Of a stretch of DNA of 64,000 bases, positions 1 through 64,000 are shown one piece after another (the stretch's first letter is position 1; each line of letters begins with the position of its first letter). The position numbers were made by a program, and so were the translations under genes. The stretch covers positions 1 through 64,000 of the forward strand of contig JAJQCD010000028.1 in assembly GCA_021202925.1 (NCBI GenBank), written 5' to 3'. The stretch comes from Clostridiales bacterium (GTDB lineage: Bacteria > Bacillota > Clostridia > Lachnospirales > Lachnospiraceae). A model generated the notes under the pieces. That model saw only the letters and a list, made by a program, of their open reading frames with translations. It was not told the origin of the DNA and searched no databases.

Positions 1-45
1 AAGGCAGCTTTTGATGGACGGAACGGCTGTCAAAAGTGCTTTTGC

Positions 46-145
46 GTTACTTTCGACGAAAGTAACAAAGGAGGGGCTTCGCCCCGATACTTCTCGAACT
101 ACTAATGTTCGAGAAGGTTCCTTAGTTATGCGCCGTATCCGGCGC
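46..145. other. oriT-like series of four perfect inverted repeats
   Basis: Four perfect inverted repeats lie head to tail just upstream of the relaxase gene. They are GTTACTTTCG/CGAAAGTAAC (46-55/57-66), GGGGC/GCCCC (73-77/81-85), TTCTCGAAC/GTTCGAGAA (91-99/107-115) and GCGCCG/CGGCGC (130-135/140-145). MobV relaxases nick at inverted repeats directly upstream of their own gene, so this is a plausible origin of transfer. The nick site is not identified, and one or more hairpins could instead act on transcription of the relaxase gene. Confidence 0.5.
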
Positions 146-172
146 TCTTTAAAAGAAAATGGAGGAATGCGA

Positions 173-1471
173 TTGAAACGAACGATCAGTGCAATGATGG
201 GAAAAGGCTCTCTGACACACAACAGCAGGGAATTTATTGCGGAAAATGTTGACCCGAGCAGAACCCATCTGAATACCGAATATTGCAATGAGAAGATCAA
301 AGATGTTTATCACGAATTATTTGATGAGGCCGTCGCCCGTTATAATGCGAAGCAGAAACGGAAGGACCGATGCATTGACGATTATTATGAAAAGATTCGT
401 TCCGGAAAACAGGAGAAGTTATTTCATGAGATCGTTATCCAGATTGGAAATAAGGATGATATGGGTGCGATGACGGAGAACGGCGCATTGGCCGCGACTG
501 TGCTGGACGAGTATATGAAGGATTTTCAAGCGCGAAATCCTACTCTCCGTGTGTTCTCTGCACATCTTCACATGGATGAAGCGACACCGCATCTTCACAT
601 TGATTTTGTTCCTTATATCACAGGGAGTAGTCGTGGCGTGGATACCAGGGTGTCGTTGAAGCAGGCACTAATGGCACTGGGGTTTAAAGGCGGAACCCGG
701 AGCGAGACAGAGTGGAACCAGTGGGCGAACGCGGAGAAGGAGCAGCTCGCGAAAGCGATGGCGCAGCATGATATTGAGTGGGAGCACTTAGGGACGCACG
801 AAGAGCATCTGTCGGTGCTGGAATATAAGAAGCAGGAACGGGCGAAAGAGGTTGCTGCTTTAGAGGAGCAGCGGACGGAGTTGGAGCAGACCAATGCCGA
901 TTATACGGCTATGAAGGAATCATTCATAGAGCAACTGAGTGAGATAGACGCGGAAATCCATGAGACGCAGGAACGGAAGGAAAAGGCGGAGAAAGAAACA
1001 GATGCCGCCGAAGTCAAAGCGGAGAAGGTGCAAAAGAAGCTGACCACATTGACGGGTAACATGAATCAGGTGGAACGGTATGCAGCGGAGTATACACACT
1101 TTCCAGAGGAATGGCTGCCGCAGGCCGAAACATTCGAAAGCGGCAAGGCTTATCGGAAGCGTATTCTCCCGATTATCACAGCAGTGGTGAAGCTGCTACA
1201 GCCGTTATATGCGAAATATCTGGATATGAAGCGAAAATACGATCAGCTACAGAGCCGGAATCAGGACCTGAATGGCAGGGTTGATAATCTGGCGAAGGAT
1301 TTAAAACTTTCTCAACAGGAAAGTAATTCACTGCGAAAAGATTTAAACCGTGTGAAAACAGTCCTGGGTGATGCGGCCGTTGAGGATGCAATACAAACAG
1401 CGAAACGACATGAGCAGATGATGGAAGCACAAAAATCAAGGAATCGGAAATACGGCAGAGACGCCAGATAG
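173..1471 (+). CDS. MobV/Pre family plasmid relaxase (mobilization protein)
   Basis: This protein of about 432 residues is a MobV/Pre (plasmid recombination enzyme) relaxase, which nicks oriT and leads the strand during mobilization. The family's histidine-rich metal motif HLHMDEATPHLHID is at residues 131-144, and the N-terminus (KRTISAMMGKGSLTHNSREF) is typical of Firmicutes members. Residues about 215-330 are a charged coiled coil with ELEQ/EKAEKE heptads, and a second coiled coil lies near the C-terminus. The start chosen is TTG at 173, seven bases after GGAGG (161-165); ATG 167 is too close to that site, and an ATG at 11 would read through the upstream inverted repeats. No coupling protein or T4SS gene is in the window, so this is probably a mobilizable element or its remnant. 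Confidence 0.88.
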   Translation: MKRTISAMMGKGSLTHNSREFIAENVDPSRTHLNTEYCNEKIKDVYHELFDEAVARYNAKQKRKDRCIDDYYEKIRSGKQEKLFHEIVIQIGNKDDMGAMTENGALAATVLDEYMKDFQARNPTLRVFSAHLHMDEATPHLHIDFVPYITGSSRGVDTRVSLKQALMALGFKGGTRSETEWNQWANAEKEQLAKAMAQHDIEWEHLGTHEEHLSVLEYKKQERAKEVAALEEQRTELEQTNADYTAMKESFIEQLSEIDAEIHETQERKEKAEKETDAAEVKAEKVQKKLTTLTGNMNQVERYAAEYTHFPEEWLPQAETFESGKAYRKRILPIITAVVKLLQPLYAKYLDMKRKYDQLQSRNQDLNGRVDNLAKDLKLSQQESNSLRKDLNRVKTVLGDAAVEDAIQTAKRHEQMMEAQKSRNRKYGRDAR

Positions 1472-1490
1472 TGAAATATGTTAAAATCCA

Positions 1491-1601
1491 TTCGCCAATC
1501 GGCAAAAGGAGCGAAATTGCGATTTTCAGAGTACTCAGAGGGATAACTCCACATTGGGCGCTCTGAAAACGCAAAAAATGATGAAAACGCCGATTGGCGA
1601 A
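1491..1601. repeat. Nested inverted-repeat element downstream of the relaxase
   Basis: An outer perfect 13-bp inverted repeat (TTCGCCAATCGGC at 1491-1503, complement at 1589-1601) encloses a second one: TGCG-a-TTTTCAGAG at 1518-1531 against CTCTGAAAACGCA at 1561-1573. The two flanking spacers are nearly symmetric (14 and 15 nt) and the central loop is 29 nt. It lies between the relaxase and the next small gene and has no convincing coding potential. It could be a structured RNA, a single-strand origin or a recombination site. Confidence 0.6.
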
Positions 1602-1657
1602 CTGGAGAAAAATAGCGAAAATGACACCTTTAGGAATAATTTTAAATTGGAGGCAGT

Positions 1658-1957
1658 ATGACAGAGAGACTTACGAAAAAGGAAAGAGATACCGAAATAA
1701 TTTACGATCAGAGTGATGCGCCTATGCAGATACGTACCCATGACCTGAAACTGATCCGGCGCTTAACAGCGTTGAGCAAAGAGTATCCGGAAACGTGTCG
1801 TCTTGTGGAGGTGGATACGATCAGCGGCACATATTTTGAGGTGATGGATAAGAGCAGGGTCAGCATCCATGTGACGAAGCCTTATTCGGCGGAGCGGAGG
1901 CGAAAGCAGAGCGAGTGGGCGAAGGAACATGGGTTGAAGGGGAATCAGGGTATATAG
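1658..1957 (+). CDS. Small hypothetical protein of the mobilization module
   Basis: A 99-residue charged protein with no domain I can name. It has a good ribosome-binding site (GGAGG followed by cagt and ATG). The sequence is rich in Arg/Lys/Glu and ends with a basic helix-like tail (YSAERRRKQSEWAKEHGLK). It lies between the relaxase with its nested inverted repeat and a DNA methyltransferase. Position and composition suggest an accessory protein of the mobile element, possibly nucleic-acid binding, but no function is assigned. Confidence 0.6.
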   Translation: MTERLTKKERDTEIIYDQSDAPMQIRTHDLKLIRRLTALSKEYPETCRLVEVDTISGTYFEVMDKSRVSIHVTKPYSAERRRKQSEWAKEHGLKGNQGI

Positions 1958-1987
1958 AAATTTAATGATCTTTCTATACAAATAATC

Positions 1988-2791
1988 ATGGACAGATGTC
2001 GTTTCCTGCGATATAATTTGCAGAAACGCAGAAAGAAGGGGAGGATTGCCATAAGAGATAGACCGGAAAACTTCAAATTGGAAGACACCACTATATGGTC
2101 ATTTCCAGATCGTGGAAGTTGGGCCACACATTCCGGCAAATATCGCGGAAACTGGTCGCCATATGTACCACGAAATCTTATTTTACGATACACCAGAAAA
2201 AATGATTGGGTATTGGATCAGTTCTTAGGAAGCGGGACAACATTGATCGAGGCAAAGCTGCTTGGCAGAAATGCAATCGGCGTCGATGTGAATCCGAATT
2301 CTATCAAGCTATCTAATTCAAATCTTCACTTTACTTATCAGGAAACTTCTAAAATATTCACGAAACAGGGCAACGCAAGACAATTATCGTTCATAAAAGA
2401 TCAAAGTATAGACTTGGTCTGCACGCATCCTCCATATGCGGATATTATTCATTACAGTCAGGACATACAGGAAGACATATCGCATTTGACATATGAGGAT
2501 TTCCTACAGGCGATGGAGGATGTAGCAGGAGAATCCTATCGCGTTTTGAAAGAAGGTGGAATCTGCGCATTTATGATTGGCGATATTCGAAGGAAGGGAT
2601 ATGTATTACCTCTTGGAATGAATACCATGCAAAAATTCACGGATGTGGGATTATTTATTCTGAAGGAGATTATTATAAAGGAACAGCATAACTGCCGGTC
2701 TGCCGATTATTGGGAAGGGCGTGAAAAGACATTCCTAATGCTGGCTCATGAATATATTTTTGTGTTAGAAAAACGGAGTGATGGAAATTAA
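1988..2791 (+). CDS. Site-specific DNA methyltransferase (N4-cytosine/N6-adenine type)
   Basis: This amino-methyltransferase of up to 267 residues carries the AdoMet-binding motif DQFLGSGTTLIEAK (residues 77-90) followed by GVDVNP, and the catalytic motif THPPY at 146-150. The motif resembles TSPPY, typical of N4-cytosine enzymes, although N6-adenine cannot be excluded. The start is uncertain: ATG 1988 has no Shine-Dalgarno sequence, while a strong GGGGAGG (around 2039-2045) precedes ATT/ATA codons at RIAIRDRPENFK, where homologous sequence appears to begin. It is followed by a regulator, a BglII-like endonuclease and a second methyltransferase, so it probably belongs to that restriction-modification locus. 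Known BglII and BstYI systems use an m4C methyltransferase. Confidence 0.82.
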   Translation: MDRCRFLRYNLQKRRKKGRIAIRDRPENFKLEDTTIWSFPDRGSWATHSGKYRGNWSPYVPRNLILRYTRKNDWVLDQFLGSGTTLIEAKLLGRNAIGVDVNPNSIKLSNSNLHFTYQETSKIFTKQGNARQLSFIKDQSIDLVCTHPPYADIIHYSQDIQEDISHLTYEDFLQAMEDVAGESYRVLKEGGICAFMIGDIRRKGYVLPLGMNTMQKFTDVGLFILKEIIIKEQHNCRSADYWEGREKTFLMLAHEYIFVLEKRSDGN

Positions 2792-2875
2792 GGTAGTCAT
2801 GAAATAGCTGTGAGACGGTGGCTAGCGGCGTGTTGGCAGCTCTGAGACAGTAGCAGATGATAGGCCGCGAAAAAA

Positions 2876-2926
2876 TCAGCGAACGCTGAATTGAGTGTTG
2901 CGTAAAGTGAATTCCTATGATATACT
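2876..2926 (+). promoter_or_regulatory. Palindrome plus promoter for the R-M regulator/endonuclease genes
   Basis: A 14-bp palindrome, TCAGCG-AA-CGCTGA (2876-2889), lies just upstream of a promoter: TTGCGT at 2898-2903, 17 nt, TATACT at 2921-2926. The XRE gene starts about 50 nt downstream. In controlled R-M systems a C protein binds a palindrome at this position to time endonuclease expression; that role is inferred here. Confidence 0.5.
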
Positions 2927-2976
2927 GGCAGGAGAAAACGAAAATATGTTCGACATGAATAGTTAGGTGAATAGAT

Positions 2977-3201
2977 ATGGCTGTCAGTTATAAAAAGTTA
3001 TGGAAGTTGCTGATTGATCGGGACATGAAGAAAAAGGATTTGTGTGCATCGGCTGGGATCAGTCATGCGTCCATGGCAAAGCTGGGAAAGAATGAAAATG
3101 TTACGACTGATGTACTCGTCAAAATATGTACTGCTTTGAAATGTGACATCAGTGATATCATGGAGATAACGGAAAATATTGAACAGGGGGTCAAAGAATA
3201 A
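2977..3201 (+). CDS. XRE-family helix-turn-helix regulator (C-protein-like)
   Basis: A 74-residue protein with a single Cro/C1-type HTH: KKDLCASAGISHASMAKLGKN forms the two core helices, followed by TTDVLVKICTALKCDISDIME, the usual fourth and fifth helices. It resembles the small YozG-type XRE regulators. Its stop codon TAA overlaps the start of the endonuclease gene by one base (TAATG), so the two are probably translationally coupled. Together with the upstream palindrome this suggests a controller of the restriction genes. Confidence 0.8.
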   Translation: MAVSYKKLWKLLIDRDMKKKDLCASAGISHASMAKLGKNENVTTDVLVKICTALKCDISDIMEITENIEQGVKE

Positions 3202-3890
3202 TGAACTTTAATGATTATATAGAAAACGAACTTCTGAGAAAGTTTGATTTTCATAATTATGGGCATGCTTTGGAAATATTATATGATGCTTTCCCGGAAG
3301 AATGGAGAGAATTGCAGGACTGCTTAAAACGGTTAAATCTTACGTTGGCGGATATAAAAAAAGCAGGCAGAAATGAATCTCCGATACCCAAAAAGTTTGA
3401 TGATGTTTTATATCCTTATGGTTGGAGAGAGATTCGAATCAGCGGTGATTTAATAGTAAAAAAATATCCGCGTCAAACAGCTCAACGAAGAGGACGTTTT
3501 GCTGATGAACCATATGAAGTAGAAACAATAGCGGGATACATAGATGGACACAATATTGATTTCCTGAAAAATCGTGTTGCGTTTGACTTGGAATGGAACA
3601 GCAAAGATCAAACCTTTGATAGAGACTTGCTGGCAATGAGGACATATTTTGATTGCGGGCTGATTGATGTCGGGGTTATTGTTACGAGAGCTGAAGAACT
3701 TAATGATATTTTTAAGCGAGAGAAAGATGATAATGGTCAACTGTTGATGAAGAAATATGGCGCTAGTACTACGTGGATGGGAAAATTGATTTATCGTCTT
3801 GAGTCGCGGCGCAATGGCGGATGCCCAATTTTAGCAATTGGTATAGGAAAGGAATGTGTTGAAGGATATGGCAGACTTAATGAGCACTAA
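3201..3890 (+). CDS. BglII/BstYI-family type II restriction endonuclease
   Basis: A 229-residue protein matching the catalytic core of the BglII/BstYI family: IDFLKNRVAFDLEWN (residues 119-133) followed by RTYFDCGLIDVGVIV (147-161). The expected metal ligands are Asp120 and Glu131, with Asn133 where BglII has Gln in its E-x-Q. BglII cuts A/GATCT and BstYI cuts R/GATCY, so a GATC-centred target is likely but the exact flanks cannot be read from sequence. It is coupled to the XRE gene and overlaps the adenine methyltransferase by 35 nt. The length agrees with BglII (about 220 residues), and no frameshift is seen. Confidence 0.85.
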   Translation: MNFNDYIENELLRKFDFHNYGHALEILYDAFPEEWRELQDCLKRLNLTLADIKKAGRNESPIPKKFDDVLYPYGWREIRISGDLIVKKYPRQTAQRRGRFADEPYEVETIAGYIDGHNIDFLKNRVAFDLEWNSKDQTFDRDLLAMRTYFDCGLIDVGVIVTRAEELNDIFKREKDDNGQLLMKKYGASTTWMGKLIYRLESRRNGGCPILAIGIGKECVEGYGRLNEH

Positions 3891-4515
3891 AAAAAGTCTT
3901 CAAGATTTTACTACAGGTAAAAAATATAATACGATTTATGCAGATCCGCCTTGGCAATTTCAGAATAGAACCGGAAAAGTTGCACCAGAGCATAAGAGGT
4001 TAAATCGCTATGAGACTATGTCCATAAACGATATTAAAGCTCTACCTGTTTCTGATATTACCGGAGACAAGGCACACCTTTATTTATGGGTTCCGAATGC
4101 GTTGCTGCCGGATGGACTGGCAGTTATGGATGCATGGGGATTTGAATATAAAGGAAATATTGTCTGGGAGAAAATTCGTAAAGACGGCGAGCCAGATGGA
4201 CGCGGTGTGGGTTTTTATTTTAGAAATGTAACGGAGTTGCTTCTGTTTGGAATAAAGAAAAAAAGCGCACCCAATCGAACATTGCAACCGGCGCGATCTC
4301 AGGTTAATTTGATTAGAACTATGAAGCGCGAACATAGTCGTAAACCGGATGAAATTATTCCTATAATTGAATCGTGCAGTCAAGGCCCTCGAATTGAACT
4401 TTTTGCCAGAGGCGTTCGTGAAGGTTGGGATATGTGGGGGGATCAGGCGAATGAAGACTATGAACCAACTTGGAATACATATTCAAATCATACAGTTGCA
4501 AGTATAGCAAAATAA
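3856..4515 (+). CDS. MT-A70 family N6-adenine DNA methyltransferase
   Basis: This protein of up to 219 residues carries the MT-A70 catalytic motif DPPW at about residues 30-33 (TIYADPPWQFQNRTG) and a conserved RYETMSINDIKALP segment. FYFRNVTELLLFGIK and SRKPDEIIPIIE are further family hallmarks. It overlaps the endonuclease gene, as expected for its cognate modification enzyme. The start is ambiguous among GTG 3856, ATG 3868 and ATG 3880; GTG is given because it is the longest. Members of this family in R-M loci methylate adenine, which would protect GATC-containing sites. Confidence 0.85.
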   Translation: MLKDMADLMSTKKSLQDFTTGKKYNTIYADPPWQFQNRTGKVAPEHKRLNRYETMSINDIKALPVSDITGDKAHLYLWVPNALLPDGLAVMDAWGFEYKGNIVWEKIRKDGEPDGRGVGFYFRNVTELLLFGIKKKSAPNRTLQPARSQVNLIRTMKREHSRKPDEIIPIIESCSQGPRIELFARGVREGWDMWGDQANEDYEPTWNTYSNHTVASIAK

Positions 4516-4547
4516 GAAAAGAATAATATTTTTACAAGGGGGATATA

Positions 4548-5963
4548 ATGAGCTTTGAGGTACGAACATTATTGGAAAAGGATTTGAATTCGTTATTTGT
4601 GATAGAGGAGAATCATTTTAATGATTTTAAATCAAAAGATATTGAAGGAAAAAAATTGAGTAAAACAATTTCTGCATTTGCTAATGCAAGTGGCGGGGAT
4701 ATTTATTTGGGTATAAGAGAGGAAAATAATACTAAAATAAAGCATTGGGAAGGGTTTAATGCGATCGAAGACGCCAATGGCTTTATACAAATGATATCGA
4801 ATTTATTGGTGTTGACGAACAATTATGAGATTGTATTTTTGAAACATCCTGTATTTGCTACATATGTATTACAAATCACAGTGTTTAAGACGCAAGCTAT
4901 AGTTTATTGTACGGATGGAAAAATTCCTTATATCAGAAAGGGCGCTCAAAATCTCCCGTGTGATACGTCAGAGAAAATAAGACGTTTGGAATTAGACAAG
5001 GGGATTTCTTCATTTGAAAATGAATTGGTTGCTGAATCAGATTTATCTGATGTTGATGATTCCATGACTTGGAAAAACTTTAAAGAAGATATTGTCCCAG
5101 GATCAAACACGGAGTCATGGTTAAAGAAGCAAAGATTGTTAGTTGATCAAAAATTGACAGTCGCAGCGTTACTTCTATTTTCTGATGAACCACAAATTTG
5201 CTTGCCGAAGCGTTCGTCAATAAAAATATTTCGATATCAAACAAGTGGCGAAGCGGAACGTGACACTTTGGCTGGGCTTCCAATTACAGTCGAAGGATGT
5301 GCATATAATCAAATTTATGAAGCCGTTAATAAAACGAAGGGAATTATCGAGTCAATCAAAAAATTTGGTAAAGGATTTGAGACTATAGAATATCCAGAAG
5401 AAACTTTACATGAAATTATCACTAATGCTGTCTTACATAGGGACTATAGTATTGCAACCGATATCCAAATTAGAATATTTGATAACCGTGTTGAAGTTGA
5501 AAGTCCGGGTAAATTACCAGGATATGTAACGGTCGAGAATATATTAACTGCGCAATCTGCACGTAATCCTAAAATCGTACGTCTTATAAATAAGTTTCCA
5601 GAACCACCAAATAAAGATGTTGGTGAAGGGTTGAATACCGCATTTGAAGCAATGGAAAAATTAAGGTTAAAGAAGCCAATTATTGTAGAAACCGATAATT
5701 CTGTTTTAGTGATTATAAAACATGAAAAGCTGGCGTCTCCAGAAGAGTTAGTAGTTGATTATCTATCGAGCAATGAACGAATAACTAATCAGATAGGAAG
5801 AAGTATTACTGGAATTAAATCTGAAAATAGTATGAAAAGAATATTCTGGAAACTTAGAGACGCAGGAATGATATACATGGTTGGAGCTGGTTCTGCTGCC
5901 GCTTGGGAAAAGACGAATGATTTTGACAGCAAAGTTAAAAATTTGAATATTGGGAAGGAATAA
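4548..5963 (+). CDS. AlbA_2 (Schlafen-type) DNA-binding domain protein with HATPase-like C-terminal domain
   Basis: A 471-residue protein with an N-terminal AlbA_2/divergent AAA-4 domain (ENHFNDFKSKDIEGKKLSKT through FANASGGDIYLGI, residues 21-56) and a C-terminal ATP-binding region (ETLHEIITNAVLHRDYS near 285, then DNRVEVESPGKLPG). This is the usual arrangement of COG2865-like predicted transcriptional regulators. A winged-helix region follows (about 390-450). It lies 32 nt downstream of the adenine methyltransferase with its own Shine-Dalgarno GGGGG. Such proteins are frequent in mobile and defence islands. A defence role is possible but not shown. Confidence 0.78.
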   Translation: MSFEVRTLLEKDLNSLFVIEENHFNDFKSKDIEGKKLSKTISAFANASGGDIYLGIREENNTKIKHWEGFNAIEDANGFIQMISNLLVLTNNYEIVFLKHPVFATYVLQITVFKTQAIVYCTDGKIPYIRKGAQNLPCDTSEKIRRLELDKGISSFENELVAESDLSDVDDSMTWKNFKEDIVPGSNTESWLKKQRLLVDQKLTVAALLLFSDEPQICLPKRSSIKIFRYQTSGEAERDTLAGLPITVEGCAYNQIYEAVNKTKGIIESIKKFGKGFETIEYPEETLHEIITNAVLHRDYSIATDIQIRIFDNRVEVESPGKLPGYVTVENILTAQSARNPKIVRLINKFPEPPNKDVGEGLNTAFEAMEKLRLKKPIIVETDNSVLVIIKHEKLASPEELVVDYLSSNERITNQIGRSITGIKSENSMKRIFWKLRDAGMIYMVGAGSAAAWEKTNDFDSKVKNLNIGKE

Positions 5964-6034
5964 TTAAATATGAAGATTGGAGAAATTTGATTTCTACGCC
6001 AATGTAGAAAAACATCGGGTTATCTTTTGCAAGT

Positions 6035-6080
6035 AAGCCACCGGTTCCAATTCCAAATGAGTTCCGAAAACCGGTGGCTT
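6035..6080. repeat. 12-bp inverted repeat
   Basis: AAGCCACCGGTT (6035-6046) and AACCGGTGGCTT (6069-6080) form a perfect 12-bp stem with a 22-nt loop, about 70 nt after the AlbA_2 gene. No U-run follows on either strand, so it is not a standard terminator. It could still stop transcription or be a recombination relic. Confidence 0.5.
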
Positions 6081-6415
6081 GTCTGACACGATATTTGAGA
6101 TGAATCAAAAATGAGTGGCTACATTTTGGCTACAAAAACCATGCGGACGAACCGGAATGCCCAAATAAATCATCATAATTCGGACAAATGCGCACTGATA
6201 ATGCGTTTTATAATCTTTCGTACGATTGTAAAAGACGAGTTCGAGTGATGCAAATATTCGCCAAAACCGTTGATTTTACTCGTTTTTGGCGGATTTAATG
6301 TTTCCCGTGATGTTACGGTGATGTTAAGAGCGGATTCTAAACATCATTTTCCTTGGCCTGATTGGGCTGCGATATGTCGAAATGGTAAAGCACATTGTCG
6401 AGAGTGAGGCGAAGA
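6081..6415. other. Non-coding stretch with TGGCTACA direct repeats
   Basis: No credible gene is seen here. Two copies of TGGCTACA occur close together near 6115-6135 in a segment resembling sequence found next to tyrosine-integrase genes of integrative elements. This resemblance is from memory and is not decisive. The rest is AT-rich filler leading into the HicB remnant. Confidence 0.3.
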
Positions 6416-6795
6416 ATGATGAGGACGTTGAATGAATATATGGCGATGTCTTATCGCATGGAAATCGTAGAGGATAAGGATGAGGGCGGATATGTGGTTT
6501 CTTTTCCTGACCTGCCGGGATGCCTTACTTGTGGCGAGACAATGAAATCAGCGGTGGCTAATGCCAGAGATGCAAAAAAGACATGATTGGAGACATCTAT
6601 CGAAGATGGAATAGAAATTCAGGAACCGGATTCTCTGGAGGATTATCTGAATACTTTAAGCTGCGGTTCCGCGTAGCCTGCACAGATCACTGGCGAAGCA
6701 TTCAAAAAGAGAGAAAATCAGTATTTATTAAAGCAAGTATTCTGGAATTAGAGCAGGACGAAGCGGTAATGAATGAATTTATCAACGCTGAATGA
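6416..6795 (+). pseudogene. Frameshifted HicB-family antitoxin remnant
   Basis: The first frame encodes the HicB N-terminus (YRMEIVEDKDEGGYVVSFP, then DLPGCLTCGETMKSAVANA). After about 6575 the homology continues in other frames: SIEDGIEIQEPDSLEDY near 6595-6645, then LRSLAKHSKREK near 6680-6715, then NQYLLK near 6717-6735. All these pieces are in the order of a normal HicB (antitoxin fold, then ribbon-helix-helix tail), so at least two or three frameshifts have destroyed the gene. No HicA toxin gene is recognisable next to it. Confidence 0.75.
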
Positions 6796-6858
6796 CCAGT
6801 GTGTAAGTGTTATTACGCTGGCGATTAGCGAGTGGATCCGCGAGACCCTAAAAATGAG

Positions 6859-6904
6859 GCCTTACCAGATTGAGCAAAATATATCAATTTGGTTAGGCTT
6901 TTTT
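6859..6904 (+). terminator. Rho-independent terminator
   Basis: An imperfect stem (GCCTTACCAGATTGA region, 6859-6874, against TCAATTTGGTTAGGC, 6884-6898) is followed by six T residues. It closes the HicB remnant region before the next promoter. Confidence 0.7.
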
Positions 6905-6986
6905 GCGTTGCCTGGCGGGCGGTTTATTCATTGTTCTTAGATTCTTCTGCATTACGCTTGAAATGCCAGACAGACTGAGGTTTGCG

Positions 6987-7032
6987 ATTGGACTATTTGT
7001 CCAATGCAATGTTTAGCCTTCTTCGATATAAT
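6987..7032 (+). promoter_or_regulatory. Palindromic operator and -10 box of the 7067 gene
   Basis: ATTGGAC-TATTT-GTCCAAT (6987-7005) is a perfect 7-bp palindrome. A TATAAT box begins at 7027, which is 22 positions after the palindrome ends. The same palindrome at the same distance from a TATGAT box recurs at 8713-8758. The site reaches the -35 position, where no good -35 hexamer is seen, which suggests an activator-dependent promoter. Confidence 0.6.
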
Positions 7033-7066
7033 TTTTAGAAGACGATTTAAAAAGAGGTGTTATTCT

Positions 7067-7885
7067 ATGACGCGTGGGAAAATTATTTATGTGACAAAAG
7101 AAAGACAGGTATATTCGACGATTGAATTTAACGGGGACATGTATCCGATTGATGGCGGCCATGGAGAGGAAATTATCGATTTTTTTCAGGGACACGGCTT
7201 TCGGGATATTCAATCGTATGGCAGGTATGTAAAGCGTCTGGACAATCGTTATTTTGGTTATTCATCTGTATATGGCGAAAAACTGATTCACTTCAAAGGG
7301 TTATCCAGAGAGGGATTATTTGATTTCACAGAAAATTATACGGACTATCTGTATCTGATTAATCACAGCGATACAGAGGTGCAAATGGAACTGAAAGAGG
7401 GAAAAGTCGTACTTCCGATGGGTGCGTTGGCAATCGTCCATTATCAGAATCTTTGGGAAATCATACCTGGAGATGGGACAATTGAAGCGGGAGCACCGGG
7501 AAAAAATGAATTGGTAAAAATAATGGAAAACATGGAGTGGGATTTGTTTCAGCGGCAGAAAGAATGGATTTATGCACAGCAGATTCAAATAGAGAAATGG
7601 TATGGTCGGGAGGCAGCAGCTTTGCCGATGGGTATTTTGAATATGATAGACAAAATTCAGGAAGCCTGGGAGGAGAAAATGGCGCGGGCAGACAAGAATC
7701 CATGTTGGTACGAGGAGAGATGGTATGACGAGGATCTGAAAACAGCATTGGAGAATGCAGAGGTTGAGGTTACTGTTGCAAATGTGACAAAGCTGAGAAA
7801 TTGCTGTGTACATATATTTGATGATAAATCTGTACGAAACGAGATGTTGGTGGACATGGCAAGAAAGATGAGTGATGACAGATAG
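7067..7885 (+). CDS. Hypothetical protein, 272 aa
   Basis: I do not recognise the family. The start is ATG 7067, preceded by AAGAGGTG, giving 272 residues. The N-terminal half looks like a beta-rich fold (MTRGKIIYVTKERQVYSTIEF, MYPIDGG). The C-terminal half is helical with many Trp/Tyr residues (WIYAQQIQIEKWYGRE, NPCWYEERWYDED). There is no signal peptide or membrane segment. It is followed 16 nt later by another unrecognised gene, and the pair is probably an operon controlled by the palindromic promoter at 6987. Confidence 0.6.
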   Translation: MTRGKIIYVTKERQVYSTIEFNGDMYPIDGGHGEEIIDFFQGHGFRDIQSYGRYVKRLDNRYFGYSSVYGEKLIHFKGLSREGLFDFTENYTDYLYLINHSDTEVQMELKEGKVVLPMGALAIVHYQNLWEIIPGDGTIEAGAPGKNELVKIMENMEWDLFQRQKEWIYAQQIQIEKWYGREAAALPMGILNMIDKIQEAWEEKMARADKNPCWYEERWYDEDLKTALENAEVEVTVANVTKLRNCCVHIFDDKSVRNEMLVDMARKMSDDR

Positions 7886-7901
7886 AAATCAGGAGTAAAA
7901 A

Positions 7902-8672
7902 ATGATAATACAGGAATTATTTCAGCAAGCAGAAAAGGAACGTGTGGAAGAAGCATATTTTTTGCAACATACGGTTTTTGAACCATACGAAAGGTATTCT
8001 TTGGATAAAAAGGTCGATGTAGTTATGCGAATAAAAGAATATATCCGTGAGTATATGATTCGCCTGGCGACCTGCAATATTGACAGAGAGGAATCGCAAA
8101 CAGTTTTTATTATTGAACTTCTGTGTGAATGTTACGAAGATAAAGGAAAGACGGAATTAACCTTATTTTCAATATTTGATAATGAGGCGCATCAGAAAGT
8201 ACAGAGGGATTTTTCTTTATGGAATAAGGATCGAGAGTGCCGTATCGAACGTTACGGGATTGATATGAGTAAACCAGAATGTATCGCAGGTTATCACATA
8301 GCGAAGAAAAGTGTCGAGACGCTTGGGATTACGGCATGTTGTGTGGAAATTTTGCATGAGCTATTTGAGTTTGGTTATTCAGATGAAAGCCGGGAGAAAA
8401 ACATACAGGAACTATATGAACGCATAAAAGAAGCGGAAGAAGATATCGCGGAAGGGAAATTATATTCGCATGAAGAAGTATTTGAACAGTTGTGGGAGGA
8501 ACTGCTTGAGAATTGTATGAATGCTGATGAAAGAGAACACATGATCCTGAAAAGAGAATATGAAAGTAAAGTTAAGAAAATAGAGCGCCGATACACTCAG
8601 GAGATTTTGGAGGCCAATCATAAGAAAATAATTGCGTTAATCAGAGATGAGTATGGCACGGCGAGTGTATAG
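7902..8672 (+). CDS. Hypothetical helical protein, 256 aa
   Basis: Not recognised. It is a predicted soluble, largely helical protein rich in Glu, Lys and Arg, with a C-terminal coiled-coil-like stretch (ADEREHMILKREYESKVKK, then IERRYTQEILEANHKKI). It starts at ATG 7902 after AGGAGTAAAAA, 16 nt after the preceding gene, so the two are likely co-transcribed. The central part has Cys residues (TACCVEILHELFEFG) but no recognisable metal motif. Confidence 0.6.
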   Translation: MIIQELFQQAEKERVEEAYFLQHTVFEPYERYSLDKKVDVVMRIKEYIREYMIRLATCNIDREESQTVFIIELLCECYEDKGKTELTLFSIFDNEAHQKVQRDFSLWNKDRECRIERYGIDMSKPECIAGYHIAKKSVETLGITACCVEILHELFEFGYSDESREKNIQELYERIKEAEEDIAEGKLYSHEEVFEQLWEELLENCMNADEREHMILKREYESKVKKIERRYTQEILEANHKKIIALIRDEYGTASV

Positions 8673-8712
8673 TCAGGTGTCGGCTTGCCCTATGTATGCT
8701 TATTGTATCGGG

Positions 8713-8758
8713 ATTGGACTATCCGTCCAATGTAATTTTGATTTAAAAGTGGTATGAT
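8713..8758 (+). promoter_or_regulatory. Second copy of the palindromic promoter
   Basis: ATTGGAC-TATCC-GTCCAAT (8713-8731), then TATGAT at 8753-8758. Palindrome and spacing match the site at 6987-7032 exactly, while the spacer sequences differ. It reads into an AGAGGAAAA Shine-Dalgarno and an ATG at 8781, whose reading frame is now only 17 codons. Confidence 0.6.
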
Positions 8759-8780
8759 ACAAGATACAGAGGAAAAAAGC

Positions 8781-8871
8781 ATGAGAGACGAAAACAGACT
8801 GCATTTTTCGATCAATTTTGCAGATACAGATTAAGGCCTCAAATGCTACAACATTTATAGATATTGATTGA
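8781..8871 (+). pseudogene. Truncated leader peptide fused to a DIP1984-family 3' remnant
   Basis: The ATG at 8781 opens 17 codons (MRDENRLHFSINFADTD) and stops at 8832-8834. Overlapping it in another frame, 8827-8871 encodes QIKASNATTFIDID and a stop. This matches the C-terminus of the intact DIP1984-family gene at 10105-10767 (QIKVSNATTFIEID). Similarity to the sequence after that intact gene continues to about 8943, roughly 120 bp in all. The likely history is a deletion that joined a promoter and start codon to the tail of a second DIP1984 copy. Confidence 0.6.
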
Positions 8872-8962
8872 GGCAATATGCCTGCAGCACGAAAACCTCG
8901 AACCCGACTTCCCGGTAACAGGGTCAAGTTACACGATAACCCTATGCAAAGGGGATGGAAAA

Positions 8963-9038
8963 TCCAAAATAGCGCAGCAGGTAGCGCACATGACTGGTAA
9001 TCATGATGTCGCAGGTTCAAATCCTGCTTTTGGAGCCA
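8963..9038 (+). tRNA. tRNA-Thr (GGT)
   Basis: A full 76-nt cloverleaf can be folded. The acceptor stem is TCCAAAA (8963-8969) with TTTTGGA (9028-9034). The D arm is GCGC/GCGC with an AGCAGGTA loop. The anticodon stem is CATGA/TCATG with loop CTGGTAA, giving anticodon GGT for Thr. The T arm is GCAGG/CCTGC with TTCAAAT, then discriminator G (9035) and an encoded CCA (9036-9038). All stems are perfect. The U1-A72 pair and G73 discriminator are unusual for tRNA-Thr, whose usual first pair is G1-C72. It lies in the accessory region, so it may be carried by a mobile element or be a decayed copy. Confidence 0.88.
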
Positions 9039-9364
9039 AAAGCTGGTAATGACCTCGCCAAAGAAGGTCAAAACTTAATGGTTTTCGATTATTTGTCGAT
9101 GCTGATTTTTGAATTATGAACAGTGAGAAACTTGAATCATAAACAGTGAAGTCAGAACTTTCAGTCAGGCATAGAGATGTGTTGAAATCCATGGTAAAGG
9201 TTTGGCGGCAAGTCGGTTGGCCGGAGGTATTCCTCATGGCTGTGCTGCAGGCATATGTTGCTGATCAGATTTGTTCGAAGATGAGGTGATTTTGCTGAAA
9301 TGGGGATGATTTGCGCGTAACGACGTTGGAAAAACAATTAGCAGATAACAGAGGAGGGTGAGAA
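9039..9364. repeat. Non-coding gap with an 18-bp direct repeat
   Basis: No gene is seen here. TTGAATTATGAACAGTGA (9109-9126) is repeated at 9132-9149 with two changes (T to C, G to A), at a 23-nt period. The remainder up to the Shine-Dalgarno sequence of the 9365 gene has no recognised structure. Confidence 0.5.
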
Positions 9365-9826
9365 ATGAGTTGTCATGATATCGGGCGGGGTATGAATACA
9401 GTTACACGGAAAACAGTTGAGTTGCTGGATGAAGGCAGGATCACCCGGGACGTTGCAAAAGAGCTGATCATGACGGCACGAAATGGAGTGCACTGGTGTG
9501 ATGGAAATGAGTACGAAGCCGTTGCATATATTTTACAGAACCGTTGTGGATGTTGCCTGGAAAAAATTGAACCTGGAAAGCCCATGTATAGCTTATGGGA
9601 TACAGATTTGAATTATAATGAACAAGATAGGCTGTTCGAGAGAACCAGGGATTCTGTCGTGGCCTCGTACCTGTGCCCCAAATGTTTTGATAAAGTAATC
9701 TGTGAATTTATGAATGAGGATACTGCGGGAGAAGCGCAGAAAAAATATATTGAAGAAAATGTTGACCCGGATAAACGAGTCGCTATGGAAACTCCGTCTG
9801 GGCCGTATTGGAATAGGGTATTTTAG
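9365..9826 (+). CDS. Hypothetical protein with paired CxxC-type zinc motifs
   Basis: A 153-residue protein not assigned to a family. It has an excellent Shine-Dalgarno (GAGGAGGGTGAGAA) before ATG 9365. Residues about 10-45 look helical (TVELLDEGRITRDVAKELI), followed by CGCC (near 59-62) and later CPKC (near 100-103). These four Cys could form one treble-clef or zinc-ribbon site. It lies downstream of the tRNA-Thr and upstream of a small Cys-rich reading frame. Confidence 0.6.
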   Translation: MSCHDIGRGMNTVTRKTVELLDEGRITRDVAKELIMTARNGVHWCDGNEYEAVAYILQNRCGCCLEKIEPGKPMYSLWDTDLNYNEQDRLFERTRDSVVASYLCPKCFDKVICEFMNEDTAGEAQKKYIEENVDPDKRVAMETPSGPYWNRVF

Positions 9827-9844
9827 ACTTATATTTATGACAAA

Positions 9845-10030
9845 ATGTTTAAAGAAGGTATCAGGTTCAGAGCAGATGAAAAATGCAGTTTCGAGAAACT
9901 TTCGAACTGCTCTGAATGTGATTATTTCCTGTTGTATCAAGTTGCGGACGGGTATTCGTTTTGTTCGGGACTGAAAGATATGCAGATATCTGAAGCAGAA
10001 TGCTGTAAGTACATAATTATATGCAGATAA
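9845..10030 (+). CDS. Possible small Cys-rich protein, 61 aa
   Basis: A 61-codon frame with seven or more Cys (ADEKCSFEKLSNCSECDYF, later SFCSG and AECCKY). It has no clear Shine-Dalgarno, and the start lies 18 nt after the previous gene. The composition is protein-like and the CSEC pair could bind metal. It may be a decayed gene or a non-coding frame. Confidence 0.3.
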   Translation: MFKEGIRFRADEKCSFEKLSNCSECDYFLLYQVADGYSFCSGLKDMQISEAECCKYIIICR

Positions 10031-10104
10031 ATGGCGGGATAATATAATGGATGTGCGCGTCCGGATAACACTGTGCAGTTAAAAATCAGACGGAGAACAG
10101 AATT

Positions 10105-10767
10105 ATGAGCGAAAAAATGTTGGTTACACAGGCCCTCGATGAGAGAGATCTGCTGGTAAAGAAAATTAATGATAAGATTGAGAAAGCCGGTTTTGTGGAT
10201 ACAATTAGAGTAAATGAAGAAAAGGTCTGTGAGAAACGTATCACGCGGGAGGAGTTCGCGAAGAAAGCGAATGCATCCTGGCAGCAGATACAGGATCTGA
10301 TTAGCAGATTTCAGAAGATTGATGCCGCGCTCGTTGCATCAAATGCAGCTACGAGAATCTCGACTTCTTATGGAACTTTTACGGTTGCCGGTGCGATTTC
10401 TCTTCGCGGACGGATGCGTGGAACCGGTTCTTATGAGGAAAAGGCAGATTTTGAGGAGAGACTGCGACTGAAGATGAAAATAGAATATGAAGCCCATATA
10501 CAGCAAAGCGAGATGAAAAATCGACAGCTCCAGACGACCGCGGAGAATATGAGAATGAGTATTTTGGGAAAGGATTCTAAAGGAAAGGAAGAAAAACCGT
10601 TGGAAGTGGTGGAGGTTTATGTGAAGGAAAATACGACAGAACTGGTAGATCCTCTTGATGTACAGAAGAAGATGGTGGAACTGCAAGAAAAGAGAATGGC
10701 ACTTCTGACAGAGCTTGATACGCAGATTAAAGTTTCAAATGCTACAACATTTATAGAGATTGATTGA
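10105..10767 (+). CDS. DIP1984 family protein
   Basis: A 220-residue soluble, mostly helical protein of the DIP1984 (septicolysin-like) family, whose function is not established. The N-terminus (LVTQALDERDLLVKKINDKI) and the central RISTSYGTFTVAGAISLR and KADFEERLRLKMKIEYEAHI segments are typical. The start ATG 10105 follows GGAGAACAGAATT. The end of this gene and about 80 bp of following DNA are duplicated, with divergence, at 8823-8943. Family members often occur near mobile or accessory genes. Confidence 0.75.
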   Translation: MSEKMLVTQALDERDLLVKKINDKIEKAGFVDTIRVNEEKVCEKRITREEFAKKANASWQQIQDLISRFQKIDAALVASNAATRISTSYGTFTVAGAISLRGRMRGTGSYEEKADFEERLRLKMKIEYEAHIQQSEMKNRQLQTTAENMRMSILGKDSKGKEEKPLEVVEVYVKENTTELVDPLDVQKKMVELQEKRMALLTELDTQIKVSNATTFIEID

Positions 10768-10921
10768 GACGATATATCTGCAGCTTGAAAACTTCGAGCT
10801 CGATTTTCCGGCAACGGGCTCAAATTACATTATAATGTTGCTTGAAGGAATTGATTGCTTTCAATGGAAAAAACAGATATAATGTAGAAAGTACACTATT
10901 TAAGTAATAGAGGTAAATGCG

Positions 10922-11245
10922 ATGTATCCAGAATATCCTAATATTGATTTACAGGAAACAGGTCGCCGCATACAGAGTGTGATTCGAGAGGCGGGATATT
11001 CGGTGCGCGAAGTTCAGGACTATCTGCATCTGTCCTGCCCGCAGCCTATCTATCGGTGGTTCAAAGGGCAGATCCTGCCTTCGTTGAATCATGTGTACGC
11101 ACTTAGTAAACTGCTGCATGTGTGTATGGAGGATTTGCTTGTCGTTAAAGATGAAAAATTGCAGGAACGTATAGTAGACAGTAGACAGGAGAATCAATGG
11201 AAAAGGGTTCTCCTGTATTATCGAGCTTTGTGTAATGTGGCATAG
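10922..11245 (+). CDS. XRE-family HTH protein, 107 aa
   Basis: A short regulator with a Cro/C1-type HTH: GRRIQSVIREAGYSVREVQDY, then PQPIYRWFKGQILPSLNHVY and LSKLLHVCMEDLLVV. The substitution of Pro-Gln-Pro before the recognition helix is typical of the YSVREVQDYLxLS subgroup found in Lachnospiraceae. The start ATG 10922 follows AGAGGTAAATGCG. A TATAAT (10878-10883) lies upstream. Confidence 0.75.
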   Translation: MYPEYPNIDLQETGRRIQSVIREAGYSVREVQDYLHLSCPQPIYRWFKGQILPSLNHVYALSKLLHVCMEDLLVVKDEKLQERIVDSRQENQWKRVLLYYRALCNVA

Positions 11246-11348
11246 TTGTCGAGAGTGAGGGTAAATCGAACTATAAGTTCTGTCTTATCTTACAGGAATT
11301 TCCAGGAAGTTTCTTTCTTTTTTCTGACTTACAAATAATGAAAAATGC

Positions 11349-11377
11349 TTTGCAACTATTTGCAACAGGTCTATAAT
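11349..11377 (+). promoter_or_regulatory. Promoter of the CDF transporter
   Basis: TTTGCA (11349-11354), 17 nt, TATAAT (11372-11377). TTTGCAAC occurs twice (11349-11356 and 11359-11366), one helical turn apart, and could be an operator. The transporter start is 134 nt downstream, leaving a long leader. Confidence 0.5.
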
Positions 11378-11510
11378 AAATATGTGTTAAAATATATTTG
11401 TATGAAGATGTTAACAGAAACGGTATTGCGACATGGCCGTCGAGAGGATTGGGCTTTATGTAAGAAACAGAAGCAATACATATTAAACAAGATATTGGAA
11501 GAAATGAGAC

Positions 11511-12692
11511 ATGGTAGGTTTATTGGCAAAGATTTTTATTAAACATTCGGAAGATACCTCCTCTCCGCAGGTAAGGCAGGCTTACGGCATGCTGTGCGGA
11601 CTGGTGGGCATCTGTCTGAATATCTTTTTGTTTTGTGGGAAATTTCTGGCGGGAACCATCAGCAGGTCAGTATCGATTACTGCGGATGCGATTAACAACC
11701 TGTCAGATGCCGCATCTTCCGCTGTAATGCTGTTCGGATTTAAAATGGCCGGAGCGGAACCAGATCCGGGGCATCCCTTCGGGCATGGGCGGATTGAATA
11801 TATTTCCGGGCTGATTGTCTCTGGTGCGATTCTGATTATGGCATATGAACTGGTAAAAAGTTCAGTGGAAAAGATCATAAACCCGGAAAGGGTTGAGTAC
11901 AGTACACTGACGCTGATCATACTTGTCGTATCGATTGCGGTAAAGCTGTATATGTGTTTTTATAACCGCTCCATTGGCAAAAAAGTTGATTCCTCCGCGA
12001 TGCTCGCGACAGCAACGGACAGCTTCAGCGACAGCATTGCTACGTTTGTTGTGTTAATTGCGGCCATTGTTGAAAAACTGTCGAATCTGCAGATTGATGG
12101 CTACTGTGGCGTGCTGGTGGGAGTGTTTATCTTTATTGCCGGGATTACGGCGGCCAGAGATACGTTGAACCCGCTTCTGGGACAGCCTCCGGCGCCGGAA
12201 TTTGTAGAACAGATTAAAACATTGGTCATAGCGCACCCGGAAGTGCTTGGCATTCATGATCTGATCGTGCATGATTATGGACCGGGTAGACAGATGATTT
12301 CGCTTCATGCAGAAGTACCGGCGGAGGGAGATATCCTGAAGCTGCATGATGCGATTGATAATATCGAGCATGAATTGAAACGAGAATTAAGATGCGATGC
12401 CGTGATCCATATGGATCCGGTTGTGACGATGGATGAACAGGTACAATTGTTGAAAGAAAAGACGATTTCTCTTATCCATGCGGTTGATCCGAAAATCAGT
12501 ATGCATGATTTTCGGGTGGTTGCAGGTCCGACGCATGTGAATCTGATTTTTGATGTGTTGGTGCCGTTTCAGTATCATCTGACGGATAAACAGGTGGAAG
12601 AGAAAATAAAAGAAACCGTAAAAAAAGAGATGGGCGAAGAGTATTTTTGTGCGATCAATGTAGATAAGGGCTATGTGGGAGAACAGGAATAA
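11511..12692 (+). CDS. Cation diffusion facilitator family metal transporter
   Basis: A 393-residue inner-membrane divalent-metal/proton antiporter (CzcD/FieF/MMT family). Six membrane helices span about residues 27-220. The TM2 metal site is ITADAINNLSDA (Asp59, Asp66) followed by the family signature DPGHPFGHGRIEY. The TM5 site is ATDSFSDS (Asp near 169 and 173). The C-terminal cytoplasmic half (from about 230) is the metallochaperone-like domain and is longer than in minimal FieF. Zn, Fe, Mn or Co cannot be told apart from sequence. Start ATG 11511 is used. Confidence 0.88.
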   Translation: MVGLLAKIFIKHSEDTSSPQVRQAYGMLCGLVGICLNIFLFCGKFLAGTISRSVSITADAINNLSDAASSAVMLFGFKMAGAEPDPGHPFGHGRIEYISGLIVSGAILIMAYELVKSSVEKIINPERVEYSTLTLIILVVSIAVKLYMCFYNRSIGKKVDSSAMLATATDSFSDSIATFVVLIAAIVEKLSNLQIDGYCGVLVGVFIFIAGITAARDTLNPLLGQPPAPEFVEQIKTLVIAHPEVLGIHDLIVHDYGPGRQMISLHAEVPAEGDILKLHDAIDNIEHELKRELRCDAVIHMDPVVTMDEQVQLLKEKTISLIHAVDPKISMHDFRVVAGPTHVNLIFDVLVPFQYHLTDKQVEEKIKETVKKEMGEEYFCAINVDKGYVGEQE

Positions 12693-12809
12693 CAGAAACT
12701 GAGATTTCCGGGAAGCGGCAGTCTGTCATCATGTAGAAAATGATTGTATTGGAGAAAAATACAGAGATGATAGCGTTAATACCAAAAGAGGGGGAGTCAG
12801 TAAGAAAAT

Positions 12810-13826
12810 ATGAGAGATGAATACGATTTTAAAAATTTAAATCCACGAAAAAATCCATATACAGACAGATTAAAAGAAAGGATGTCCTTTCATTATGACA
12901 GAGATGAAAGGATTGCCGTGTTTAAAGATACGCTTACTTTATGTAAAGAAAATGAACGTCTCAGAAATTCCATTCGGCAGTCTATTATATCGCAGAAATT
13001 AATTCGAGAGGTTGATAACCCTGGGGAAGTTATCTGCGGACAGCTTGCAGATATGCCTGAAAATACAGGTATGCCTGAAAATGATTCGGATCATGGAGCA
13101 TCGGTGTCTGCATCCGATGCGGATGTGAATATCGTAGTTTCAAAGAAAAGGAGTTATGAAGCTGCGAGAAAGTATGCAGGGAAAAGGAAGGTTTGTGTGC
13201 TGAACTTTGCTTCCGCGACGAATCCGGGAGGAGGCGTGTGGAAGGGATCATCCGCGCAGGAGGAGTGTCTTTGCAGATGCAGCACGCTTTATCCGTGTAT
13301 CAGCGAAGATGCTGTCCGGCAGGGATTCCATGAAAGGCATAGGGCCGGACTCGCATCTGGGGAAATGAATGTACTTTATAATGATGATTGTATTTACACG
13401 CCCGATGTCATAGTGTTTAAATCAGACGAACTGAGACCGAGGACTTTGCCGGAGAGCGAGTGGTATCAAGTGAATGTGATTACCTGTGCTGCGCCGAATC
13501 TGCGGTCAAAGCTATCGAATCACATGAATCCAGATGCGGGAAACCGGGCGGTAAGGATCAGCGATTCGGATCTGATGGCTCTTCACGCCAAAAGAGCAAA
13601 TCGCATACTGGAGATTGCAAAAGCAAACGGAAATGAGGTCGTAATTATGGGAGCGTTTGGATGCGGGGCGTTCCAGAATCCTCCGGCGGTTGTGGCTGCG
13701 GGGATTTGTCAGGCGGTAAAACAACATAGGGGAGATTTCCAGACGATTGAGTTTGCGGTATTTTGTTCAGCCAGGGATACTGCGAATTATGATGCGTTTC
13801 GGAGGGTGTTTGGAGAGAACGTATAG
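12810..13826 (+). CDS. TIGR02452/DUF2263 family microbial PARG (poly(ADP-ribose) glycohydrolase-like)
   Basis: A 338-residue protein with a macrodomain-type PARG catalytic core: NFASATNPGGGVWKGSSAQEE contains the loop GGG (140-142) and the catalytic QEE (150-152). GAFGCGAFQNPP near residue 275 is the second phosphate-binding segment. The family hydrolyses ADP-ribose linkages. The first 22 residues (MRDEYDFKNLNPRKNPYTDR) are not part of the PARG fold and resemble the short N-terminal tag of BrnA/RelB-like antitoxins. Residues 23-90 are helical and extend the usual N-terminal DUF2263 domain. The gene lies about 140 nt upstream of cas3 and is read in the same direction. Confidence 0.85.
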   Translation: MRDEYDFKNLNPRKNPYTDRLKERMSFHYDRDERIAVFKDTLTLCKENERLRNSIRQSIISQKLIREVDNPGEVICGQLADMPENTGMPENDSDHGASVSASDADVNIVVSKKRSYEAARKYAGKRKVCVLNFASATNPGGGVWKGSSAQEECLCRCSTLYPCISEDAVRQGFHERHRAGLASGEMNVLYNDDCIYTPDVIVFKSDELRPRTLPESEWYQVNVITCAAPNLRSKLSNHMNPDAGNRAVRISDSDLMALHAKRANRILEIAKANGNEVVIMGAFGCGAFQNPPAVVAAGICQAVKQHRGDFQTIEFAVFCSARDTANYDAFRRVFGENV

Positions 13827-13966
13827 ATGGTTGGTGGGGGAAGGTTTATGGGTGTTGATAACATGAATTCCAATGGCTCGCGATTAAGTAGAGATGCATT
13901 GAGTCGTCGATTCGAGATGTTTGGATTTTGGATATATCAATAATTGATAAAGGGAGGGTATCAGAA

Positions 13967-16360
13967 GTGAAAGAATATGAGAAATTTGCAGCACATGTCA
14001 GAGAAGAGAATGGCAATGTACAGATACAGGCGGTAAAGGAACATTGTCAGGAAACGGCAGAGTTTTGCAAAAAGTACGGAAATTCTACAGGAACTGGTTA
14101 TATTGCATATATAGCCGCATTATTACATGATATGGGAAAGTTTACGCAGAAATTTGATGATTATGTAAGAGGAAACAAATCCTATCGCAGAGGAGAGATT
14201 GACCACAGTTATGCGGGTGCGAGGTATATTATCGAATTTAGTAACACATTGGGAGCAGAATTTTATGATGTATCGCATTTTATTGCAAGAATCATAGTTT
14301 CTCATCATGGCCTACATGATTGGGTACTAACCGATGGCACGGATTATCTGACCAGACGTACAGGTAAGGACGAAAATTATGAGGTGGCCAAAAGCCATGT
14401 TCAGGAAATCATATCGGAGGATCTTTTGAGAGAGTATATTGGTTTTGCAAACAAAGAATACCATGAGATGAGGGGAAAATTAAAAGCCATTTCCATGAGA
14501 AAACGTACCGCTTTTGCTTTTTATATGGGTATGTTTGAACGTGTGGTGCAGTCCATGTTGATTGATGCAGACAGGACGAATACCTCAGAATTCATGATGA
14601 ACAGGAAGATTGAGCTTGATTATGACAGGAAAAAATTATTTGAATATTTTCACGACAATTATGAAGCCTATATGAAGCGTAAAGCGGAAACTTTCGCTTT
14701 ACAAAATGAGCGCATTGTAAGACAAAGAAACGATATATCGAATCGATGCAGAGACTTTGCCAGACATGAGGCAGGAATCTGTCAACTGATTGTGCCGACA
14801 GGCGGAGGAAAAACGTTATCGTCTCTTCGATATGCAATTGAATATGGGATAGGGCATGAGGCGGAGCGGATTATTTATGTGGCTCCTTTTATGTCTATCC
14901 TTGATCAGAACAGCGATGTGTTTAAAGAAATTGTTGGAGAGGAAAATTTCCTGGAGCATCATTCTAACGTAGTACAGGAAATAGATAATGAGGAAGAATT
15001 GGCGGAATATGAGCTTTACGCTGCCAGGTGGGATAAACCCGTGATTGCAACAACGATGGTGCAATTTCTGAATACACTGTTTCTTGGAAAAACTTCTTCT
15101 GTCCGGCGAATGCACCGTTTTAGTCGTGCAGTTATAATTGTGGATGAAGTGCAGTCATTGCCATTAAAATGTGTGAATCTGTTTTATCTGGCTATGAACT
15201 TTTTAAAAGAAATGTGCAAAAGCGTTATTGTTCTGTGTTCTGCGACTCAGCCAGATTTCACAAAGAGCGATTATCCGATTTTGATGGATGAAGATTCACA
15301 GATGATCGGTGACTACAGAGAAGACTTTGCGGTGTTTAAACGTACACAGATTATTCCGGAGATTGGTACCTGCGCTTATACTTATGATCAGGCGGCAGAG
15401 TTTTGTAAAAATGTTTTCGAGAAAAACAGGAATCTGCTTGTTATTGTGAATACCAAGAAATCTGTTGTGGAAATGAGAGAAAGATTGCAGAAATTGATAA
15501 GTCAGGACGATATGCAAGAAGATGTATCTATTGTGTGTCTGAGTACGAATTTGTGTCCGCAACATCGGAGGGATAAACTGGATTTCCTGAAGGAGAGCCT
15601 GATACAGAAGGAAAAGGTAATATGTATCACAACCCCGCTGATAGAAGCGGGAGTTGATATCTCCTTTGCCAGTGTGGTACGTTTCCTGTCGGGGTTGGAT
15701 AATTTGGCGCAGGCCGCGGGACGGTGCAATCGAAATGGAGAACATGATGGAACGGCACCGGTATATGTGTTGAAAGTGGATGATGAGAATCTTGGAAATC
15801 TAACACAAATAAAACATGCGCAGCAAAATACGATGCGTTTTCTTATGAAGAAAGATGTAGAAAATAATTACCTTTCGGTTGAAGTGATGCGTCAGTATTT
15901 TTCTCTTCTTTATGCGGAAGAAAAAGACCAGCTAACTTATAATGTAAAGGATGGTTCGGTCAGCACAACACTGTTAAATTTGTTGTCAGAGAATGTCCTG
16001 AGATGGAATTTGAATGGAAATAAGCATTTACGATATAGTGCGCAGGCATTTCAGACAGCTGGAGAACTGTTTGAGGTGATTGACAGCGATACCCTGGATG
16101 TCATTGTCCCGTATAATAAAGAAGCAAAGAATCTTATGGAGGAATTGGAATCGGAATCGAATATGGGGAAAGTGAATGATATTTTAAGAAAAGCGCAGAA
16201 GTATACCGTTACTGTTTATCGGGGAATGTTACGAAAGATGGAGGATGAAGGTGCATTGCTCTTGTATGAGTGCGGTGCGGTAGGCCTTAGACACAATTAT
16301 TATGATAGCGAACTTGGGGTGAATTTGAAAGAAAGTATGCATGAATTGTTGATGTTTTGA
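13967..16360 (+). CDS. cas3: CRISPR-associated helicase/nuclease Cas3 (type I-C)
   Basis: A 797-residue Cas3 with an HD nuclease domain fused to a superfamily 2 helicase. It is recruited by Cascade to unwind and degrade target DNA. HD motifs are LHDMGKF (His54, Asp55), DHSYAGARY and SHHGLHDW. Helicase motifs are VPTGGGKT (276-283), VDEVQ (392-396), LCSATQPD, TTPLIEAGVDIS and QAAGRCNRNG. The start is GTG 13967, nine bases after AGGGAGG; a TTG at 13928 is in frame but has no ribosome-binding site. Unlike many I-C loci, cas3 is separated from cas5c by 240 nt holding a hairpin and a second promoter, so it may be regulated separately. Confidence 0.95.
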   Translation: MKEYEKFAAHVREENGNVQIQAVKEHCQETAEFCKKYGNSTGTGYIAYIAALLHDMGKFTQKFDDYVRGNKSYRRGEIDHSYAGARYIIEFSNTLGAEFYDVSHFIARIIVSHHGLHDWVLTDGTDYLTRRTGKDENYEVAKSHVQEIISEDLLREYIGFANKEYHEMRGKLKAISMRKRTAFAFYMGMFERVVQSMLIDADRTNTSEFMMNRKIELDYDRKKLFEYFHDNYEAYMKRKAETFALQNERIVRQRNDISNRCRDFARHEAGICQLIVPTGGGKTLSSLRYAIEYGIGHEAERIIYVAPFMSILDQNSDVFKEIVGEENFLEHHSNVVQEIDNEEELAEYELYAARWDKPVIATTMVQFLNTLFLGKTSSVRRMHRFSRAVIIVDEVQSLPLKCVNLFYLAMNFLKEMCKSVIVLCSATQPDFTKSDYPILMDEDSQMIGDYREDFAVFKRTQIIPEIGTCAYTYDQAAEFCKNVFEKNRNLLVIVNTKKSVVEMRERLQKLISQDDMQEDVSIVCLSTNLCPQHRRDKLDFLKESLIQKEKVICITTPLIEAGVDISFASVVRFLSGLDNLAQAAGRCNRNGEHDGTAPVYVLKVDDENLGNLTQIKHAQQNTMRFLMKKDVENNYLSVEVMRQYFSLLYAEEKDQLTYNVKDGSVSTTLLNLLSENVLRWNLNGNKHLRYSAQAFQTAGELFEVIDSDTLDVIVPYNKEAKNLMEELESESNMGKVNDILRKAQKYTVTVYRGMLRKMEDEGALLLYECGAVGLRHNYYDSELGVNLKESMHELLMF

Positions 16361-16361
16361 A

Positions 16362-16410
16362 GATGAATGAGAGTGCCGCATGGTTATACCATGCGGCACT
16401 CTCATTCATC
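16362..16410. terminator. 22-bp perfect hairpin after cas3
   Basis: Bases 16362-16383 are perfectly complementary to 16389-16410, with the loop TTATA. The stem begins one base after the cas3 stop codon. Neither strand has a U-run after it, so it is atypical as an intrinsic terminator. On the minus strand it would form the 3' end of the putative small RNA described in the next entry. Confidence 0.6.
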
Positions 16411-16479
16411 ATTTGCAAGTACAATCCAACAAATTTCAATCCACATCCTGTACCAATTTTTATTTTGGTTCAAGATGAC
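16362..16479 (-). ncRNA. Candidate crRNA-like regulatory RNA in the cas3-cas5 gap
   Basis: On the minus strand, GTGGATTGAAAT (16444 down to 16433) is identical to the last 12 bases of the CRISPR repeat and contains the 11-nt 5' handle TGGATTGAAAT expected in I-C crRNAs. It is followed by a 22-nt guide-like segment (16432-16411) and the 22-bp hairpin. A minus-strand promoter is plausible: TTGATT (16513-16508), 16 nt, TACAAT (16491-16486). Only a weak ACCAA/TTGGT stem precedes the handle, unlike the strong stem of true repeats. The first six guide bases match TTGTTG at 16526-16531, abutting the cas5 -35 box, beside a TAC trinucleotide (the I-C PAM is TTC). This resembles known Cas-regulating crRNA-like elements, but it is inference. 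Confidence 0.35.
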
Positions 16480-16518
16480 ATACTGATTGTATCATAGAAG
16501 AAAAATAAATCAACTAAA

Positions 16519-16560
16519 ATACTACTTGTTGTTGACAAACATAGAATTTAGTAGTATGGT
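16519..16560 (+). promoter_or_regulatory. Promoter and inverted repeat of the cas5c-cas2 operon
   Basis: TTGACA (16532-16537), 17 nt, TATGGT (16555-16560) is a near-consensus promoter. The inverted repeat ATACTAC (16519-16525) and GTAGTAT (16551-16557) brackets the -35 box and overlaps the -10 box, a good arrangement for a repressor operator. Confidence 0.65.
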
Positions 16561-16601
16561 TATTTTACAATCTAACAAGAAAAAGAAAAGGAGGTGAATA
16601 T

Positions 16602-17348
16602 GTGGTTGTAAGCAAAGCAATACATAGAAATACGGTCGAGTTTGAAGTGTACGGGGATTATGCGCTTTTCACGGATGTCCTGACACGATCGGGCGCAGAA
16701 AAGTGCAGTTATATGATTCCTACATATGAGGCATTAAAAGGAATTGTGCAAAGTGTTTACGCAAAACCGACAATTACGTGGCTGATAGACGATGTACGCA
16801 TTATGAACCCAATTTGCACGGTTCGCAAAGGAATGCGGCCGATTAACTACGGTGGAGGAAATGATCTTGCTTATTATACGTATTTGAAAGATGTGCGATA
16901 TCAGGTTCGAGCTCATTTTGAATGGAATGAAAATCATCCAGAACTGGCTGCTGATCGGTGTGAAAATAAACATCATAACATTGCAAAACGTATGATTGAG
17001 CGAGGCGGACGCAGGGATATCTTTTTAGGCACTCGTGAGTGTGGCGCTTATGTTGAGCCATGTGTCTTTGGAGAAGGAGATGGCTGTTATGACCATAGCG
17101 GTAAGATTTCATATAACCTGATGTATTATGCCATGATTTATGCAGATCAGGCTGAGAAAGAGGAAGACAGGGATCAGATGACAGTGTGTTTCTGGAATCC
17201 GACGATGGAAGACGGAGTGATTCATCTGATCAGGCCAAGTGAGTGTACAGTGAAAAGACATATTAAAAAGATGCTTATTAAGCGTTTCGGTAAAGAATTT
17301 GGTAATTTTATAGGGTTGGAGGAATTTGGAGGAGGTGAGCCTGTTTAG
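16602..17348 (+). CDS. cas5c: Cas5c (Cas5d), crRNA-processing subunit of type I-C Cascade
   Basis: A 248-residue Cas5d protein. In type I-C, which lacks Cas6, it cleaves pre-crRNA at the repeat hairpin and stays bound to the 5' handle. The N-terminal RAMP segment is recognisable (EFEVYGDYALFTDVLTRSG, YEALKGIVQSVYAKPTITWLIDD), as is the RDIFLGTRECGAYVEP region. The start is GTG 16602, five bases after AAGGAGGTG. An ATG two bases earlier is in another frame and would stop after three codons (MWL). The gene ends directly before cas8c. Confidence 0.93.
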   Translation: MVVSKAIHRNTVEFEVYGDYALFTDVLTRSGAEKCSYMIPTYEALKGIVQSVYAKPTITWLIDDVRIMNPICTVRKGMRPINYGGGNDLAYYTYLKDVRYQVRAHFEWNENHPELAADRCENKHHNIAKRMIERGGRRDIFLGTRECGAYVEPCVFGEGDGCYDHSGKISYNLMYYAMIYADQAEKEEDRDQMTVCFWNPTMEDGVIHLIRPSECTVKRHIKKMLIKRFGKEFGNFIGLEEFGGGEPV

Positions 17349-19199
17349 ATGAGTTGGATGAATGAGCTGATAGGCGTGTATGATCAATTTAACGAGAATG
17401 ACGCATCAGATATGTCATTGCTTCCGATTTCCCATTCTACTGCGAATGCACAGATTCAGGTCACGCTGGATGAAGACGGAAATTTCGTATCGGCAGATAC
17501 CGTTATAAAAGAAAAGGCAGAGACGATTATTCCGGTAACGGAGGATTCTGGAGCGAGGAGCAGCGGTATCTGTCCTATGCCTCTTGCGGATAAACTGATA
17601 TATATCGCGGGAGACTATTCGAAATATGCGGTCGGGAAGAAAGCGGATAATGAAGATTATTTTTCCGCATATATCAGTCAACTTAAACAATGGTCAGAGA
17701 GTGAATTTTCGCATCCTGCCGTAACTGCGATCTATCATTATCTTTCAAAAGCACAGATTATGAGTGATCTGGTAAATGCCGGAGTCTTAAAATGTGAGGA
17801 CAAAACAGGAAAGTTGGCAGACAAAATAAAAATCTCCGGTATTGCTCAGGAAGATGCTTTTGTCAGGTTTTGCGTAAATTATGCAGATTTGTCAAAGTCT
17901 AACCAGACATGGATGGATCGCTCATTGTATGAAAGCTTTATTGGTTATAACCGAAGCAGGATGAATCACGTACAATTATGTTACGCAACAGGAAAAGAAT
18001 GTCCGGTTACTTATAAGCATCCGTCTAAGATTCGCAATAGTGGAGATAAGGCTAAACTGATTTCTGCTAATGATGAAAGTGGCTTTACTTATCGCGGCAG
18101 ATTTAAAAACAAGGAAGAGGCGATTTCGGTTGGGTATGAAGCTTCGCAGAAAATGCACAATGCTTTGAAATGGCTGATTGCGCGTCAGGGTATGAATTTT
18201 GGTTCTATGACAGTCGTGGCGTGGACGCAAGCCCTGGAAAACCTGCCAGATATTACAAAGAATCCAAGAGACTGGGATGAGGATTTTGATGATGATGAGG
18301 CAGTCATTGACTCTGGACAGCAATATAAGGAACTGATTCAGCAGATGATTTTTTCTTATCGATCGAAATTGAAGCCAAACACAAAAGTTATGATTATGGC
18401 AGTGGATGCTGCCACAACTGGCCGCCTTTCTATTGCTATGTATGCAGAACTGGAAGAATCCAGATTTTATCATAATCTTGAGCAATGGCATACGGGCACA
18501 GCCGCGTTAAGATATAACCGAAAGAAAAATTGCAGCGAGGTTTATTCTTTTGGAATTTATGATATTGCAAATTGCGCTTATGGGACAGAACAAAATGAAC
18601 GGCTTGTCTGTGATAAGAATGTATTTTCAAAAGTGGTTTTACGCCTGTTCTCCTGTATGGCGGAGGGAACTCCTTTGCCTGACGATATTGTGAGATGTTT
18701 GTATCACAACGCCTCGAATCCATCCGCATATGAAAAAGCTTACAATCACAGGCAGGTACTGGAAACCGCCTGTGGTATGATCCGAATGATGAACATAGAA
18801 AAAAGAAAGGGAGTGATCAGTTTGGCATACGATCCAAATGAAACGAATCGATCCTATCTGTTTGGTTGTCTGCTTGCGATAGCAGATAAAGCAGAGAGGG
18901 AGGCTTATGAAGAGGAGGACAGAAATAAGAGGGTTACAACGGCCAGAAGATATTGGAATCGGTTTTCGCAAAATCCCTATCAGACATGGCAGCGAATAGA
19001 GGAACATTTAAATCCTTATTTTGACAAATTGAAGGAAAAAAGTGTTTATTATCAAGTTCAGATTCAGAAGATTATGGACAAGATGACGATGGAGAATTTT
19101 GAGAAAAACCAGGCATTAGAACCAGAATATTTGTTAGGATATCATCATTTTATGGCATATATGTATCCCGGAAATAAGGAACACAAGGAGGAAAAATAG
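17349..19199 (+). CDS. cas8c: Cas8c (Csd1), large subunit of type I-C Cascade
   Basis: A 616-residue Csd1-family protein, the large subunit that recognises the PAM and supports R-loop formation. Family features include the N-terminal MSWMNELIGVYDQFNEND, LSKSNQTWMDRSLYESFI, the MTVVAWTQALENLPDI segment and the C-terminal helical region with YQVQIQKIMDKM. The internal part also encodes the small-subunit (Cas11c) region in I-C systems, translated from within the gene; I did not fix its start. It follows cas5c with no gap and is followed by cas7 after one base. Confidence 0.92.
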   Translation: MSWMNELIGVYDQFNENDASDMSLLPISHSTANAQIQVTLDEDGNFVSADTVIKEKAETIIPVTEDSGARSSGICPMPLADKLIYIAGDYSKYAVGKKADNEDYFSAYISQLKQWSESEFSHPAVTAIYHYLSKAQIMSDLVNAGVLKCEDKTGKLADKIKISGIAQEDAFVRFCVNYADLSKSNQTWMDRSLYESFIGYNRSRMNHVQLCYATGKECPVTYKHPSKIRNSGDKAKLISANDESGFTYRGRFKNKEEAISVGYEASQKMHNALKWLIARQGMNFGSMTVVAWTQALENLPDITKNPRDWDEDFDDDEAVIDSGQQYKELIQQMIFSYRSKLKPNTKVMIMAVDAATTGRLSIAMYAELEESRFYHNLEQWHTGTAALRYNRKKNCSEVYSFGIYDIANCAYGTEQNERLVCDKNVFSKVVLRLFSCMAEGTPLPDDIVRCLYHNASNPSAYEKAYNHRQVLETACGMIRMMNIEKRKGVISLAYDPNETNRSYLFGCLLAIADKAEREAYEEEDRNKRVTTARRYWNRFSQNPYQTWQRIEEHLNPYFDKLKEKSVYYQVQIQKIMDKMTMENFEKNQALEPEYLLGYHHFMAYMYPGNKEHKEEK

Positions 19200-19200
19200 A

Positions 19201-20061
19201 ATGAGCAGTTTACAGAATAAGATCGATTTCACATTAATTATTACAGCTACAAATGCGAATCCGAATGGGGATCCGCTGGATGGCAATCGGCCGAGAACGA
19301 CGTTTGAAGGAAATGGGGAAATCTCGGATGTGTGTATTAAGAGAAAGATTCGGAACCGTCTTCAGGATATGGGCTATAAAATATTTGTACAATCGGATGA
19401 TCGATGCGATGATGGATATGATAGTTTACGCGCTCGCGCGGAAGGAAACGCAGCACTGAAGGCAATCAGTAAGGGTAAAAATACTGATCGCGAGAAATAT
19501 GCGAAAGTAGCATGTCAGGAATGGATCGATGTCAGAAGTTTTGGTCAGGTATTTGCTTTTAAGGGCGATAATGTGTCGGTAGGAGTCCGGGGGCCGGTGA
19601 GTATTCGTCAGGCAACCAGCATTTCTCCTGTTGATGTTGTAAGTATGCAGATTACAAAGAGTGTAAATAGCGAGGGAGGAAAAGAGGGGAAAGCCTCCGA
19701 TACTATGGGAATGAAGCATCGAATTACATTCGGTGTTTATGTCATCAATGGAAGCATTAATTGCCAGCTTGCTGAGAAAACCGGATTTACTGATGAAGAC
19801 GCAGATGCAATAAAACAGGCTCTTTTGACTCTTTTTGAGAATGACAGTTCTTCCGCGCGTCCTGAGGGAAGTATGGAAGTGTGTCGTCTGTATTGGTGGA
19901 AGCATGATTGTAAGACTCCGAAATATTCTTCGGCAAAGGTACATCGTTCAGTACAGATTAAGCTGAAAGAAGGAGTTGGCAAGGCGAGTTCTATTGAGGA
20001 TTATGATATCAGTCTGATGGAGTTGGATGAGACAATACCGGAAGTTTATGATTTGTTATAA
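19201..20061 (+). CDS. cas7c: Cas7c (Csd2), backbone subunit of type I-C Cascade
   Basis: A 286-residue Csd2/Cas7-family protein that polymerises along the crRNA. It has the N-terminal ATNANPNGDPLDGNRPRTT motif, VRSFGQVFAFKGDNVSVGVRG, RGPVSIRQATSISPVDV and a C-terminal MEVCRLYWWKHDCKTP segment. The start ATG 19201 is preceded by AAGGAGGAAAAATAG, which also contains the cas8c stop codon, so the genes are translationally coupled. Confidence 0.94.
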   Translation: MSSLQNKIDFTLIITATNANPNGDPLDGNRPRTTFEGNGEISDVCIKRKIRNRLQDMGYKIFVQSDDRCDDGYDSLRARAEGNAALKAISKGKNTDREKYAKVACQEWIDVRSFGQVFAFKGDNVSVGVRGPVSIRQATSISPVDVVSMQITKSVNSEGGKEGKASDTMGMKHRITFGVYVINGSINCQLAEKTGFTDEDADAIKQALLTLFENDSSSARPEGSMEVCRLYWWKHDCKTPKYSSAKVHRSVQIKLKEGVGKASSIEDYDISLMELDETIPEVYDLL

Positions 20062-20078
20062 AAGGAAATAAGAATGGG

Positions 20079-20771
20079 ATGTATAAAGAAGACGACTACT
20101 TAATGCTTTCCGGCCTGCAGCATTTTGTGTTTTGCCGAAGACAGTGGGCGTTGATTCATATTGAACAGCAGTGGTCTGAAAATTATCAGACCACTGCCGG
20201 CGAGCTAATGCATAAGAACGCCCACGATGAAGATAAGTTTGAGAAGCGTGGAGATACCATGATTGCCCGTGGGTTACGAATTGCCTCGCCGAAGTTGGGA
20301 CTGAGCGGTCAGTGTGACGTGGTTGAATTTCATAAGGCAATGGAAGGCGTCAGTGTCTTTGGATATGAGGGATGCTGGAAAATCGTTCCCATAGAGTACA
20401 AACGGGGAAAAGCAAAAGAAGGAAAAGAAGACGAGGTACAGCTTTGCGCTCAGGCGATGTGTCTGGAAGAAATGTTTTTGACGCAGATTGACGAGGGCTT
20501 TCTCTACTATGGAGAGACAAAACGACGCACTTGTGTGCTTTTTAGTGAAGAACTGCGGAACTATGTGAGTCAGTGCGCGATGGAGATGCATAATTATTTC
20601 GACCGTGGATATACTCCGAAGGTAAAATCTTCAGGAAAATGCAGAAGCTGTTCGCTCTTTGATCTATGTGTGCCGAAACTGAATAAAAAGGGATCTGTTA
20701 ACAAATATATTGAAGTTCATCTGATCGATGAAGACGCGGATAAGGAGGATGGAACACGAGAAAATTATTGA
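20079..20771 (+). CDS. cas4: Cas4 Fe-S exonuclease of the adaptation module
   Basis: A 230-residue RecB-like nuclease that trims prespacers and selects the PAM. The N-terminal Cys lies in LSGLQHFVFCRRQWALIHI. The nuclease core is KIVPIEYKRGKAK with QLCAQAMCLEEMF. The C-terminal cluster is CRSCSLFDLCVP. The four Cys are all present, so the iron-sulfur site is intact. An out-of-frame ATG at 20074 lies nearer the Shine-Dalgarno AAAGGA than the in-frame ATG 20079 and opens only nine codons. The stop codon overlaps cas1. Confidence 0.92.
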   Translation: MYKEDDYLMLSGLQHFVFCRRQWALIHIEQQWSENYQTTAGELMHKNAHDEDKFEKRGDTMIARGLRIASPKLGLSGQCDVVEFHKAMEGVSVFGYEGCWKIVPIEYKRGKAKEGKEDEVQLCAQAMCLEEMFLTQIDEGFLYYGETKRRTCVLFSEELRNYVSQCAMEMHNYFDRGYTPKVKSSGKCRSCSLFDLCVPKLNKKGSVNKYIEVHLIDEDADKEDGTRENY

Positions 20772-21787
20772 ATACTTTATACGTTATGACAGAAGATGCT
20801 TATCTGACCTTGGATGGTGAAAATGTTGTGGTCGTGAACGGTGATGTTACACTTGGAAGAATTCCGCTACATACGCTGGAAAATATTATCTGCTTTACTT
20901 ATAAAGGAGCGTCTCCGGCTTTCATGGGCGCATGTGCAGACAGAAAAATCGGTTTATGTTTTCATTCTCCAAGAGGAAAATTCCTCGCCAGGATCAAAGG
21001 AAAAGAGTACGGTAATGTCCTGCTGCGCAAGGAACAGTACCGCATTTCAGATTCTACGGAAAGAAGCACGACTTATGCCAGAAATATGATCGTGGGAAAG
21101 GTATATAATAGCCGGTGGAATATAGAAAGAACCATAAGAGATCACGCGTTAAGAGTCAATGCGGATGTTCTGAGAAACGCGGCGCAAACTTTAAAAGACG
21201 GCTATCAGAAAATCCCGCTGATTCAGGAGATGGATGAATTAAGGGGAAAAGAAGGAAAGCTGGCAGAGTGCTATTTTAGTGTCTTTGATGAGTTAATATT
21301 GAATCAAAAAGAAGATTTCATTTTCAAAAATCGCAATCGCAGGCCGCCGCTTGATAATGTAAATGCGTTATTGTCTTTTTCGTATACGGTTCTGGCGAAT
21401 GATTGTGCAAATGCGCTGGAGAGCGTTGGGTTAGATCCGTACGTAGGGTTTATGCATCGCGACCGCCCAGGCCGGAAATCATTGGCATTAGACTTGATGG
21501 AAGAACTTCGCGCTGTTTCCGGAGACAGGTTTGTATTGACGCTGATTAATATGAAAAAGATAAACAGTGGACACTTTGATAAGCAAAAAGATGGTGCGGT
21601 TTATTTAAATGAAAAAGGAAGAAAGATATTTTTCAGTGAATGGCAGACACGAAAAAGAGAGAAAATCACTCATCCATATTTAAAAGAGAAGATAGAATGG
21701 GGATTGGTTCCGTATGTACAGGCATTGCTTCTGGCGAGAACGATACGGGGAGATCTGGATGAATATCCGCCATTTTTCTGGAAATGA
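20768..21787 (+). CDS. cas1: Cas1 integrase (type I-C)
   Basis: A 339-residue Cas1 that, with Cas2, inserts new spacers at the leader end. The catalytic residues are visible: Glu in LRGKEGKLAECYFSVF, His in DPYVGFMHRDRPGRKSLALD and Asp in LALDLMEELR. The start is TTG 20768, overlapping the cas4 stop codon; the next candidate is ATG in YVMTEDAY. The C-terminus (LARTIRGDLDEYPPFFWK) is typical of the I-C subtype. It overlaps the cas2 reading frame by four bases. Confidence 0.95.
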   Translation: MNTLYVMTEDAYLTLDGENVVVVNGDVTLGRIPLHTLENIICFTYKGASPAFMGACADRKIGLCFHSPRGKFLARIKGKEYGNVLLRKEQYRISDSTERSTTYARNMIVGKVYNSRWNIERTIRDHALRVNADVLRNAAQTLKDGYQKIPLIQEMDELRGKEGKLAECYFSVFDELILNQKEDFIFKNRNRRPPLDNVNALLSFSYTVLANDCANALESVGLDPYVGFMHRDRPGRKSLALDLMEELRAVSGDRFVLTLINMKKINSGHFDKQKDGAVYLNEKGRKIFFSEWQTRKREKITHPYLKEKIEWGLVPYVQALLLARTIRGDLDEYPPFFWK

Positions 21788-21801
21788 AATGGGGTGAGAA
21801 T

Positions 21802-22092
21802 ATGCTAATGTTGATTACCTATGATGTCAGTACAGTGGATGGAGCAGGAAGAAGACGATTGCGAAAAGTTGCAAAAGAATGCGTGAATTATGGGCAGAGA
21901 GTTCAGAATTCTGTATTTGAATGTATCGTAGATGCATCACAATCTTTGCTTTTAAAGGATGCCTTATTAAAACTTATTGATCCAGAAAAAGACAGCCTGC
22001 GTTTTTACTATCTTGGAAATAATTATAAAACAAAAATAGAACACTTTGGAGCTAAGAATACTTACGAGGCAAAGGGCGTTCTAATGATGTAG
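21802..22092 (+). CDS. cas2: Cas2 (type I-C)
   Basis: A 96-residue Cas2, the dimeric partner of Cas1. It has the ferredoxin-like start MLMLITYDVSTVDGAGRRRL with the conserved Asp, then YGQRVQNSVFECIVD and DSLRFYYLGNNYK. ATG 21802 is preferred over ATG 21784 because GGGGTGAG (21791-21798) is the ribosome-binding site and the protein then begins like other I-C Cas2 proteins. It is the last cas gene; the leader follows immediately. Confidence 0.94.
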   Translation: MLMLITYDVSTVDGAGRRRLRKVAKECVNYGQRVQNSVFECIVDASQSLLLKDALLKLIDPEKDSLRFYYLGNNYKTKIEHFGAKNTYEAKGVLMM

Positions 22093-22256
22093 CTGTGCGA
22101 ACGGGAAGCATACATAAAAAAGTGGAGAGTTTCGCACTATAATAAATAAGGTTTTGGAAAGAAATAATCAGACATACGTTGGCAAATTATAAATGGAATT
22201 GTAAAAGATGGCAAAAAATGGCTTGTAGATGTCAATGCTTTTGTCTATTATTGGGG
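22093..22256 (+). promoter_or_regulatory. CRISPR leader
   Basis: A 164-nt AT-rich non-coding stretch between cas2 and the first repeat. It contains an inverted repeat GTGCGAA (22095-22101) / TTCGCAC (22131-22137) immediately before TATAAT (22138-22143). No clear -35 box is seen. The leader position at the cas2 side fits addition of new spacers at this end and array transcription in the plus direction. Confidence 0.75.
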
Positions 22257-25200
22257 GTCGCTCCCCACGCGGGAGCGTGGATTGAAATGATTAAGAAGAT
22301 GGGGCGCCCGCTGTGCATAAAGGTCGCTCCCCACGCGGGAGCGTGGATTGAAATTGAACTGGCGGAAATGGATCGGGAGCTCGCGGGCGCGTCGCTCCCC
22401 ACGCGGGAGCGTGGATTGAAATTCGCTCTCCTTGGAAATGTATCTGATCAGCTTATGGTCGCTCCCCACGCGGGAGCGTGGATTGAAATAATGTGAGCCC
22501 AGACGGGACGCTGACACAGACGGTCGCTCCCCACGCGGGAGCGTGGATTGAAATTATGTAGACCAGAGCAGGAGCATCGGCGATGAGGTCGCTCCCCACG
22601 CGGGAGCGTGGATTGAAATTGTTTTATCGTCTGATTGTAAATTGTGATGATTTGTCGCTCCCCACGCGGGAGCGTGGATTGAAATCTGGACAGCGATGGG
22701 ATACAGGCATACTGCGACGCCGTCGCTCCCCACGCGGGAGCGTGGATTGAAATAGCAAATATAACTCTGACTGGTGGGAGGGCCCGTTTGTCGCTCCCCA
22801 CGCGGGAGCGTGGATTGAAATTCGTGCATCGAGGAAACCGTCAAGGCGTGGAGAAGTCGCTCCCCACGCGGGAGCGTGGATTGAAATAGAACAGCATGAG
22901 CAACCTGTCTATAGCGATAGGCATCGCTCCCCACGCGGGAGCGTGGATTGAAATCTTGGCATGGCGTCAAATTCTTCCATGCGCAGATTGTCGCTCCCCA
23001 CGCGGGAGCGTGGATTGAAATCGGATATAAAACGCAGGAGCCGCAGTGGTTGCTGGGTCGCTCCCCACGCGGGAGCGTGGATTGAAATCGAGGAGGAATT
23101 GACCAATGGCTTTGTGTGGAAAGGTCGCTCCCCACGCGGGAGCGTGGATTGAAATCTCGCCGACAAGGGCAAGGCCTGGTTCTGCGTCCGTCGCTCCCCA
23201 CGCGGGAGCGTGGATTGAAATATTGTAGACGAGGCACCCGGTGTCGCCGATCCGAGTCGCTCCCCACGCGGGAGCGTGGATTGAAATAACAAGGAGGAAT
23301 CAACATGGGTGAAGTAAGACACTGTCGCTCCCCACGCGGGAGCGTGGATTGAAATTGCGGAAGTTGTGGAGAAAAAATGGAAAATCCAAGTCGCTCCCCA
23401 CGCGGGAGCGTGGATTGAAATCCTGGGAAATCACCGAGGAAACGCTCCGCGAGAACGTCGCTCCCCACGCGGGAGCGTGGATTGAAATCCGATATACGAT
23501 TGGACCAATAATGACGTCTGGCGTCGCTCCCCACGCGGGAGCGTGGATTGAAATCTCGAAGGCTTGGGAGATGAAATGCTCCGGGTGGTGGTCGCTCCCC
23601 ACGCGGGAGCGTGGATTGAAATAAGGACGGGAAGATGATCGGTCAAGATTATGACTGTCGCTCCCCACGCGGGAGCGTGGATTGAAATATCAGCCTTAGC
23701 CAAATATTGGTCTATGGCATCGGTCGCTCCCCACGCGGGAGCGTGGATTGAAATGATGATTATTCATATACCTTGGATACTGACTCGGTCGCTCCCCACG
23801 CGGGAGCGTGGATTGAAATCTCTCCCAGCGCTCTCGCCTGATCCATGAAATAGTCGCTCCCCACGCGGGAGCGTGGATTGAAATACGAAGGCTTTTGAGA
23901 AGAAAATGCTGGACAGTATAGTCGCTCCCCACGCGGGAGCGTGGATTGAAATATCAATGCCTCAGCATCATAATTGACGCTCGAATATGTCGCTCCCCAC
24001 GCGGGAGCGTGGATTGAAATAGCAAGGCAAAGACCTGTTTGGGCGGCAATTCCGTCGCTCCCCACGCGGGAGCGTGGATTGAAATCACCGATGGACAGTA
24101 GCCGGCCCGGAGTGGTCTTGTCGCTCCCCACGCGGGAGCGTGGATTGAAATTCGTAAGGAGGTGGGAAAATGCTGGAATTTGAGGTCGCTCCCCACGCGG
24201 GAGCGTGGATTGAAATCACGAAAGCGCGGCGCTCCAAAAGGGAACAGGAAGTCGCTCCCCACGCGGGAGCGTGGATTGAAATTATGACAGCCATACCGCC
24301 GACCGTGCATTGTACGTCGCTCCCCACGCGGGAGCGTGGATTGAAATCGGGGATCCGAAGCTGCGCTCTTACCGCGCTCTTTGTCGCTCCCCACGCGGGA
24401 GCGTGGATTGAAATCATGATCACGACTTTCCTGGACAGCAGCGAAAATGTCGCTCCCCACGCGGGAGCGTGGATTGAAATACAGATGTTGCCGTTTCTTT
24501 CGAAAGGTCTGTAAGTCGCTCCCCACGCGGGAGCGTGGATTGAAATTGACAAGGTGGAAGAGTATACCGGCATTACCACGGTCGCTCCCCACGCGGGAGC
24601 GTGGATTGAAATATGAGAGAGGAAGCAAAGCAGGAGCAGATCGTTGTCGCTCCCCACGCGGGAGCGTGGATTGAAATTGACTTAAAAGCCTATATGCCGT
24701 CCCGCATTAAGGGTCGCTCCCCACGCGGGAGCGTGGATTGAAATATTTGGGTTTACGCCAATATAATCCGGCGAATCAGTCGTCGCTCCCCACGCGGGAG
24801 CGTGGATTGAAATTCTAAATATATATAAATAACGTCAAATATCCTGTAGTCGCTCCCCACGCGGGAGCGTGGATTGAAATGGAGAAAAGTCTTAGAACCG
24901 GCAATGAAGGAAATTGTCGCTCCCCACGCGGGAGCGTGGATTGAAATCTGAACACGGATTATCCGTGGATGCACGCATCCCGTCGCTCCCCACGCGGGAG
25001 CGTGGATTGAAATATCCATCCTGAATGCCGCGCTCCTGGGCGAGTCACGTCGCTCCCCACGCGGGAGCGTGGATTGAAATAGTTCTGCATAATCAATGAA
25101 CGCCCCATTATCCGTCGCTCCCCACGCGGGAGCGTGGATTGAAATCGCTCAATGTCGGCAATGAAATCGGAGTAGGGGATGTCGCTCCCCACGCGGGAGC

Positions 25201-28200
25201 GTGGATTGAAATAAGTCTATCTCTCCCCGCATGGTGGTGTAGTGCAAGTCGCTCCCCACGCGGGAGCGTGGATTGAAATCTCGAATAATATGTAAAGTCG
25301 CTGCCCCCAACTGTGGTCGCTCCCCACGCGGGAGCGTGGATTGAAATGTGTCAGCGTCCATGATGTCCCCGAAACCGTTCACGTCGCTCCCCACGCGGGA
25401 GCGTGGATTGAAATTGGAACAGGACGCATATAGCCTTATTCCGCTGTTGTCGCTCCCCACGCGGGAGCGTGGATTGAAATTGCAGAAGCGTAGGTGAGGG
25501 GGCAAAGCCCCCTTTAAGGTCGCTCCCCACGCGGGAGCGTGGATTGAAATCACATAATCCGGCGTACCGTCATCCCGGATCACTGGTCGCTCCCCACGCG
25601 GGAGCGTGGATTGAAATCTAGAAATTTTTTACAGCAATACTCACGGTGAGGAGTCGCTCCCCACGCGGGAGCGTGGATTGAAATTAAGGTAAGCGGCAAA
25701 CCTACGGAAAACGGGTCACGTCGCTCCCCACGCGGGAGCGTGGATTGAAATCAGAATGGGGTTTTTGGAATTCAACCCCAATAAGTCGCTCCCCACGCGG
25801 GAGCGTGGATTGAAATTCTTATGGTTTTGCGTACCGAAGTGCAGCTTTTGTCGCTCCCCACGCGGGAGCGTGGATTGAAATTTCCGAAAGCTTTAGTATG
25901 GTTGTTCGAAGCGGTTGCGTCGCTCCCCACGCGGGAGCGTGGATTGAAATTCATTGTATTTTTGCAGAGCGTCCCCGAAGATACGGTCGCTCCCCACGCG
26001 GGAGCGTGGATTGAAATAGGAAGCAAAGGAAATTCTCTTTTTGTCGCTTTTGTCGCTCCCCACGCGGGAGCGTGGATTGAAATCTCTCCGGCATTTAAGA
26101 ACAGATTTTCTAAGGCACGTCGCTCCCCACGCGGGAGCGTGGATTGAAATTGTTGATACCGACAACATAACCGTCATAACCTAGTCGCTCCCCACGCGGG
26201 AGCGTGGATTGAAATCCTTATTGCAAGTGCTATGTATCCGTCTTTTCCGTCGCTCCTCACGCGGGAGCGTGGATTGAAATGCTCTTACCAGTCCAACCCG
26301 TCCCCGTAAACCCCTGTCGCTCCCCACGCGGGAGCGTGGATTGAAATCGAACGGTACTTCAACATGGAAAGCGCACAGGCAGTCGCTCCCCACGCGGGAG
26401 CGTGGATTGAAATACCTCTGACGGAACGATTACATATGACATGCCATGTCGCTCCCCACGCGGAAGCGTGGATTGAAATTGCAAAAAGCCTGCCATTGTA
26501 ATCATTGTAATGATGTCGCTCCCCACGCGGGAGCGTGGATTGAAATAAAATCCACTCCTGCATTTTAGTCATGGCAACGCGTCGCTCCCCACGCGGGAGC
26601 GTGGATTGAAATTGCACATGAGCCATAAAAAGCACCGCCTTTCCCAGGTCGCTCCCCACGCGGGAGCGTGGATTGAAATAGGGACTATACCGAGGAACAG
26701 CCAAAGCGGGAAGCCGTCGCTCCCCACGCGGGAGCGTGGATTGAAATATTTCAGCACCCCCTTTCCTTATGCTGCCGGAATGGTCGCTCCCCACGCGGGA
26801 GCGTGGATTGAAATACGATCAAGGGGTTAAAGGAATTTCAAAAAGAAGTCGCTCCCCACGCGGGAGCGTGGATTGAAATCTCAATCATTAGAATCCTGTA
26901 TTTGGATTTCTGAGTCGCTCCCCACGCGGGAGCGTGGATTGAAATATGCTGGTAAAGAAGGTTCTTCCGAGTCTCATCTTGCATCGCTCCCCACGCGGGA
27001 GCGTGGATTGAAATTATCGCATATTACTGGTCAAAGGGTCTGCTACAGGTCGCTCCCCACGCGGGAGCGTGGATTGAAATTCCGAGAGCCTTAACAAGTC
27101 CGGTCTGTGTTTCCAGTCGCTCCCCACGCGGGAGCGTGGATTGAAATAAGATACGGCAGTACAGAAAAACCTTACCTTGTCCAGTCGCTCCCCACGCGGG
27201 AGCGTGGATTGAAATTGGCTACGACATTGTTGTTTTTGTTGCTGCCATTCGTCGCTCCCCACGCGGGAGCGTGGATTGAAATCGTTTGTCCAGGCGTTGA
27301 AAGAACAAGTCAAACTCGTCGCTCCCCACGCGGGAGCGTGGATTGAAATATGTAAACGATGTTGCAAGGGAAAGTGACGATACAGTCGCTCCCCACGCGG
27401 GAGCGTGGATTGAAATCCCGGCAAATGTGGTAAGGTTTATCACCCCGCAGTCGCTCCCCACGCGGGAGCGTGGATTGAAATTGTAAAGAACTGGTCTTTA
27501 TCTGGCGAAGCCCGTTCGTCGCTCCCCACGCGGGAGCGTGGATTGAAATCTCATCGTCAAGATCATCAAAATCTAACCCCTCCAGTCGCTTCCCACGCGG
27601 GAGCGTGGATTGAAATAAGAGGAGAATACAAGCCCGATCGGAAGAACTGGGTCGCTCCCCACGCGGGAGCGTGGATTGAAATCCATCTGGTCAGTCACCA
27701 CACGCGCTCCGTCAGAATGTCGCTCCCCACGCGGGAGCGTGGATTGAAATAAATAACTGGCAAGTTCTCCAAGCGGAATATCTGCGTCGCTCCCCACGCG
27801 GGAGCGTGGATTGAAATTCAAGCGGCGGTTGCGCTGGCAATATTGATTAGAGTCGCTCCCCACGCGGGAGCGTGGATTGAAATAAAAAAATATGGAATCC
27901 CTAAAAGAACGATTGAAAGTCGCTCCCCACGCGGGAGCGTGGATTGAAATCCGGAAGAACGGTTGTCTTGCGTATCTGCATCTTTGTCGCTCCCCACGCG
28001 GGAGCGTGGATTGAAATGGAGCATGGCGGCATAAGCAAGCCGGCTCTGCAAGTCGCTCCCCACGCGGGAGCGTGGATTGAAATACGATAAGACTAGACCA
28101 AAAAACAAAAGAAAAATGTCGCTCCCCACGCGGGAGCGTGGATTGAAATATAAAGTGGTTTGCAAGCATTCGCAGAATACCATGTCGCTCCCCACGCGGG

Positions 28201-28485
28201 AGCGTGGATTGAAATCTTTGCCGCTGTGTGACTATCTGGTGACACGGGAAGGTCGCTCCCCACGCGGGAGCGTGGATTGAAATCCAATAAGGGCAGTATG
28301 AAAGGAGTACAAGGTCTGTCGCTCCCCACGCGGGAGCGTGGATTGAAATGTATTATCAGAGCAAGTTTGATTCTAGTGGTTACGTCGCTCCCCACGCGGG
28401 AGCGTGGATTGAAATTTCCAGACCTCTACAGCCCCTTGCGATACATCGATGGGGTCGCTCCCCACGCGGGAGCGTGGATTGAAAT
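22257..28485 (+). CRISPR. Type I-C CRISPR array, 94 repeats and 93 spacers
   Basis: By hand count there are 94 repeats of 32 nt, starting GTCGCTCCCC and ending GTGGATTGAAAT, with an internal 7-bp stem CGCTCCC-CACGC-GGGAGCG. Start-to-start distances are 65-70 nt (mean 66.6), so spacers are 33-38 nt. Most repeats are identical. Variants seen are A for G at base 1 (22923, 26983), T for C at base 9 (26249), A for G at base 17 (26448) and T for C at base 7 (27585). The last repeat (28454-28485) is not degenerate. Cas5c processing should leave the 11-nt handle TGGATTGAAAT. Cas1, Cas2, Cas4 and a leader are adjacent, so the locus looks competent for adaptation. Confidence 0.97.
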
Positions 28486-29143
28486 GAAATCAATTGATAA
28501 GAAAGGTTTGTAAAACACTGGAGCGATTTATACAGGCGTTCTTTTGCGGAGTTAAGCCGTCAGCCGCAGACTGAACTTAGTATAGTTGTTTGGAAAGAAA
28601 CAAGAGAATAAATTACGGAAAAAATGAATTGCTATACCTTTACACAAATGGGGAGGATGCAATAGGATTGTTGAGATGGATGATGAATCTGAAAGATCAA
28701 TCTCAATCGAAAGCGGCAGTTTCATATAACGGCAAAATTGGCGTTAATTATATATGTGGCCTTAGATAAAAAGATGTGTGGAAGTTAGTTGATCCAAATG
28801 AAAGATATCATTATCTGATTGGATTAATTCAGATGGGTGATGATTTCTGCCGTTGGGATTATACTATACGCGGCATGGTAAGGGGAGTGTGCAATGGCCT
28901 TCCGCAGATCATGATTGGATCGTAAGGATAGAGAGTGATTTGCAGAGCACAGATTATTAAGACCTTTTGTAAGTGAAATCACAGGAATCCGCAGGCCGTT
29001 CGATGGAAAAGAGACAGGCTAACCATGCGGAAATAAATCTAAAAATCTTACTCCTTTAAAAAAAAATCCTCTTTGTTTTTGGATAAAATCTGATAAAATG
29101 GAAGCAGATGGAGGAAGGAGACTCGAAAGGAGTGATCGAGGAG
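28486..29143. other. Gap after the array with a decayed coding remnant
   Basis: No intact gene is seen in these roughly 650 nt. An open stretch at 28770-28925 (plus strand) reads KDVWKLVDPNERYHYLIGLI, then QMGDDFCRWDYTIRG, and ends at TAA. It looks protein-like but lacks a start codon and is preceded by a stop, so it is probably the end of a decayed gene of unknown family. No further CRISPR repeats are present. An upstream region of the HPr-like gene lies at its right end. Confidence 0.45.
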
Positions 29144-29377
29144 ATGCAGGAGTTGAAAGTAACATTCAGGAATCCGAATGATGTCCTTGATTTTGTGAGC
29201 AGGGTGGAGAAGTACCCGTTTAACATGGATTTGAGCCGCGGCAGTATCGTTGTGGATGCAAAATCACTCCTTGGAATTATGAATCTTGGATTTAATGAGG
29301 CGGTCAATCTGAAGATATATTCGGATGAGAACTGCGAGGCTTTATTTACCGACATCGAGAAATTTACGGCAGCATGA
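29144..29377 (+). CDS. HPr-like protein without the phosphorylatable histidine
   Basis: A 77-residue protein of the HPr/PtsH fold. The second half is clear (SRGSIVVDAKSLLGIMNLGF matches the Ser46 region of HPr), while the His15 region (GLHARPA in HPr) is replaced by NPNDVLDFVSRVEKYPF. It therefore cannot carry phosphate on histidine but keeps a Ser-containing segment, like Crh-type regulatory paralogues. ATG 29144 is preferred because the homologous sequence begins there; an ATG at 29108 is also in frame. It is monocistronic, followed by a terminator. Confidence 0.72.
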   Translation: MQELKVTFRNPNDVLDFVSRVEKYPFNMDLSRGSIVVDAKSLLGIMNLGFNEAVNLKIYSDENCEALFTDIEKFTAA

Positions 29378-29427
29378 ATGCTGTAAATGAGATACGCCAT
29401 TATCCAATTTATTGTTCCCCATACTGA

Positions 29428-29457
29428 GCAGAATAGCTTAATTGTTATTCTGCCTTT
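29428..29457 (+). terminator. Terminator after the HPr-like gene
   Basis: GCAGAATA (29428-29435) pairs with TATTCTGC (29446-29453) around a 10-nt loop and is followed by CTTTT. Confidence 0.7.
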
Positions 29458-29474
29458 TAAATTTCGAGGAACTA

Positions 29475-29483
29475 TGTTATAAT
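29475..29483 (+). promoter_or_regulatory. Extended -10 promoter of the DUF815 gene
   Basis: TGTTATAAT (29475-29483) is an extended -10 element 34 nt before the start codon. No good -35 is seen, as is common with extended -10 promoters. Confidence 0.55.
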
Positions 29484-29516
29484 GGAGCGATGATGAAAGG
29501 GACGAAAGGATAACGC

Positions 29517-30755
29517 TTGCATATGTATAAGATTGTTTCAAGATTATTGATTTACAGTGATATGCCACAGGATACGATCCTGATGCAGATGGCCGACATT
29601 ATCCGGCGAATGGACGATGGGACGCAGACGAAGGAAGAACTGGTAAGCCGTGTGTTTGTACAGATCAAGCATTTGCTGCAGGTGGCAACGGATTATGGAT
29701 TTGATCGAAATCTGTGGCATAATTATCTGACGTTTATTTTGATTACCAGCGAGAATCCATTTTCGATCACCTGTGAGAAGGTGGGAGCGAGCGAAGGCAG
29801 CGTTAATTTCTTTGCGAAGGGGGATTTTCGGGCTTTCATGGATTTGTTCGGGTATGATTTTTCCAGGCTGGAGCAGTATCTGAATATTGACTGCTTCTCA
29901 AGAATTTCGCATTACCGGGCGATTGGAAAAAAAGATCTGATGTACAATAAGAACGTCAGTGAGAAGGTGCGTGCACTCAGTGAAAAGCTGGAGACAGCGC
30001 AGAATGAAGATGATTTTTTTGATTATGTAACGGGATTTTATAAGGCTTATGGCGTGGGGATGTTCGGATTGAACAAAGCATTCCGTATCCGGGAAAAATT
30101 CGATGGTGGAGTAGAATTTATCGCCATCAACAACATGGATACCGTGATGCTGGATGACCTGATCGGCTATGAGATCCAGAAGAAAAAGCTGATTGACAAT
30201 ACGACGGCGTTTGTCGAGGGACGAAAGGCGAATAATGTGCTGTTGTTCGGCGACAGTGGAACCGGTAAGTCGACGAGTGTAAAGGCGATTGTTAATGAGT
30301 TCTATGACAGAGGCCTGCGAATGATTGAGATCTACAAGCACCAGTTTAAGGACCTTTCTTCGGTGATTGCACAGATTAAGAATCGAAATTACCGGTTTGT
30401 TATTTATATGGATGATCTGTCTTTTGAAGAGTTTGAAGTGGAATATAAGTTCCTGAAAGCGGTGATCGAGGGCGGCGTGGAGACTCGTCCGGACAATATT
30501 CTGATTTATGCTACGTCCAATCGCCGCCATTTGATCAAGGAAAACTGGAGTGACCGGGATGATATGGAACATGAAAACGGCATGCATCGTTCGGATACGA
30601 TGGAGGAGAAGCTTTCGCTGGTGAATCGATTTGGCGTTACGATCAATTACTCGAAGCCAACGCAGAAGGAGTATTTTAATATTGTGATTGGCCTGGCCCG
30701 CAGGGCGGGGGTGCTCATGCCCGATGAGGAACTGAAACTGGAAGCGAATCGATAG
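29517..30755 (+). CDS. DUF815 family AAA ATPase, C-terminus cut by an in-frame TAG
   Basis: A 412-residue DUF815 (YcgB/YhcG-like) P-loop ATPase. The N-terminal 170 residues are helical. The ATPase core has LLFGDSGTGKSTSVKAIV (Walker A, near residues 242-259) and YMDDLSFEEFE (Walker B), then IYATSNRRHLI (sensor). The frame ends at TAG 30753-30755 after LKLEANR. Translation of the same frame continues ELSHGGISGRTAQQFVNYLL to TAA 30828-30830, and that continuation looks like the normal family C-terminus with a Trp expected at the TAG. The start is TTG 29517 (six bases after GAAAGGA) or ATG 29523. Confidence 0.82.
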   Translation: MHMYKIVSRLLIYSDMPQDTILMQMADIIRRMDDGTQTKEELVSRVFVQIKHLLQVATDYGFDRNLWHNYLTFILITSENPFSITCEKVGASEGSVNFFAKGDFRAFMDLFGYDFSRLEQYLNIDCFSRISHYRAIGKKDLMYNKNVSEKVRALSEKLETAQNEDDFFDYVTGFYKAYGVGMFGLNKAFRIREKFDGGVEFIAINNMDTVMLDDLIGYEIQKKKLIDNTTAFVEGRKANNVLLFGDSGTGKSTSVKAIVNEFYDRGLRMIEIYKHQFKDLSSVIAQIKNRNYRFVIYMDDLSFEEFEVEYKFLKAVIEGGVETRPDNILIYATSNRRHLIKENWSDRDDMEHENGMHRSDTMEEKLSLVNRFGVTINYSKPTQKEYFNIVIGLARRAGVLMPDEELKLEANR

Positions 30756-30840
30756 GAACTTTCGCATGGAGGAATTTCCGGACGGACGGCACAGCAGTTT
30801 GTTAACTATTTGTTGGGAATGCAAAAATAAAAAAAGAGTA

Positions 30841-30869
30841 TTGACAGATTGATTTTGAAGTGCTATGAT
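30841..30869 (+). promoter_or_regulatory. Promoter of tRNA-Arg
   Basis: TTGACA (30841-30846), 17 nt, TATGAT (30864-30869), 34 nt before the tRNA 5' end. Confidence 0.8.
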
Positions 30870-30903
30870 ATATTTCGTTGCGGCGATGATCGTTGCAACG
30901 GAT

Positions 30904-30977
30904 GTGCGCGTAGCTCAGCTGGATAGAGCACTTGGCTACGGACCAAGGTGTCGGGGGTTCGAATCCTCTCGCGCACG
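30904..30977 (+). tRNA. tRNA-Arg (ACG)
   Basis: A cloverleaf folds fully: acceptor GTGCGCG (30904-30910) with CGCGCAC (30970-30976), D arm GCTC/GAGC, anticodon stem CTTGG/CCAAG with loop CTACGGA giving anticodon ACG, and T arm GGGGG/CCTCT with TTCGAAT (two G-U pairs). The discriminator is G30977. CCA is not encoded. Confidence 0.95.
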
Positions 30978-30985
30978 TGAAAGTT

Positions 30986-31020
30986 AGAAGAGGCGTTCTC
31001 ATCAGGAGGACGCCTCTTCT
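30986..31020 (+). terminator. Hairpin after tRNA-Arg
   Basis: AGAAGAGGCGT (30986-30996) pairs with ACGCCTCTTCT (31010-31020), an 11-bp stem with a 13-nt loop. The following U-run is poor, so termination may be partial. Confidence 0.55.
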
Positions 31021-31062
31021 GCGCATACCAGAAAACAGCTAAGGCAGGCAAAGGAGACAGGC

Positions 31063-32961
31063 ATGTTATATCGAATTGTGGATGGGTCGGTATCGTTGGG
31101 TGGCGTGCCAGTGCTGTCTCACGTCAATTTTGAGATAAAAGGGTCGGAGAAGATTGCCGTAGTGGGACGAAATGGAGCGGGAAAGACGACGCTTCTGCGT
31201 CTGATTGCGGGAGAACTGGAAATGGATCGGGATGATAAGAGACGGGGAGATGCAATTGTCTGTTCTCGCACCCTGAGCATGGGAATGCTTTCACAGCAGC
31301 CGGTTTTCACAGGAGAGTGCACGGTAGAAGAGGCCATTCTGGCAGCATGCAACTGTGGAGACGTATTTGACCGGGAACGTTTTTGGTATGAACAGGAATA
31401 TGACCGCCTGTTTACCGGATTTGGTTTTCGCAAGGAGGATAAGCACAAGCGTCTGTCAGAGTTTTCGGGCGGGGAGCAGACGAAGATTGCGTTGATCCGA
31501 CTTCTTTTGATGAAACCGGATATTCTGCTTCTCGATGAGCCGACGAATCACCTGGATCTGGAGACGGTGCAGTGGCTGGAACAGTATTTAAGACAATATG
31601 AGCATGCAGTAGTGATGGTTTCACATGATCGTTTCTTCCTGGATCAGACGGCGGAAGTGGTATATGAGGTATTCGGAAAGCGGCTGGAACGGTATGTAGG
31701 AAATTACACAGATTATCGACGGGAGAAATGTCGGCGGATTGCATCAGCGTGGCGGACATATGAGCGGCAAAGGGAGGAAATTGCCCGCCTGGAGACAGAC
31801 GTGGAGAGATTCAAGCACAAGCCGACGAAGGCGTCTTTTGCCAGGGCGAAGCGGAAACAGATTGAACGGATGGAACATGTGGCAAAGCCGGAAGAGGACG
31901 ATATACGTCTGTTTACCGGTGAGATTGTGCCGGCGGTTCCAGGTGCTAAATGGGTCTATACGGCGGAGCATCTGAGAGTGGGTTATGACCGGATTCTTCT
32001 GGATGTTTCCCTGAGAATCCGACGGGGACAGAAGATTGGTTTGATTGGTTCAAATGGCGTTGGCAAGAGCACCTTTTTAAAAACGGTTGCCGGTCTCGTG
32101 AAACCGATTGCGGGAGAGTCTTCTCTGGGTAATCACGTCACGGTAGGATATTTTGATCAGCATTCGGCTGAAATTCAGTCGGAGCAGACGGTGCTGGAGC
32201 ATTTTTCTGGTTTATTTCCGTCTATGACGGAAAAGGAAGTCCGCAGTGTGTTGGGAGCATATCTTTTTGGTGGAAGAGAAGCCGGAAGGCGGATTTGTGA
32301 TCTTTCCGGTGGAGAAAAGGCCAGGCTGGTACTTGCGGAATTGCTGCAGAGCCGACCCAATTTTCTGGTACTGGATGAGCCGACGAATCATATGGATATT
32401 CAGGCGAAGGAGACGCTGGAATCTGCGTTCCAGGCTTATACGGGTACGATTCTTTTTGTCTCGCATGACCGGTATTTTGTTTCGCATGTGGCAGAGTCAA
32501 TTCTGTTTTTTGAGAACGGCAAAGTGATGTATTATCCATTCGGGTACGAGCATTATCTGGAGAAAAGGCAGCGGACGGATACGGGAGAAAATCTGTCAGC
32601 CCGCGTACAGGCGGAGGATGCGGCTTTGATTGAGGGGATTCGCTCGGTGCCAAAAGCAGAACGGTGGTCTTTTTGCGAGCCATCAGAAGAACAGGCATAT
32701 ACAGACTGGAAGCTTCGTCTGGCAACAGAGAAGCTGGAGAATATGGGCGCATACTATGCCAGGCTGGAAGAAAAATGTCGGTTACAGGAAATCGAGTGGA
32801 AGGAATCGGAGACATACTGGCTGGATTTTGCGCCACAAAGCGAAGATATGTCCGGACATTCGGGGAGTGACGGCATGGCTGTTTCAGAGCGGGATACGGT
32901 CTGGAAGGAGTGGCATGCCTGCTGCCTGCAATGGTGGGACATATACAATGAAAATGAGTAA
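31063..32961 (+). CDS. ABC-F family ATPase (ribosome-associated)
   Basis: A 632-residue protein with two ABC cassettes in one chain and no membrane domain. Cassette 1 has GRNGAGKTTLLR, FSGGEQTKIAL and ILLLDEPTNHLDLET. Cassette 2 has GSNGVGKSTFLK, LSGGEKARLVL and FLVLDEPTNHMDIQ. The charged linker around residues 235-270 (RYEVERFKHKPTKASFARAK type) is the P-site tRNA interaction motif region. ABC-F proteins act on the ribosome in translation or antibiotic protection; the subfamily cannot be fixed here. The start ATG 31063 follows AAAGGAGACAGGC. Confidence 0.92.
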   Translation: MLYRIVDGSVSLGGVPVLSHVNFEIKGSEKIAVVGRNGAGKTTLLRLIAGELEMDRDDKRRGDAIVCSRTLSMGMLSQQPVFTGECTVEEAILAACNCGDVFDRERFWYEQEYDRLFTGFGFRKEDKHKRLSEFSGGEQTKIALIRLLLMKPDILLLDEPTNHLDLETVQWLEQYLRQYEHAVVMVSHDRFFLDQTAEVVYEVFGKRLERYVGNYTDYRREKCRRIASAWRTYERQREEIARLETDVERFKHKPTKASFARAKRKQIERMEHVAKPEEDDIRLFTGEIVPAVPGAKWVYTAEHLRVGYDRILLDVSLRIRRGQKIGLIGSNGVGKSTFLKTVAGLVKPIAGESSLGNHVTVGYFDQHSAEIQSEQTVLEHFSGLFPSMTEKEVRSVLGAYLFGGREAGRRICDLSGGEKARLVLAELLQSRPNFLVLDEPTNHMDIQAKETLESAFQAYTGTILFVSHDRYFVSHVAESILFFENGKVMYYPFGYEHYLEKRQRTDTGENLSARVQAEDAALIEGIRSVPKAERWSFCEPSEEQAYTDWKLRLATEKLENMGAYYARLEEKCRLQEIEWKESETYWLDFAPQSEDMSGHSGSDGMAVSERDTVWKEWHACCLQWWDIYNENE

Positions 32962-33003
32962 TCGGAGTAACGATTTTAAATAGCATGTCTGAAGAATTGA
33001 GAC

Positions 33004-33059
33004 AAAAAAATCGGGCGGGTTCACTCCTTCCATTTCTCTGGTGATGGGAGTGCTTCCGA
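33004..33059 (-). terminator. Terminator of the ACT-domain gene
   Basis: Read on the minus strand, a stem with CACTCC (33022-33027) and GGAGTG (33047-33052), extended by TCGG/CCGA, is followed by seven T (A-run 33004-33010 on the plus strand). It also lies between convergent genes and may act on both. Confidence 0.6.
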
Positions 33060-33086
33060 CCGATTCCTGTATGCGGAAGGGGATCG

Positions 33087-33491
33087 TTACAAAATGGAAT
33101 ATCCTTTCGCTTTGAGACATTCCTGGACCTCCCAGATGTCGTCTGTGTGAACCACCATCACTGGCATGCCAGAGTCTCGATTAAAGGACAGATACATATA
33201 GTTGATATTGATATTGCTTTCCGAGAGGGAGAGGAGCAGTTTATTCAGACTGCCGACCTCATCGTTCATCTCGATTCCCAGAATGCTGTTCAGGCGGGTC
33301 ATATAGCCTGCCTCAGTCAGAGCCTGCCAGGTCAGATCCGGATCGGATACGACCATGCGGATGATGCCGAATTCTGCACTGTCGTTAGTCACGGAACCCC
33401 ATATATTGATTCCTTTCTGCTGGAGAATTGCTGTGATTTTCTGAAATGTGCCCTTGGAATTCTCTCCAAAGATCGATACCTGTTTTAACAT
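33087..33491 (-). CDS. Tandem ACT-domain protein
   Basis: A 134-residue protein made of two ACT domains (MLKQVSIFGENSKGTFQKIT and GIEMNDEVGSLNKLLLSLSE starts), without any enzyme domain. Such stand-alone ACT proteins bind amino acids and are thought to regulate amino-acid metabolism. The start ATG is at 33491. It is convergent with the ABC-F gene and separated from it by a terminator. Confidence 0.82.
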   Translation of the reverse strand: MLKQVSIFGENSKGTFQKITAILQQKGINIWGSVTNDSAEFGIIRMVVSDPDLTWQALTEAGYMTRLNSILGIEMNDEVGSLNKLLLSLSESNININYMYLSFNRDSGMPVMVVHTDDIWEVQECLKAKGYSIL

Positions 33492-33631
33492 GATCCTGTT
33501 CTCCTTTGATTATGTCACGACTCCGGCAACAGCCGGAACAGTGAACCGATTTCCGGTTTCAGTATAACGCAGGTTCGGTTTTTTGTAAATGAAATTTTAA
33601 CTTGACACACTTCGCCTTCTATGTTAAGGTC

Positions 33632-33661
33632 AAAAACGGACTGCCACAGGCTCTGGCTGTC
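33632..33661 (-). terminator. Terminator of sigG
   Basis: On the minus strand GACaGCCA pairs with TGGCaGTC (33639-33661 on plus), followed by CGTTTTTG. It lies directly after the sigG stop codon. Confidence 0.6.
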
Positions 33662-33663
33662 GC

Positions 33664-34440
33664 TCAGCTGAGATAATTTTTCATCGTTTTTAGCGCGCTC
33701 TTTTCCAGGCGGGATACCTGTGCCTGGCTGATGTGTATTTCCTCAGCGACTTCGGTCTGCGTCTTTCCTTCGAAGAATCGCATGTCGATGATATGTCGTT
33801 CCCGGTTGGGGAGGCGATCCATGGCATCGCGCAGCGAGATGTCTTCGACCCAGTTTTCCTCGAGGTGCTTTTTGTCACTGATCTGATCCATGACGTAAAG
33901 AGGGTCACCGCCGTCTGTGTAGATGGGTTCGTAGAGACTGACCGGACTCTGGATGGCGTCAAGCGCACAGGTGACGTCTTCCTTGCTGACGCCGATCTCA
34001 TTGGCAATTTCCATCAGGCTGGGTTCGCGTGCGTTTCTGCGGGTCAGGCCTTCGCGCGCATAGATTGCCCGGTAGGCAGTGTCACGCAGAGAACGGCTGA
34101 CGCGGATGGAGTTGTTGTCACGCAGGTAGCGGCGCACTTCGCCGAGAATCATCGGTACTGCATAGGTAGAAAATTTTACGTTTTGCGTGATATCAAAATT
34201 GTCAATGGCCTTGATCAGACCGACGCAGCCGATCTGAAAAAGATCATCCAGATTTTCGTTGCTGCTGGAGAAGCGCTGAATGACGCTTAAGACCAGGCGA
34301 AGATTTCCTTTGATATACTGCTCACGGGCATCCATGTCCCCGTCCAGGATTTTCCGGAACAGGGTTTCCTTCTCGTCGTTTGTCAGAAGTGGAAGTTTTG
34401 CCGTGTTCACTCCGCAGATTTCAACCTTGTATCCTGCCAT
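33664..34440 (-). CDS. sigG: RNA polymerase sporulation-specific sigma-G factor
   Basis: A 258-residue sigma-70 family protein. The N-terminal MAGYKVEICGVNTAKLPLLT is diagnostic of SigG, the late forespore sigma factor. Region 2 is NENLDDLFQIGCVGLIKAID, the region 2.4 segment NVKFSTYAVPMILGEVRRYL follows, and region 4 is ERHIIDMRFFEGKTQTEVAE with ISQAQVSRLEKSALK. The length matches SigG orthologues. A good Shine-Dalgarno (GGAGG) precedes ATG 34440. The presence of this gene is strong evidence that the organism can, or once could, sporulate. It is not next to spoIIG here. Confidence 0.94.
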   Translation of the reverse strand: MAGYKVEICGVNTAKLPLLTNDEKETLFRKILDGDMDAREQYIKGNLRLVLSVIQRFSSSNENLDDLFQIGCVGLIKAIDNFDITQNVKFSTYAVPMILGEVRRYLRDNNSIRVSRSLRDTAYRAIYAREGLTRRNAREPSLMEIANEIGVSKEDVTCALDAIQSPVSLYEPIYTDGGDPLYVMDQISDKKHLEENWVEDISLRDAMDRLPNRERHIIDMRFFEGKTQTEVAEEIHISQAQVSRLEKSALKTMKNYLS

Positions 34441-34684
34441 GTTTCCGTACCTCCGAAATTGTTCAAGATGAGTGGTTACACCAGACAGGATTTACGAAAA
34501 GGACAAGGTTTATACTTCCATATTTTTCAAAGTTGTGGTGTGAAAAATTTGAATTTGCGGTGGGAATGATGGAAAAGTACAATGAATCTGGAGATGGCGG
34601 TGGCTGTTTACGCTGCTTTCGTCGGGTGCACAGGAAACGACCTCATGTCGTTCTCTGTAAATAGATACATGTGGGAGAAAAATC

Positions 34685-35653
34685 ATGTTGATACCTGGAT
34701 TGTTGTTTCTTGTGGGATTAGCCTGCCTGATTGTGGGCGGGGACTGGTTTGTGGACGGTTCCACGGGCATCGCCCGTCGCTTCCATCTGCCGGAACTATT
34801 AATCGGTGCGACTGTTGTTTCCATCGGGACGACGCTTCCGGAAGTGATGGTTTCGACAACGTCTGCGCTGACGGGGCACAGCGAGATCGCTTACGGTAAT
34901 GCGATCGGTTCTGTGATCTGCAATACGGCTCTGATCTCTGCGATCACGATAGCAGCAAAGCCGGGGGTCATCGATCGAAAATCCCTGCAGACGCCGGTTC
35001 TGTTCTTTTTTCTGGCAGCGATTCTTTATGCCGGTGTGGCTTACCGGTATGGATATTTTGGCAGAGGGATCGGGATTGTGCTGCTGATGATATTTGTGAT
35101 ATACATGCTTGTCACGATATGGCAGATGAAGAAACACCCAACGTCGGAGACGCCAGAGGAAACGGAAAGCGGAACAGAAAAGACGCTTACGGTCGATATC
35201 GGTCTGCTGGTCATCGGGGCCGTGCTGATTGCCATTGGCGCGAATCTGTTGGTTGAAAATGGTACGTTGCTGGCACAGGCCATTGGTGTACCAGAGTCGG
35301 TAATTGCATTGACTTTTGTAGCATTGGGGACGTCGCTGCCGGAACTGGTGACGGCGATTACGTCGCTGCTGAAAGGGCACGGCGCCCTTTCTCTTGGTAA
35401 TGTCATCGGCGCAAATCTGTTCAATCTGGTGCTGGTCAGTGGGGTTTCTATTACACTGTCGCCTTTTTGGATTCCTCAGAATTCGATGCTGTTCGGGCGC
35501 AATGCGTCGCTTGTGCTCGATCTTCCGGTTATGTTCGTCGTTATGCTGTTGATGACGGTGCCGACGCTGGTGCGAGGGCGGCTTTACCGGCTGCAGGGGC
35601 TCCTGTTGCTGATGATTTATGCGGTATTCTGTGTCATTCAGTTTTACATGTGA
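34685..35653 (+). CDS. CaCA-family calcium/sodium (cation) antiporter
   Basis: A 322-residue integral membrane antiporter of the YrbG/CaCA type with about ten transmembrane helices. The two inverted alpha repeats are VVSIGTTLPEVMVS (near 46-59) and FVALGTSLPELVTAITSLLK, with the ion-binding Glu in each; GNAIGSVICN and GNVIGANLFN complete the repeats. The linker is short. The start ATG 34685 follows GGGAGAAAAATC. It is divergent from sigG. Confidence 0.88.
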   Translation: MLIPGLLFLVGLACLIVGGDWFVDGSTGIARRFHLPELLIGATVVSIGTTLPEVMVSTTSALTGHSEIAYGNAIGSVICNTALISAITIAAKPGVIDRKSLQTPVLFFFLAAILYAGVAYRYGYFGRGIGIVLLMIFVIYMLVTIWQMKKHPTSETPEETESGTEKTLTVDIGLLVIGAVLIAIGANLLVENGTLLAQAIGVPESVIALTFVALGTSLPELVTAITSLLKGHGALSLGNVIGANLFNLVLVSGVSITLSPFWIPQNSMLFGRNASLVLDLPVMFVVMLLMTVPTLVRGRLYRLQGLLLLMIYAVFCVIQFYM

Positions 35654-35682
35654 GCCGGTTTGACGAGGATGGTTACGGGAGA

Positions 35683-35708
35683 GCGCCGTTTTTTGCGGCG
35701 CGTTTTTT
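35683..35708 (+). terminator. Terminator of the antiporter
   Basis: GCGCCG (35683-35688) pairs with CGGCGC (35696-35701), followed by GTTTTTT. Confidence 0.75.
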
Positions 35709-35731
35709 CTGTCTTTTTATGAAGAATATAG

Positions 35732-35760
35732 TTTGTAGATTTGGGATTCCATGTTATAAT
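35732..35760 (+). promoter_or_regulatory. Promoter of the PIN-like gene
   Basis: An extended -10, TGTTATAAT (35752-35760), with a weak TTTGTA at 35732-35737 (17-nt spacing). The gene begins 59 nt downstream. Confidence 0.5.
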
Positions 35761-35818
35761 AGGTGTGGCGCATGGGTTTCCAGGATGGCTCATGCGACAG
35801 AAAAAGAAAGGATGACTT

Positions 35819-37528
35819 ATGAAGAGAACCTATTTGATTGACAGTGAGAATATCAACGACGTCTGGGTGGAACTTCTGCAATGCCTGGAGGAGGACGATG
35901 GGATCCTGGTATTTTTCACTGACAAGAGTGCCCATATGGGATACGATCGGATTATTCGGATTATGGAGCAGGAAAAGGGAACGATACAGTGGATTCGGTG
36001 CTTTGAAGGGCAGAATGCGCTGGATTTCCAGCTCGTGACAGAAATGGGACACCAGATCTATCTGGATCCGGAGCGTGAGTATGTGATTGTATCCAACGAT
36101 ACCGGGTACGATGCGGCGGTGCGGTACTGGCAGCAGAGAGGCAGCAGCGTCAGCCGGATGCGGGGAGTCGAGATTGAACGACTGGTGTCTGACACGAAGC
36201 GTCGTTCTCAACAGCAGAAGCGAACCGGGCGACGCGGTGCGTCGACTGAGGGGAAGACGGAAGCGGAGCGTAAGGCGATGGCGGCGGAACCGAAGGCGCA
36301 GGCGGAATCCAACGTGCAGGTGACGCAGAAGACAGCCGGAGCAGAAGGAAAGGCGGCGCCAAAGCCGAAAGCTCTGGAGACGAAGGCGCAGCCGGAACCG
36401 GAAAAAATGACGGCGGAAAAGAAGGCAGAACCGAAGCCGACAACTCCGGAAACGGAGCGCAGAAAGGCATCGGCAGAACCGAAGACAGAGCCGGAATCGA
36501 AGACGCCCACTGCGGAGGAAAAGTCAGAGCGGAAACCGAAGGCGACGGAGCGAAAACAGGCAGAATCCGGATCGAAGAAGGACCGGAAAGCGTTGCCGGA
36601 GAAGCAGGCGGACGCATGGCTGGTAACTTCGGAAGAGCGAAAGATGGACGCGGATGAGAATCTGGCTGCGGTCACGGCTGAGGTGACGAAGACGCTGGAA
36701 GACGCAGACAACAGAAAATCGTCAGAAAAGAAAAAACGCCGGAAGGATTCGAAGCTCAGGCGGGAGAAGAAAGCCGGGACGGAGCAGGAGACGGAAGAGA
36801 CGTGTCGCTCAACGGCGACGCTGGAGCCCGTCGAACAGTACTGGCCCGGAGAGGAGCATGGACGGAAGCTGGATTACCAGATGGGAACGCTGGGCACGGA
36901 CAACTGGGATGTGGCAGCACAGGCGCACAGCAGCCTGGAACTGGATCTGTATTATGATCCGGCCGAGGCGGATTCTGAAGGTGGAGAGCCAGAGACGGAT
37001 GCGACGCAGGAGACGCAATGTAGCGAAGAAACAGAGGATGAGATTGACGAGGATGAGCCGGGGGATGGAGCGCAGACGCTTGGCTGCCGGGAAGCGTTGC
37101 TTGCCATTTTTGAGGAGACAGGCAGCCGGACGCCGCATCGGGATCTGAAGTTTCTGAAGGGCCTCTGCCGGTGTGTGAAGCTTTCGGACATGTCGGGTCT
37201 GCACAATATTCTGGAGTACCAGTTTGGCCAGGAGACGGGCAATGCGATTTACCACTATATCAAGAAAAATCCGACGTGTCGTGATGATCTGGCTGCGGGT
37301 TATCTGAACAGCAAAAAACAGCGGGAACGCCAGTATCTGGAACTGATTCTCTGGCGAAATCTTGGCGTGAAGGAGGATGCCGAGGCGGTCTGGAAGATTC
37401 TGACTGCGATTCCCCGTAAAAATCTGAGTTCGATCCATGGCGCGCTGGTCAGGAAATTCGGACAGGAGAAGGGTGCGGGTTATTACGCGGTACTCCGCAA
37501 TCATGTAAAGATTGTCCGTGGGCTGTAA
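35819..37528 (+). CDS. PIN/NYN-like nuclease-fold protein with low-complexity linker and duplicated C-terminal motif
   Basis: A 569-residue protein in three parts. Residues 1-125 are a PIN-like domain with acidic residues in LIDSENIND (8-16), NALDFQLVTEMG and IVSNDTGYDAAVRYW. Residues about 130-330 are an Ala/Glu/Lys/Pro-rich repetitive linker (units such as AEPKAQAES). The C-terminal 150 residues contain two similar units, LHNILEYQFGQETGNAIYHY and IHGALVRKFGQEKGAGYYAV, about 79 residues apart. A ribonuclease role is plausible from the PIN fold but is not demonstrated. The low-complexity DNA has a strong purine bias, unlike the neighbours. Start ATG 35819. Confidence 0.75.
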   Translation: MKRTYLIDSENINDVWVELLQCLEEDDGILVFFTDKSAHMGYDRIIRIMEQEKGTIQWIRCFEGQNALDFQLVTEMGHQIYLDPEREYVIVSNDTGYDAAVRYWQQRGSSVSRMRGVEIERLVSDTKRRSQQQKRTGRRGASTEGKTEAERKAMAAEPKAQAESNVQVTQKTAGAEGKAAPKPKALETKAQPEPEKMTAEKKAEPKPTTPETERRKASAEPKTEPESKTPTAEEKSERKPKATERKQAESGSKKDRKALPEKQADAWLVTSEERKMDADENLAAVTAEVTKTLEDADNRKSSEKKKRRKDSKLRREKKAGTEQETEETCRSTATLEPVEQYWPGEEHGRKLDYQMGTLGTDNWDVAAQAHSSLELDLYYDPAEADSEGGEPETDATQETQCSEETEDEIDEDEPGDGAQTLGCREALLAIFEETGSRTPHRDLKFLKGLCRCVKLSDMSGLHNILEYQFGQETGNAIYHYIKKNPTCRDDLAAGYLNSKKQRERQYLELILWRNLGVKEDAEAVWKILTAIPRKNLSSIHGALVRKFGQEKGAGYYAVLRNHVKIVRGL

Positions 37529-37629
37529 GACAGCGTGAGGGGACAGGAATCCGGTTTGAAGAGACGACCGGACGTGTGCGGGTATGGAATGTGGCGACGA
37601 CATCTCCGTACATGAGAGAGGAGAGGCAC

Positions 37630-38127
37630 ATGGAAAGGCAGCATGCGAGACTGATAGACGCGATGATTGCTTATGACAGAGGAGATGCGAGACGGATTCA
37701 GCATTTTATCAAGGTTCATGATCTTGCAGCAACGATCGCGTGTCTGGAGAACGTAGATGAAGAGACAGTTTTCATCCTGGAGACGGCTGCGATTCTCCAT
37801 GACATCGGAATTCATATCAGCGAACAGAAGTATGGAACGGGAACCGGGAAATATCAGGAACTGGAAGGACCGCCGGAGGCGGAGAAACTGATGCTGGCAA
37901 CGGGTGGTTATACCCCGGAACAGATTGAACGGGTGAAGTTTCTGATTGGTCATCACCATACTTATACGGATATCGACGGGATGGATTATCAGATTCTGGT
38001 AGAGGCGGATTTCCTTGTGAACCTGTATGAAGACGGTGAAAATCCGGAGCGTGCCAGACAGGTACGCAAGCGGTTGTTCCGTACAGAGACCGGGATACGG
38101 ATGCTGGACGCAATGTTTGGATTGTAG
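37630..38127 (+). CDS. HD-domain phosphohydrolase
   Basis: A 165-residue HD-superfamily protein: VHDLAATIACLENVDEE, TAAILHDIGIHISEQKYG (catalytic HD pair) and FLIGHHHTYTDIDGMDYQIL (further metal His), then EADFLVNLYE. The substrate is unknown; the family hydrolyses phosphate esters, often of nucleotides. The start ATG 37630 is chosen for its GAGAGGAGAGG Shine-Dalgarno; an ATG at 37576 is in frame without one. It is convergent with coaX. Confidence 0.82.
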   Translation: MERQHARLIDAMIAYDRGDARRIQHFIKVHDLAATIACLENVDEETVFILETAAILHDIGIHISEQKYGTGTGKYQELEGPPEAEKLMLATGGYTPEQIERVKFLIGHHHTYTDIDGMDYQILVEADFLVNLYEDGENPERARQVRKRLFRTETGIRMLDAMFGL

Positions 38128-38174
38128 CGATTGCGGACGGTAGAGCGGATTGTGCCCTGGAACAATGAAAACAG

Positions 38175-38213
38175 CCCCCGTGGGAGAACATTTCAATCTC
38201 CCGCGGGGGTTTC
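38175..38213. terminator. Terminator between the HD gene and coaX
   Basis: CCCCCGTGGGAGA (38175-38187) pairs with TCTCCCGCGGGGG (38197-38209) through a 9-nt loop, followed by TTT. It probably serves both convergent genes. Confidence 0.75.
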
Positions 38214-38291
38214 GGTTTGCAATAACAGAAGAAAAGAACTGCCGGAGGCAGGTTCCGCAGGAACCGGTATGCGGAGCGTACCCCGGGATCG

Positions 38292-39059
38292 TCAGTTATG
38301 GTTCTTGTCATACAGAATGAGCAGGCCTTTGAGCAGCAGGGCGTTGTCGTATACAATGTGATGACGGCACAGTGGAATGATGAACCGGGACAGGCCTCCG
38401 GTGGAGACGATGGATGGCGTTTCACCGAGTTCGGCTTCCATGCGGTCGATGATGCTGTCAATCATTCCGGCGTTACCATACATAATGCCGCTTCGCATGC
38501 AGTCAATGGTATTCTTGCCGATGACATTCTTCGGAATGTCAATGCTGATGGAAGGAAGCTGTGCGGTCCGGCTGCTCAGGGAATCCAGCGAAACGCGCAG
38601 GCCAGGCAGGATGACGCCGCCAATGTAGTTGCCATTGCGGTCTACGACAGACAGGGTCGTTGCGGTGCCCATGTCAATGACAATAATGGGACAGGGGAAA
38701 TCATGAATCGCGGCAACCGCGTCGACGATCATATCGCTGCCGACGGTCTTCGGATTGTCCATCAGAATGTTCATGCCGGTTTTAATGCCAGCGCCCACCA
38801 GCATCGGGTGATAGCCGAGAATTTTCTTGACGGCGGATGAGATGGGAGCGTTCAGGGGAGGCACCACAGAAGACAGGATTGCTCCCTCAATCCGGGATGG
38901 AAGAATGTTGTGAATTTCGAGGATGTTTTTTATGTTAATCGCATATTCGGTACCGGTCTTGTCGCGGTTCGTTGTGAGACGTTCAACAAAATAGGTCTTT
39001 TCGTGGTCAATGCATCCGATGACAATGTTGGTATTGCCCATATCGATTGCCAGTATCAT
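38292..39059 (-). CDS. coaX: Type III pantothenate kinase
   Basis: A 255-residue CoaX, which phosphorylates pantothenate in the first step of CoA synthesis and is insensitive to CoA feedback. It has the ASKHA fold: LAIDMGNTNIVIGCID (phosphate 1), VIDMGTATTLSVVDRNGNY (phosphate 2, catalytic Asp), GGVILPGLRVSLDSL and TGGLSRFI. The start ATG 39059 follows AAGGAGCAGACCATT on the minus strand. It is divergent from coaBC, so two CoA steps are encoded back to back across a 206-nt promoter region. Confidence 0.93.
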   Translation of the reverse strand: MILAIDMGNTNIVIGCIDHEKTYFVERLTTNRDKTGTEYAINIKNILEIHNILPSRIEGAILSSVVPPLNAPISSAVKKILGYHPMLVGAGIKTGMNILMDNPKTVGSDMIVDAVAAIHDFPCPIIVIDMGTATTLSVVDRNGNYIGGVILPGLRVSLDSLSSRTAQLPSISIDIPKNVIGKNTIDCMRSGIMYGNAGMIDSIIDRMEAELGETPSIVSTGGLSRFIIPLCRHHIVYDNALLLKGLLILYDKNHN

Positions 39060-39265
39060 AATGGTCTGCTCCTTTATTGTTTCGTTTATCCTGTTTCATG
39101 GTGATTCGGGTCTTTGGTTACGGGCCATGCGGCGGTTGATAACCTTTCATCATCCTAGCACATTTCTCCCGGAAAAACAATTGGAATCCCTTTTATAAGT
39201 GATGAAATTGTGATATACTGGTACAAGTCTGGGCAGTCGCCAGAAAAGATACGGAGGACAGAAGG

Positions 39266-40480
39266 ATGCTTCAGGGAAAGACGGTGGTGTTGGGCGTAAG
39301 CGGAGGGATCGCCGCATATAAGATTGCGTCGCTCGCGAGTATGCTGAAGAAGCAGCATGCGAATATCGAGGTGATCATGACGGAACATGCGACGAAGTTT
39401 ATTGCGCCGCTGACATTTGAGACGCTGACAGGGAAGAAATGTATGGTAGACACGTTTGACCGGGATTTTCGGTTTGAAGTGGAGCACATTGCGCTGGCGA
39501 AGCGGGCGGATGTGTTCATGATCGCTCCGGCTACGGCCAATGTGATTGCGAAAGTGGCGCATGGGCTCGCTGACGATATGCTGACGACAACGTTTCTGGC
39601 ATGTGAGAAGCCGAAATACATCGTACCGGCGATGAACACCCAGATGTATGAGAATCCTGTCACGCAGGACAATCTCGCTGCCTGCCGACGTTACGGGATG
39701 CATGTGATCGACCCGGCAAGCGGATATCTGGCCTGTGGAGATACGGGCGCAGGAAAGATGCCGGAGCCGTCGGAATTGTTTGAATATATTGTCAGTGAGA
39801 TCGGATATGAGAAGGATCTTGCGGGGAAAAGGCTTCTTGTGACAGCGGGACCGACCTGCGAGCCGATTGACCCGGTTCGTTATATTACGAACCATTCGAC
39901 CGGGAAGATGGGGTATGCGATCGCCCGCGCGGCTGCGCGAAGAGGCGCAAAGGTGACGCTGGTTTCGGGACCGGTTAACCTGGATGTTCCGCATGGAGTG
40001 AGGCTGGTTCCGGTTAAAAGTGCGAGGGATATGTTTGAGGCGGTGACTTCCGTGAGCGCAGAACAGGATGCGGTGATTAAGGCGGCGGCTGTGGCTGATT
40101 ACCGTCCGAAGTATGTCGGAGAGGAAAAGACGAAGAAATCGGATGGAGATATGAAGATTGAGCTGGAACGAACGGATGATATCCTGGCCTGGCTGGGTGA
40201 ACATCGGCAGCCGGGGCAGTTCCTCTGCGGATTTTCCATGGAGACGAAGGATATGCTTGCTAATTCACGGGTGAAGCTGGATCGCAAACATATTGATATG
40301 ATTGTGGCGAATAATCTGAGAGTGGCGGGTGCGGGATTCGGCACGGATACCAATGTCGTGACGATTATTACCCGAAGCGGGGAAGAGGAACTGGCGATGA
40401 TGACAAAGGATCAGGTGGCGCACATCCTGCTCGACCGGATTTTTTGTGCGGAAGGGAATCGGACGAAGGAAGTTTTGTGA
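39266..40480 (+). CDS. coaBC: Bifunctional phosphopantothenoylcysteine decarboxylase/synthetase
   Basis: A 404-residue CoaBC (Dfp). The N-terminal flavin-dependent decarboxylase (CoaC) has VLGVSGGIAAYKIASLASML with the His near VEVEHIALA, and VPAMNTQMYENP as the substrate clamp. The C-terminal synthetase (CoaB) has LVTAGPTCEPIDPVRYITNHSTGKMG and KAAAVADYRP, then VGFSMET-type CGFSMETKD and IVANNLRVAGAGFG. The two domains join near residue 190. The start ATG 39266 follows GGAGGACAGAAGG. It is a core gene and of full length. Confidence 0.94.
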   Translation: MLQGKTVVLGVSGGIAAYKIASLASMLKKQHANIEVIMTEHATKFIAPLTFETLTGKKCMVDTFDRDFRFEVEHIALAKRADVFMIAPATANVIAKVAHGLADDMLTTTFLACEKPKYIVPAMNTQMYENPVTQDNLAACRRYGMHVIDPASGYLACGDTGAGKMPEPSELFEYIVSEIGYEKDLAGKRLLVTAGPTCEPIDPVRYITNHSTGKMGYAIARAAARRGAKVTLVSGPVNLDVPHGVRLVPVKSARDMFEAVTSVSAEQDAVIKAAAVADYRPKYVGEEKTKKSDGDMKIELERTDDILAWLGEHRQPGQFLCGFSMETKDMLANSRVKLDRKHIDMIVANNLRVAGAGFGTDTNVVTIITRSGEEELAMMTKDQVAHILLDRIFCAEGNRTKEVL

Positions 40481-40582
40481 TCCGGTATACAGAGCTGATA
40501 TGAGGGAAAGAAATGATGCGGCCTGAGACGATCCGGCCCGCATTCTGACATATAATTGAACTGGTTGATTGGAGGAAACATA

Positions 40583-42175
40583 TTGTCTAATATAACAGAA
40601 GAAATCAGGAAACGAAGAACATTTGCGATCATTTCCCACCCGGATGCGGGCAAGACGACATTGACAGAGAAATTCCTGTTGTACGGTGGCGCGATTAATC
40701 TGGCAGGGACGGTCAAGGGACGCAAGGCGGCTAAGCATGCGGTCTCAGACTGGATGGAGATTGAGAAGGAAAGAGGAATTTCTGTGACTTCATCGGTGAT
40801 GCAGTTTGAATATGGCGGTTACTGCATCAATATTCTGGATACACCGGGGCATCAGGATTTCTCGGAGGATACGTACCGGACGCTGATGGCGGCGGACAGC
40901 GCGGTGATGGTCATCGATGGCTCCAAGGGCGTCGAAGCACAGACGATCAAGCTGTTTAAAGTCTGTGTGATGCGTGGGATTCCGATTTTTACTTTTATCA
41001 ATAAACTGGACAGGGAAGCGAGAGACCCGTTTGATCTTCTTGATGAGATCGAGCATGTGCTTGGCATCCGGACCTGCCCGATCAACTGGCCGATCGGCTG
41101 TGGGAAGAATTTCAAGGGAGTGTATGATCGCCGCGAGCGGACGATCACGACTTTTACAGCCGCCATGGGAGGCGCGAAGGAGGTTGCTTCCAGGACATTT
41201 GCCGTTGATGAAGCGGATGTGGAGTCGGTGATTGGCGCGGATTATCACCAGCAGTTACTCGATGAGATAGAGCTGTTGGACGGCGCGGCAGATGAGTTTG
41301 ATCAGGAGCGGGTCAGCCGCGGGAATCTGTCGCCGGTTTTCTTTGGATCGGCGCTGACGAATTTTGGCGTGGAGACCTTTTTGCGGCATTTCCTGAATAT
41401 GACGACATCTCCGCTTCCGCGTAAGACGACGACGGGGGTGATTGACCCGTTCCGGGAGGACTTTTCAGCGTTTGTATTCAAGATTCAGGCCAATATGAAC
41501 AAGGCGCACCGGGATCGTATCGCGTTTATGCGTGTGGTATCCGGCCGGTTTGAGGCCGGAATGGAGGTCAATCATGTGCAGGGAGGACGTAAGATGCGTC
41601 TGTCGCAGCCACAGCAGATGATGGCACAGGATCGGAAAATTGTGGAAGAGGCGTTTGCGGGGGATATCATCGGCGTTTTTGATCCGGGGATTTTTTCCAT
41701 CGGCGATACCCTGTGCCTGTCGAATGAAAAATTTGAATTTGAGGGAATCCCGACCTTTGCGCCAGAACATTTCGCCCGTGTGCGCCAGGTGGATACCATG
41801 AAACGCAAACAGTTTCTGAAGGGTGTCAGCCAGATCGCGCAGGAGGGTGCCATTCAGATTTTTCAGGAGTATAATACCGGCATGGAGGAGATTATTGTCG
41901 GCGTGGTCGGTGAACTGCAGTTTGAGGTTCTGACATACCGCCTGGAGAATGAATATAATGTGGACGTAAAGCTGGAACATCTTCCCTACGAGTACATTCG
42001 CTGGATTGAGAATAAGGATGAAATCGATGTGGAAAGGATTCAGGGTACTTCTGACATGAAGCGGATCCGGGATCTGAAAGACAATCCGTTGCTTCTGTTT
42101 GTGAACAGCTGGAGCATCGGGATGGTCGAGGAGCGTAATCCGAAGCTGAAACTCAGTGAGTTTGGGAGGGATTGA
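40583..42175 (+). CDS. prfC: Peptide chain release factor 3
   Basis: A 530-residue RF3, the GTPase that removes RF1/RF2 from the ribosome after peptide release. G motifs are SHPDAGKTTLTEK (G1), DTPGHQDFSEDTY (G3) and INKLDREARDP (G4). The start is TTG 40583, six bases after GGAGGA (40571-40576), and the length then matches RF3 (about 530). The C-terminal domains follow the usual order (IGVFDPGIFSIGDTL, VGVVGELQFEVLTYR). It is followed by a carbonic anhydrase gene with its own ribosome-binding site. Confidence 0.94.
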   Translation: MSNITEEIRKRRTFAIISHPDAGKTTLTEKFLLYGGAINLAGTVKGRKAAKHAVSDWMEIEKERGISVTSSVMQFEYGGYCINILDTPGHQDFSEDTYRTLMAADSAVMVIDGSKGVEAQTIKLFKVCVMRGIPIFTFINKLDREARDPFDLLDEIEHVLGIRTCPINWPIGCGKNFKGVYDRRERTITTFTAAMGGAKEVASRTFAVDEADVESVIGADYHQQLLDEIELLDGAADEFDQERVSRGNLSPVFFGSALTNFGVETFLRHFLNMTTSPLPRKTTTGVIDPFREDFSAFVFKIQANMNKAHRDRIAFMRVVSGRFEAGMEVNHVQGGRKMRLSQPQQMMAQDRKIVEEAFAGDIIGVFDPGIFSIGDTLCLSNEKFEFEGIPTFAPEHFARVRQVDTMKRKQFLKGVSQIAQEGAIQIFQEYNTGMEEIIVGVVGELQFEVLTYRLENEYNVDVKLEHLPYEYIRWIENKDEIDVERIQGTSDMKRIRDLKDNPLLLFVNSWSIGMVEERNPKLKLSEFGRD

Positions 42176-42257
42176 TGAAGTTGCCGGTCCGGCATGGATA
42201 CGGGGGTTCCGGTGCCGGATTGAGGGAACAGAATGAGTAGAGAAAGGAGAAGAAAAG

Positions 42258-42905
42258 ATGAGAAAACTGTACAATGATATTCTGACATTTGGCAACGAGA
42301 CTGTGTTTGGGGAACATATCGCGGTGTGCGAAGGAGCAGCGGTTATGTTGCACCGCCTGGTGAAAGGAAACCGGGAGTATCAGATTGCGGATCAGAATCC
42401 GTCGATGATGACGCAGAACCGCCGGACGTACATGGCGGAGCTGGGGCAGACGCCGTGCGCGGTGGTCGTCTGTTGTGCGGATTCCCGTGTGCCGGCAGAA
42501 CATATTTTCCACGCCGGACTGGGTGAACTGTTTGTGATTCGCAATGCCGGCAACGTGATGGGGACGTATGACCTGGGAAGCATTGAGTATGCGGTTGAGC
42601 ATCTGAATGTCCAGCTGGTGCTGATCATGGGGCACACGAATTGTGGTGCGGTCGGCTCCGCGATGATGAATGAAGTCTGGAGCGGTGCACTGGCGGAAGT
42701 CTTAAAAGAAGTCGGTCTTGCGATCGGGGACGAGCGGGATCCGCGTGAGGCGGAGCGGAAAAATCTGATCCATAGTATGAAGCGGCTCGGAGAGAGCGAG
42801 ATTCTGCGTGAACTGCACCAGGAGGGCAAGGTGGAATTTGCCGGGGCGATCTATGATATTCGGACAGGGAAGGTCGAGTTCCTGGGGGAGAATGGAGAAG
42901 AATAG
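42258..42905 (+). CDS. Beta-class carbonic anhydrase
   Basis: A 215-residue beta-carbonic anhydrase. The zinc-site motif is CCADSRVPAEHIFHAGLGEL followed by VIRNAGNV, and the second Cys motif is MGHTNCGAVG, so the Cys, Asp-Arg dyad, His and Cys are present. The enzyme supplies bicarbonate for carboxylation reactions. The start ATG 42258 follows AGAAAGGAGAAGAAAAG. A terminator follows it. Confidence 0.9.
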   Translation: MRKLYNDILTFGNETVFGEHIAVCEGAAVMLHRLVKGNREYQIADQNPSMMTQNRRTYMAELGQTPCAVVVCCADSRVPAEHIFHAGLGELFVIRNAGNVMGTYDLGSIEYAVEHLNVQLVLIMGHTNCGAVGSAMMNEVWSGALAEVLKEVGLAIGDERDPREAERKNLIHSMKRLGESEILRELHQEGKVEFAGAIYDIRTGKVEFLGENGEE

Positions 42906-42921
42906 AGGGCATGTGACCCAT

Positions 42922-42990
42922 ACACAGAAAGACCCTGACCGTCTCTTACGTGAGCAAGCTCACGACGAGACGATCAGGGTCTTTCTGTGT
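42922..42990. terminator. 69-nt bidirectional terminator hairpin
   Basis: The outer 17-bp perfect stem (42922-42938 with 42974-42990), the middle CGTCTC/GAGACG stem (42940-42945/42967-42972) and the inner CGTGAGC/GCTCACG stem (42949-42955/42958-42964) form one long hairpin between convergent genes. A TTTCTGTG tail replaces the classical U-run. Confidence 0.75.
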
Positions 42991-42997
42991 GCACGGC

Positions 42998-45900
42998 TTA
43001 TTTTCCTTCGCGCACGTTTTTATTTGCGGTGGCGAGCATGAGCTTGATGCGGTTGAGCTGGTTGACTTCGCTGGCGCCGGGGTCGTAGTCGACGGCAATG
43101 ATATTGGCGTCGGGGTTTGTGCGCCGGAGTTCCTTGATGACGCCTTTGCCTACGATGTGGTTCGGCAGGCAGCCGAAGGGCTGGGTGCAGACGATGTTCT
43201 TCGTGCCGCTGTGGATCAGTTCAAGCATTTCGCCGGTCAGGAACCATCCTTCACCGGTCTGATTGCCCAGTGAAACGTATTCCTTCGCCATGCTCGCGAG
43301 CTGCGAGATATGGGATGGTGGCGTGAAGTGTTCGCTTTTCTTTAATTCTTTGCGGGCCACTCCGCGGAAATATTCCAGCAGAGAGATGCCCATATTGCAG
43401 AGACGGGCGGTTGATTTTTTTGCGCCAAGGTGCTCTGCCTTGAAGTTTGTATTGTAAAAGCAGTAGAACAGAAAATCCAGCAGGTCGGGCATAACGGCCT
43501 CGGCTCCTTCGGATTCCAGCAGGTCGACGAGGTGGTTGTTTGCAAGCGGGGAGAACTTGACCAGGATCTCGCCGACAATACCGACTTTGGGTTTCCGGAT
43601 ATCCAGTCGCGGCAGACGGTCAAAGTCACGAATGATGCCGCAGACATTCCTGGAAAACTCCATCATGTTCAATGATTTCGTAGAGAGACTTTGAATGCAG
43701 CGTTCCTTCCATTTCTGATGGAGAGCGTTTGCCGATCCTGGCTCTGCCTCGTAAGGGCGCGTCGCATAGAGCACGCGCATGAAAATATCGCCGTATACGA
43801 CTGCCTGAATGGCCTTGACCAGCAGGGCGGGCGTGAAGGTGAAGCCGGGGTTTGTCTCCATGCCGTTGGCGTTGACCGAGATGACCGGAATCTGGGCCAT
43901 GCCGGTCTTTTCGAGTGCGCGGCGGATAAATCCGACGTAATTTGACGCACGGCAGCCGCCGCCGGTCTGGCTCATGAGCACGGCCGTGTGATTCAGATCA
44001 TATTTGCCGGAAAGCAGGGCGTCCATGATCTGCCCGACGACAATCAGGGACGGATAGCAGGCGTCATTATTGACAAACTGAAGACCAGTATCAATGGCGC
44101 GGCGGTCGTCATTTTGCAGAACTTCGATCCGGTAACCAAAGGATCGGATTGCCGGTTCAAGCAGTTCAAAATGAATCGGCGACATCTGGGGGCAGAGAAG
44201 GGTATAGTCATCCTTCATTTCCCTGGTGAAGACAGTTCGGTTGTAGGAACTGGAGACAACCTTACGCTCGTAGTGCTTCTGTTCGCGTACGCGCAGTGCG
44301 GCGATCAGCGAGCGGATGCGGATGCGGGCAGCGCCGAGGTTGTTTACCTCGTCAATTTTCAGGACGGTGTAAATTTTGCCGGAGCCAGTCAGGATATCAT
44401 GAACCTGATCGGTGGTCACGGCGTCGAGTCCACAGCCGAATGAATTGAGCTGGACCAGATCCAGACAGTCGCTGGATTTCACATAGGTTGCCGCGCGGTA
44501 CAGGCGTGAGTGGTACATCCACTGATCCGTCGAGATTGTCGGGCGGTCGACGTCTGTCAGGTGGCTGACGGAATCTTCCGTCAGGACGGCGAGACCATAG
44601 GAGGTGATCAGCTCCGGGATGCCGTGATGAATTTCGGGATCCACATGGTACGGGCGGCCAGCGAGTACGATACCGTGACGGTCGTGTTCCTTCAGCCAGG
44701 CGATGGTCTCCTCGCCCTTCCTTTCCATATCCCGTCGGGATTTGAGAAGCTCTTCCCATGCAAGATGGGCAGCCTTCTGGATTTCAATCGAGGAGATCTG
44801 GTATTCCTTTCCGATTTCCACGATCAGGCGTCTGGTCAGCACCTCTTCGTCGGTGAAGGCAAAAAACGGATTCATGAAATGAATATCTTCTTCTGCCAGT
44901 TCCTCGACGTTGTTTTTGATGTTCTCGGCATAGGAGGTGACCATTGGACAGTTGTAATGATTGGTTGCGTCCGGTGTCTCATTCCGTTCATAGGGAATGC
45001 AGGGATAGAAGATGTCCTTTATTCCCTGTTTGATCAGCCACATAATATGCCCGTGGACAATTTTGGCCGGGTAGCATTCCGATTCACTGGGGATGGATTC
45101 GATTCCCAGTTCATAGATCCGCCTCGTAGATTGTGGCGAGAGTACGACACGGAACCCCAGTTCCCGGAAAAAGACGGCCCAGAACGGAAAGTTCTCATAC
45201 ATGTTCAGAACGCGTGGGATGCCGATGACACCGCGTGTTGCCACATCCGCGGTCAGCGGTTCATAGTCGAACATCCGGTGGTATTTATAATCGAAGAGAT
45301 TCGGAATCTCCTTTTTGGTCTTTTCCTTGCCGAGGCCGCGTTCGCAGCGGTTGCCGCTGATGAACTGGCGGCCGCCGCCGAAGCGGTTGATCGTCAGGAC
45401 ACAGCTGTTCGTGCAGCCCTTGCAGCGCGCCATGGAAGTCGTGTATTTCAGGTCGATGATCTTGTCCAGGGAGAGCATCCGGGTGCCCTTCTTCCTGTCG
45501 CAGCGTTCACGGGCGATCAGGGCGGCGCCGAAGGCGCCCATGATTCCGGCGATGTCGGGGCGTACCGCTTCACAGCCGGAAATTTTTTCAAAGGAACGCA
45601 ACACGGCGTCGTTGTAAAAGGTACCGCCCTGGACGACGACATGCTGTCCGAGGTCGGATGGGCTGGTCAGCTTGATTACCTTAAACAAAGCGTTCTTAAT
45701 GACAGAGTAGGCGAGTCCGGCAGAAATGTCCGCGACGGTCGCTCCTTCCTTCTGCGCCTGCTTTACGTTGGAATTCATGAAGACTGTGCAGCGTGTGCCC
45801 AGATCCGTCGGGTTCTTCGCAAACAGCGCCTCCTTTGCGAAGTCAACGACGCTGTAGTTCAGTGATTTGGCAAAGGTTTCGATGAAGGAACCACAGCCGG

Positions 45901-47245
45901 AGGAACATGCTTCGTTGAGCAACACACTGTCGACGGTATTGTCTTTGATCTTGATGCATTTCATGTCCTGGCCGCCGATGTCAAGGATACAGTCCACGTC
46001 CGGTTCAAAAAAGGCCGCGGCATAATAGTGGGAGATGGTTTCAACCTCTCCTTCATCCAGCATCAAAGCAGATTTAAGGAGCGCTTCGCCGTAGCCGGTG
46101 GAGCAGGACCAGGCGATGTGCGCCGTGTCCGGAATCGTCTTTCTGATCTCCCGGATCGCGCGGATCGCGGTGGCGATGGTACTCCCGTTGTTGTTGTCAT
46201 AAAAATGATACAGCAGTGTGCCGTCTTCGCCGACCAGCGCCACCTTCGTGGTGGTGGAACCGGCGTCGATACCGAGGTAGCAGTCGCCGCTGTATGTAGC
46301 AAGGTCGCCCTTGCGAACCGTATGGCAGTCATGACGCCTGGTGAATGTGTCATAATCTTCCTGTGACGCAAAGAGCGGTTCCATCCGTTTGACTTCAAAC
46401 TCCATGCGAATGCCGTGTTCGAGGCGTTCGACCAGCTCCGTCAGGGAAACAGTCGTTGCATCGGTTGCGTTCATCGCCGCGCCTACTGCGGCAAAGAGGT
46501 GCGAATGATCCGGCGCGACGACATGTTCGCTGTCCAGATTCAGTGTGCGGATAAAGGCACGTCGCAGCTCCGGTAGAAAATGAAGCGGGCCGCCGAGAAA
46601 GGCGACAACGCCGCGGATTGGTTTGCCGCAGGCGAGACCACTGATGGTCTGATTGACCACCGCCTGGAAGATGGAGGCTGCCAGGTCCTCTCTGGTCGCC
46701 CCCTCATTGATGAGCGGTTGAATGTCCGATTTCGCGAATACGCCGCAACGGGCGGCGATCGGATAGATCATCTGGTAATTCTTCGCGTATTCATTGAGAC
46801 CGGAAGCGTCCGTCTGCAGAAGAGATGCCATCTGGTCAATGAAGGAGCCGGTGCCGCCGGCGCAGATGCCGTTCATCCGCTGGTCGATGCCGCCGGTAAA
46901 ATAAATGATTTTTGCGTCCTCACCGCCCAGCTCGATCGCGACATCCGTCTGCGGCGCGTAATCCTGAAGCGCGGTAGCGACCGCCACGACTTCCTGGGTG
47001 AACGGGATCTCCAGGTGCCGGGAAAGTGTGAGTCCGCCGGAACCGGTAATGCTGGGAGCCAACGTCAGCTCACCCAGTTTTTCCTTTGCCCGTTTTAAGA
47101 GCGTGGCGAGCGTTTCCTGAATGTTCGCGTAATGACGCTCATAATCGGAAAACAATATATGATTTGCGTGGTCAAGAATGGCGATCTTGACCGTGGTGGA
47201 ACCGATGTCGATTCCAAGAGAAGATAACATATCGGGTAATTTCAT
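42998..47245 (-). CDS. Tandem BadF/HgdC-type 2-hydroxyacyl-CoA dehydratase activase with DUF2229 and HgdB-like regions
   Basis: A 1,415-residue protein of the acyl-CoA dehydratase activase superfamily. The N-terminus carries two BadF/BadG/BcrA/BcrD ATPase domains ([17 protein letters not shown] and [17 protein letters not shown]), the second with [16 protein letters not shown], the iron-sulfur Cys segment. A DUF2229 domain follows ([31 protein letters not shown]), then an HgdB-like dehydratase domain ([34 protein letters not shown]). The family is common in Clostridia as a single large protein. The start ATG 47245 is chosen because conserved sequence begins there; the ORF extends upstream from a TTG at 47401 without homology. 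No classical dehydratase subunits lie nearby. Confidence 0.88.
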
Positions 47246-47612
47246 TTCTGCGGGGGTCTGTCCCCTGCCTCCTTTTCTGATGAAGCGTTCCTTGCGGTTT
47301 TTGTGGATCCGCCCGGAACATTCGTATAAATTACCGGCGGGAAAATTCCCGTACGGAATGGTACAACCATGCATTTTAGCACAGTTTGATGAAGAATACA
47401 ATTTGAAATAGCGTTAAGAATTTAGAAAATAAAGGGAATGCTCCGGTGTGCCGCAAACGAGCCGGGGTTTCTGAGAAAAAATGGAACGGGATGGTTTGAC
47501 AAAAGAGTACATAGAAACTATAATGATAAAGTCCCCGTGAATCACCGGCGGAAGAAAATGGTTTTGTGACAGGACAGGGCTGTACCGGCTGACGAGACAG
47601 GAAAGGTGAAAA
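47246..47612. promoter_or_regulatory. Divergent intergenic region with a consensus promoter for 47613
   Basis: This 367-nt gap separates the activase (minus) from the rhomboid-like gene (plus). It holds a perfect sigma-A promoter on plus: TTGACA (47496-47501), 17 nt, TATAAT (47519-47524). A strong Shine-Dalgarno, AGGAAAGG, lies just before 47613. On the minus side a purine-rich AAAAGGAGG lies about 25 nt upstream of ATG 47245; its spacing is too long for that start, leaving the activase start partly uncertain. No other feature is seen. Confidence 0.8.
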
Positions 47613-48452
47613 ATGAGTTTTTTTAATCAGTTTGAGCAGAAGTTTCAAAAATATGCGATCCGGAATCTGATGTATTACATTGTCATTCTGTATGGGATTG
47701 GCCTGGTCATTCAGCTGACCAATCCGATGATTTACTGGACATATCTGTGCCTGAACCCATATATGATCCTGCATGGACAGGTGTGGCGGATTGTGGCCTT
47801 CCTTGTTTATCCGCCGGCGCTTGGCAGTTCGACCTTTACCAGTGTGTTTTATGGGATTATTGCGCTGTTCTTATATTACAGCCTGGGGCAGACGCTCGAA
47901 CGGGTATGGGGTGCGTTCCGGTTTAATTTCTTTTTCTTTACGGGCGTGATCCTGCAGGTCCTGGCGGATCTGGTGACTTATCTGGTTACGGGAAGCAATC
48001 TGGCGATGACGACGGGATATCTGAATTTTTCCATTTTCCTGGCTTTCGCGATCTATTTCCCGGACATTCAGTTCCTGCTGTTTTTTGTCATTCCGATCAA
48101 GGCGAAGTGGCTGGCGGTGGCGGAATGCGCCGTGTATGTGTACAGTTTTGTATTCGGCAGCCTGGGTACAAGACTGGAGATCGCAATTTCCCTGGCGAAC
48201 GTGCTGATTTTTGTTCTGCTTACCAGGAATTACAGGAAATATTCACCGAAGGAGATCCGCAGGAAACAGGCGTTTAAACGGGAGGTTAAGATGATGCCGC
48301 AGGGCAGGACGAGACATCGTTGCGCCGTTTGCGGTCGCACGGAGGAGGACGACCCGAACCTGGAGTTCCGGTACTGTTCCAAATGCGAGGGGGATTACGA
48401 ATATTGCCAGGATCATTTGTATACGCACAGGCATGTGACCGGCGAAAAGTAA
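47613..48452 (+). CDS. Rhomboid-like membrane protein with C-terminal zinc-ribbon-like tail
   Basis: A 279-residue protein with about six membrane helices in a rhomboid-like arrangement (NPYMILHGQVWRIVAFLVYP, then ALFLYYSLGQTLERVWG, as in rhomboid L1/TM2). The catalytic GxSG serine motif of rhomboid proteases is not present (TTGYLNFSIFLAF instead), and no catalytic His is evident, so it is probably an inactive homologue. A cytoplasmic tail has CAVCGRTEEDDPNLEFRYCS, then KCEGDYEYCQDHLYTH, with several Cys and His pairs that could bind zinc. It is followed by lysA after 25 nt. Confidence 0.75.
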   Translation: MSFFNQFEQKFQKYAIRNLMYYIVILYGIGLVIQLTNPMIYWTYLCLNPYMILHGQVWRIVAFLVYPPALGSSTFTSVFYGIIALFLYYSLGQTLERVWGAFRFNFFFFTGVILQVLADLVTYLVTGSNLAMTTGYLNFSIFLAFAIYFPDIQFLLFFVIPIKAKWLAVAECAVYVYSFVFGSLGTRLEIAISLANVLIFVLLTRNYRKYSPKEIRRKQAFKREVKMMPQGRTRHRCAVCGRTEEDDPNLEFRYCSKCEGDYEYCQDHLYTHRHVTGEK

Positions 48453-48477
48453 ACAAGGGCGAGAGGAGAAAAAGAAA

Positions 48478-49746
48478 TTGGAGAAGAAACCATTTGTGAC
48501 GAAAACGCAACTGGATAAGATTGTGAAGACTTACCCGACTCCGTTTCATCTGTACGATGAGAAGGGCATTCGGGAGAACGCAGAGAGACTGAGACAGGCA
48601 TTTGCCTGGAATCCGGGATTTAAGGAATTTTTTGCGGTAAAGGCGACTCCGAATCCATATATTCTGAAGATTCTGCAGGAGTATGGGTGTGGGACAGACT
48701 GTTCGTCTGCTACAGAACTGATGATGTCGGACGCATGTGGGTTCTCTGGTTCTGACATCATGTTTTCCTCGAACGATACACCAGCCTCTGAGTTCCGGCT
48801 GGCGGAAGAGCTGGGCGCGATCATCAACCTGGATGATATCACGCACATAGCCTGTGTTGAGGAGACACTTGGCTATATTCCCAAAACCATCAGCTGCCGT
48901 TACAATCCGGGTGGCATTTTTCAGATCAGCAATGGCATCATGGACAATCCCGGCGACGCGAAGTACGGCATGACGACGGAGCAGATGTTTGAGGCGTTCC
49001 GGATTCTGAAGGCAAAGGGAGCGGAGAATTTTGGCATTCATGCATTCCTGGTGAGCAATACCGTGACGAATGATTATTATGCGATGCTTTCAAAGGTATT
49101 GTTTAAACTGGCGGTGCGGCTGAAGGAAGAGACCGGCGTTCATATCGGGTTCATCAATCTGTCGGGCGGCGTGGGCATTCCCTATCGCCCGGATCAGACG
49201 CCGAATGACATCCTTACGATCGGCGAAAGCGTGCATCGGGTCTATGATGAGGTTCTGGTTCCGGCCGGCATGGGCGATGTGGCAATTTACACCGAGATGG
49301 GACGTTTTATGCTTGGGCCGTACGGTTGCCTGGTGACGACGGCGATCCATGAGAAGCATACCTATAAGGAATACATTGGTGTGGACGCCTGTGCCGTGAA
49401 CCTGATGCGTCCTGCGATGTATGGCGCGTATCATCACATCACGGTCAGTGGAAAAGAGGACGCGCTCTGCGACCATAAATACGATGTGATTGGTTCCCTG
49501 TGTGAGAATAATGATAAGTTTGCGATCGACCGGATGCTGCCGGAGATTGAGCAGGGAGATTACCTGATTATTCATGATACAGGTGCGCATGGCTTTGCGA
49601 TGGGCTACAATTATAACGGAAAACTGAAATCTGCGGAGTTGCTTCTGAAGGAGGACGGCAGTGTGCAGTTGATCCGCCGTGCCGAGACGCCGCAAGACTA
49701 TTTTGCGACGTTAGATGTGTGCCCGATGATGAAAAAATACTTGTAG
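48478..49746 (+). CDS. lysA: Diaminopimelate decarboxylase
   Basis: A 422-residue PLP-dependent decarboxylase of the alanine-racemase-fold family that makes lysine from meso-diaminopimelate. It has FFAVKATPNPYILKIL (PLP Lys near 55), GINLSGGVGIPY-type FINLSGGVGIPYRPDQT and the Gly/Ala-rich DTGAHGFAMGYNYNGK substrate-binding segment near the C-terminus. The start is TTG 48478, after a weak GAGAGGAGAAAAAG. The gene is probably co-transcribed with the preceding rhomboid-like gene. Confidence 0.9.
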   Translation: MEKKPFVTKTQLDKIVKTYPTPFHLYDEKGIRENAERLRQAFAWNPGFKEFFAVKATPNPYILKILQEYGCGTDCSSATELMMSDACGFSGSDIMFSSNDTPASEFRLAEELGAIINLDDITHIACVEETLGYIPKTISCRYNPGGIFQISNGIMDNPGDAKYGMTTEQMFEAFRILKAKGAENFGIHAFLVSNTVTNDYYAMLSKVLFKLAVRLKEETGVHIGFINLSGGVGIPYRPDQTPNDILTIGESVHRVYDEVLVPAGMGDVAIYTEMGRFMLGPYGCLVTTAIHEKHTYKEYIGVDACAVNLMRPAMYGAYHHITVSGKEDALCDHKYDVIGSLCENNDKFAIDRMLPEIEQGDYLIIHDTGAHGFAMGYNYNGKLKSAELLLKEDGSVQLIRRAETPQDYFATLDVCPMMKKYL

Positions 49747-49822
49747 GCGTTATCACGAGAGAACTGGCCAAGGACGCAGACTTGCTCTGCATGCCCTTCG
49801 GGTAGAGCTTGGCATAGTCGTT

Positions 49823-49890
49823 TATGGTAAAAGTGAGCGGAGACGTTCTTCCCCTGAAAATGGGGAGGAAGTCTCCGCTCTTTTACCATA
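49823..49890. terminator. Long terminator between lysA and ychF
   Basis: A 68-nt hairpin: TATGGTAAAAG...GAGCGGAGAC (49824-49843) pairs with GTCTCCGCTCTTTTACCATA (49871-49890) with one bulged T, and an inner CCCC/GGGG pair tightens the loop. It is shared by convergent genes. Confidence 0.75.
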
Positions 49891-49941
49891 GTGTATGCAA
49901 AAAAGTGTCTGTGGCGGGTTCTGCGCCTGCAACAGATTCGG

Positions 49942-51039
49942 TCAGACGTTGAACCGGAACAGAATGACGTCGCCATCCTGGACGACATAATCCTTTCCTT
50001 CCAGTCCGACCAGTCCTTTCTCCTTTGCCTTGGCGTAGGAACCGCAGTCGAGCAGATCCTGATAATTGACAACCTCGGCACGGATGAAGCCACGCTCGAA
50101 GTCAGAATGAATCTTGCCGGCGGCCTGAGGCGCTCTGGTGCCGGTGCGGATTGTCCATGCGCGCGTCTCGTCTTCGCCGGAGGTCAGGAAGCTTAAGAGA
50201 CCGAGAAGCCGGTAGCTGGCCGCGATCAGCTTATCCAGGCCGGATTCATCGAGACCGAGGGCTTCCAGATATTCTGCTTTCTCGTCGTCACCCAGTTCGG
50301 CGATCTCTTCCTCAATCCGGGCACTGATGACGAAGACCTCAGAACCATTTTCGGATGCGAATTTGCGTACGGCATCCACATGTGGATTGGAAGCGCCGTC
50401 GTCTGCGAGGTCGTCCTCGCCGACGTTTGCGGCAAAGATGACAGGTTTGGCAGTCAGCAGATTCAGGGAGTTTACAAAGGACATGATATCTTCATCGTCG
50501 TTGTGATATGTGGCGGCGAGCTGGCCATTTTCCAGCAATTCCTTTAATTCCTTCAGGACTTCTACCTGTTTTGCCAGGGATTTGTCATTGAAAGCGGATT
50601 TGGAAGTCTTAGCGATTCGCCGTTCGAGAATTTCGATGTCGGAGAAGATCAGCTCCAGGTTGATCGTTTCAATGTCACGCAGCGGATCGACGCTGCCGTC
50701 TACATGGATGACATTCGAATCTTCAAAGCAGCGCACGACATGGATGATGGCATCCACCTCACGAATGTTTGCCAGGAACTGATTGCCCAGTCCTTCGCCT
50801 TTGGACGCGCCTTTGACCAGGCCGGCGATATCTACAAATTCGATGACGGCGGGAGTGACCTTTTTTGAGTGGTACAGGTCGCCAAGAAGCTTCAGCCGTC
50901 TGTCCGGTACGGCGACGACGCCTACGTTTGGATCAATGGTGCAGAACGGATAGTTGGCGGATTCCGCTCCGGCCTTCGTCAGCGAATTGAACAGGGTGCT
51001 CTTTCCAACGTTTGGCAAACCGACAATTCCCAATTTCAT
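49942..51039 (-). CDS. ychF: Redox-regulated ribosome-binding ATPase YchF
   Basis: A 365-residue YchF/Ola1 P-loop ATPase of the Obg-related family. It has [19 protein letters not shown] (G1), [20 protein letters not shown] (G3), a coiled-coil insert (about 130-200) and a C-terminal TGS domain with the [20 protein letters not shown] segment. The TGS end [20 protein letters not shown] is conserved. The start ATG 51039 is the family start (MKLGIVG). It is divergent from the recombinase gene. Confidence 0.94.
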
Positions 51040-51271
51040 TTTGATATATTCCCTTCCGAAAAACCCTATTGCATGATAAAGGGTTTTCGCCTTTCCTCAG
51101 ATTTTAACCATACTCATTTTTTGCATATCCTATCTTACCACACCAGAATATAAAAAGCTATAAGATAATTCGACATTTATTTTTGAAAAAGGCATGTGTT
51201 TTATGAGATGATGGAGGGAGATGGATCGAATCAGAGAAGACAATATTTAAATATACATTCAGGAGGAAACG

Positions 51272-52165
51272 ATGCGTAAGACGAAAAGCAGGATAATCAG
51301 CGAAAAGGTACTGAAGGATTATCAGAAGGTTCTGATTGAGGAGGAGAAAAGCGGGAACACAGTGAGCCAGTATATGCGTGCTCTGGAGGATTTTCGGCGT
51401 TATGCCGACGGGAGAGCGGTCGATAAGAGCATGACGCTTTGTTACAAGGCGACGCTGGTAAAAGCATACAGGCCCAGCAGCGTGAACGCGAAGCTTTCTG
51501 CCTTAAACGGTTTCTTTAAGCGGATGGGCTGGTATGAGTGTATTGTAAAATTGTTGAAAATTCAGAAGGAAACATTTCGACCGGACCATCTGGTGCTGAC
51601 CAAAAAGGAATACGAAATGCTCATTGCAGCGGCAAAGCGTCTGGGACAGAAACGGCTCTGCTTTGCCATGCAGACGTTATGTTCCATGGGTCTTCGGGTG
51701 AGCGAACTGAAGTTTGTCACGGTGGAGGCTGTGCGCCTGGGGTATGCGGATGTGACGTTAAAGGGTAAGACAAGAACGGTCTTATTATCAAAAGATCTGA
51801 GACTTTTGCTGAGCGAGTATATCAGAGAGCAGGGAATTACGACCGGCTGCGTGTTTGTTACCAAGAATGGTAAACCGTTGGATCGGAGCAATATATGCCG
51901 TGATATGAAGGCGCTTGGTGACGAGACAGAAATCGTTCGGAGCAAGATTTTTCCACATAATCTGCGGCATCTGTTCGCGTGCGTGTACTACGAGGAAGAG
52001 AAAAACGCCAATCATCTGGCGGATATTATGGGGCATTCCAGCCTGGACACGACGCGGATCTATACGCTGGGAAGCATGGAGGAGGAAATGGAAACGTTAA
52101 ATAAAATGGGGCTGGTGGATATTTCGGATTTCCGGTTGGGACGTTCGGAAAGCGGCAATGGGTGA
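51272..52165 (+). CDS. Tyrosine recombinase (XerC/XerD-like integrase)
   Basis: A 297-residue site-specific recombinase with an N-terminal SAM-like core-binding domain and a catalytic domain. Catalytic residues visible: Arg in GLRVSELKF, Lys in TLKGKTRTVL, His-x-x-Arg in FPHNLRHLFA, His in GHSSLDTT and Tyr264 in TRIYTLG. No other phage or ICE genes and no visible attachment site lie nearby, so a stand-alone role (for example dimer resolution or phase variation) is possible. The start ATG 51272 follows CAGGAGGAAACG. It lies 95 nt before lgt. Confidence 0.85.
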   Translation: MRKTKSRIISEKVLKDYQKVLIEEEKSGNTVSQYMRALEDFRRYADGRAVDKSMTLCYKATLVKAYRPSSVNAKLSALNGFFKRMGWYECIVKLLKIQKETFRPDHLVLTKKEYEMLIAAAKRLGQKRLCFAMQTLCSMGLRVSELKFVTVEAVRLGYADVTLKGKTRTVLLSKDLRLLLSEYIREQGITTGCVFVTKNGKPLDRSNICRDMKALGDETEIVRSKIFPHNLRHLFACVYYEEEKNANHLADIMGHSSLDTTRIYTLGSMEEEMETLNKMGLVDISDFRLGRSESGNG

Positions 52166-52260
52166 ATCGCAAAAAGTGGGTTGAGAAAAGCAGAAGATGA
52201 GGGTATAATGGGAAGGAAAATCAGAACAGACATGGATTTGGTAACGGAGGAAGTGACGAT

Positions 52261-53121
52261 ATGGGCGGAGCGGATATCAGCTTTGTACATTTGGGAATTG
52301 TGATTGAACATATCCGGGACAGCATCAGTATTTTTGGATTTCGGATTGCGTTTTATGGAATCATCATCGGTTGTGGGATGCTGGCCGGTATCTGGGTTGC
52401 GACATCGGATGCGAAACGGCGGGGACAGGACCCGGAAATCTACCTGGATTTTGCATTGTATGCAATCATCTGTTCGGTGATCGGCGCACGGATTTACTAT
52501 GTTATTTTTGAGTGGGACAGTTATAAGAATAACCTGCTTCAGGTCTTTAATCTGCGGGCTGGCGGGCTGGCGATTTATGGCGGTGTGATTGCCGGGACCC
52601 TGACGTTGATTGTCTACAGCCACGTGAAAAAACTCTCGTTTTTTTCGATGGCGGACAGTGCGATTCTGGGATTGATTACCGGGCAGATTATTGGCCGCTG
52701 GGGGAATTTTTTCAACCGGGAAGCGTTTGGCGGATACACGGACAGTCTGTTCGCCATGCGCCTGAAGCTTTCTATTGTGAATGCCAATATGCTCAATGAC
52801 GACGTGTTAAACCACAGGATTGTGGAGGATGGAATAGAATATATCCAGGTACATCCGACCTTTCTGTATGAGTCGGTCTGGAATCTATGCCTGCTCGGAT
52901 TCATGCTATGGTACCGGAAACGAAAGAAATTTGAGGGAGAGATGCTGTTCATTTATCTGTTTGGATATGGTCTCGGACGTTTCTGGATTGAGCGCCTTCG
53001 TACGGATTCTCTCCTTATTCCAGGCACGGCGATTGCCGTATCCCAGGCGCTTTCCTTTTGCCTGATTCTTGTTGCCGGATGTGTCCTGTTTATTCAGCAC
53101 TGCCGGATGAAAACCGCATAA
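52261..53121 (+). CDS. lgt: Prolipoprotein diacylglyceryl transferase
   Basis: A 286-residue integral membrane enzyme that adds diacylglycerol to the Cys of prolipoproteins. The Lgt signature GRWGNFFNREAFGG lies near residues 141-154, with RAGGLAIYGGVIAG upstream and IQVHPTFLYESVWNL and GYGLGRFWIERLRTDSL downstream. Seven membrane helices are expected. The start ATG 52261 follows GGAGGAAGTGACGAT. A terminator follows. Confidence 0.93.
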   Translation: MGGADISFVHLGIVIEHIRDSISIFGFRIAFYGIIIGCGMLAGIWVATSDAKRRGQDPEIYLDFALYAIICSVIGARIYYVIFEWDSYKNNLLQVFNLRAGGLAIYGGVIAGTLTLIVYSHVKKLSFFSMADSAILGLITGQIIGRWGNFFNREAFGGYTDSLFAMRLKLSIVNANMLNDDVLNHRIVEDGIEYIQVHPTFLYESVWNLCLLGFMLWYRKRKKFEGEMLFIYLFGYGLGRFWIERLRTDSLLIPGTAIAVSQALSFCLILVAGCVLFIQHCRMKTA

Positions 53122-53131
53122 CGAATGGTTG

Positions 53132-53162
53132 CCCCCGCACAGACTGACTGTGCGGGGGTATT
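53132..53162 (+). terminator. Terminator of lgt
   Basis: CCCCCGCACAG (53132-53142) pairs with CTGTGCGGGGG (53148-53158), an 11-bp stem with a 5-nt loop, followed by TATTTC. Confidence 0.7.
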
Positions 53163-53292
53163 TCATCCCCGAAATACGCCACACAGGCGAACATACGATC
53201 GACCATATTTTGTACCAGAATACCTGTTCTATACACCATCTGGAGAGCCTGAAAAAATTCAATTTCGGCTCTCTTTTTTTGTAAATTAATCC

Positions 53293-53376
53293 TTGCTATT
53301 TTCCTGTTCCTGTAATAAAATAGGTGTACAAGTGGTGGGAAGTGGAGCAAAGTGGTAGAAAAGGGCATTTAAGTGG
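53293..53376 (+). promoter_or_regulatory. Promoter of the dcw cluster with MraZ boxes
   Basis: TTGCTA (53293-53298), 17 nt, TAAAAT (53316-53321). GTGG boxes follow at 53332, 53342 and 53352, exactly 10 bp apart, with a fourth at 53373; two are preceded by AAA/AA as in AAAGTGG. MraZ is known to bind direct repeats of this type and spacing upstream of its own gene, so autoregulation of the cluster is expected. Confidence 0.75.
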
Positions 53377-53401
53377 TGCGTTAGGGCAACAGGTGGTTTC
53401 T

Positions 53402-53827
53402 ATGTTCATGGGTGAGTACAACCATACGGTTGACGCGAAGGGACGATTAATCGTCCCTTCAAAATTCCGGGAGCAGCTGGGGGATGAGTTTGTAGTGACG
53501 AAGGGACTCGACGGCTGCCTGTTTGTGTATGAGAATTCGGAATGGAAAGCCCTGGAAGAGAAATTGCACGCTCTGCCACTGACGAACGCGAATGCACGAA
53601 AGTTTTCCCGCTTTTTTCTGGCAGGAGCTACTACCTGTGAGGTGGACAGGCAGGGACGGATCCTGCTGCCTGCTATTCTGAGAGAGTTCGCGAAGATTGA
53701 TAAAGAAGCCGTTCTGGTAGGTGTGGGGAGCCGGATTGAGATTTGGAGCCGGGATCTCTGGAATGAATCGAACAGTTACGATGACATGGAAGAGATCGCG
53801 GAGAATATGGAAGGTCTTGGAATATAA
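53402..53827 (+). CDS. mraZ: Transcriptional regulator MraZ
   Basis: A 141-residue MraZ made of two SpoVT/AbrB-like halves ([20 protein letters not shown] and [20 protein letters not shown], both with the DxKGR/DxxGR turn). It binds GTGG-type repeats upstream of the dcw operon. The start ATG 53402 (or ATG 53408) is chosen because the family begins [11 protein letters not shown]; the longer frame would read through the operator. It is followed by rsmH after one base. Confidence 0.94.
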
Positions 53828-53828
53828 T

Positions 53829-54839
53829 ATGGCATTTGAACACAGATCGGTTTTGCTGCATGAGACGATTGACAGTCTGCGGATTCGAGCGGACGGAATT
53901 TATGTGGATGGCACCCTGGGTGGTGGCGGACATGCCATGGAGTTGTGTCGTCGTCTGGGAGAGGGTGGACGCCTGATCGGAATTGACCAGGATGCGGACG
54001 CGATCCGGGCAGCATCCGAGCGGTTATCTCCGTTTGAGAGCAAGGTCACGATTGTCCGGGATAATTACGAGAATATCGCAGAGATTCTGAAAGACCTTCA
54101 CCTGGAAAAGGTAGATGGGATTTATCTGGACCTGGGCGTTTCTTCCTGGCAGTTGGATACGGCGGAACGGGGCTTTACCTATCGGGAAGAGAATGCGCCG
54201 CTGGATATGAGGATGGATCAGCGAGGTGCGAAGACGGCTGCTGACATCGTTAACACTTACACGGAGTCGGAACTGTATCGGATTATCCGCGATTACGGGG
54301 AGGATCGGTTCGCAAAGAACATTGCGAAGCATATCGTCAGACGCAGGCAGGAGAAGCCATTTGAGACGACCGGAGAATTGAATGAGGTGATCCGGGCGGC
54401 GATTCCGGCAAAGGTGAGAGCCACGGGTGGACATCCGTCGAAGCGGACATATCAGGCGATTCGGATTGAACTGAATCGGGAGCTGGATGTCCTGAACCGC
54501 TCCATTGATACGATGATCGGTCTGTTGATGCCGGAGGGGCGGCTTAGCATCATTACTTTTCATTCGCTGGAGGATCGGATCGTAAAGACCAGGTTCCGGC
54601 TGAATGAGAATCCGTGTATCTGTCCGCCGGAGTTTCCGGTTTGTATGTGCGGGAGGAAGAGCAAAGGAAGCGTGATCACGCGGAAGCCGATTCTGCCTTC
54701 GGATCAGGAGACGGAAGAGAATCCTCGTGCGAAGAGTGCAAAATTGCGTGTGTTCGAGCGCGGACAAAAGGCGCAGAATGGCGTGCAGGGAATGGAACTC
54801 TGGAAATCGGATGAATCAGGCGAAGGGGACGCCGGATGA
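53829..54839 (+). CDS. rsmH: 16S rRNA (cytosine(1402)-N(4))-methyltransferase
   Basis: A 336-residue RsmH (MraW), which methylates C1402 of 16S rRNA. It has [15 protein letters not shown] at the N-terminus, the AdoMet site [37 protein letters not shown] and the C-terminal [19 protein letters not shown]. The start ATG 53829 follows mraZ directly; an in-frame upstream ATG lies inside mraZ and is ignored. It overlaps no gene and the next start is at 54862. Confidence 0.94.
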
Positions 54840-54861
54840 GCAGAAAAGGGAGGAATCAGGT

Positions 54862-55344
54862 ATGGCTGCAAGACAGAAAAGACCCGTACAGAGCGAATAT
54901 GTGTATGGAAATACGGTTCGGGAGATGGAGCCGTCTGTCCGGACACCGAGGGAAGAACGTCGCGAGTACCAGAGACAGCAGAGAGTCAGTCGTGCGGTGC
55001 GCAGGAACCAGGAGAAAGCGCTTCAGATCGATCTGCCTTATGTGCTTTTGCTGACAGCAGCCGCGCTCTGTGCTTTGTATATCTGTATCGGTTATCTCCA
55101 GGTTCAGTCTACCATTACCTCGCGAATCTATCACATTGAACAGCTGGAGCAGGAACTGGAGCAGTTAAAGCAGGAGAACGACACGCTTCAGACCAGGATC
55201 AACACGAACATTGATCTGGACTACATATACAAGGTAGCGACGGAGGAGTTGGGTATGGTTTATGCGAATAAGAATCAGGTTCTTATATATGATAAGACAG
55301 AAAGCGAGTATGTAAGACAGTATGAAGACATCCCAGGACAATAA
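54862..55344 (+). CDS. ftsL: Cell division protein FtsL
   Basis: A 160-residue bitopic membrane protein, identified by position and architecture. A charged cytoplasmic N-terminus (about 65 residues) precedes one membrane helix (PYVLLLTAAALCALYICIGY) and then a leucine-zipper coiled coil (IEQLEQELEQLKQENDTLQ). The ending around TEELGMVYANKNQVL is typical of FtsL/DivIC. The start ATG 54862 has GGGAGGAATCAGGT before it; in-frame ATG 54811 is also possible. FtsL recruits divisome partners at the septum. Its end overlaps the next gene by 23 nt. Confidence 0.78.
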   Translation: MAARQKRPVQSEYVYGNTVREMEPSVRTPREERREYQRQQRVSRAVRRNQEKALQIDLPYVLLLTAAALCALYICIGYLQVQSTITSRIYHIEQLEQELEQLKQENDTLQTRINTNIDLDYIYKVATEELGMVYANKNQVLIYDKTESEYVRQYEDIPGQ

Positions 55345-57559
55345 TGCCGGGGTTCCGGAGCCGTCGGGACGGAACCCGAAAAAAAAGCGGATTTTTAAAT
55401 CTTATATGCAGGAAAAGCTGGCTATCACAGTTATTGTGATTACGCTGGCTTTGTTTGTATTGATCTATGTACTCTATCGGATTATCGATACGAAGCAGGA
55501 CAGTTACAATCAAATCGTTCTCTCCCAGCAGGAGTATGACAGCCGGGTGATTGCCTATCGGCGCGGTGATATTGTGGATCGTAACGGCACCTATCTGGCG
55601 ACGACGGAGAAGGTATACAATCTGATTCTGGATCCCAGGCAGATCATGTCGGACGAAGAGGATTATCTGAATGCGTCGGTAACTGCGCTGGTGACCGTAT
55701 TCGGGTATGATGAGACGGAGATCCGGACGCTGATCACAGAGAATCCAAACCGTTCTTATGTGCGTTATGAGCGTCAGATGTCCTATGATCAGAAAGAAGC
55801 GTTTGAGACGTACGAGTCTGAGACCAATCGTTCGTTTTCCGCGGCGGATTCTCATGAACGGGTGAAGGGAGTCTGGTTTGAGGATGAGTATCGGAGAGTC
55901 TATCCCTACGATTCTCTGGCCTGTAATGTGATCGGTTTTTCGGGCAGCGACAGCGGCATGGGAACCGGAGGAATCGAGCAGTCATACAACGATTATTTAA
56001 GCGGCACGAACGGCCGCGAGTACGGTTATCTGAATGACGACTCCAATCTGGAACGCGTGATCAAATCTGCTGTGAACGGAAATACGGTAGTGTCTACCAT
56101 TGATCTGAATATTCAGAATGCAGTAGAAAACCGGATCCAGCAGTGGGTGAATGAGACGAATTCCAAGCAGATTGGCGTAGTCGTCATGGACCCGGACAAC
56201 GGAGAGGTCCTCGCGATGGCGAGTAAGAGTACCTTTAACCTGAATCAGCCAAGAGACTTGCAGGGGCTGTATACGGATGAGGAGATCCGGCAGCTTGGAC
56301 GGACCGAGGCGGTGGCCGATTACAAGAGAAAGAACCGGGAGCAGGGGCTGACCATTACGGAGGATCAGGTGTCGGAATATTATACGGACACAGAGATCGA
56401 CTCGCTGGGGCAGCAGGTGGCCTGGAATCAGATCTGGCGCAATTACTGTGTCAGTGATACCTATGAGCCTGGTTCTCCGTCTAAAATCTTTACGGTGGCG
56501 GCAGCGCTGGAGGAGGGCATTATCTCCACGGAAGATACCTTTTTCTGTGATGGCTTTCAGCAGGTGGGTGACTATACGATCAAGTGTACCGCGTATTCCA
56601 AAGGCGGCCATGGGGTGCTGACGCTGGCCGAGTCGTTGATGCAGTCCTGTAACGATGCAATGATGCAGATCGCGGCGAAGATTGGCATACAGAAATTTTC
56701 ACGTTATCAGCACATGTTTGGCTTTGGTTCGAAAACCGGCATCGACCTGCCCGGCGAAGCGGATACCAGCTCGCTGGTCTATACGGCGGAAAATATGCAG
56801 GCGGCCGATCTGGCGACAAGTTCCTTTGGTCAGACGTTTAACTGCACGATGATTCAGATGGCTGCGGCATATTGTTCCGTGATTAACGGTGGTTCCTATT
56901 ATGAGCCGCATGTGGTTCGTCAGATTCTGAACGAACAGGGATCTGTGATTAAGAAGGTTGAGCCGAATCTGGTTCGTGAGACAGTATCAGAATCCACCAG
57001 TTCGTTCATTAAAGAAGCGCTTTTCCGGACGGTAGAACAGGGTACCGGTAAAGCAGCGGGCGTGGAAGGCTATCAGATTGCCGGTAAGACCGGAACAGCG
57101 GAGAAGATTCCGCGTGGCAACCGCAAATATGTGGTGTCCTTCTGTGGCTTTGCACCGGCGTATGACCCGGAAGTGCTGGTCTATGTTGTCATCGATGAAC
57201 CGGCGGTGGAGGATCAGGCACACAGTACCTTTGCGAGCGGCGTGTTTTCACAGATTATGTCCGACATCCTTCCTTATTTGAATGTATTTCCGGAGAGTGA
57301 AAGCGAGGAAGAGGCGGAGATTGCCGCTGGTCAGCTTCCGGAGTCGGAGGGCATTTCCGACAGCAGCACGACAGAAGAGGAGGAAACAGTCGCAGAGACA
57401 AAGGTATACGAAACGGAGGAATATGTTGATGAGGGCGCAGCCGACTCCGGTGTGCCGGATGAACTCCCGGATGGTGCGGAAATCATCATAGAGAGTACGG
57501 CAGAGGAACCAGAGACGGAGGCCGAAACTACTGCGGAAGAGACCGAAAACGGAATGTAA
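55322..57559 (+). CDS. Class B penicillin-binding protein (PBP2/FtsI-like transpeptidase)
   Basis: A 745-residue septal-type transpeptidase with one N-terminal membrane helix (KLAITVIVITLALFVLIYVL), a dimerisation domain (RGDIVDRNGTYLATT) and the penicillin-binding domain. The active-site SxxK is Ser385-Pro-Ser-Lys388 in TYEPGSPSKIFTVAA, an unusual SPSK where most family members have STFK. The SxN motif is SCN (LMQSCNDAMM) and KTG is at 589-591 (AGKTGTAEK). The last 100 residues are Glu/Thr-rich and unstructured, beyond the usual length. The gene overlaps ftsL by 23 nt and is followed by a second, related PBP. Confidence 0.88.
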   Translation: MKTSQDNNAGVPEPSGRNPKKKRIFKSYMQEKLAITVIVITLALFVLIYVLYRIIDTKQDSYNQIVLSQQEYDSRVIAYRRGDIVDRNGTYLATTEKVYNLILDPRQIMSDEEDYLNASVTALVTVFGYDETEIRTLITENPNRSYVRYERQMSYDQKEAFETYESETNRSFSAADSHERVKGVWFEDEYRRVYPYDSLACNVIGFSGSDSGMGTGGIEQSYNDYLSGTNGREYGYLNDDSNLERVIKSAVNGNTVVSTIDLNIQNAVENRIQQWVNETNSKQIGVVVMDPDNGEVLAMASKSTFNLNQPRDLQGLYTDEEIRQLGRTEAVADYKRKNREQGLTITEDQVSEYYTDTEIDSLGQQVAWNQIWRNYCVSDTYEPGSPSKIFTVAAALEEGIISTEDTFFCDGFQQVGDYTIKCTAYSKGGHGVLTLAESLMQSCNDAMMQIAAKIGIQKFSRYQHMFGFGSKTGIDLPGEADTSSLVYTAENMQAADLATSSFGQTFNCTMIQMAAAYCSVINGGSYYEPHVVRQILNEQGSVIKKVEPNLVRETVSESTSSFIKEALFRTVEQGTGKAAGVEGYQIAGKTGTAEKIPRGNRKYVVSFCGFAPAYDPEVLVYVVIDEPAVEDQAHSTFASGVFSQIMSDILPYLNVFPESESEEEAEIAAGQLPESEGISDSSTTEEEETVAETKVYETEEYVDEGAADSGVPDELPDGAEIIIESTAEEPETEAETTAEETENGM

Positions 57560-57699
57560 AGGGAAACGGAAGCGAAAGCGGTTCCCGGAGGACAGGTTCC
57601 CGTCCGGAATGACCGGGAGTATTCCGGGAACATTCCGGGAGCATAAACCCGCCAAATCCACATAATCTATAGAGATTTGAATTGCCCGGGAGCGATGCC

Positions 57700-59430
57700 A
57701 TGAGAACAGGCCATCGAAGGAAAACAGCCGTCCTGTGTGCGTTGCTTTGTCTGTGCATGGCGGGACTCATGGGGCGACTGGCGTATCTGATGATCGCACG
57801 TGCGGATTATTACAGCGCGAGGGCGCAGGAGCTGCACCAGAGGGAACGCACAATCAAGGCTGCGCGTGGCCGGATCCTGGACGCAAACGGCGTCGTCATT
57901 GCAGCCAACCGGACAGTCTGCACGATTTCTGTGATTTACAGCCAGGTGACGGATCGGGAGCGTGTGATTCAGGTACTTTCCGAGGAACTGGAAATGGACG
58001 AAGCGGCTGTCCGCAGCCGCGTAGAGAAACGCAGCCTGCGGGAAATTGTCCGTACCAATGTGGACAAGGAGACCGGCGACCGCATTCGGGAATACCGGCT
58101 GGATGGCGTGAAGGTCGATGAGGACTATCGGCGTTATTATCCATACGGAGAGCTTGCTTCGAAGGTATTGGGTTTTACCGGCAGCGACAATCAGGGAATC
58201 ATTGGCCTGGAGGTGCAGTATGATTCGGTCCTGAAGGGGAAAAACGGCACAATTCTGACCATGGCGGACGCCGTTGGCGTGGAAATCGAAAATACATTTG
58301 AGGATCGGATTGAGCCGGAGGCCGGAAACGATCTGTTTGTCAGTCTGGATGTCAATATTCAGAAATATGCCCAGCAGGCAGCGGAAGAGACGATGGAAAG
58401 AAAAGGGGCAAAGAAGGTTTCCATTATCATCATGAATCCGCAGAACGGGGAACTTCTGGCAATGGCAAACGTTCCGGAATTTGATCTGAATGATCCGTTT
58501 ACATTAAATATGGAATTCGCGACGACGCTTACCGCGTCACAGAAGCAGGAACTGCTCAACCAGATGTGGCGGAATCCGGCGATCAATGATACCTACGAAC
58601 CGGGTTCTACGTTCAAGATTGTCACGGCAGCCGCCGCGCTGGAGGCGGGGGTAGTCAGCCTGAATGATACCTTTTCCTGCCCCGGTTACCGGATTGTCGA
58701 GGATCGGAAAATCCGCTGCCACAAGGTGGGCGGACATGGAACGGAGACCTTTCTTCAGGGTGCGATGAATTCCTGCAATCCGGTTTTTATTGATGTGGGG
58801 CAACGGCTGGGCGTGGAACGTTATTGCCGGTATTTTGAACAGTTTGGATTGAAGGGAAAGACCGGGATTGACCTGCCGGGAGAAGCGTCGACGATCATGC
58901 ACCGGACAGAAGATATGGGGCTTGTGGAGCTGGCTACGGTTTCATTTGGGCAGTCCTTCCAGATTACACCGATTCAGCTGATTACGACGGCGGCTTCGAT
59001 TGTAAACGGTGGAAAAAGAGTGACACCGCATTTCGGCGTTACGGTCGCGAGTGCCGATGGGATGAACGTGCGAAAGCTGGATTATCCGCAGGGGGCTTCG
59101 ATTGTTTCGGAGGAAACAAGTGCTTTGATGCGGCAGATCCTGGAACAGGTGGTAGCGGAGGGCAGCGGAAAAAAGGCTGCCCTGGAGGGGTATCGGATTG
59201 GCGGCAAGACGGCTACTTCAGAGAAGCTTCCACGCAGTATGAAGAAATATATTTCATCCTTTATCGGCTTTGCACCTGCTGACAATCCGCAGGTGATCGC
59301 CCTGATTACGATCGATGAACCGCAGGGAATTTACTACGGAGGAACGATTGCCGCGCCGGTGATTGCAGATGTTTTCCGGAACATTCTGCCATATCTGGGG
59401 ATCGAACGAAATCAATTGGATGTTGATTAA
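57700..59430 (+). CDS. Class B penicillin-binding protein (SpoVD/FtsI-like)
   Basis: A 576-residue transpeptidase with an N-terminal membrane anchor (TAVLCALLCLCMAGLMGRLA), the RGRILDANGVVIA domain and the transpeptidase core. Motifs are STFK at 303-306 (YEPGSTFKIVTAAA), SCN in AMNSCNPVFIDV and KTA rather than KTG at 503-505 (GGKTATSEKLPR). The KTAT form resembles clostridial SpoVD, the sporulation cortex transpeptidase. No PASTA domain is present, unlike Bacillus SpoVD. The start ATG 57700 is seven bases after GGGAG; an in-frame TTG at 57682 is less likely. It and the preceding PBP are related paralogues in tandem. Confidence 0.87.
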   Translation: MRTGHRRKTAVLCALLCLCMAGLMGRLAYLMIARADYYSARAQELHQRERTIKAARGRILDANGVVIAANRTVCTISVIYSQVTDRERVIQVLSEELEMDEAAVRSRVEKRSLREIVRTNVDKETGDRIREYRLDGVKVDEDYRRYYPYGELASKVLGFTGSDNQGIIGLEVQYDSVLKGKNGTILTMADAVGVEIENTFEDRIEPEAGNDLFVSLDVNIQKYAQQAAEETMERKGAKKVSIIIMNPQNGELLAMANVPEFDLNDPFTLNMEFATTLTASQKQELLNQMWRNPAINDTYEPGSTFKIVTAAAALEAGVVSLNDTFSCPGYRIVEDRKIRCHKVGGHGTETFLQGAMNSCNPVFIDVGQRLGVERYCRYFEQFGLKGKTGIDLPGEASTIMHRTEDMGLVELATVSFGQSFQITPIQLITTAASIVNGGKRVTPHFGVTVASADGMNVRKLDYPQGASIVSEETSALMRQILEQVVAEGSGKKAALEGYRIGGKTATSEKLPRSMKKYISSFIGFAPADNPQVIALITIDEPQGIYYGGTIAAPVIADVFRNILPYLGIERNQLDVD

Positions 59431-59496
59431 TAACCGAAAAAGACGTATACTAACGAATGTGTCAGCAGCAAGTACATATCAGATTGGAGTTATAGT

Positions 59497-60462
59497 ATGA
59501 TTAACGAAACAATCCTGGCGGTTATTATCGCATTTGCGATCAGCGCGATCCTCTGTCCGATCGTGATTCCCTTTCTGCACAGGCTGAAATTCGGACAGCA
59601 GGTTCGGGATGATGGCCCGCAGACGCACCTGAAAAAGCAGGGAACGCCGACGATGGGCGGACTTGTGATTCTGACCAGTATTGTCATTACTTCCCTGTTT
59701 TATATCCGGGAGTATCCGCGGATCATTCCGGTTCTTTTTGTGACGGTGGGATTTGGTATTATCGGTTTTCTGGATGATTACATCAAGATCGTGATGAAAC
59801 GATCCGAAGGTCTGAATCCGCTGCAGAAGCTGGTGGGACAATTTGTTATTACCGGTATTTTTGTGTATTATCTGTACCGGTCAGGAGTGGGTACGGAGAT
59901 TCTGGTCCCGTTTACCGGTGGATGGAAGGACGGATATTTTCTGGATCTGGGGATTCTGTTTATACCGTTTGTGTTTTTTGTGGTGCTTGGCACGGACAAC
60001 GGGGTGAATTTCACGGATGGTCTGGATGGCCTGTGTACAAGCGTGACGATTCTTGTCGCGACGTTTCTGACAATTGTGGCGTTGGGAGAAGACAGCGGCA
60101 TCAGCCCGATTACGGGAGCCGTAGTCGGAAGTCTGCTGGGATTTCTGTTGTTTAATGTATATCCGGCGCGTGTGTTTATGGGAGACACCGGCTCACTGGC
60201 ATTGGGCGGTTTTGTGGCATCCAGCGCATTTATGATGAGGATGCCGCTTTTTATCCCGTTAGTTGGATTGATTTATCTGGTGGAAGTTCTGTCCGTGATC
60301 ATGCAGGTATCTTACTTCAAGGCAACCCACGGAAAACGGATATTTAAGATGGCGCCGATCCACCATCATTTTGAGCTTTGTGGGTGGTCGGAGACCCGGG
60401 TGGTGGCAGTGTTTTCCATTGCGACGGCGATCCTGTGCCTGGTAGCCTATCTTGGGTTGTAA
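59497..60462 (+). CDS. mraY: Phospho-N-acetylmuramoyl-pentapeptide-transferase
   Basis: A 321-residue MraY with ten membrane helices that makes lipid I. Conserved features are THLKKQGTPTMGGLVIL, GFLDDYIKI, the DD-type NFTDGLDGLCT and the C-terminal APIHHHFELCGWSETRVV. The start ATG 59497 follows TTGGAGTTATAGT. It is followed by murD, 38 nt downstream. Confidence 0.96.
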   Translation: MINETILAVIIAFAISAILCPIVIPFLHRLKFGQQVRDDGPQTHLKKQGTPTMGGLVILTSIVITSLFYIREYPRIIPVLFVTVGFGIIGFLDDYIKIVMKRSEGLNPLQKLVGQFVITGIFVYYLYRSGVGTEILVPFTGGWKDGYFLDLGILFIPFVFFVVLGTDNGVNFTDGLDGLCTSVTILVATFLTIVALGEDSGISPITGAVVGSLLGFLLFNVYPARVFMGDTGSLALGGFVASSAFMMRMPLFIPLVGLIYLVEVLSVIMQVSYFKATHGKRIFKMAPIHHHFELCGWSETRVVAVFSIATAILCLVAYLGL

Positions 60463-60500
60463 AACAGAGCGGATGGTTTGAACAGACGAGGAGGAGAAAC

Positions 60501-61856
60501 ATGAGCAATCAGAAGGTATTGGTAGCAGGTTCCGGCAAGAGCGGCATCGCGGCTGCGAAGCTGCTTCTCGAGATGGGAGGCGAGGTTATTCTCTATGATG
60601 GGAATGAGAAGCTGGATCCGGAAAAACTGAGTGATAAATTCGAAGGGGACGCGAAGCCGGTCATCGTGCTGGGAGAATTGTCGCGGACCGATCTGGTTGG
60701 AGTCGAGATGTGCGTGATCAGTCCGGGTATTCCACTCGATGCACCGTTTGTGGCGATACTCGATGAGGCGAAGATTCCGATCTGGAGCGAGATCCAGCTG
60801 GCTTATCAGGTGACGAAGGGGAAGCTCGTCGCGATTACGGGGACCAATGGCAAGACGACAACAACGGCCCTGACCGGTGCAATTATGAAGACCCATTTTG
60901 AAGAGGTTTTCGTGGTGGGTAACATCGGAACGCCATATACGGAGAAGGCGCTGGAGACGACGGATGAGTCAGTGACTGTCGCGGAAGTGTCGAGCTTTCA
61001 GCTGGAGACGATTATGGATTTCCGGCCGAATGTCAGCGCGATTCTGAATATTACACCGGATCATCTGAACCGGCATGGGACGATGGAGAATTATATCGAG
61101 ATCAAGGAACGGGTCGCGTATAATCAGACAGAAGAGGACTGTATTGTCCTGAATTATGACGATGCGGTTCTCCGGGAATTTGGCGAGAAAGAAGATTTGA
61201 AGCCGAAGGTATTTTTCTTCAGCAGCAGACAGACGCTGAAGGAGGGAATGTATCTGGATGGGGATGACATCGTGTTCGCGCATGACGGCAAGAAAGAGAT
61301 TGTCGTGAATGTTCATGAGCTGCAGATTCTGGGTCGTCATAATTATGAGAATGTGATGGCAGCGGTGGCGATCGCGATCCGTATGGGCGTTCCGATGGAT
61401 GGGATCCGCCGTGCAGTGAAAGAGTTCCAGGCGGTAGAACACCGGATTGAGTTTGTGCTGGAGCGCTCCGGCGTGAAATACTACAATGACTCCAAGGGGA
61501 CGAATCCGGACGCCGCGATTCAGGCCATTCGTGCGATGCCGGGACCGACGATCCTGATTGCGGGGGGTTACGACAAGAACAGCGAATATGACGAATGGAT
61601 CGAAGCGTTTGACGGCAAGGTAAAGCATCTGGTGCTGATTGGTCAGACGCGGGATAAAATCGCGGATTGCGCCAAGAGTCACGGGTTTCAGGAGATTATG
61701 TATGCGGAGGACATGGCGGAGGCAGTGCGTGTCTGTGCGGCCTACGCAAACGCAGGTGACAATGTCCTGCTGTCTCCGGCCTGTGCGAGCTGGGGTATGT
61801 TCGAAAATTATGAACAGCGGGGAGAGATTTTTAAGGAGTGTGTAAGGAATCTGTAG
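60501..61856 (+). CDS. murD: UDP-N-acetylmuramoylalanine-D-glutamate ligase
   Basis: A 451-residue MurD that adds D-Glu to UDP-MurNAc-Ala. Domain 1 has the dinucleotide-like start KVLVAGSGKSGIAAAKLL. The ATP site is AITGTNGKTTTTALTGAI. The C-terminal domain has YYNDSKGTNPDAAIQAI and ILIAGGYDKNSEYDEW. The start ATG 60501 follows GAGGAGGAGAAAC; an upstream in-frame ATG lies in the end of mraY. It ends 15 nt before ftsW. Confidence 0.95.
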   Translation: MSNQKVLVAGSGKSGIAAAKLLLEMGGEVILYDGNEKLDPEKLSDKFEGDAKPVIVLGELSRTDLVGVEMCVISPGIPLDAPFVAILDEAKIPIWSEIQLAYQVTKGKLVAITGTNGKTTTTALTGAIMKTHFEEVFVVGNIGTPYTEKALETTDESVTVAEVSSFQLETIMDFRPNVSAILNITPDHLNRHGTMENYIEIKERVAYNQTEEDCIVLNYDDAVLREFGEKEDLKPKVFFFSSRQTLKEGMYLDGDDIVFAHDGKKEIVVNVHELQILGRHNYENVMAAVAIAIRMGVPMDGIRRAVKEFQAVEHRIEFVLERSGVKYYNDSKGTNPDAAIQAIRAMPGPTILIAGGYDKNSEYDEWIEAFDGKVKHLVLIGQTRDKIADCAKSHGFQEIMYAEDMAEAVRVCAAYANAGDNVLLSPACASWGMFENYEQRGEIFKECVRNL

Positions 61857-61871
61857 GAACAGGAGGTTCTG

Positions 61872-63002
61872 ATGGCAAAGAACAAACCAAAGCGATTTTA
61901 TGATTACAGCTTGCTGTTTTCGGTGATCTTCCTGACGGCGTTCGGCCTGGTGATGATTTACAGCGCAAGCTCTTACTCGGCTCAGGTGAAGTATGGGAAT
62001 TCGCTGTATTTTATGATGCGTCAGCTCCGGATTGCAGCGGTTGGCCTGATTCTGGCTGTTGTGATTTCAAAACTGGACTATCACTGGTACGCGAAATTCG
62101 CGGGTCTGGCCTATTTCCTTTCCTATATTCTGATGATTGCCGTTACATTGTTTGGGCGTAAGGTCAATGGAAAGAGACGCTGGCTGGGCATCGGCGGCGC
62201 GAGTTTTCAGCCGACTGAGTTTGTTAAGATTGCGCTGATCGTGATGCTTGCCGTGATGATCACCAGTATGGGCAATAAGATCAGTACGTGGAAGGGGATC
62301 GGACGGGTATTTCTGGTCACGCTTCCGATCGCGGGTATTGTGGCGGCGAATAACCTGAGTTCAGGCATCATTATCTGCGGCCTGGCTTTTGTGATGGTAT
62401 TTGTGGCAAGCAAAAAGAGCCTTCCTTTTTACGCGTGCGGCGCGGCCGGTCTGGCGGCGATATTTCTGGCGGAGCCGGTAGCCGCTATCATTGACAATCT
62501 GCATCTGCTGAAGGATTATCAGATGGCGCGCATTCATGTGTGGCTGGATCCGGAGGCATATGCGCTGGACGGTGGCTACCAGGTGCTGCAGGGACTCTAT
62601 GCGATTGGTTCGGGCGGCCTGTTTGGCAAGGGGCTGGGAGAGAGTATACAGAAGATGGGATTTGTGCCGGAGGCGCAGAATGACATGATCTTTTCCATTA
62701 TCTGCGAGGAACTGGGCCTGTTCGGGGCCGTGTCGGTGATTCTGATCTTCCTGTTTATGATTTACCGGTTTATGCTGATCGCCGGCAATGCGCCAGACAT
62801 GTTTGGTGCGATGATCGTGGTGGGCGTGATGGCGCACATCGCGATTCAGGTGGTATTGAATATTGCCGTCGTCACGAATACCATTCCGAATACCGGCATT
62901 ACGCTTCCGTTCATCAGCTATGGGGGAACATCGGTTTTGTTTCTGATGGTAGAGATGGGAATGGTCCTGAGTGTTTCAAACCAGATCCGAATGGAAAAAT
63001 AG
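61872..63002 (+). CDS. ftsW: SEDS-family peptidoglycan glycosyltransferase FtsW (or SpoVE)
   Basis: A 376-residue SEDS polymerase with about ten membrane helices; it works with a class B PBP such as those encoded just upstream. Conserved features are FGLVMIYSASSYSA, GVNGKRRWLGIGG-like GRKVNGKRRWLGIG, FQPTEFVKIALI and the signature GVSLPFISYGGTS-type NTGITLPFISYGGTSVLF. Sporulation SpoVE is equally possible given the SpoVD-like neighbour. The start ATG 61872 follows AGGAGGTTCTG. Confidence 0.9.
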   Translation: MAKNKPKRFYDYSLLFSVIFLTAFGLVMIYSASSYSAQVKYGNSLYFMMRQLRIAAVGLILAVVISKLDYHWYAKFAGLAYFLSYILMIAVTLFGRKVNGKRRWLGIGGASFQPTEFVKIALIVMLAVMITSMGNKISTWKGIGRVFLVTLPIAGIVAANNLSSGIIICGLAFVMVFVASKKSLPFYACGAAGLAAIFLAEPVAAIIDNLHLLKDYQMARIHVWLDPEAYALDGGYQVLQGLYAIGSGGLFGKGLGESIQKMGFVPEAQNDMIFSIICEELGLFGAVSVILIFLFMIYRFMLIAGNAPDMFGAMIVVGVMAHIAIQVVLNIAVVTNTIPNTGITLPFISYGGTSVLFLMVEMGMVLSVSNQIRMEK

Positions 63003-63073
63003 CAGCAGTCACATTTTGTGAGGAAGGTTCATAAGATAGGGATATACATGAATGATTGTCGGGAGGGCAGGAC

Positions 63074-64000
63074 ATGTCCGCTATCTGTATCCGGGGACCG
63101 CGCAGGCTGAATGGAATGATTCGGATTCAGGGTTCAAAGAACGCGGTGCTGCCAGTGATGGCAGCATCTTTGCTTCACAGCGGTTTTGTGGAACTTGGCA
63201 ATGTTCCTGACATACAGGATGTCCGTTGTATGATGGAGATTCTGGAACATCTGGGATGTGTCTGTCGGCTGGAAGGTCATACGCTGACGATGGATACGCG
63301 CATGGCCCGGGGCGGAGCGATTCCGGAGAAGAGGGCGCGGCTGATGCGTTCGTCGATTATGCTGATGGGACCGATGCTTGGTCGCTTTGGCAGGGCCGAG
63401 ACGGTGAGTCCGGGTGGCTGTTCGATTGGCAGACGTCCGATTGACCTGCACATCCATGCATTGTGTCGTCTGGGAGCGGATATCCATGTGGAGGGAGAGC
63501 GGATCGCGGCGACGGCAAAGAGACTGGACGGTACGGTAATCCGCCTTTCTTATCCAAGTGTCGGAGCGACGGAGAATGCGATTATGGCGGCGGTCGCTGC
63601 CGAGGGCGTTACCGTGATCGAGGGCGCGGCCAGAGAACCGGAGATCGGGACGCTGTGCCTTTTCCTGCGGGAGATGGGGGCAACGGTTGCCGGTATGGGA
63701 ACGTCGTGCCTGAAGGTACATGGTCGTCAGCCGCTTCATGATGTTGCCTTTGCGATTCCGGGGGACCGGATTGTCGCCGGGACGTATCTTGGTGCGGTGA
63801 TCGCGGCGGGAGGTTCTGCCTTTCTTGCCGGCGTGCCTGCCAGACATCTGGCGGAGCCGGTCAAACTGGCGTGTTCCATGGGAGCGGACTGTACGGCTCA
63901 TGAAGATGGGCTGCTGGTCCGGATGGAGAGGAGGCCGGGAGCCGTCGGATTTGTCACTGGTCCTTATCCGGAATTTCCAACGGATCTGCAGTCGGTGATG
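63074..64000 (+). CDS. murA: UDP-N-acetylglucosamine 1-carboxyvinyltransferase MurA (partial, runs off the window)
   Basis: The first 309 codons of MurA, the first committed enzyme of peptidoglycan synthesis; no stop codon occurs before 64000. It starts at ATG 63074, seven bases after GGGAGG (63061-63066). Family features are MIRIQGSKNAVLPVMAASLL (PEP-site Lys) and SPGGCSIGRRPIDLH, with the catalytic Cys at residue 116, equivalent to Cys115 of E. coli, the fosfomycin target. GATENAIMAA and GDRIVAGTYL follow. The remaining quarter lies beyond the window. Confidence 0.93.
   Translation, partial: MSAICIRGPRRLNGMIRIQGSKNAVLPVMAASLLHSGFVELGNVPDIQDVRCMMEILEHLGCVCRLEGHTLTMDTRMARGGAIPEKRARLMRSSIMLMGPMLGRFGRAETVSPGGCSIGRRPIDLHIHALCRLGADIHVEGERIAATAKRLDGTVIRLSYPSVGATENAIMAAVAAEGVTVIEGAAREPEIGTLCLFLREMGATVAGMGTSCLKVHGRQPLHDVAFAIPGDRIVAGTYLGAVIAAGGSAFLAGVPARHLAEPVKLACSMGADCTAHEDGLLVRMERRPGAVGFVTGPYPEFPTDLQSVM

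Follow-up and report, generated by a model that had tools for sequence, protein, structure and literature searches.

A candidate CreR-type autorepressor RNA between cas3 and cas5c of a Lachnospiraceae type I-C CRISPR-Cas locus

The window analysed here, a 64,000-nucleotide stretch of a Lachnospiraceae genome (contig JAJQCD010000028.1), contains a complete type I-C CRISPR-Cas system in which TIGR profile matches place cas3, cas5c, cas8c, cas7c, cas4, cas1 and cas2 in this order, together with an array of I-C repeats (Table 1). The gap of ~240 nt between cas3 and cas5c raises the question of what it encodes, and an earlier note on this DNA had proposed a crRNA-like RNA that represses its own cas promoter through the I-C effector in the manner of CreR. 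CreR is the work of Liu et al. (2023, Cell Host Microbe) as described in the reviews PMC13131331 and PMC12737573, and the former, a 2026 review, describes CreRs as acting in types I-B, I-E and V-A. The proposal is supported by the anatomy of the element, its partial conservation, the covariation of its stem and a match between its guide and the cas5c promoter region that includes a PAM and a Cascade-like pairing pattern. We consider it highly probable that the element is a CreR-type autorepressor of the type I-C system, which would park Cascade on the cas5c promoter without interference.

Cas5c is the expected crRNA-processing subunit, and its gene starts at a GTG codon located 7 nt past the Shine-Dalgarno-like GGAGG at 16590–16594. 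A three-codon open reading frame, ATG TGG TTG TAA (16600–16611), overlaps this start codon, and ATG CAA TGA occupies the equivalent position in two related loci (L101 and L115); a mini-ORF over the cas5c start could possibly serve translational coupling. A TIGR02452-family protein is encoded directly upstream of cas3 (12810–13826).

Table 1. Positions in the window of the type I-C genes, the candidate regulatory element and its target.
Feature	Position	Strand	Basis or remark
cas3	13928–16360	+	TIGR01587, TIGR01596
23-bp hairpin, GCCGCATGG core	16362–16410	−	fold
Guide TTGTTGGATTGTACTTGCAAAT, 22 nt	16411–16432	−	direct reading
5' handle TGGATTGAAAT	16433–16443	−	identical to last 11 nt of array repeat
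Degenerate CRISPR repeat (GTC, stem and handle)	16433–16479	−	fold; same layout as array repeat GTCGCTCCCCACGCGGGAGCG-TGGATTGAAAT
Promoter-like TTGATT-16-TACAAT, extended −10 TG	16486–16513	−	consensus match 9/12
cas5c promoter-like TTGACA-17-TATGGT	16532–16560	+	consensus match 10/12
Self-target seed TTGTTAGATTGTA	16566–16578	−	12/13 identical to guide TTGTTGGATTGTA
PAM TTC of self target	16579–16581	−	adjoins seed match
cas5c	16602–17348	+	TIGR01876, 225.8 bits; first gene behind targeted promoter
cas8c	17349–19199	+	TIGR01863
cas7c	19201–20061	+	TIGR02589
cas4, cas1, cas2	20079–22092	+	TIGR00372, TIGR03640, TIGR01573
CRISPR array	22257–28485	+	94 copies of 32-nt I-C repeat GTCGCTCCCCACGCGGGAGCGTGGATTGAAAT

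On the minus strand from 16479 to 16362, the gap holds GTC, a 12-pair hairpin that abuts the handle, the 11-nt I-C handle, a guide-like segment of the 22 nt first reported and a 23-bp hairpin, so that a standalone repeat-like element lies within the cas locus but outside the array. An exact search recovered the 12-nt copy of the 3' end of the repeat, handle included, at 16444–16433 of the minus strand. This 12-mer, GTGGATTGAAAT, has 95 matches in the window, of which 94 fall in the array and the remaining one is that of the element, compared with a mean of 0.00 in dinucleotide shuffles (n = 100). Across the 3.17-Mb genome, the 11-nt handle was matched 98 times, and only four of these matches, including that of the element, are found outside the array; at this density, a handle inside this gap of 242 nt is an event of ~2–3 in 10,000, which agrees with the earlier view that the match is far below chance and indicates that the estimate of ~1 in 1,000 was cautious.

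The earlier note had counted the lack of a strong repeat stem among the weak points, which no longer applies. The stem has 12 pairs, interrupted by a single mismatch, and a loop of 8 nt; it joins 16477–16465 with 16456–16444 through the arms CATCTTG-A-ACCAA and TTGGT-A-CAGGATG, and has a folding energy of −13.2 kcal/mol (z −3.84), with none of 200 shuffles as stable. It ends exactly at the handle (16477–16444), where the stem of the array repeat also ends, and it is preceded by GT, so that the unit begins with GTC like the array repeat. By its predicted fold, the element is a complete repeat whose stem has been enlarged and rewritten. The promoter-like sequence noted upstream of it was found again at 16513–16486 with a TG before the −10, and the predicted −10 ends 7 nt before the G of GTC, so the RNA would begin at the repeat; such promoter-like matches are weak evidence alone, with four sites in a 401-nt stretch compared to 1.9 expected from shuffles. 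A TATAAT-like box lies a few nucleotides upstream of GTC in most related elements (by eye).

The terminal hairpin (16410–16362), described previously as 22 bp in length, is present but is 23 bp long, and it sits where the hairpin of the next repeat would be in a normal I-C crRNA. No second handle or repeat follows the guide anywhere in the gap, this hairpin standing there instead, so the element is not a two-repeat mini-CRISPR. A T-run follows the 3' hairpin on the minus strand in most relatives (by eye), where the hairpin is plausibly a terminator, but it is absent in the window and in the closest relative (L042), and terminator prediction made no call at the hairpin of the window. As no U-run follows this hairpin, 3'-end formation is the least certain part of the element. 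A search of Rfam returned no match above the gathering score, and the weak matches were mostly microRNA precursors that match the long hairpin.

Where would such a guide lead an effector? The target had been placed at TTGTTG abutting the cas5c −35, next to a TAC, and this candidate is ruled out by a far better match. With the PAM left free, the guide matches the surrounding gap best on the minus strand at 16578–16566, a site preceded by TTC, so that the short seed of six bases and the TAC PAM, both regarded as weak points, give way to a match of 12 out of 13 positions and a TTC. Within this 13-nt seed, guide and target differ at position 6 alone, where type I Cascade flips the base out and leaves it unpaired. 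The target overlies the cas5c start site, and a 34-nt footprint (16545–16578) covers the −10 and the expected start of transcription. TTC is the known type I-C PAM according to PMC8406640 and PMC6546366. TTC-TTGTTNGATTGTA has a single exact match in the 3.17-Mb genome, which is the self-target site, and with up to two mismatches allowed it has four genome sites compared with three for the backward control. Protospacers of the array, which would reveal its PAM, were absent from a phage collection at megablast sensitivity; exact 22–23-nt patterns for 5 of the 93 array spacers were likewise without a match in viral contigs.

The complementarity is short, at 13 nt in the window and ~17 nt in 25 guide-target pairs described below, and the pairing in the window is the weakest among 26 such loci (11/14, with mismatches at positions 14–17). 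A Xanthomonas type I-C system is described in PMC8406640 as needing a match of at least 27 bp to kill, and pairing of 13–17 nt should therefore bind without killing, a threshold that is taken from another I-C system.

Under the CreR-type reading, from which we infer transcription, processing, binding, repression and relief as successive steps, a small RNA would be transcribed from the minus strand with a start near 16479, and Cas5c would recognise its hairpin and cut between 16444 and 16443 to leave the 11-nt handle, the 22-nt guide and the 3' hairpin. I-C Cascade would then assemble on the handle and bind the cas5c promoter at TTC and 16578–16566, where its footprint over the −10 and the start site would keep cas5c and the genes that follow it from being transcribed. 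Cas3 interference would not be triggered, as no more than ~13 nt (~17 nt in most relatives) can pair. More Cascade would bring more repression, which constitutes a negative feedback, and competing array crRNAs or Cascade-blocking anti-CRISPRs would relieve it and raise cas expression, a step modelled on CreR as described in PMC12737573.

The closest relative provides a direct comparison. Its Cas5c is 87% identical to that of the window, its element is kept, and its DNA shows 84% identity to window positions 16341–16610 over 242 ungapped columns, with several gaps. The guide of L042, TTGTTGAATCA, and its target, TTGTTTAATCA, carry the same changes relative to those of the window at positions 7, 10 and 11. 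It is difficult to account for such a joint change of guide and target in two closely related loci unless pairing is under selection. The joint change also bears on the alternative that the element is a decaying relic, left by a CRISPR unit or a once active regulator and without repressive function in the source strain. This might be suggested by the pairing in the window, which is less extensive than at the 25 other loci, and by the lack of a U-run after the hairpin. A relic would not keep guide and target changing together at three seed positions, and the promoter-like sequence, the 12-pair stem, the exact handle, the TTC and the 12/13 seed are all intact; we therefore regard a relic as unlikely.

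Absence of the element from related loci had been named beforehand as grounds for refuting the proposal, and the comparison ran against such a refutation. A Cas5c search found 197 loci, and among the best 80 of these, 15 carry a like minus-strand element in the same gap and orientation, which gives 16 gap elements with that of the window. One of them (L051) is clearly degenerate, and three (L066, L115 and L051) have no clear stem. When each guide was compared with its own gap irrespective of PAM, the highest-scoring site was flanked by TTC for 14 of the 16 elements, window included, and when TTC is required, 11/16 match at every one of the 14 non-flipped positions among the first 16. There is no clean target in L051 and L074; at each of the 14 other loci, none of 1000 shuffled guides did as well as the own guide. 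In L081, L089 and L115, a guide taken from another locus scores as well as the own one, since promoters resemble each other.

The stem of the repeat was analysed in an alignment of 12 elements that start at GTC. This set omits L067 (the same element as L066), L081 (no GTC start), and L115 and L051 (no clear stem), so that its covariation figures lean towards well-formed elements. Four of the first five pairs of the repeat stem, those tested, change on both sides, and 96.5% of cells are paired. Both helices taken jointly have a covariation score of 0.473, compared with 0.235 when shuffled (0/500), and sliding the partners by 1–3 columns lowers pairing from 95.2% to 23–57%. One of five covariation measures, that of further pair types, was not above the control (115/500 shuffles). 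Shuffling of the stem in single elements, which is weaker evidence than the alignment, gave p = 0.018 for the window and p = 1.8e-4 for 15 elements combined, with several short stems not significant alone.

A systematic count was made over 81 type I-C loci, consisting of these 80 (the best of 197) and the window, 74 of which have a scannable region. Handle-like sites with at most two mismatches outside arrays were taken as candidates and scored against neighbouring DNA without a PAM requirement. Of 64 such candidates, 23 reach at least 13/14 matched positions, compared with 361 of 31364 arbitrary positions (1.15%), a rate at which ~0.7 of the 64 would be expected by chance. With L042 and L115 at 12/14 and the window at 11/14, the last admitted by a looser cut than the rest with its site already known, 26 of the 81 loci have an element upstream of cas5c or cas3 that matches DNA at the adjacent cas promoter, relatives being no independent samples. 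These elements are located in the cas3–cas5c gap in 14 loci and upstream of cas3 in 12. With promoters predicted by consensus only, 14 of the 26 footprints cover the −10 and five the −35 of the best gene-strand promoter, while four lie just downstream of the −10 and three lie 1–13 nt upstream of the −35.

In 48 of the 74 scannable loci, the searched regions yielded no element with a target, which shows that the element is not essential. None was found in the region before cas5c in 14 other relatives (L012–L025) either, 13 of which have cas3–cas5c gaps of at most 44 nt and one (L018) is without a detected cas3. Two loci drew attention in their own right. L086 has at least 10 exact array repeats between cas3 and cas5c (~6000–6660, plus strand), an unusual place, and L090 has, upstream of cas3, a match to the covariance model described below (4310–4416, minus strand) that contains an exact handle but has a target of only 10/14 beside CTC; this element is perhaps decaying or differently aimed.

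The 26 loci yield 25 distinct guide-target pairs, which allowed the pairing to be examined position by position. Positions 1–16 except 6 and 12 were used in selecting the pairs, so their high counts arise partly by construction: 24, 25, 25, 25 and 25 matches at positions 1–5, 25, 25, 25, 25 and 23 at positions 7–11, and 24, 23, 22 and 22 at positions 13–16. Positions 6, 12, 17 and beyond, and the PAM, had no part in the selection. Matches fall to 10/25 at position 6 and 12/25 at position 12, number 19/25 at position 17, and drop to 1/25 at position 18 and to 3–10 at positions 19–34. Reduced matching at 6 and 12 is more in line with Cascade pairing than with an antisense RNA, and pairing ends at 17, far below the 27 bp that interference required in another I-C system. 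The single match at position 18 is below the ~28% assumed by chance (p = 0.003), perhaps itself by chance among many positions.

The flanking trinucleotide, which was not imposed in selection, is TTC in 17 pairs, TTT in seven and TCT in one. All targets flanked by TTT (L077, L079, L080, L097, L099, L102 and L120) lie upstream of cas3. Position 6 is paired in 6/7 of the TTT elements compared with 4/17 of the TTC elements (Fisher p = 0.009, kinship ignored), and PAM strength may thus be traded against pairing, with TTC elements mostly mismatched at position 6 (13/17) and TTT elements mostly matched (6/7).

A covariance model built from the 12 aligned elements had pointed to the elements upstream of cas3. 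Applied to 392 genomes of the order, 391 of the class and 32 of one family, taken irrespective of whether they have a I-C system, the model matched in two genomes of the order and five of the class (the window included in each) and in four of the family. Seven matched loci lie outside the window, and one of these, L128, is identical to L080 by coordinates and guide, which leaves six new loci. Five of the six have a target of 13 or 14/14, with TTC in L123, L124, L125 and L127 and TTT in L122. The match in L126 was rejected as a false positive, as its best target is 10/14 and no cas gene is nearby; it adjoins a sigma-factor-like open reading frame, by reading of the sequence. The locus of L122 (G428:C1:576841-576937) holds a similar element with a TTT-flanked 14/14 target and, on the same kind of reading, a Cas6-like open reading frame, and the design may extend to a second subtype.

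These features weigh on three further alternatives. One is that the solitary repeat acts as a decoy that titrates Cas5c or Cas7c by repeat mimicry, the guide being irrelevant. Racrs, as far as PMC10651486 describes them, are solitary repeats with their own promoter, include an I-C example and so resemble the element; they are carried by viruses and plasmids, whereas the element here is a host element inside the cas locus, viral contigs gave no exact match to its layout pattern, and its guide seems to be under selection to pair with the neighbouring cas promoter beside a PAM. A decoy is in our judgement very improbable. Equally improbable is a plain cas3 terminator or an antisense RNA with a coincidental handle match: the 23-bp hairpin does begin 1 nt past the cas3 stop codon, but the T-run in most relatives follows it on the minus strand (by eye), antisense pairing gives no reason to expect a PAM or a relaxation at positions 6 and 12, and the handle and stem are conserved. 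An addiction module, in which a CreA-like antitoxin RNA represses a toxin gene and not the cas genes, shares the mechanism (PMC9458426 and PMC12737573, as far as these describe it) and could point to the three-codon ORF over the cas5c start, but we give it hardly any credence, because the target promoter leads directly to cas5c, with its GTG 7 nt after GGAGG, and 12 other loci have the target upstream of cas3.

The preferred reading, a CreR-type autorepressor, has precedents. Shmakov et al. (2023, NAR) reportedly predicted standalone repeats whose spacer partly matches cas promoters widely in type I, often as two-repeat mini-arrays; these share the standalone repeat and the partial cas-promoter match with the element here, which differs in having a single repeat. 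Workman et al. (2021) are said to have described a natural single-guide RNA of Cas9 that autorepresses cas genes, which is likewise RNA-guided autorepression by the system's own effector, but belongs to type II and is built from the tracrRNA, not from a repeat. CreR itself, as the two reviews describe it, is also a crRNA-like RNA with limited complementarity to a cas promoter and proposed autorepression by its own effector; the present element differs in belonging to type I-C with expected processing by Cas5c, in being built from one degenerate repeat with a terminator-like hairpin behind it, and in being known from sequence alone. The CreA RNAs of CreTA and CrePA share degenerate repeats, a partial promoter match and Cascade-dependent repression, and CreA in haloarchaea uses a TTC PAM, according to what PMC9458426 and PMC12737573 report; their difference is that the target here is a cas promoter, and no toxin gene was recognised under it, where only the three-codon ORF precedes cas5c. 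Among the literature matches listed, none describes a type I-C autorepressor, the Shmakov survey standing outside this comparison, and a whole-word search for 'type I-C' together with 'CreR' gave no match. This kind of self-control is thus already known from CreR, and the candidate type I-C case would be what is new, as far as the literature matches listed reach. Possible variant features are its design around a single repeat, the limit of pairing at 17 nt and the subgroup with TTT.

If the element acts as proposed, it is a directly testable piece of wiring for how such bacteria could hold a CRISPR system low yet ready. The natural guide-target pairs form a ready-made experiment on the pairing length and PAM with which I-C Cascade binds without Cas3, and the set bears on CRISPR interference tools. 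We are evenly divided on a broader reading, in which the elements would form a family of compact I-C autorepressor RNAs across Clostridia, each composed of one degenerate repeat, a guide and a terminator (~84–114 nt) and aimed at the promoter region of the leading cas gene, namely cas5c when it has its own promoter and otherwise cas3. On this broader reading, pairing would be held at 17 nt, made up of three segments of five bases separated by the free positions 6 and 12, and would end abruptly at 18. If that is true, evolution would have set the binding strength of these RNAs below the interference threshold.
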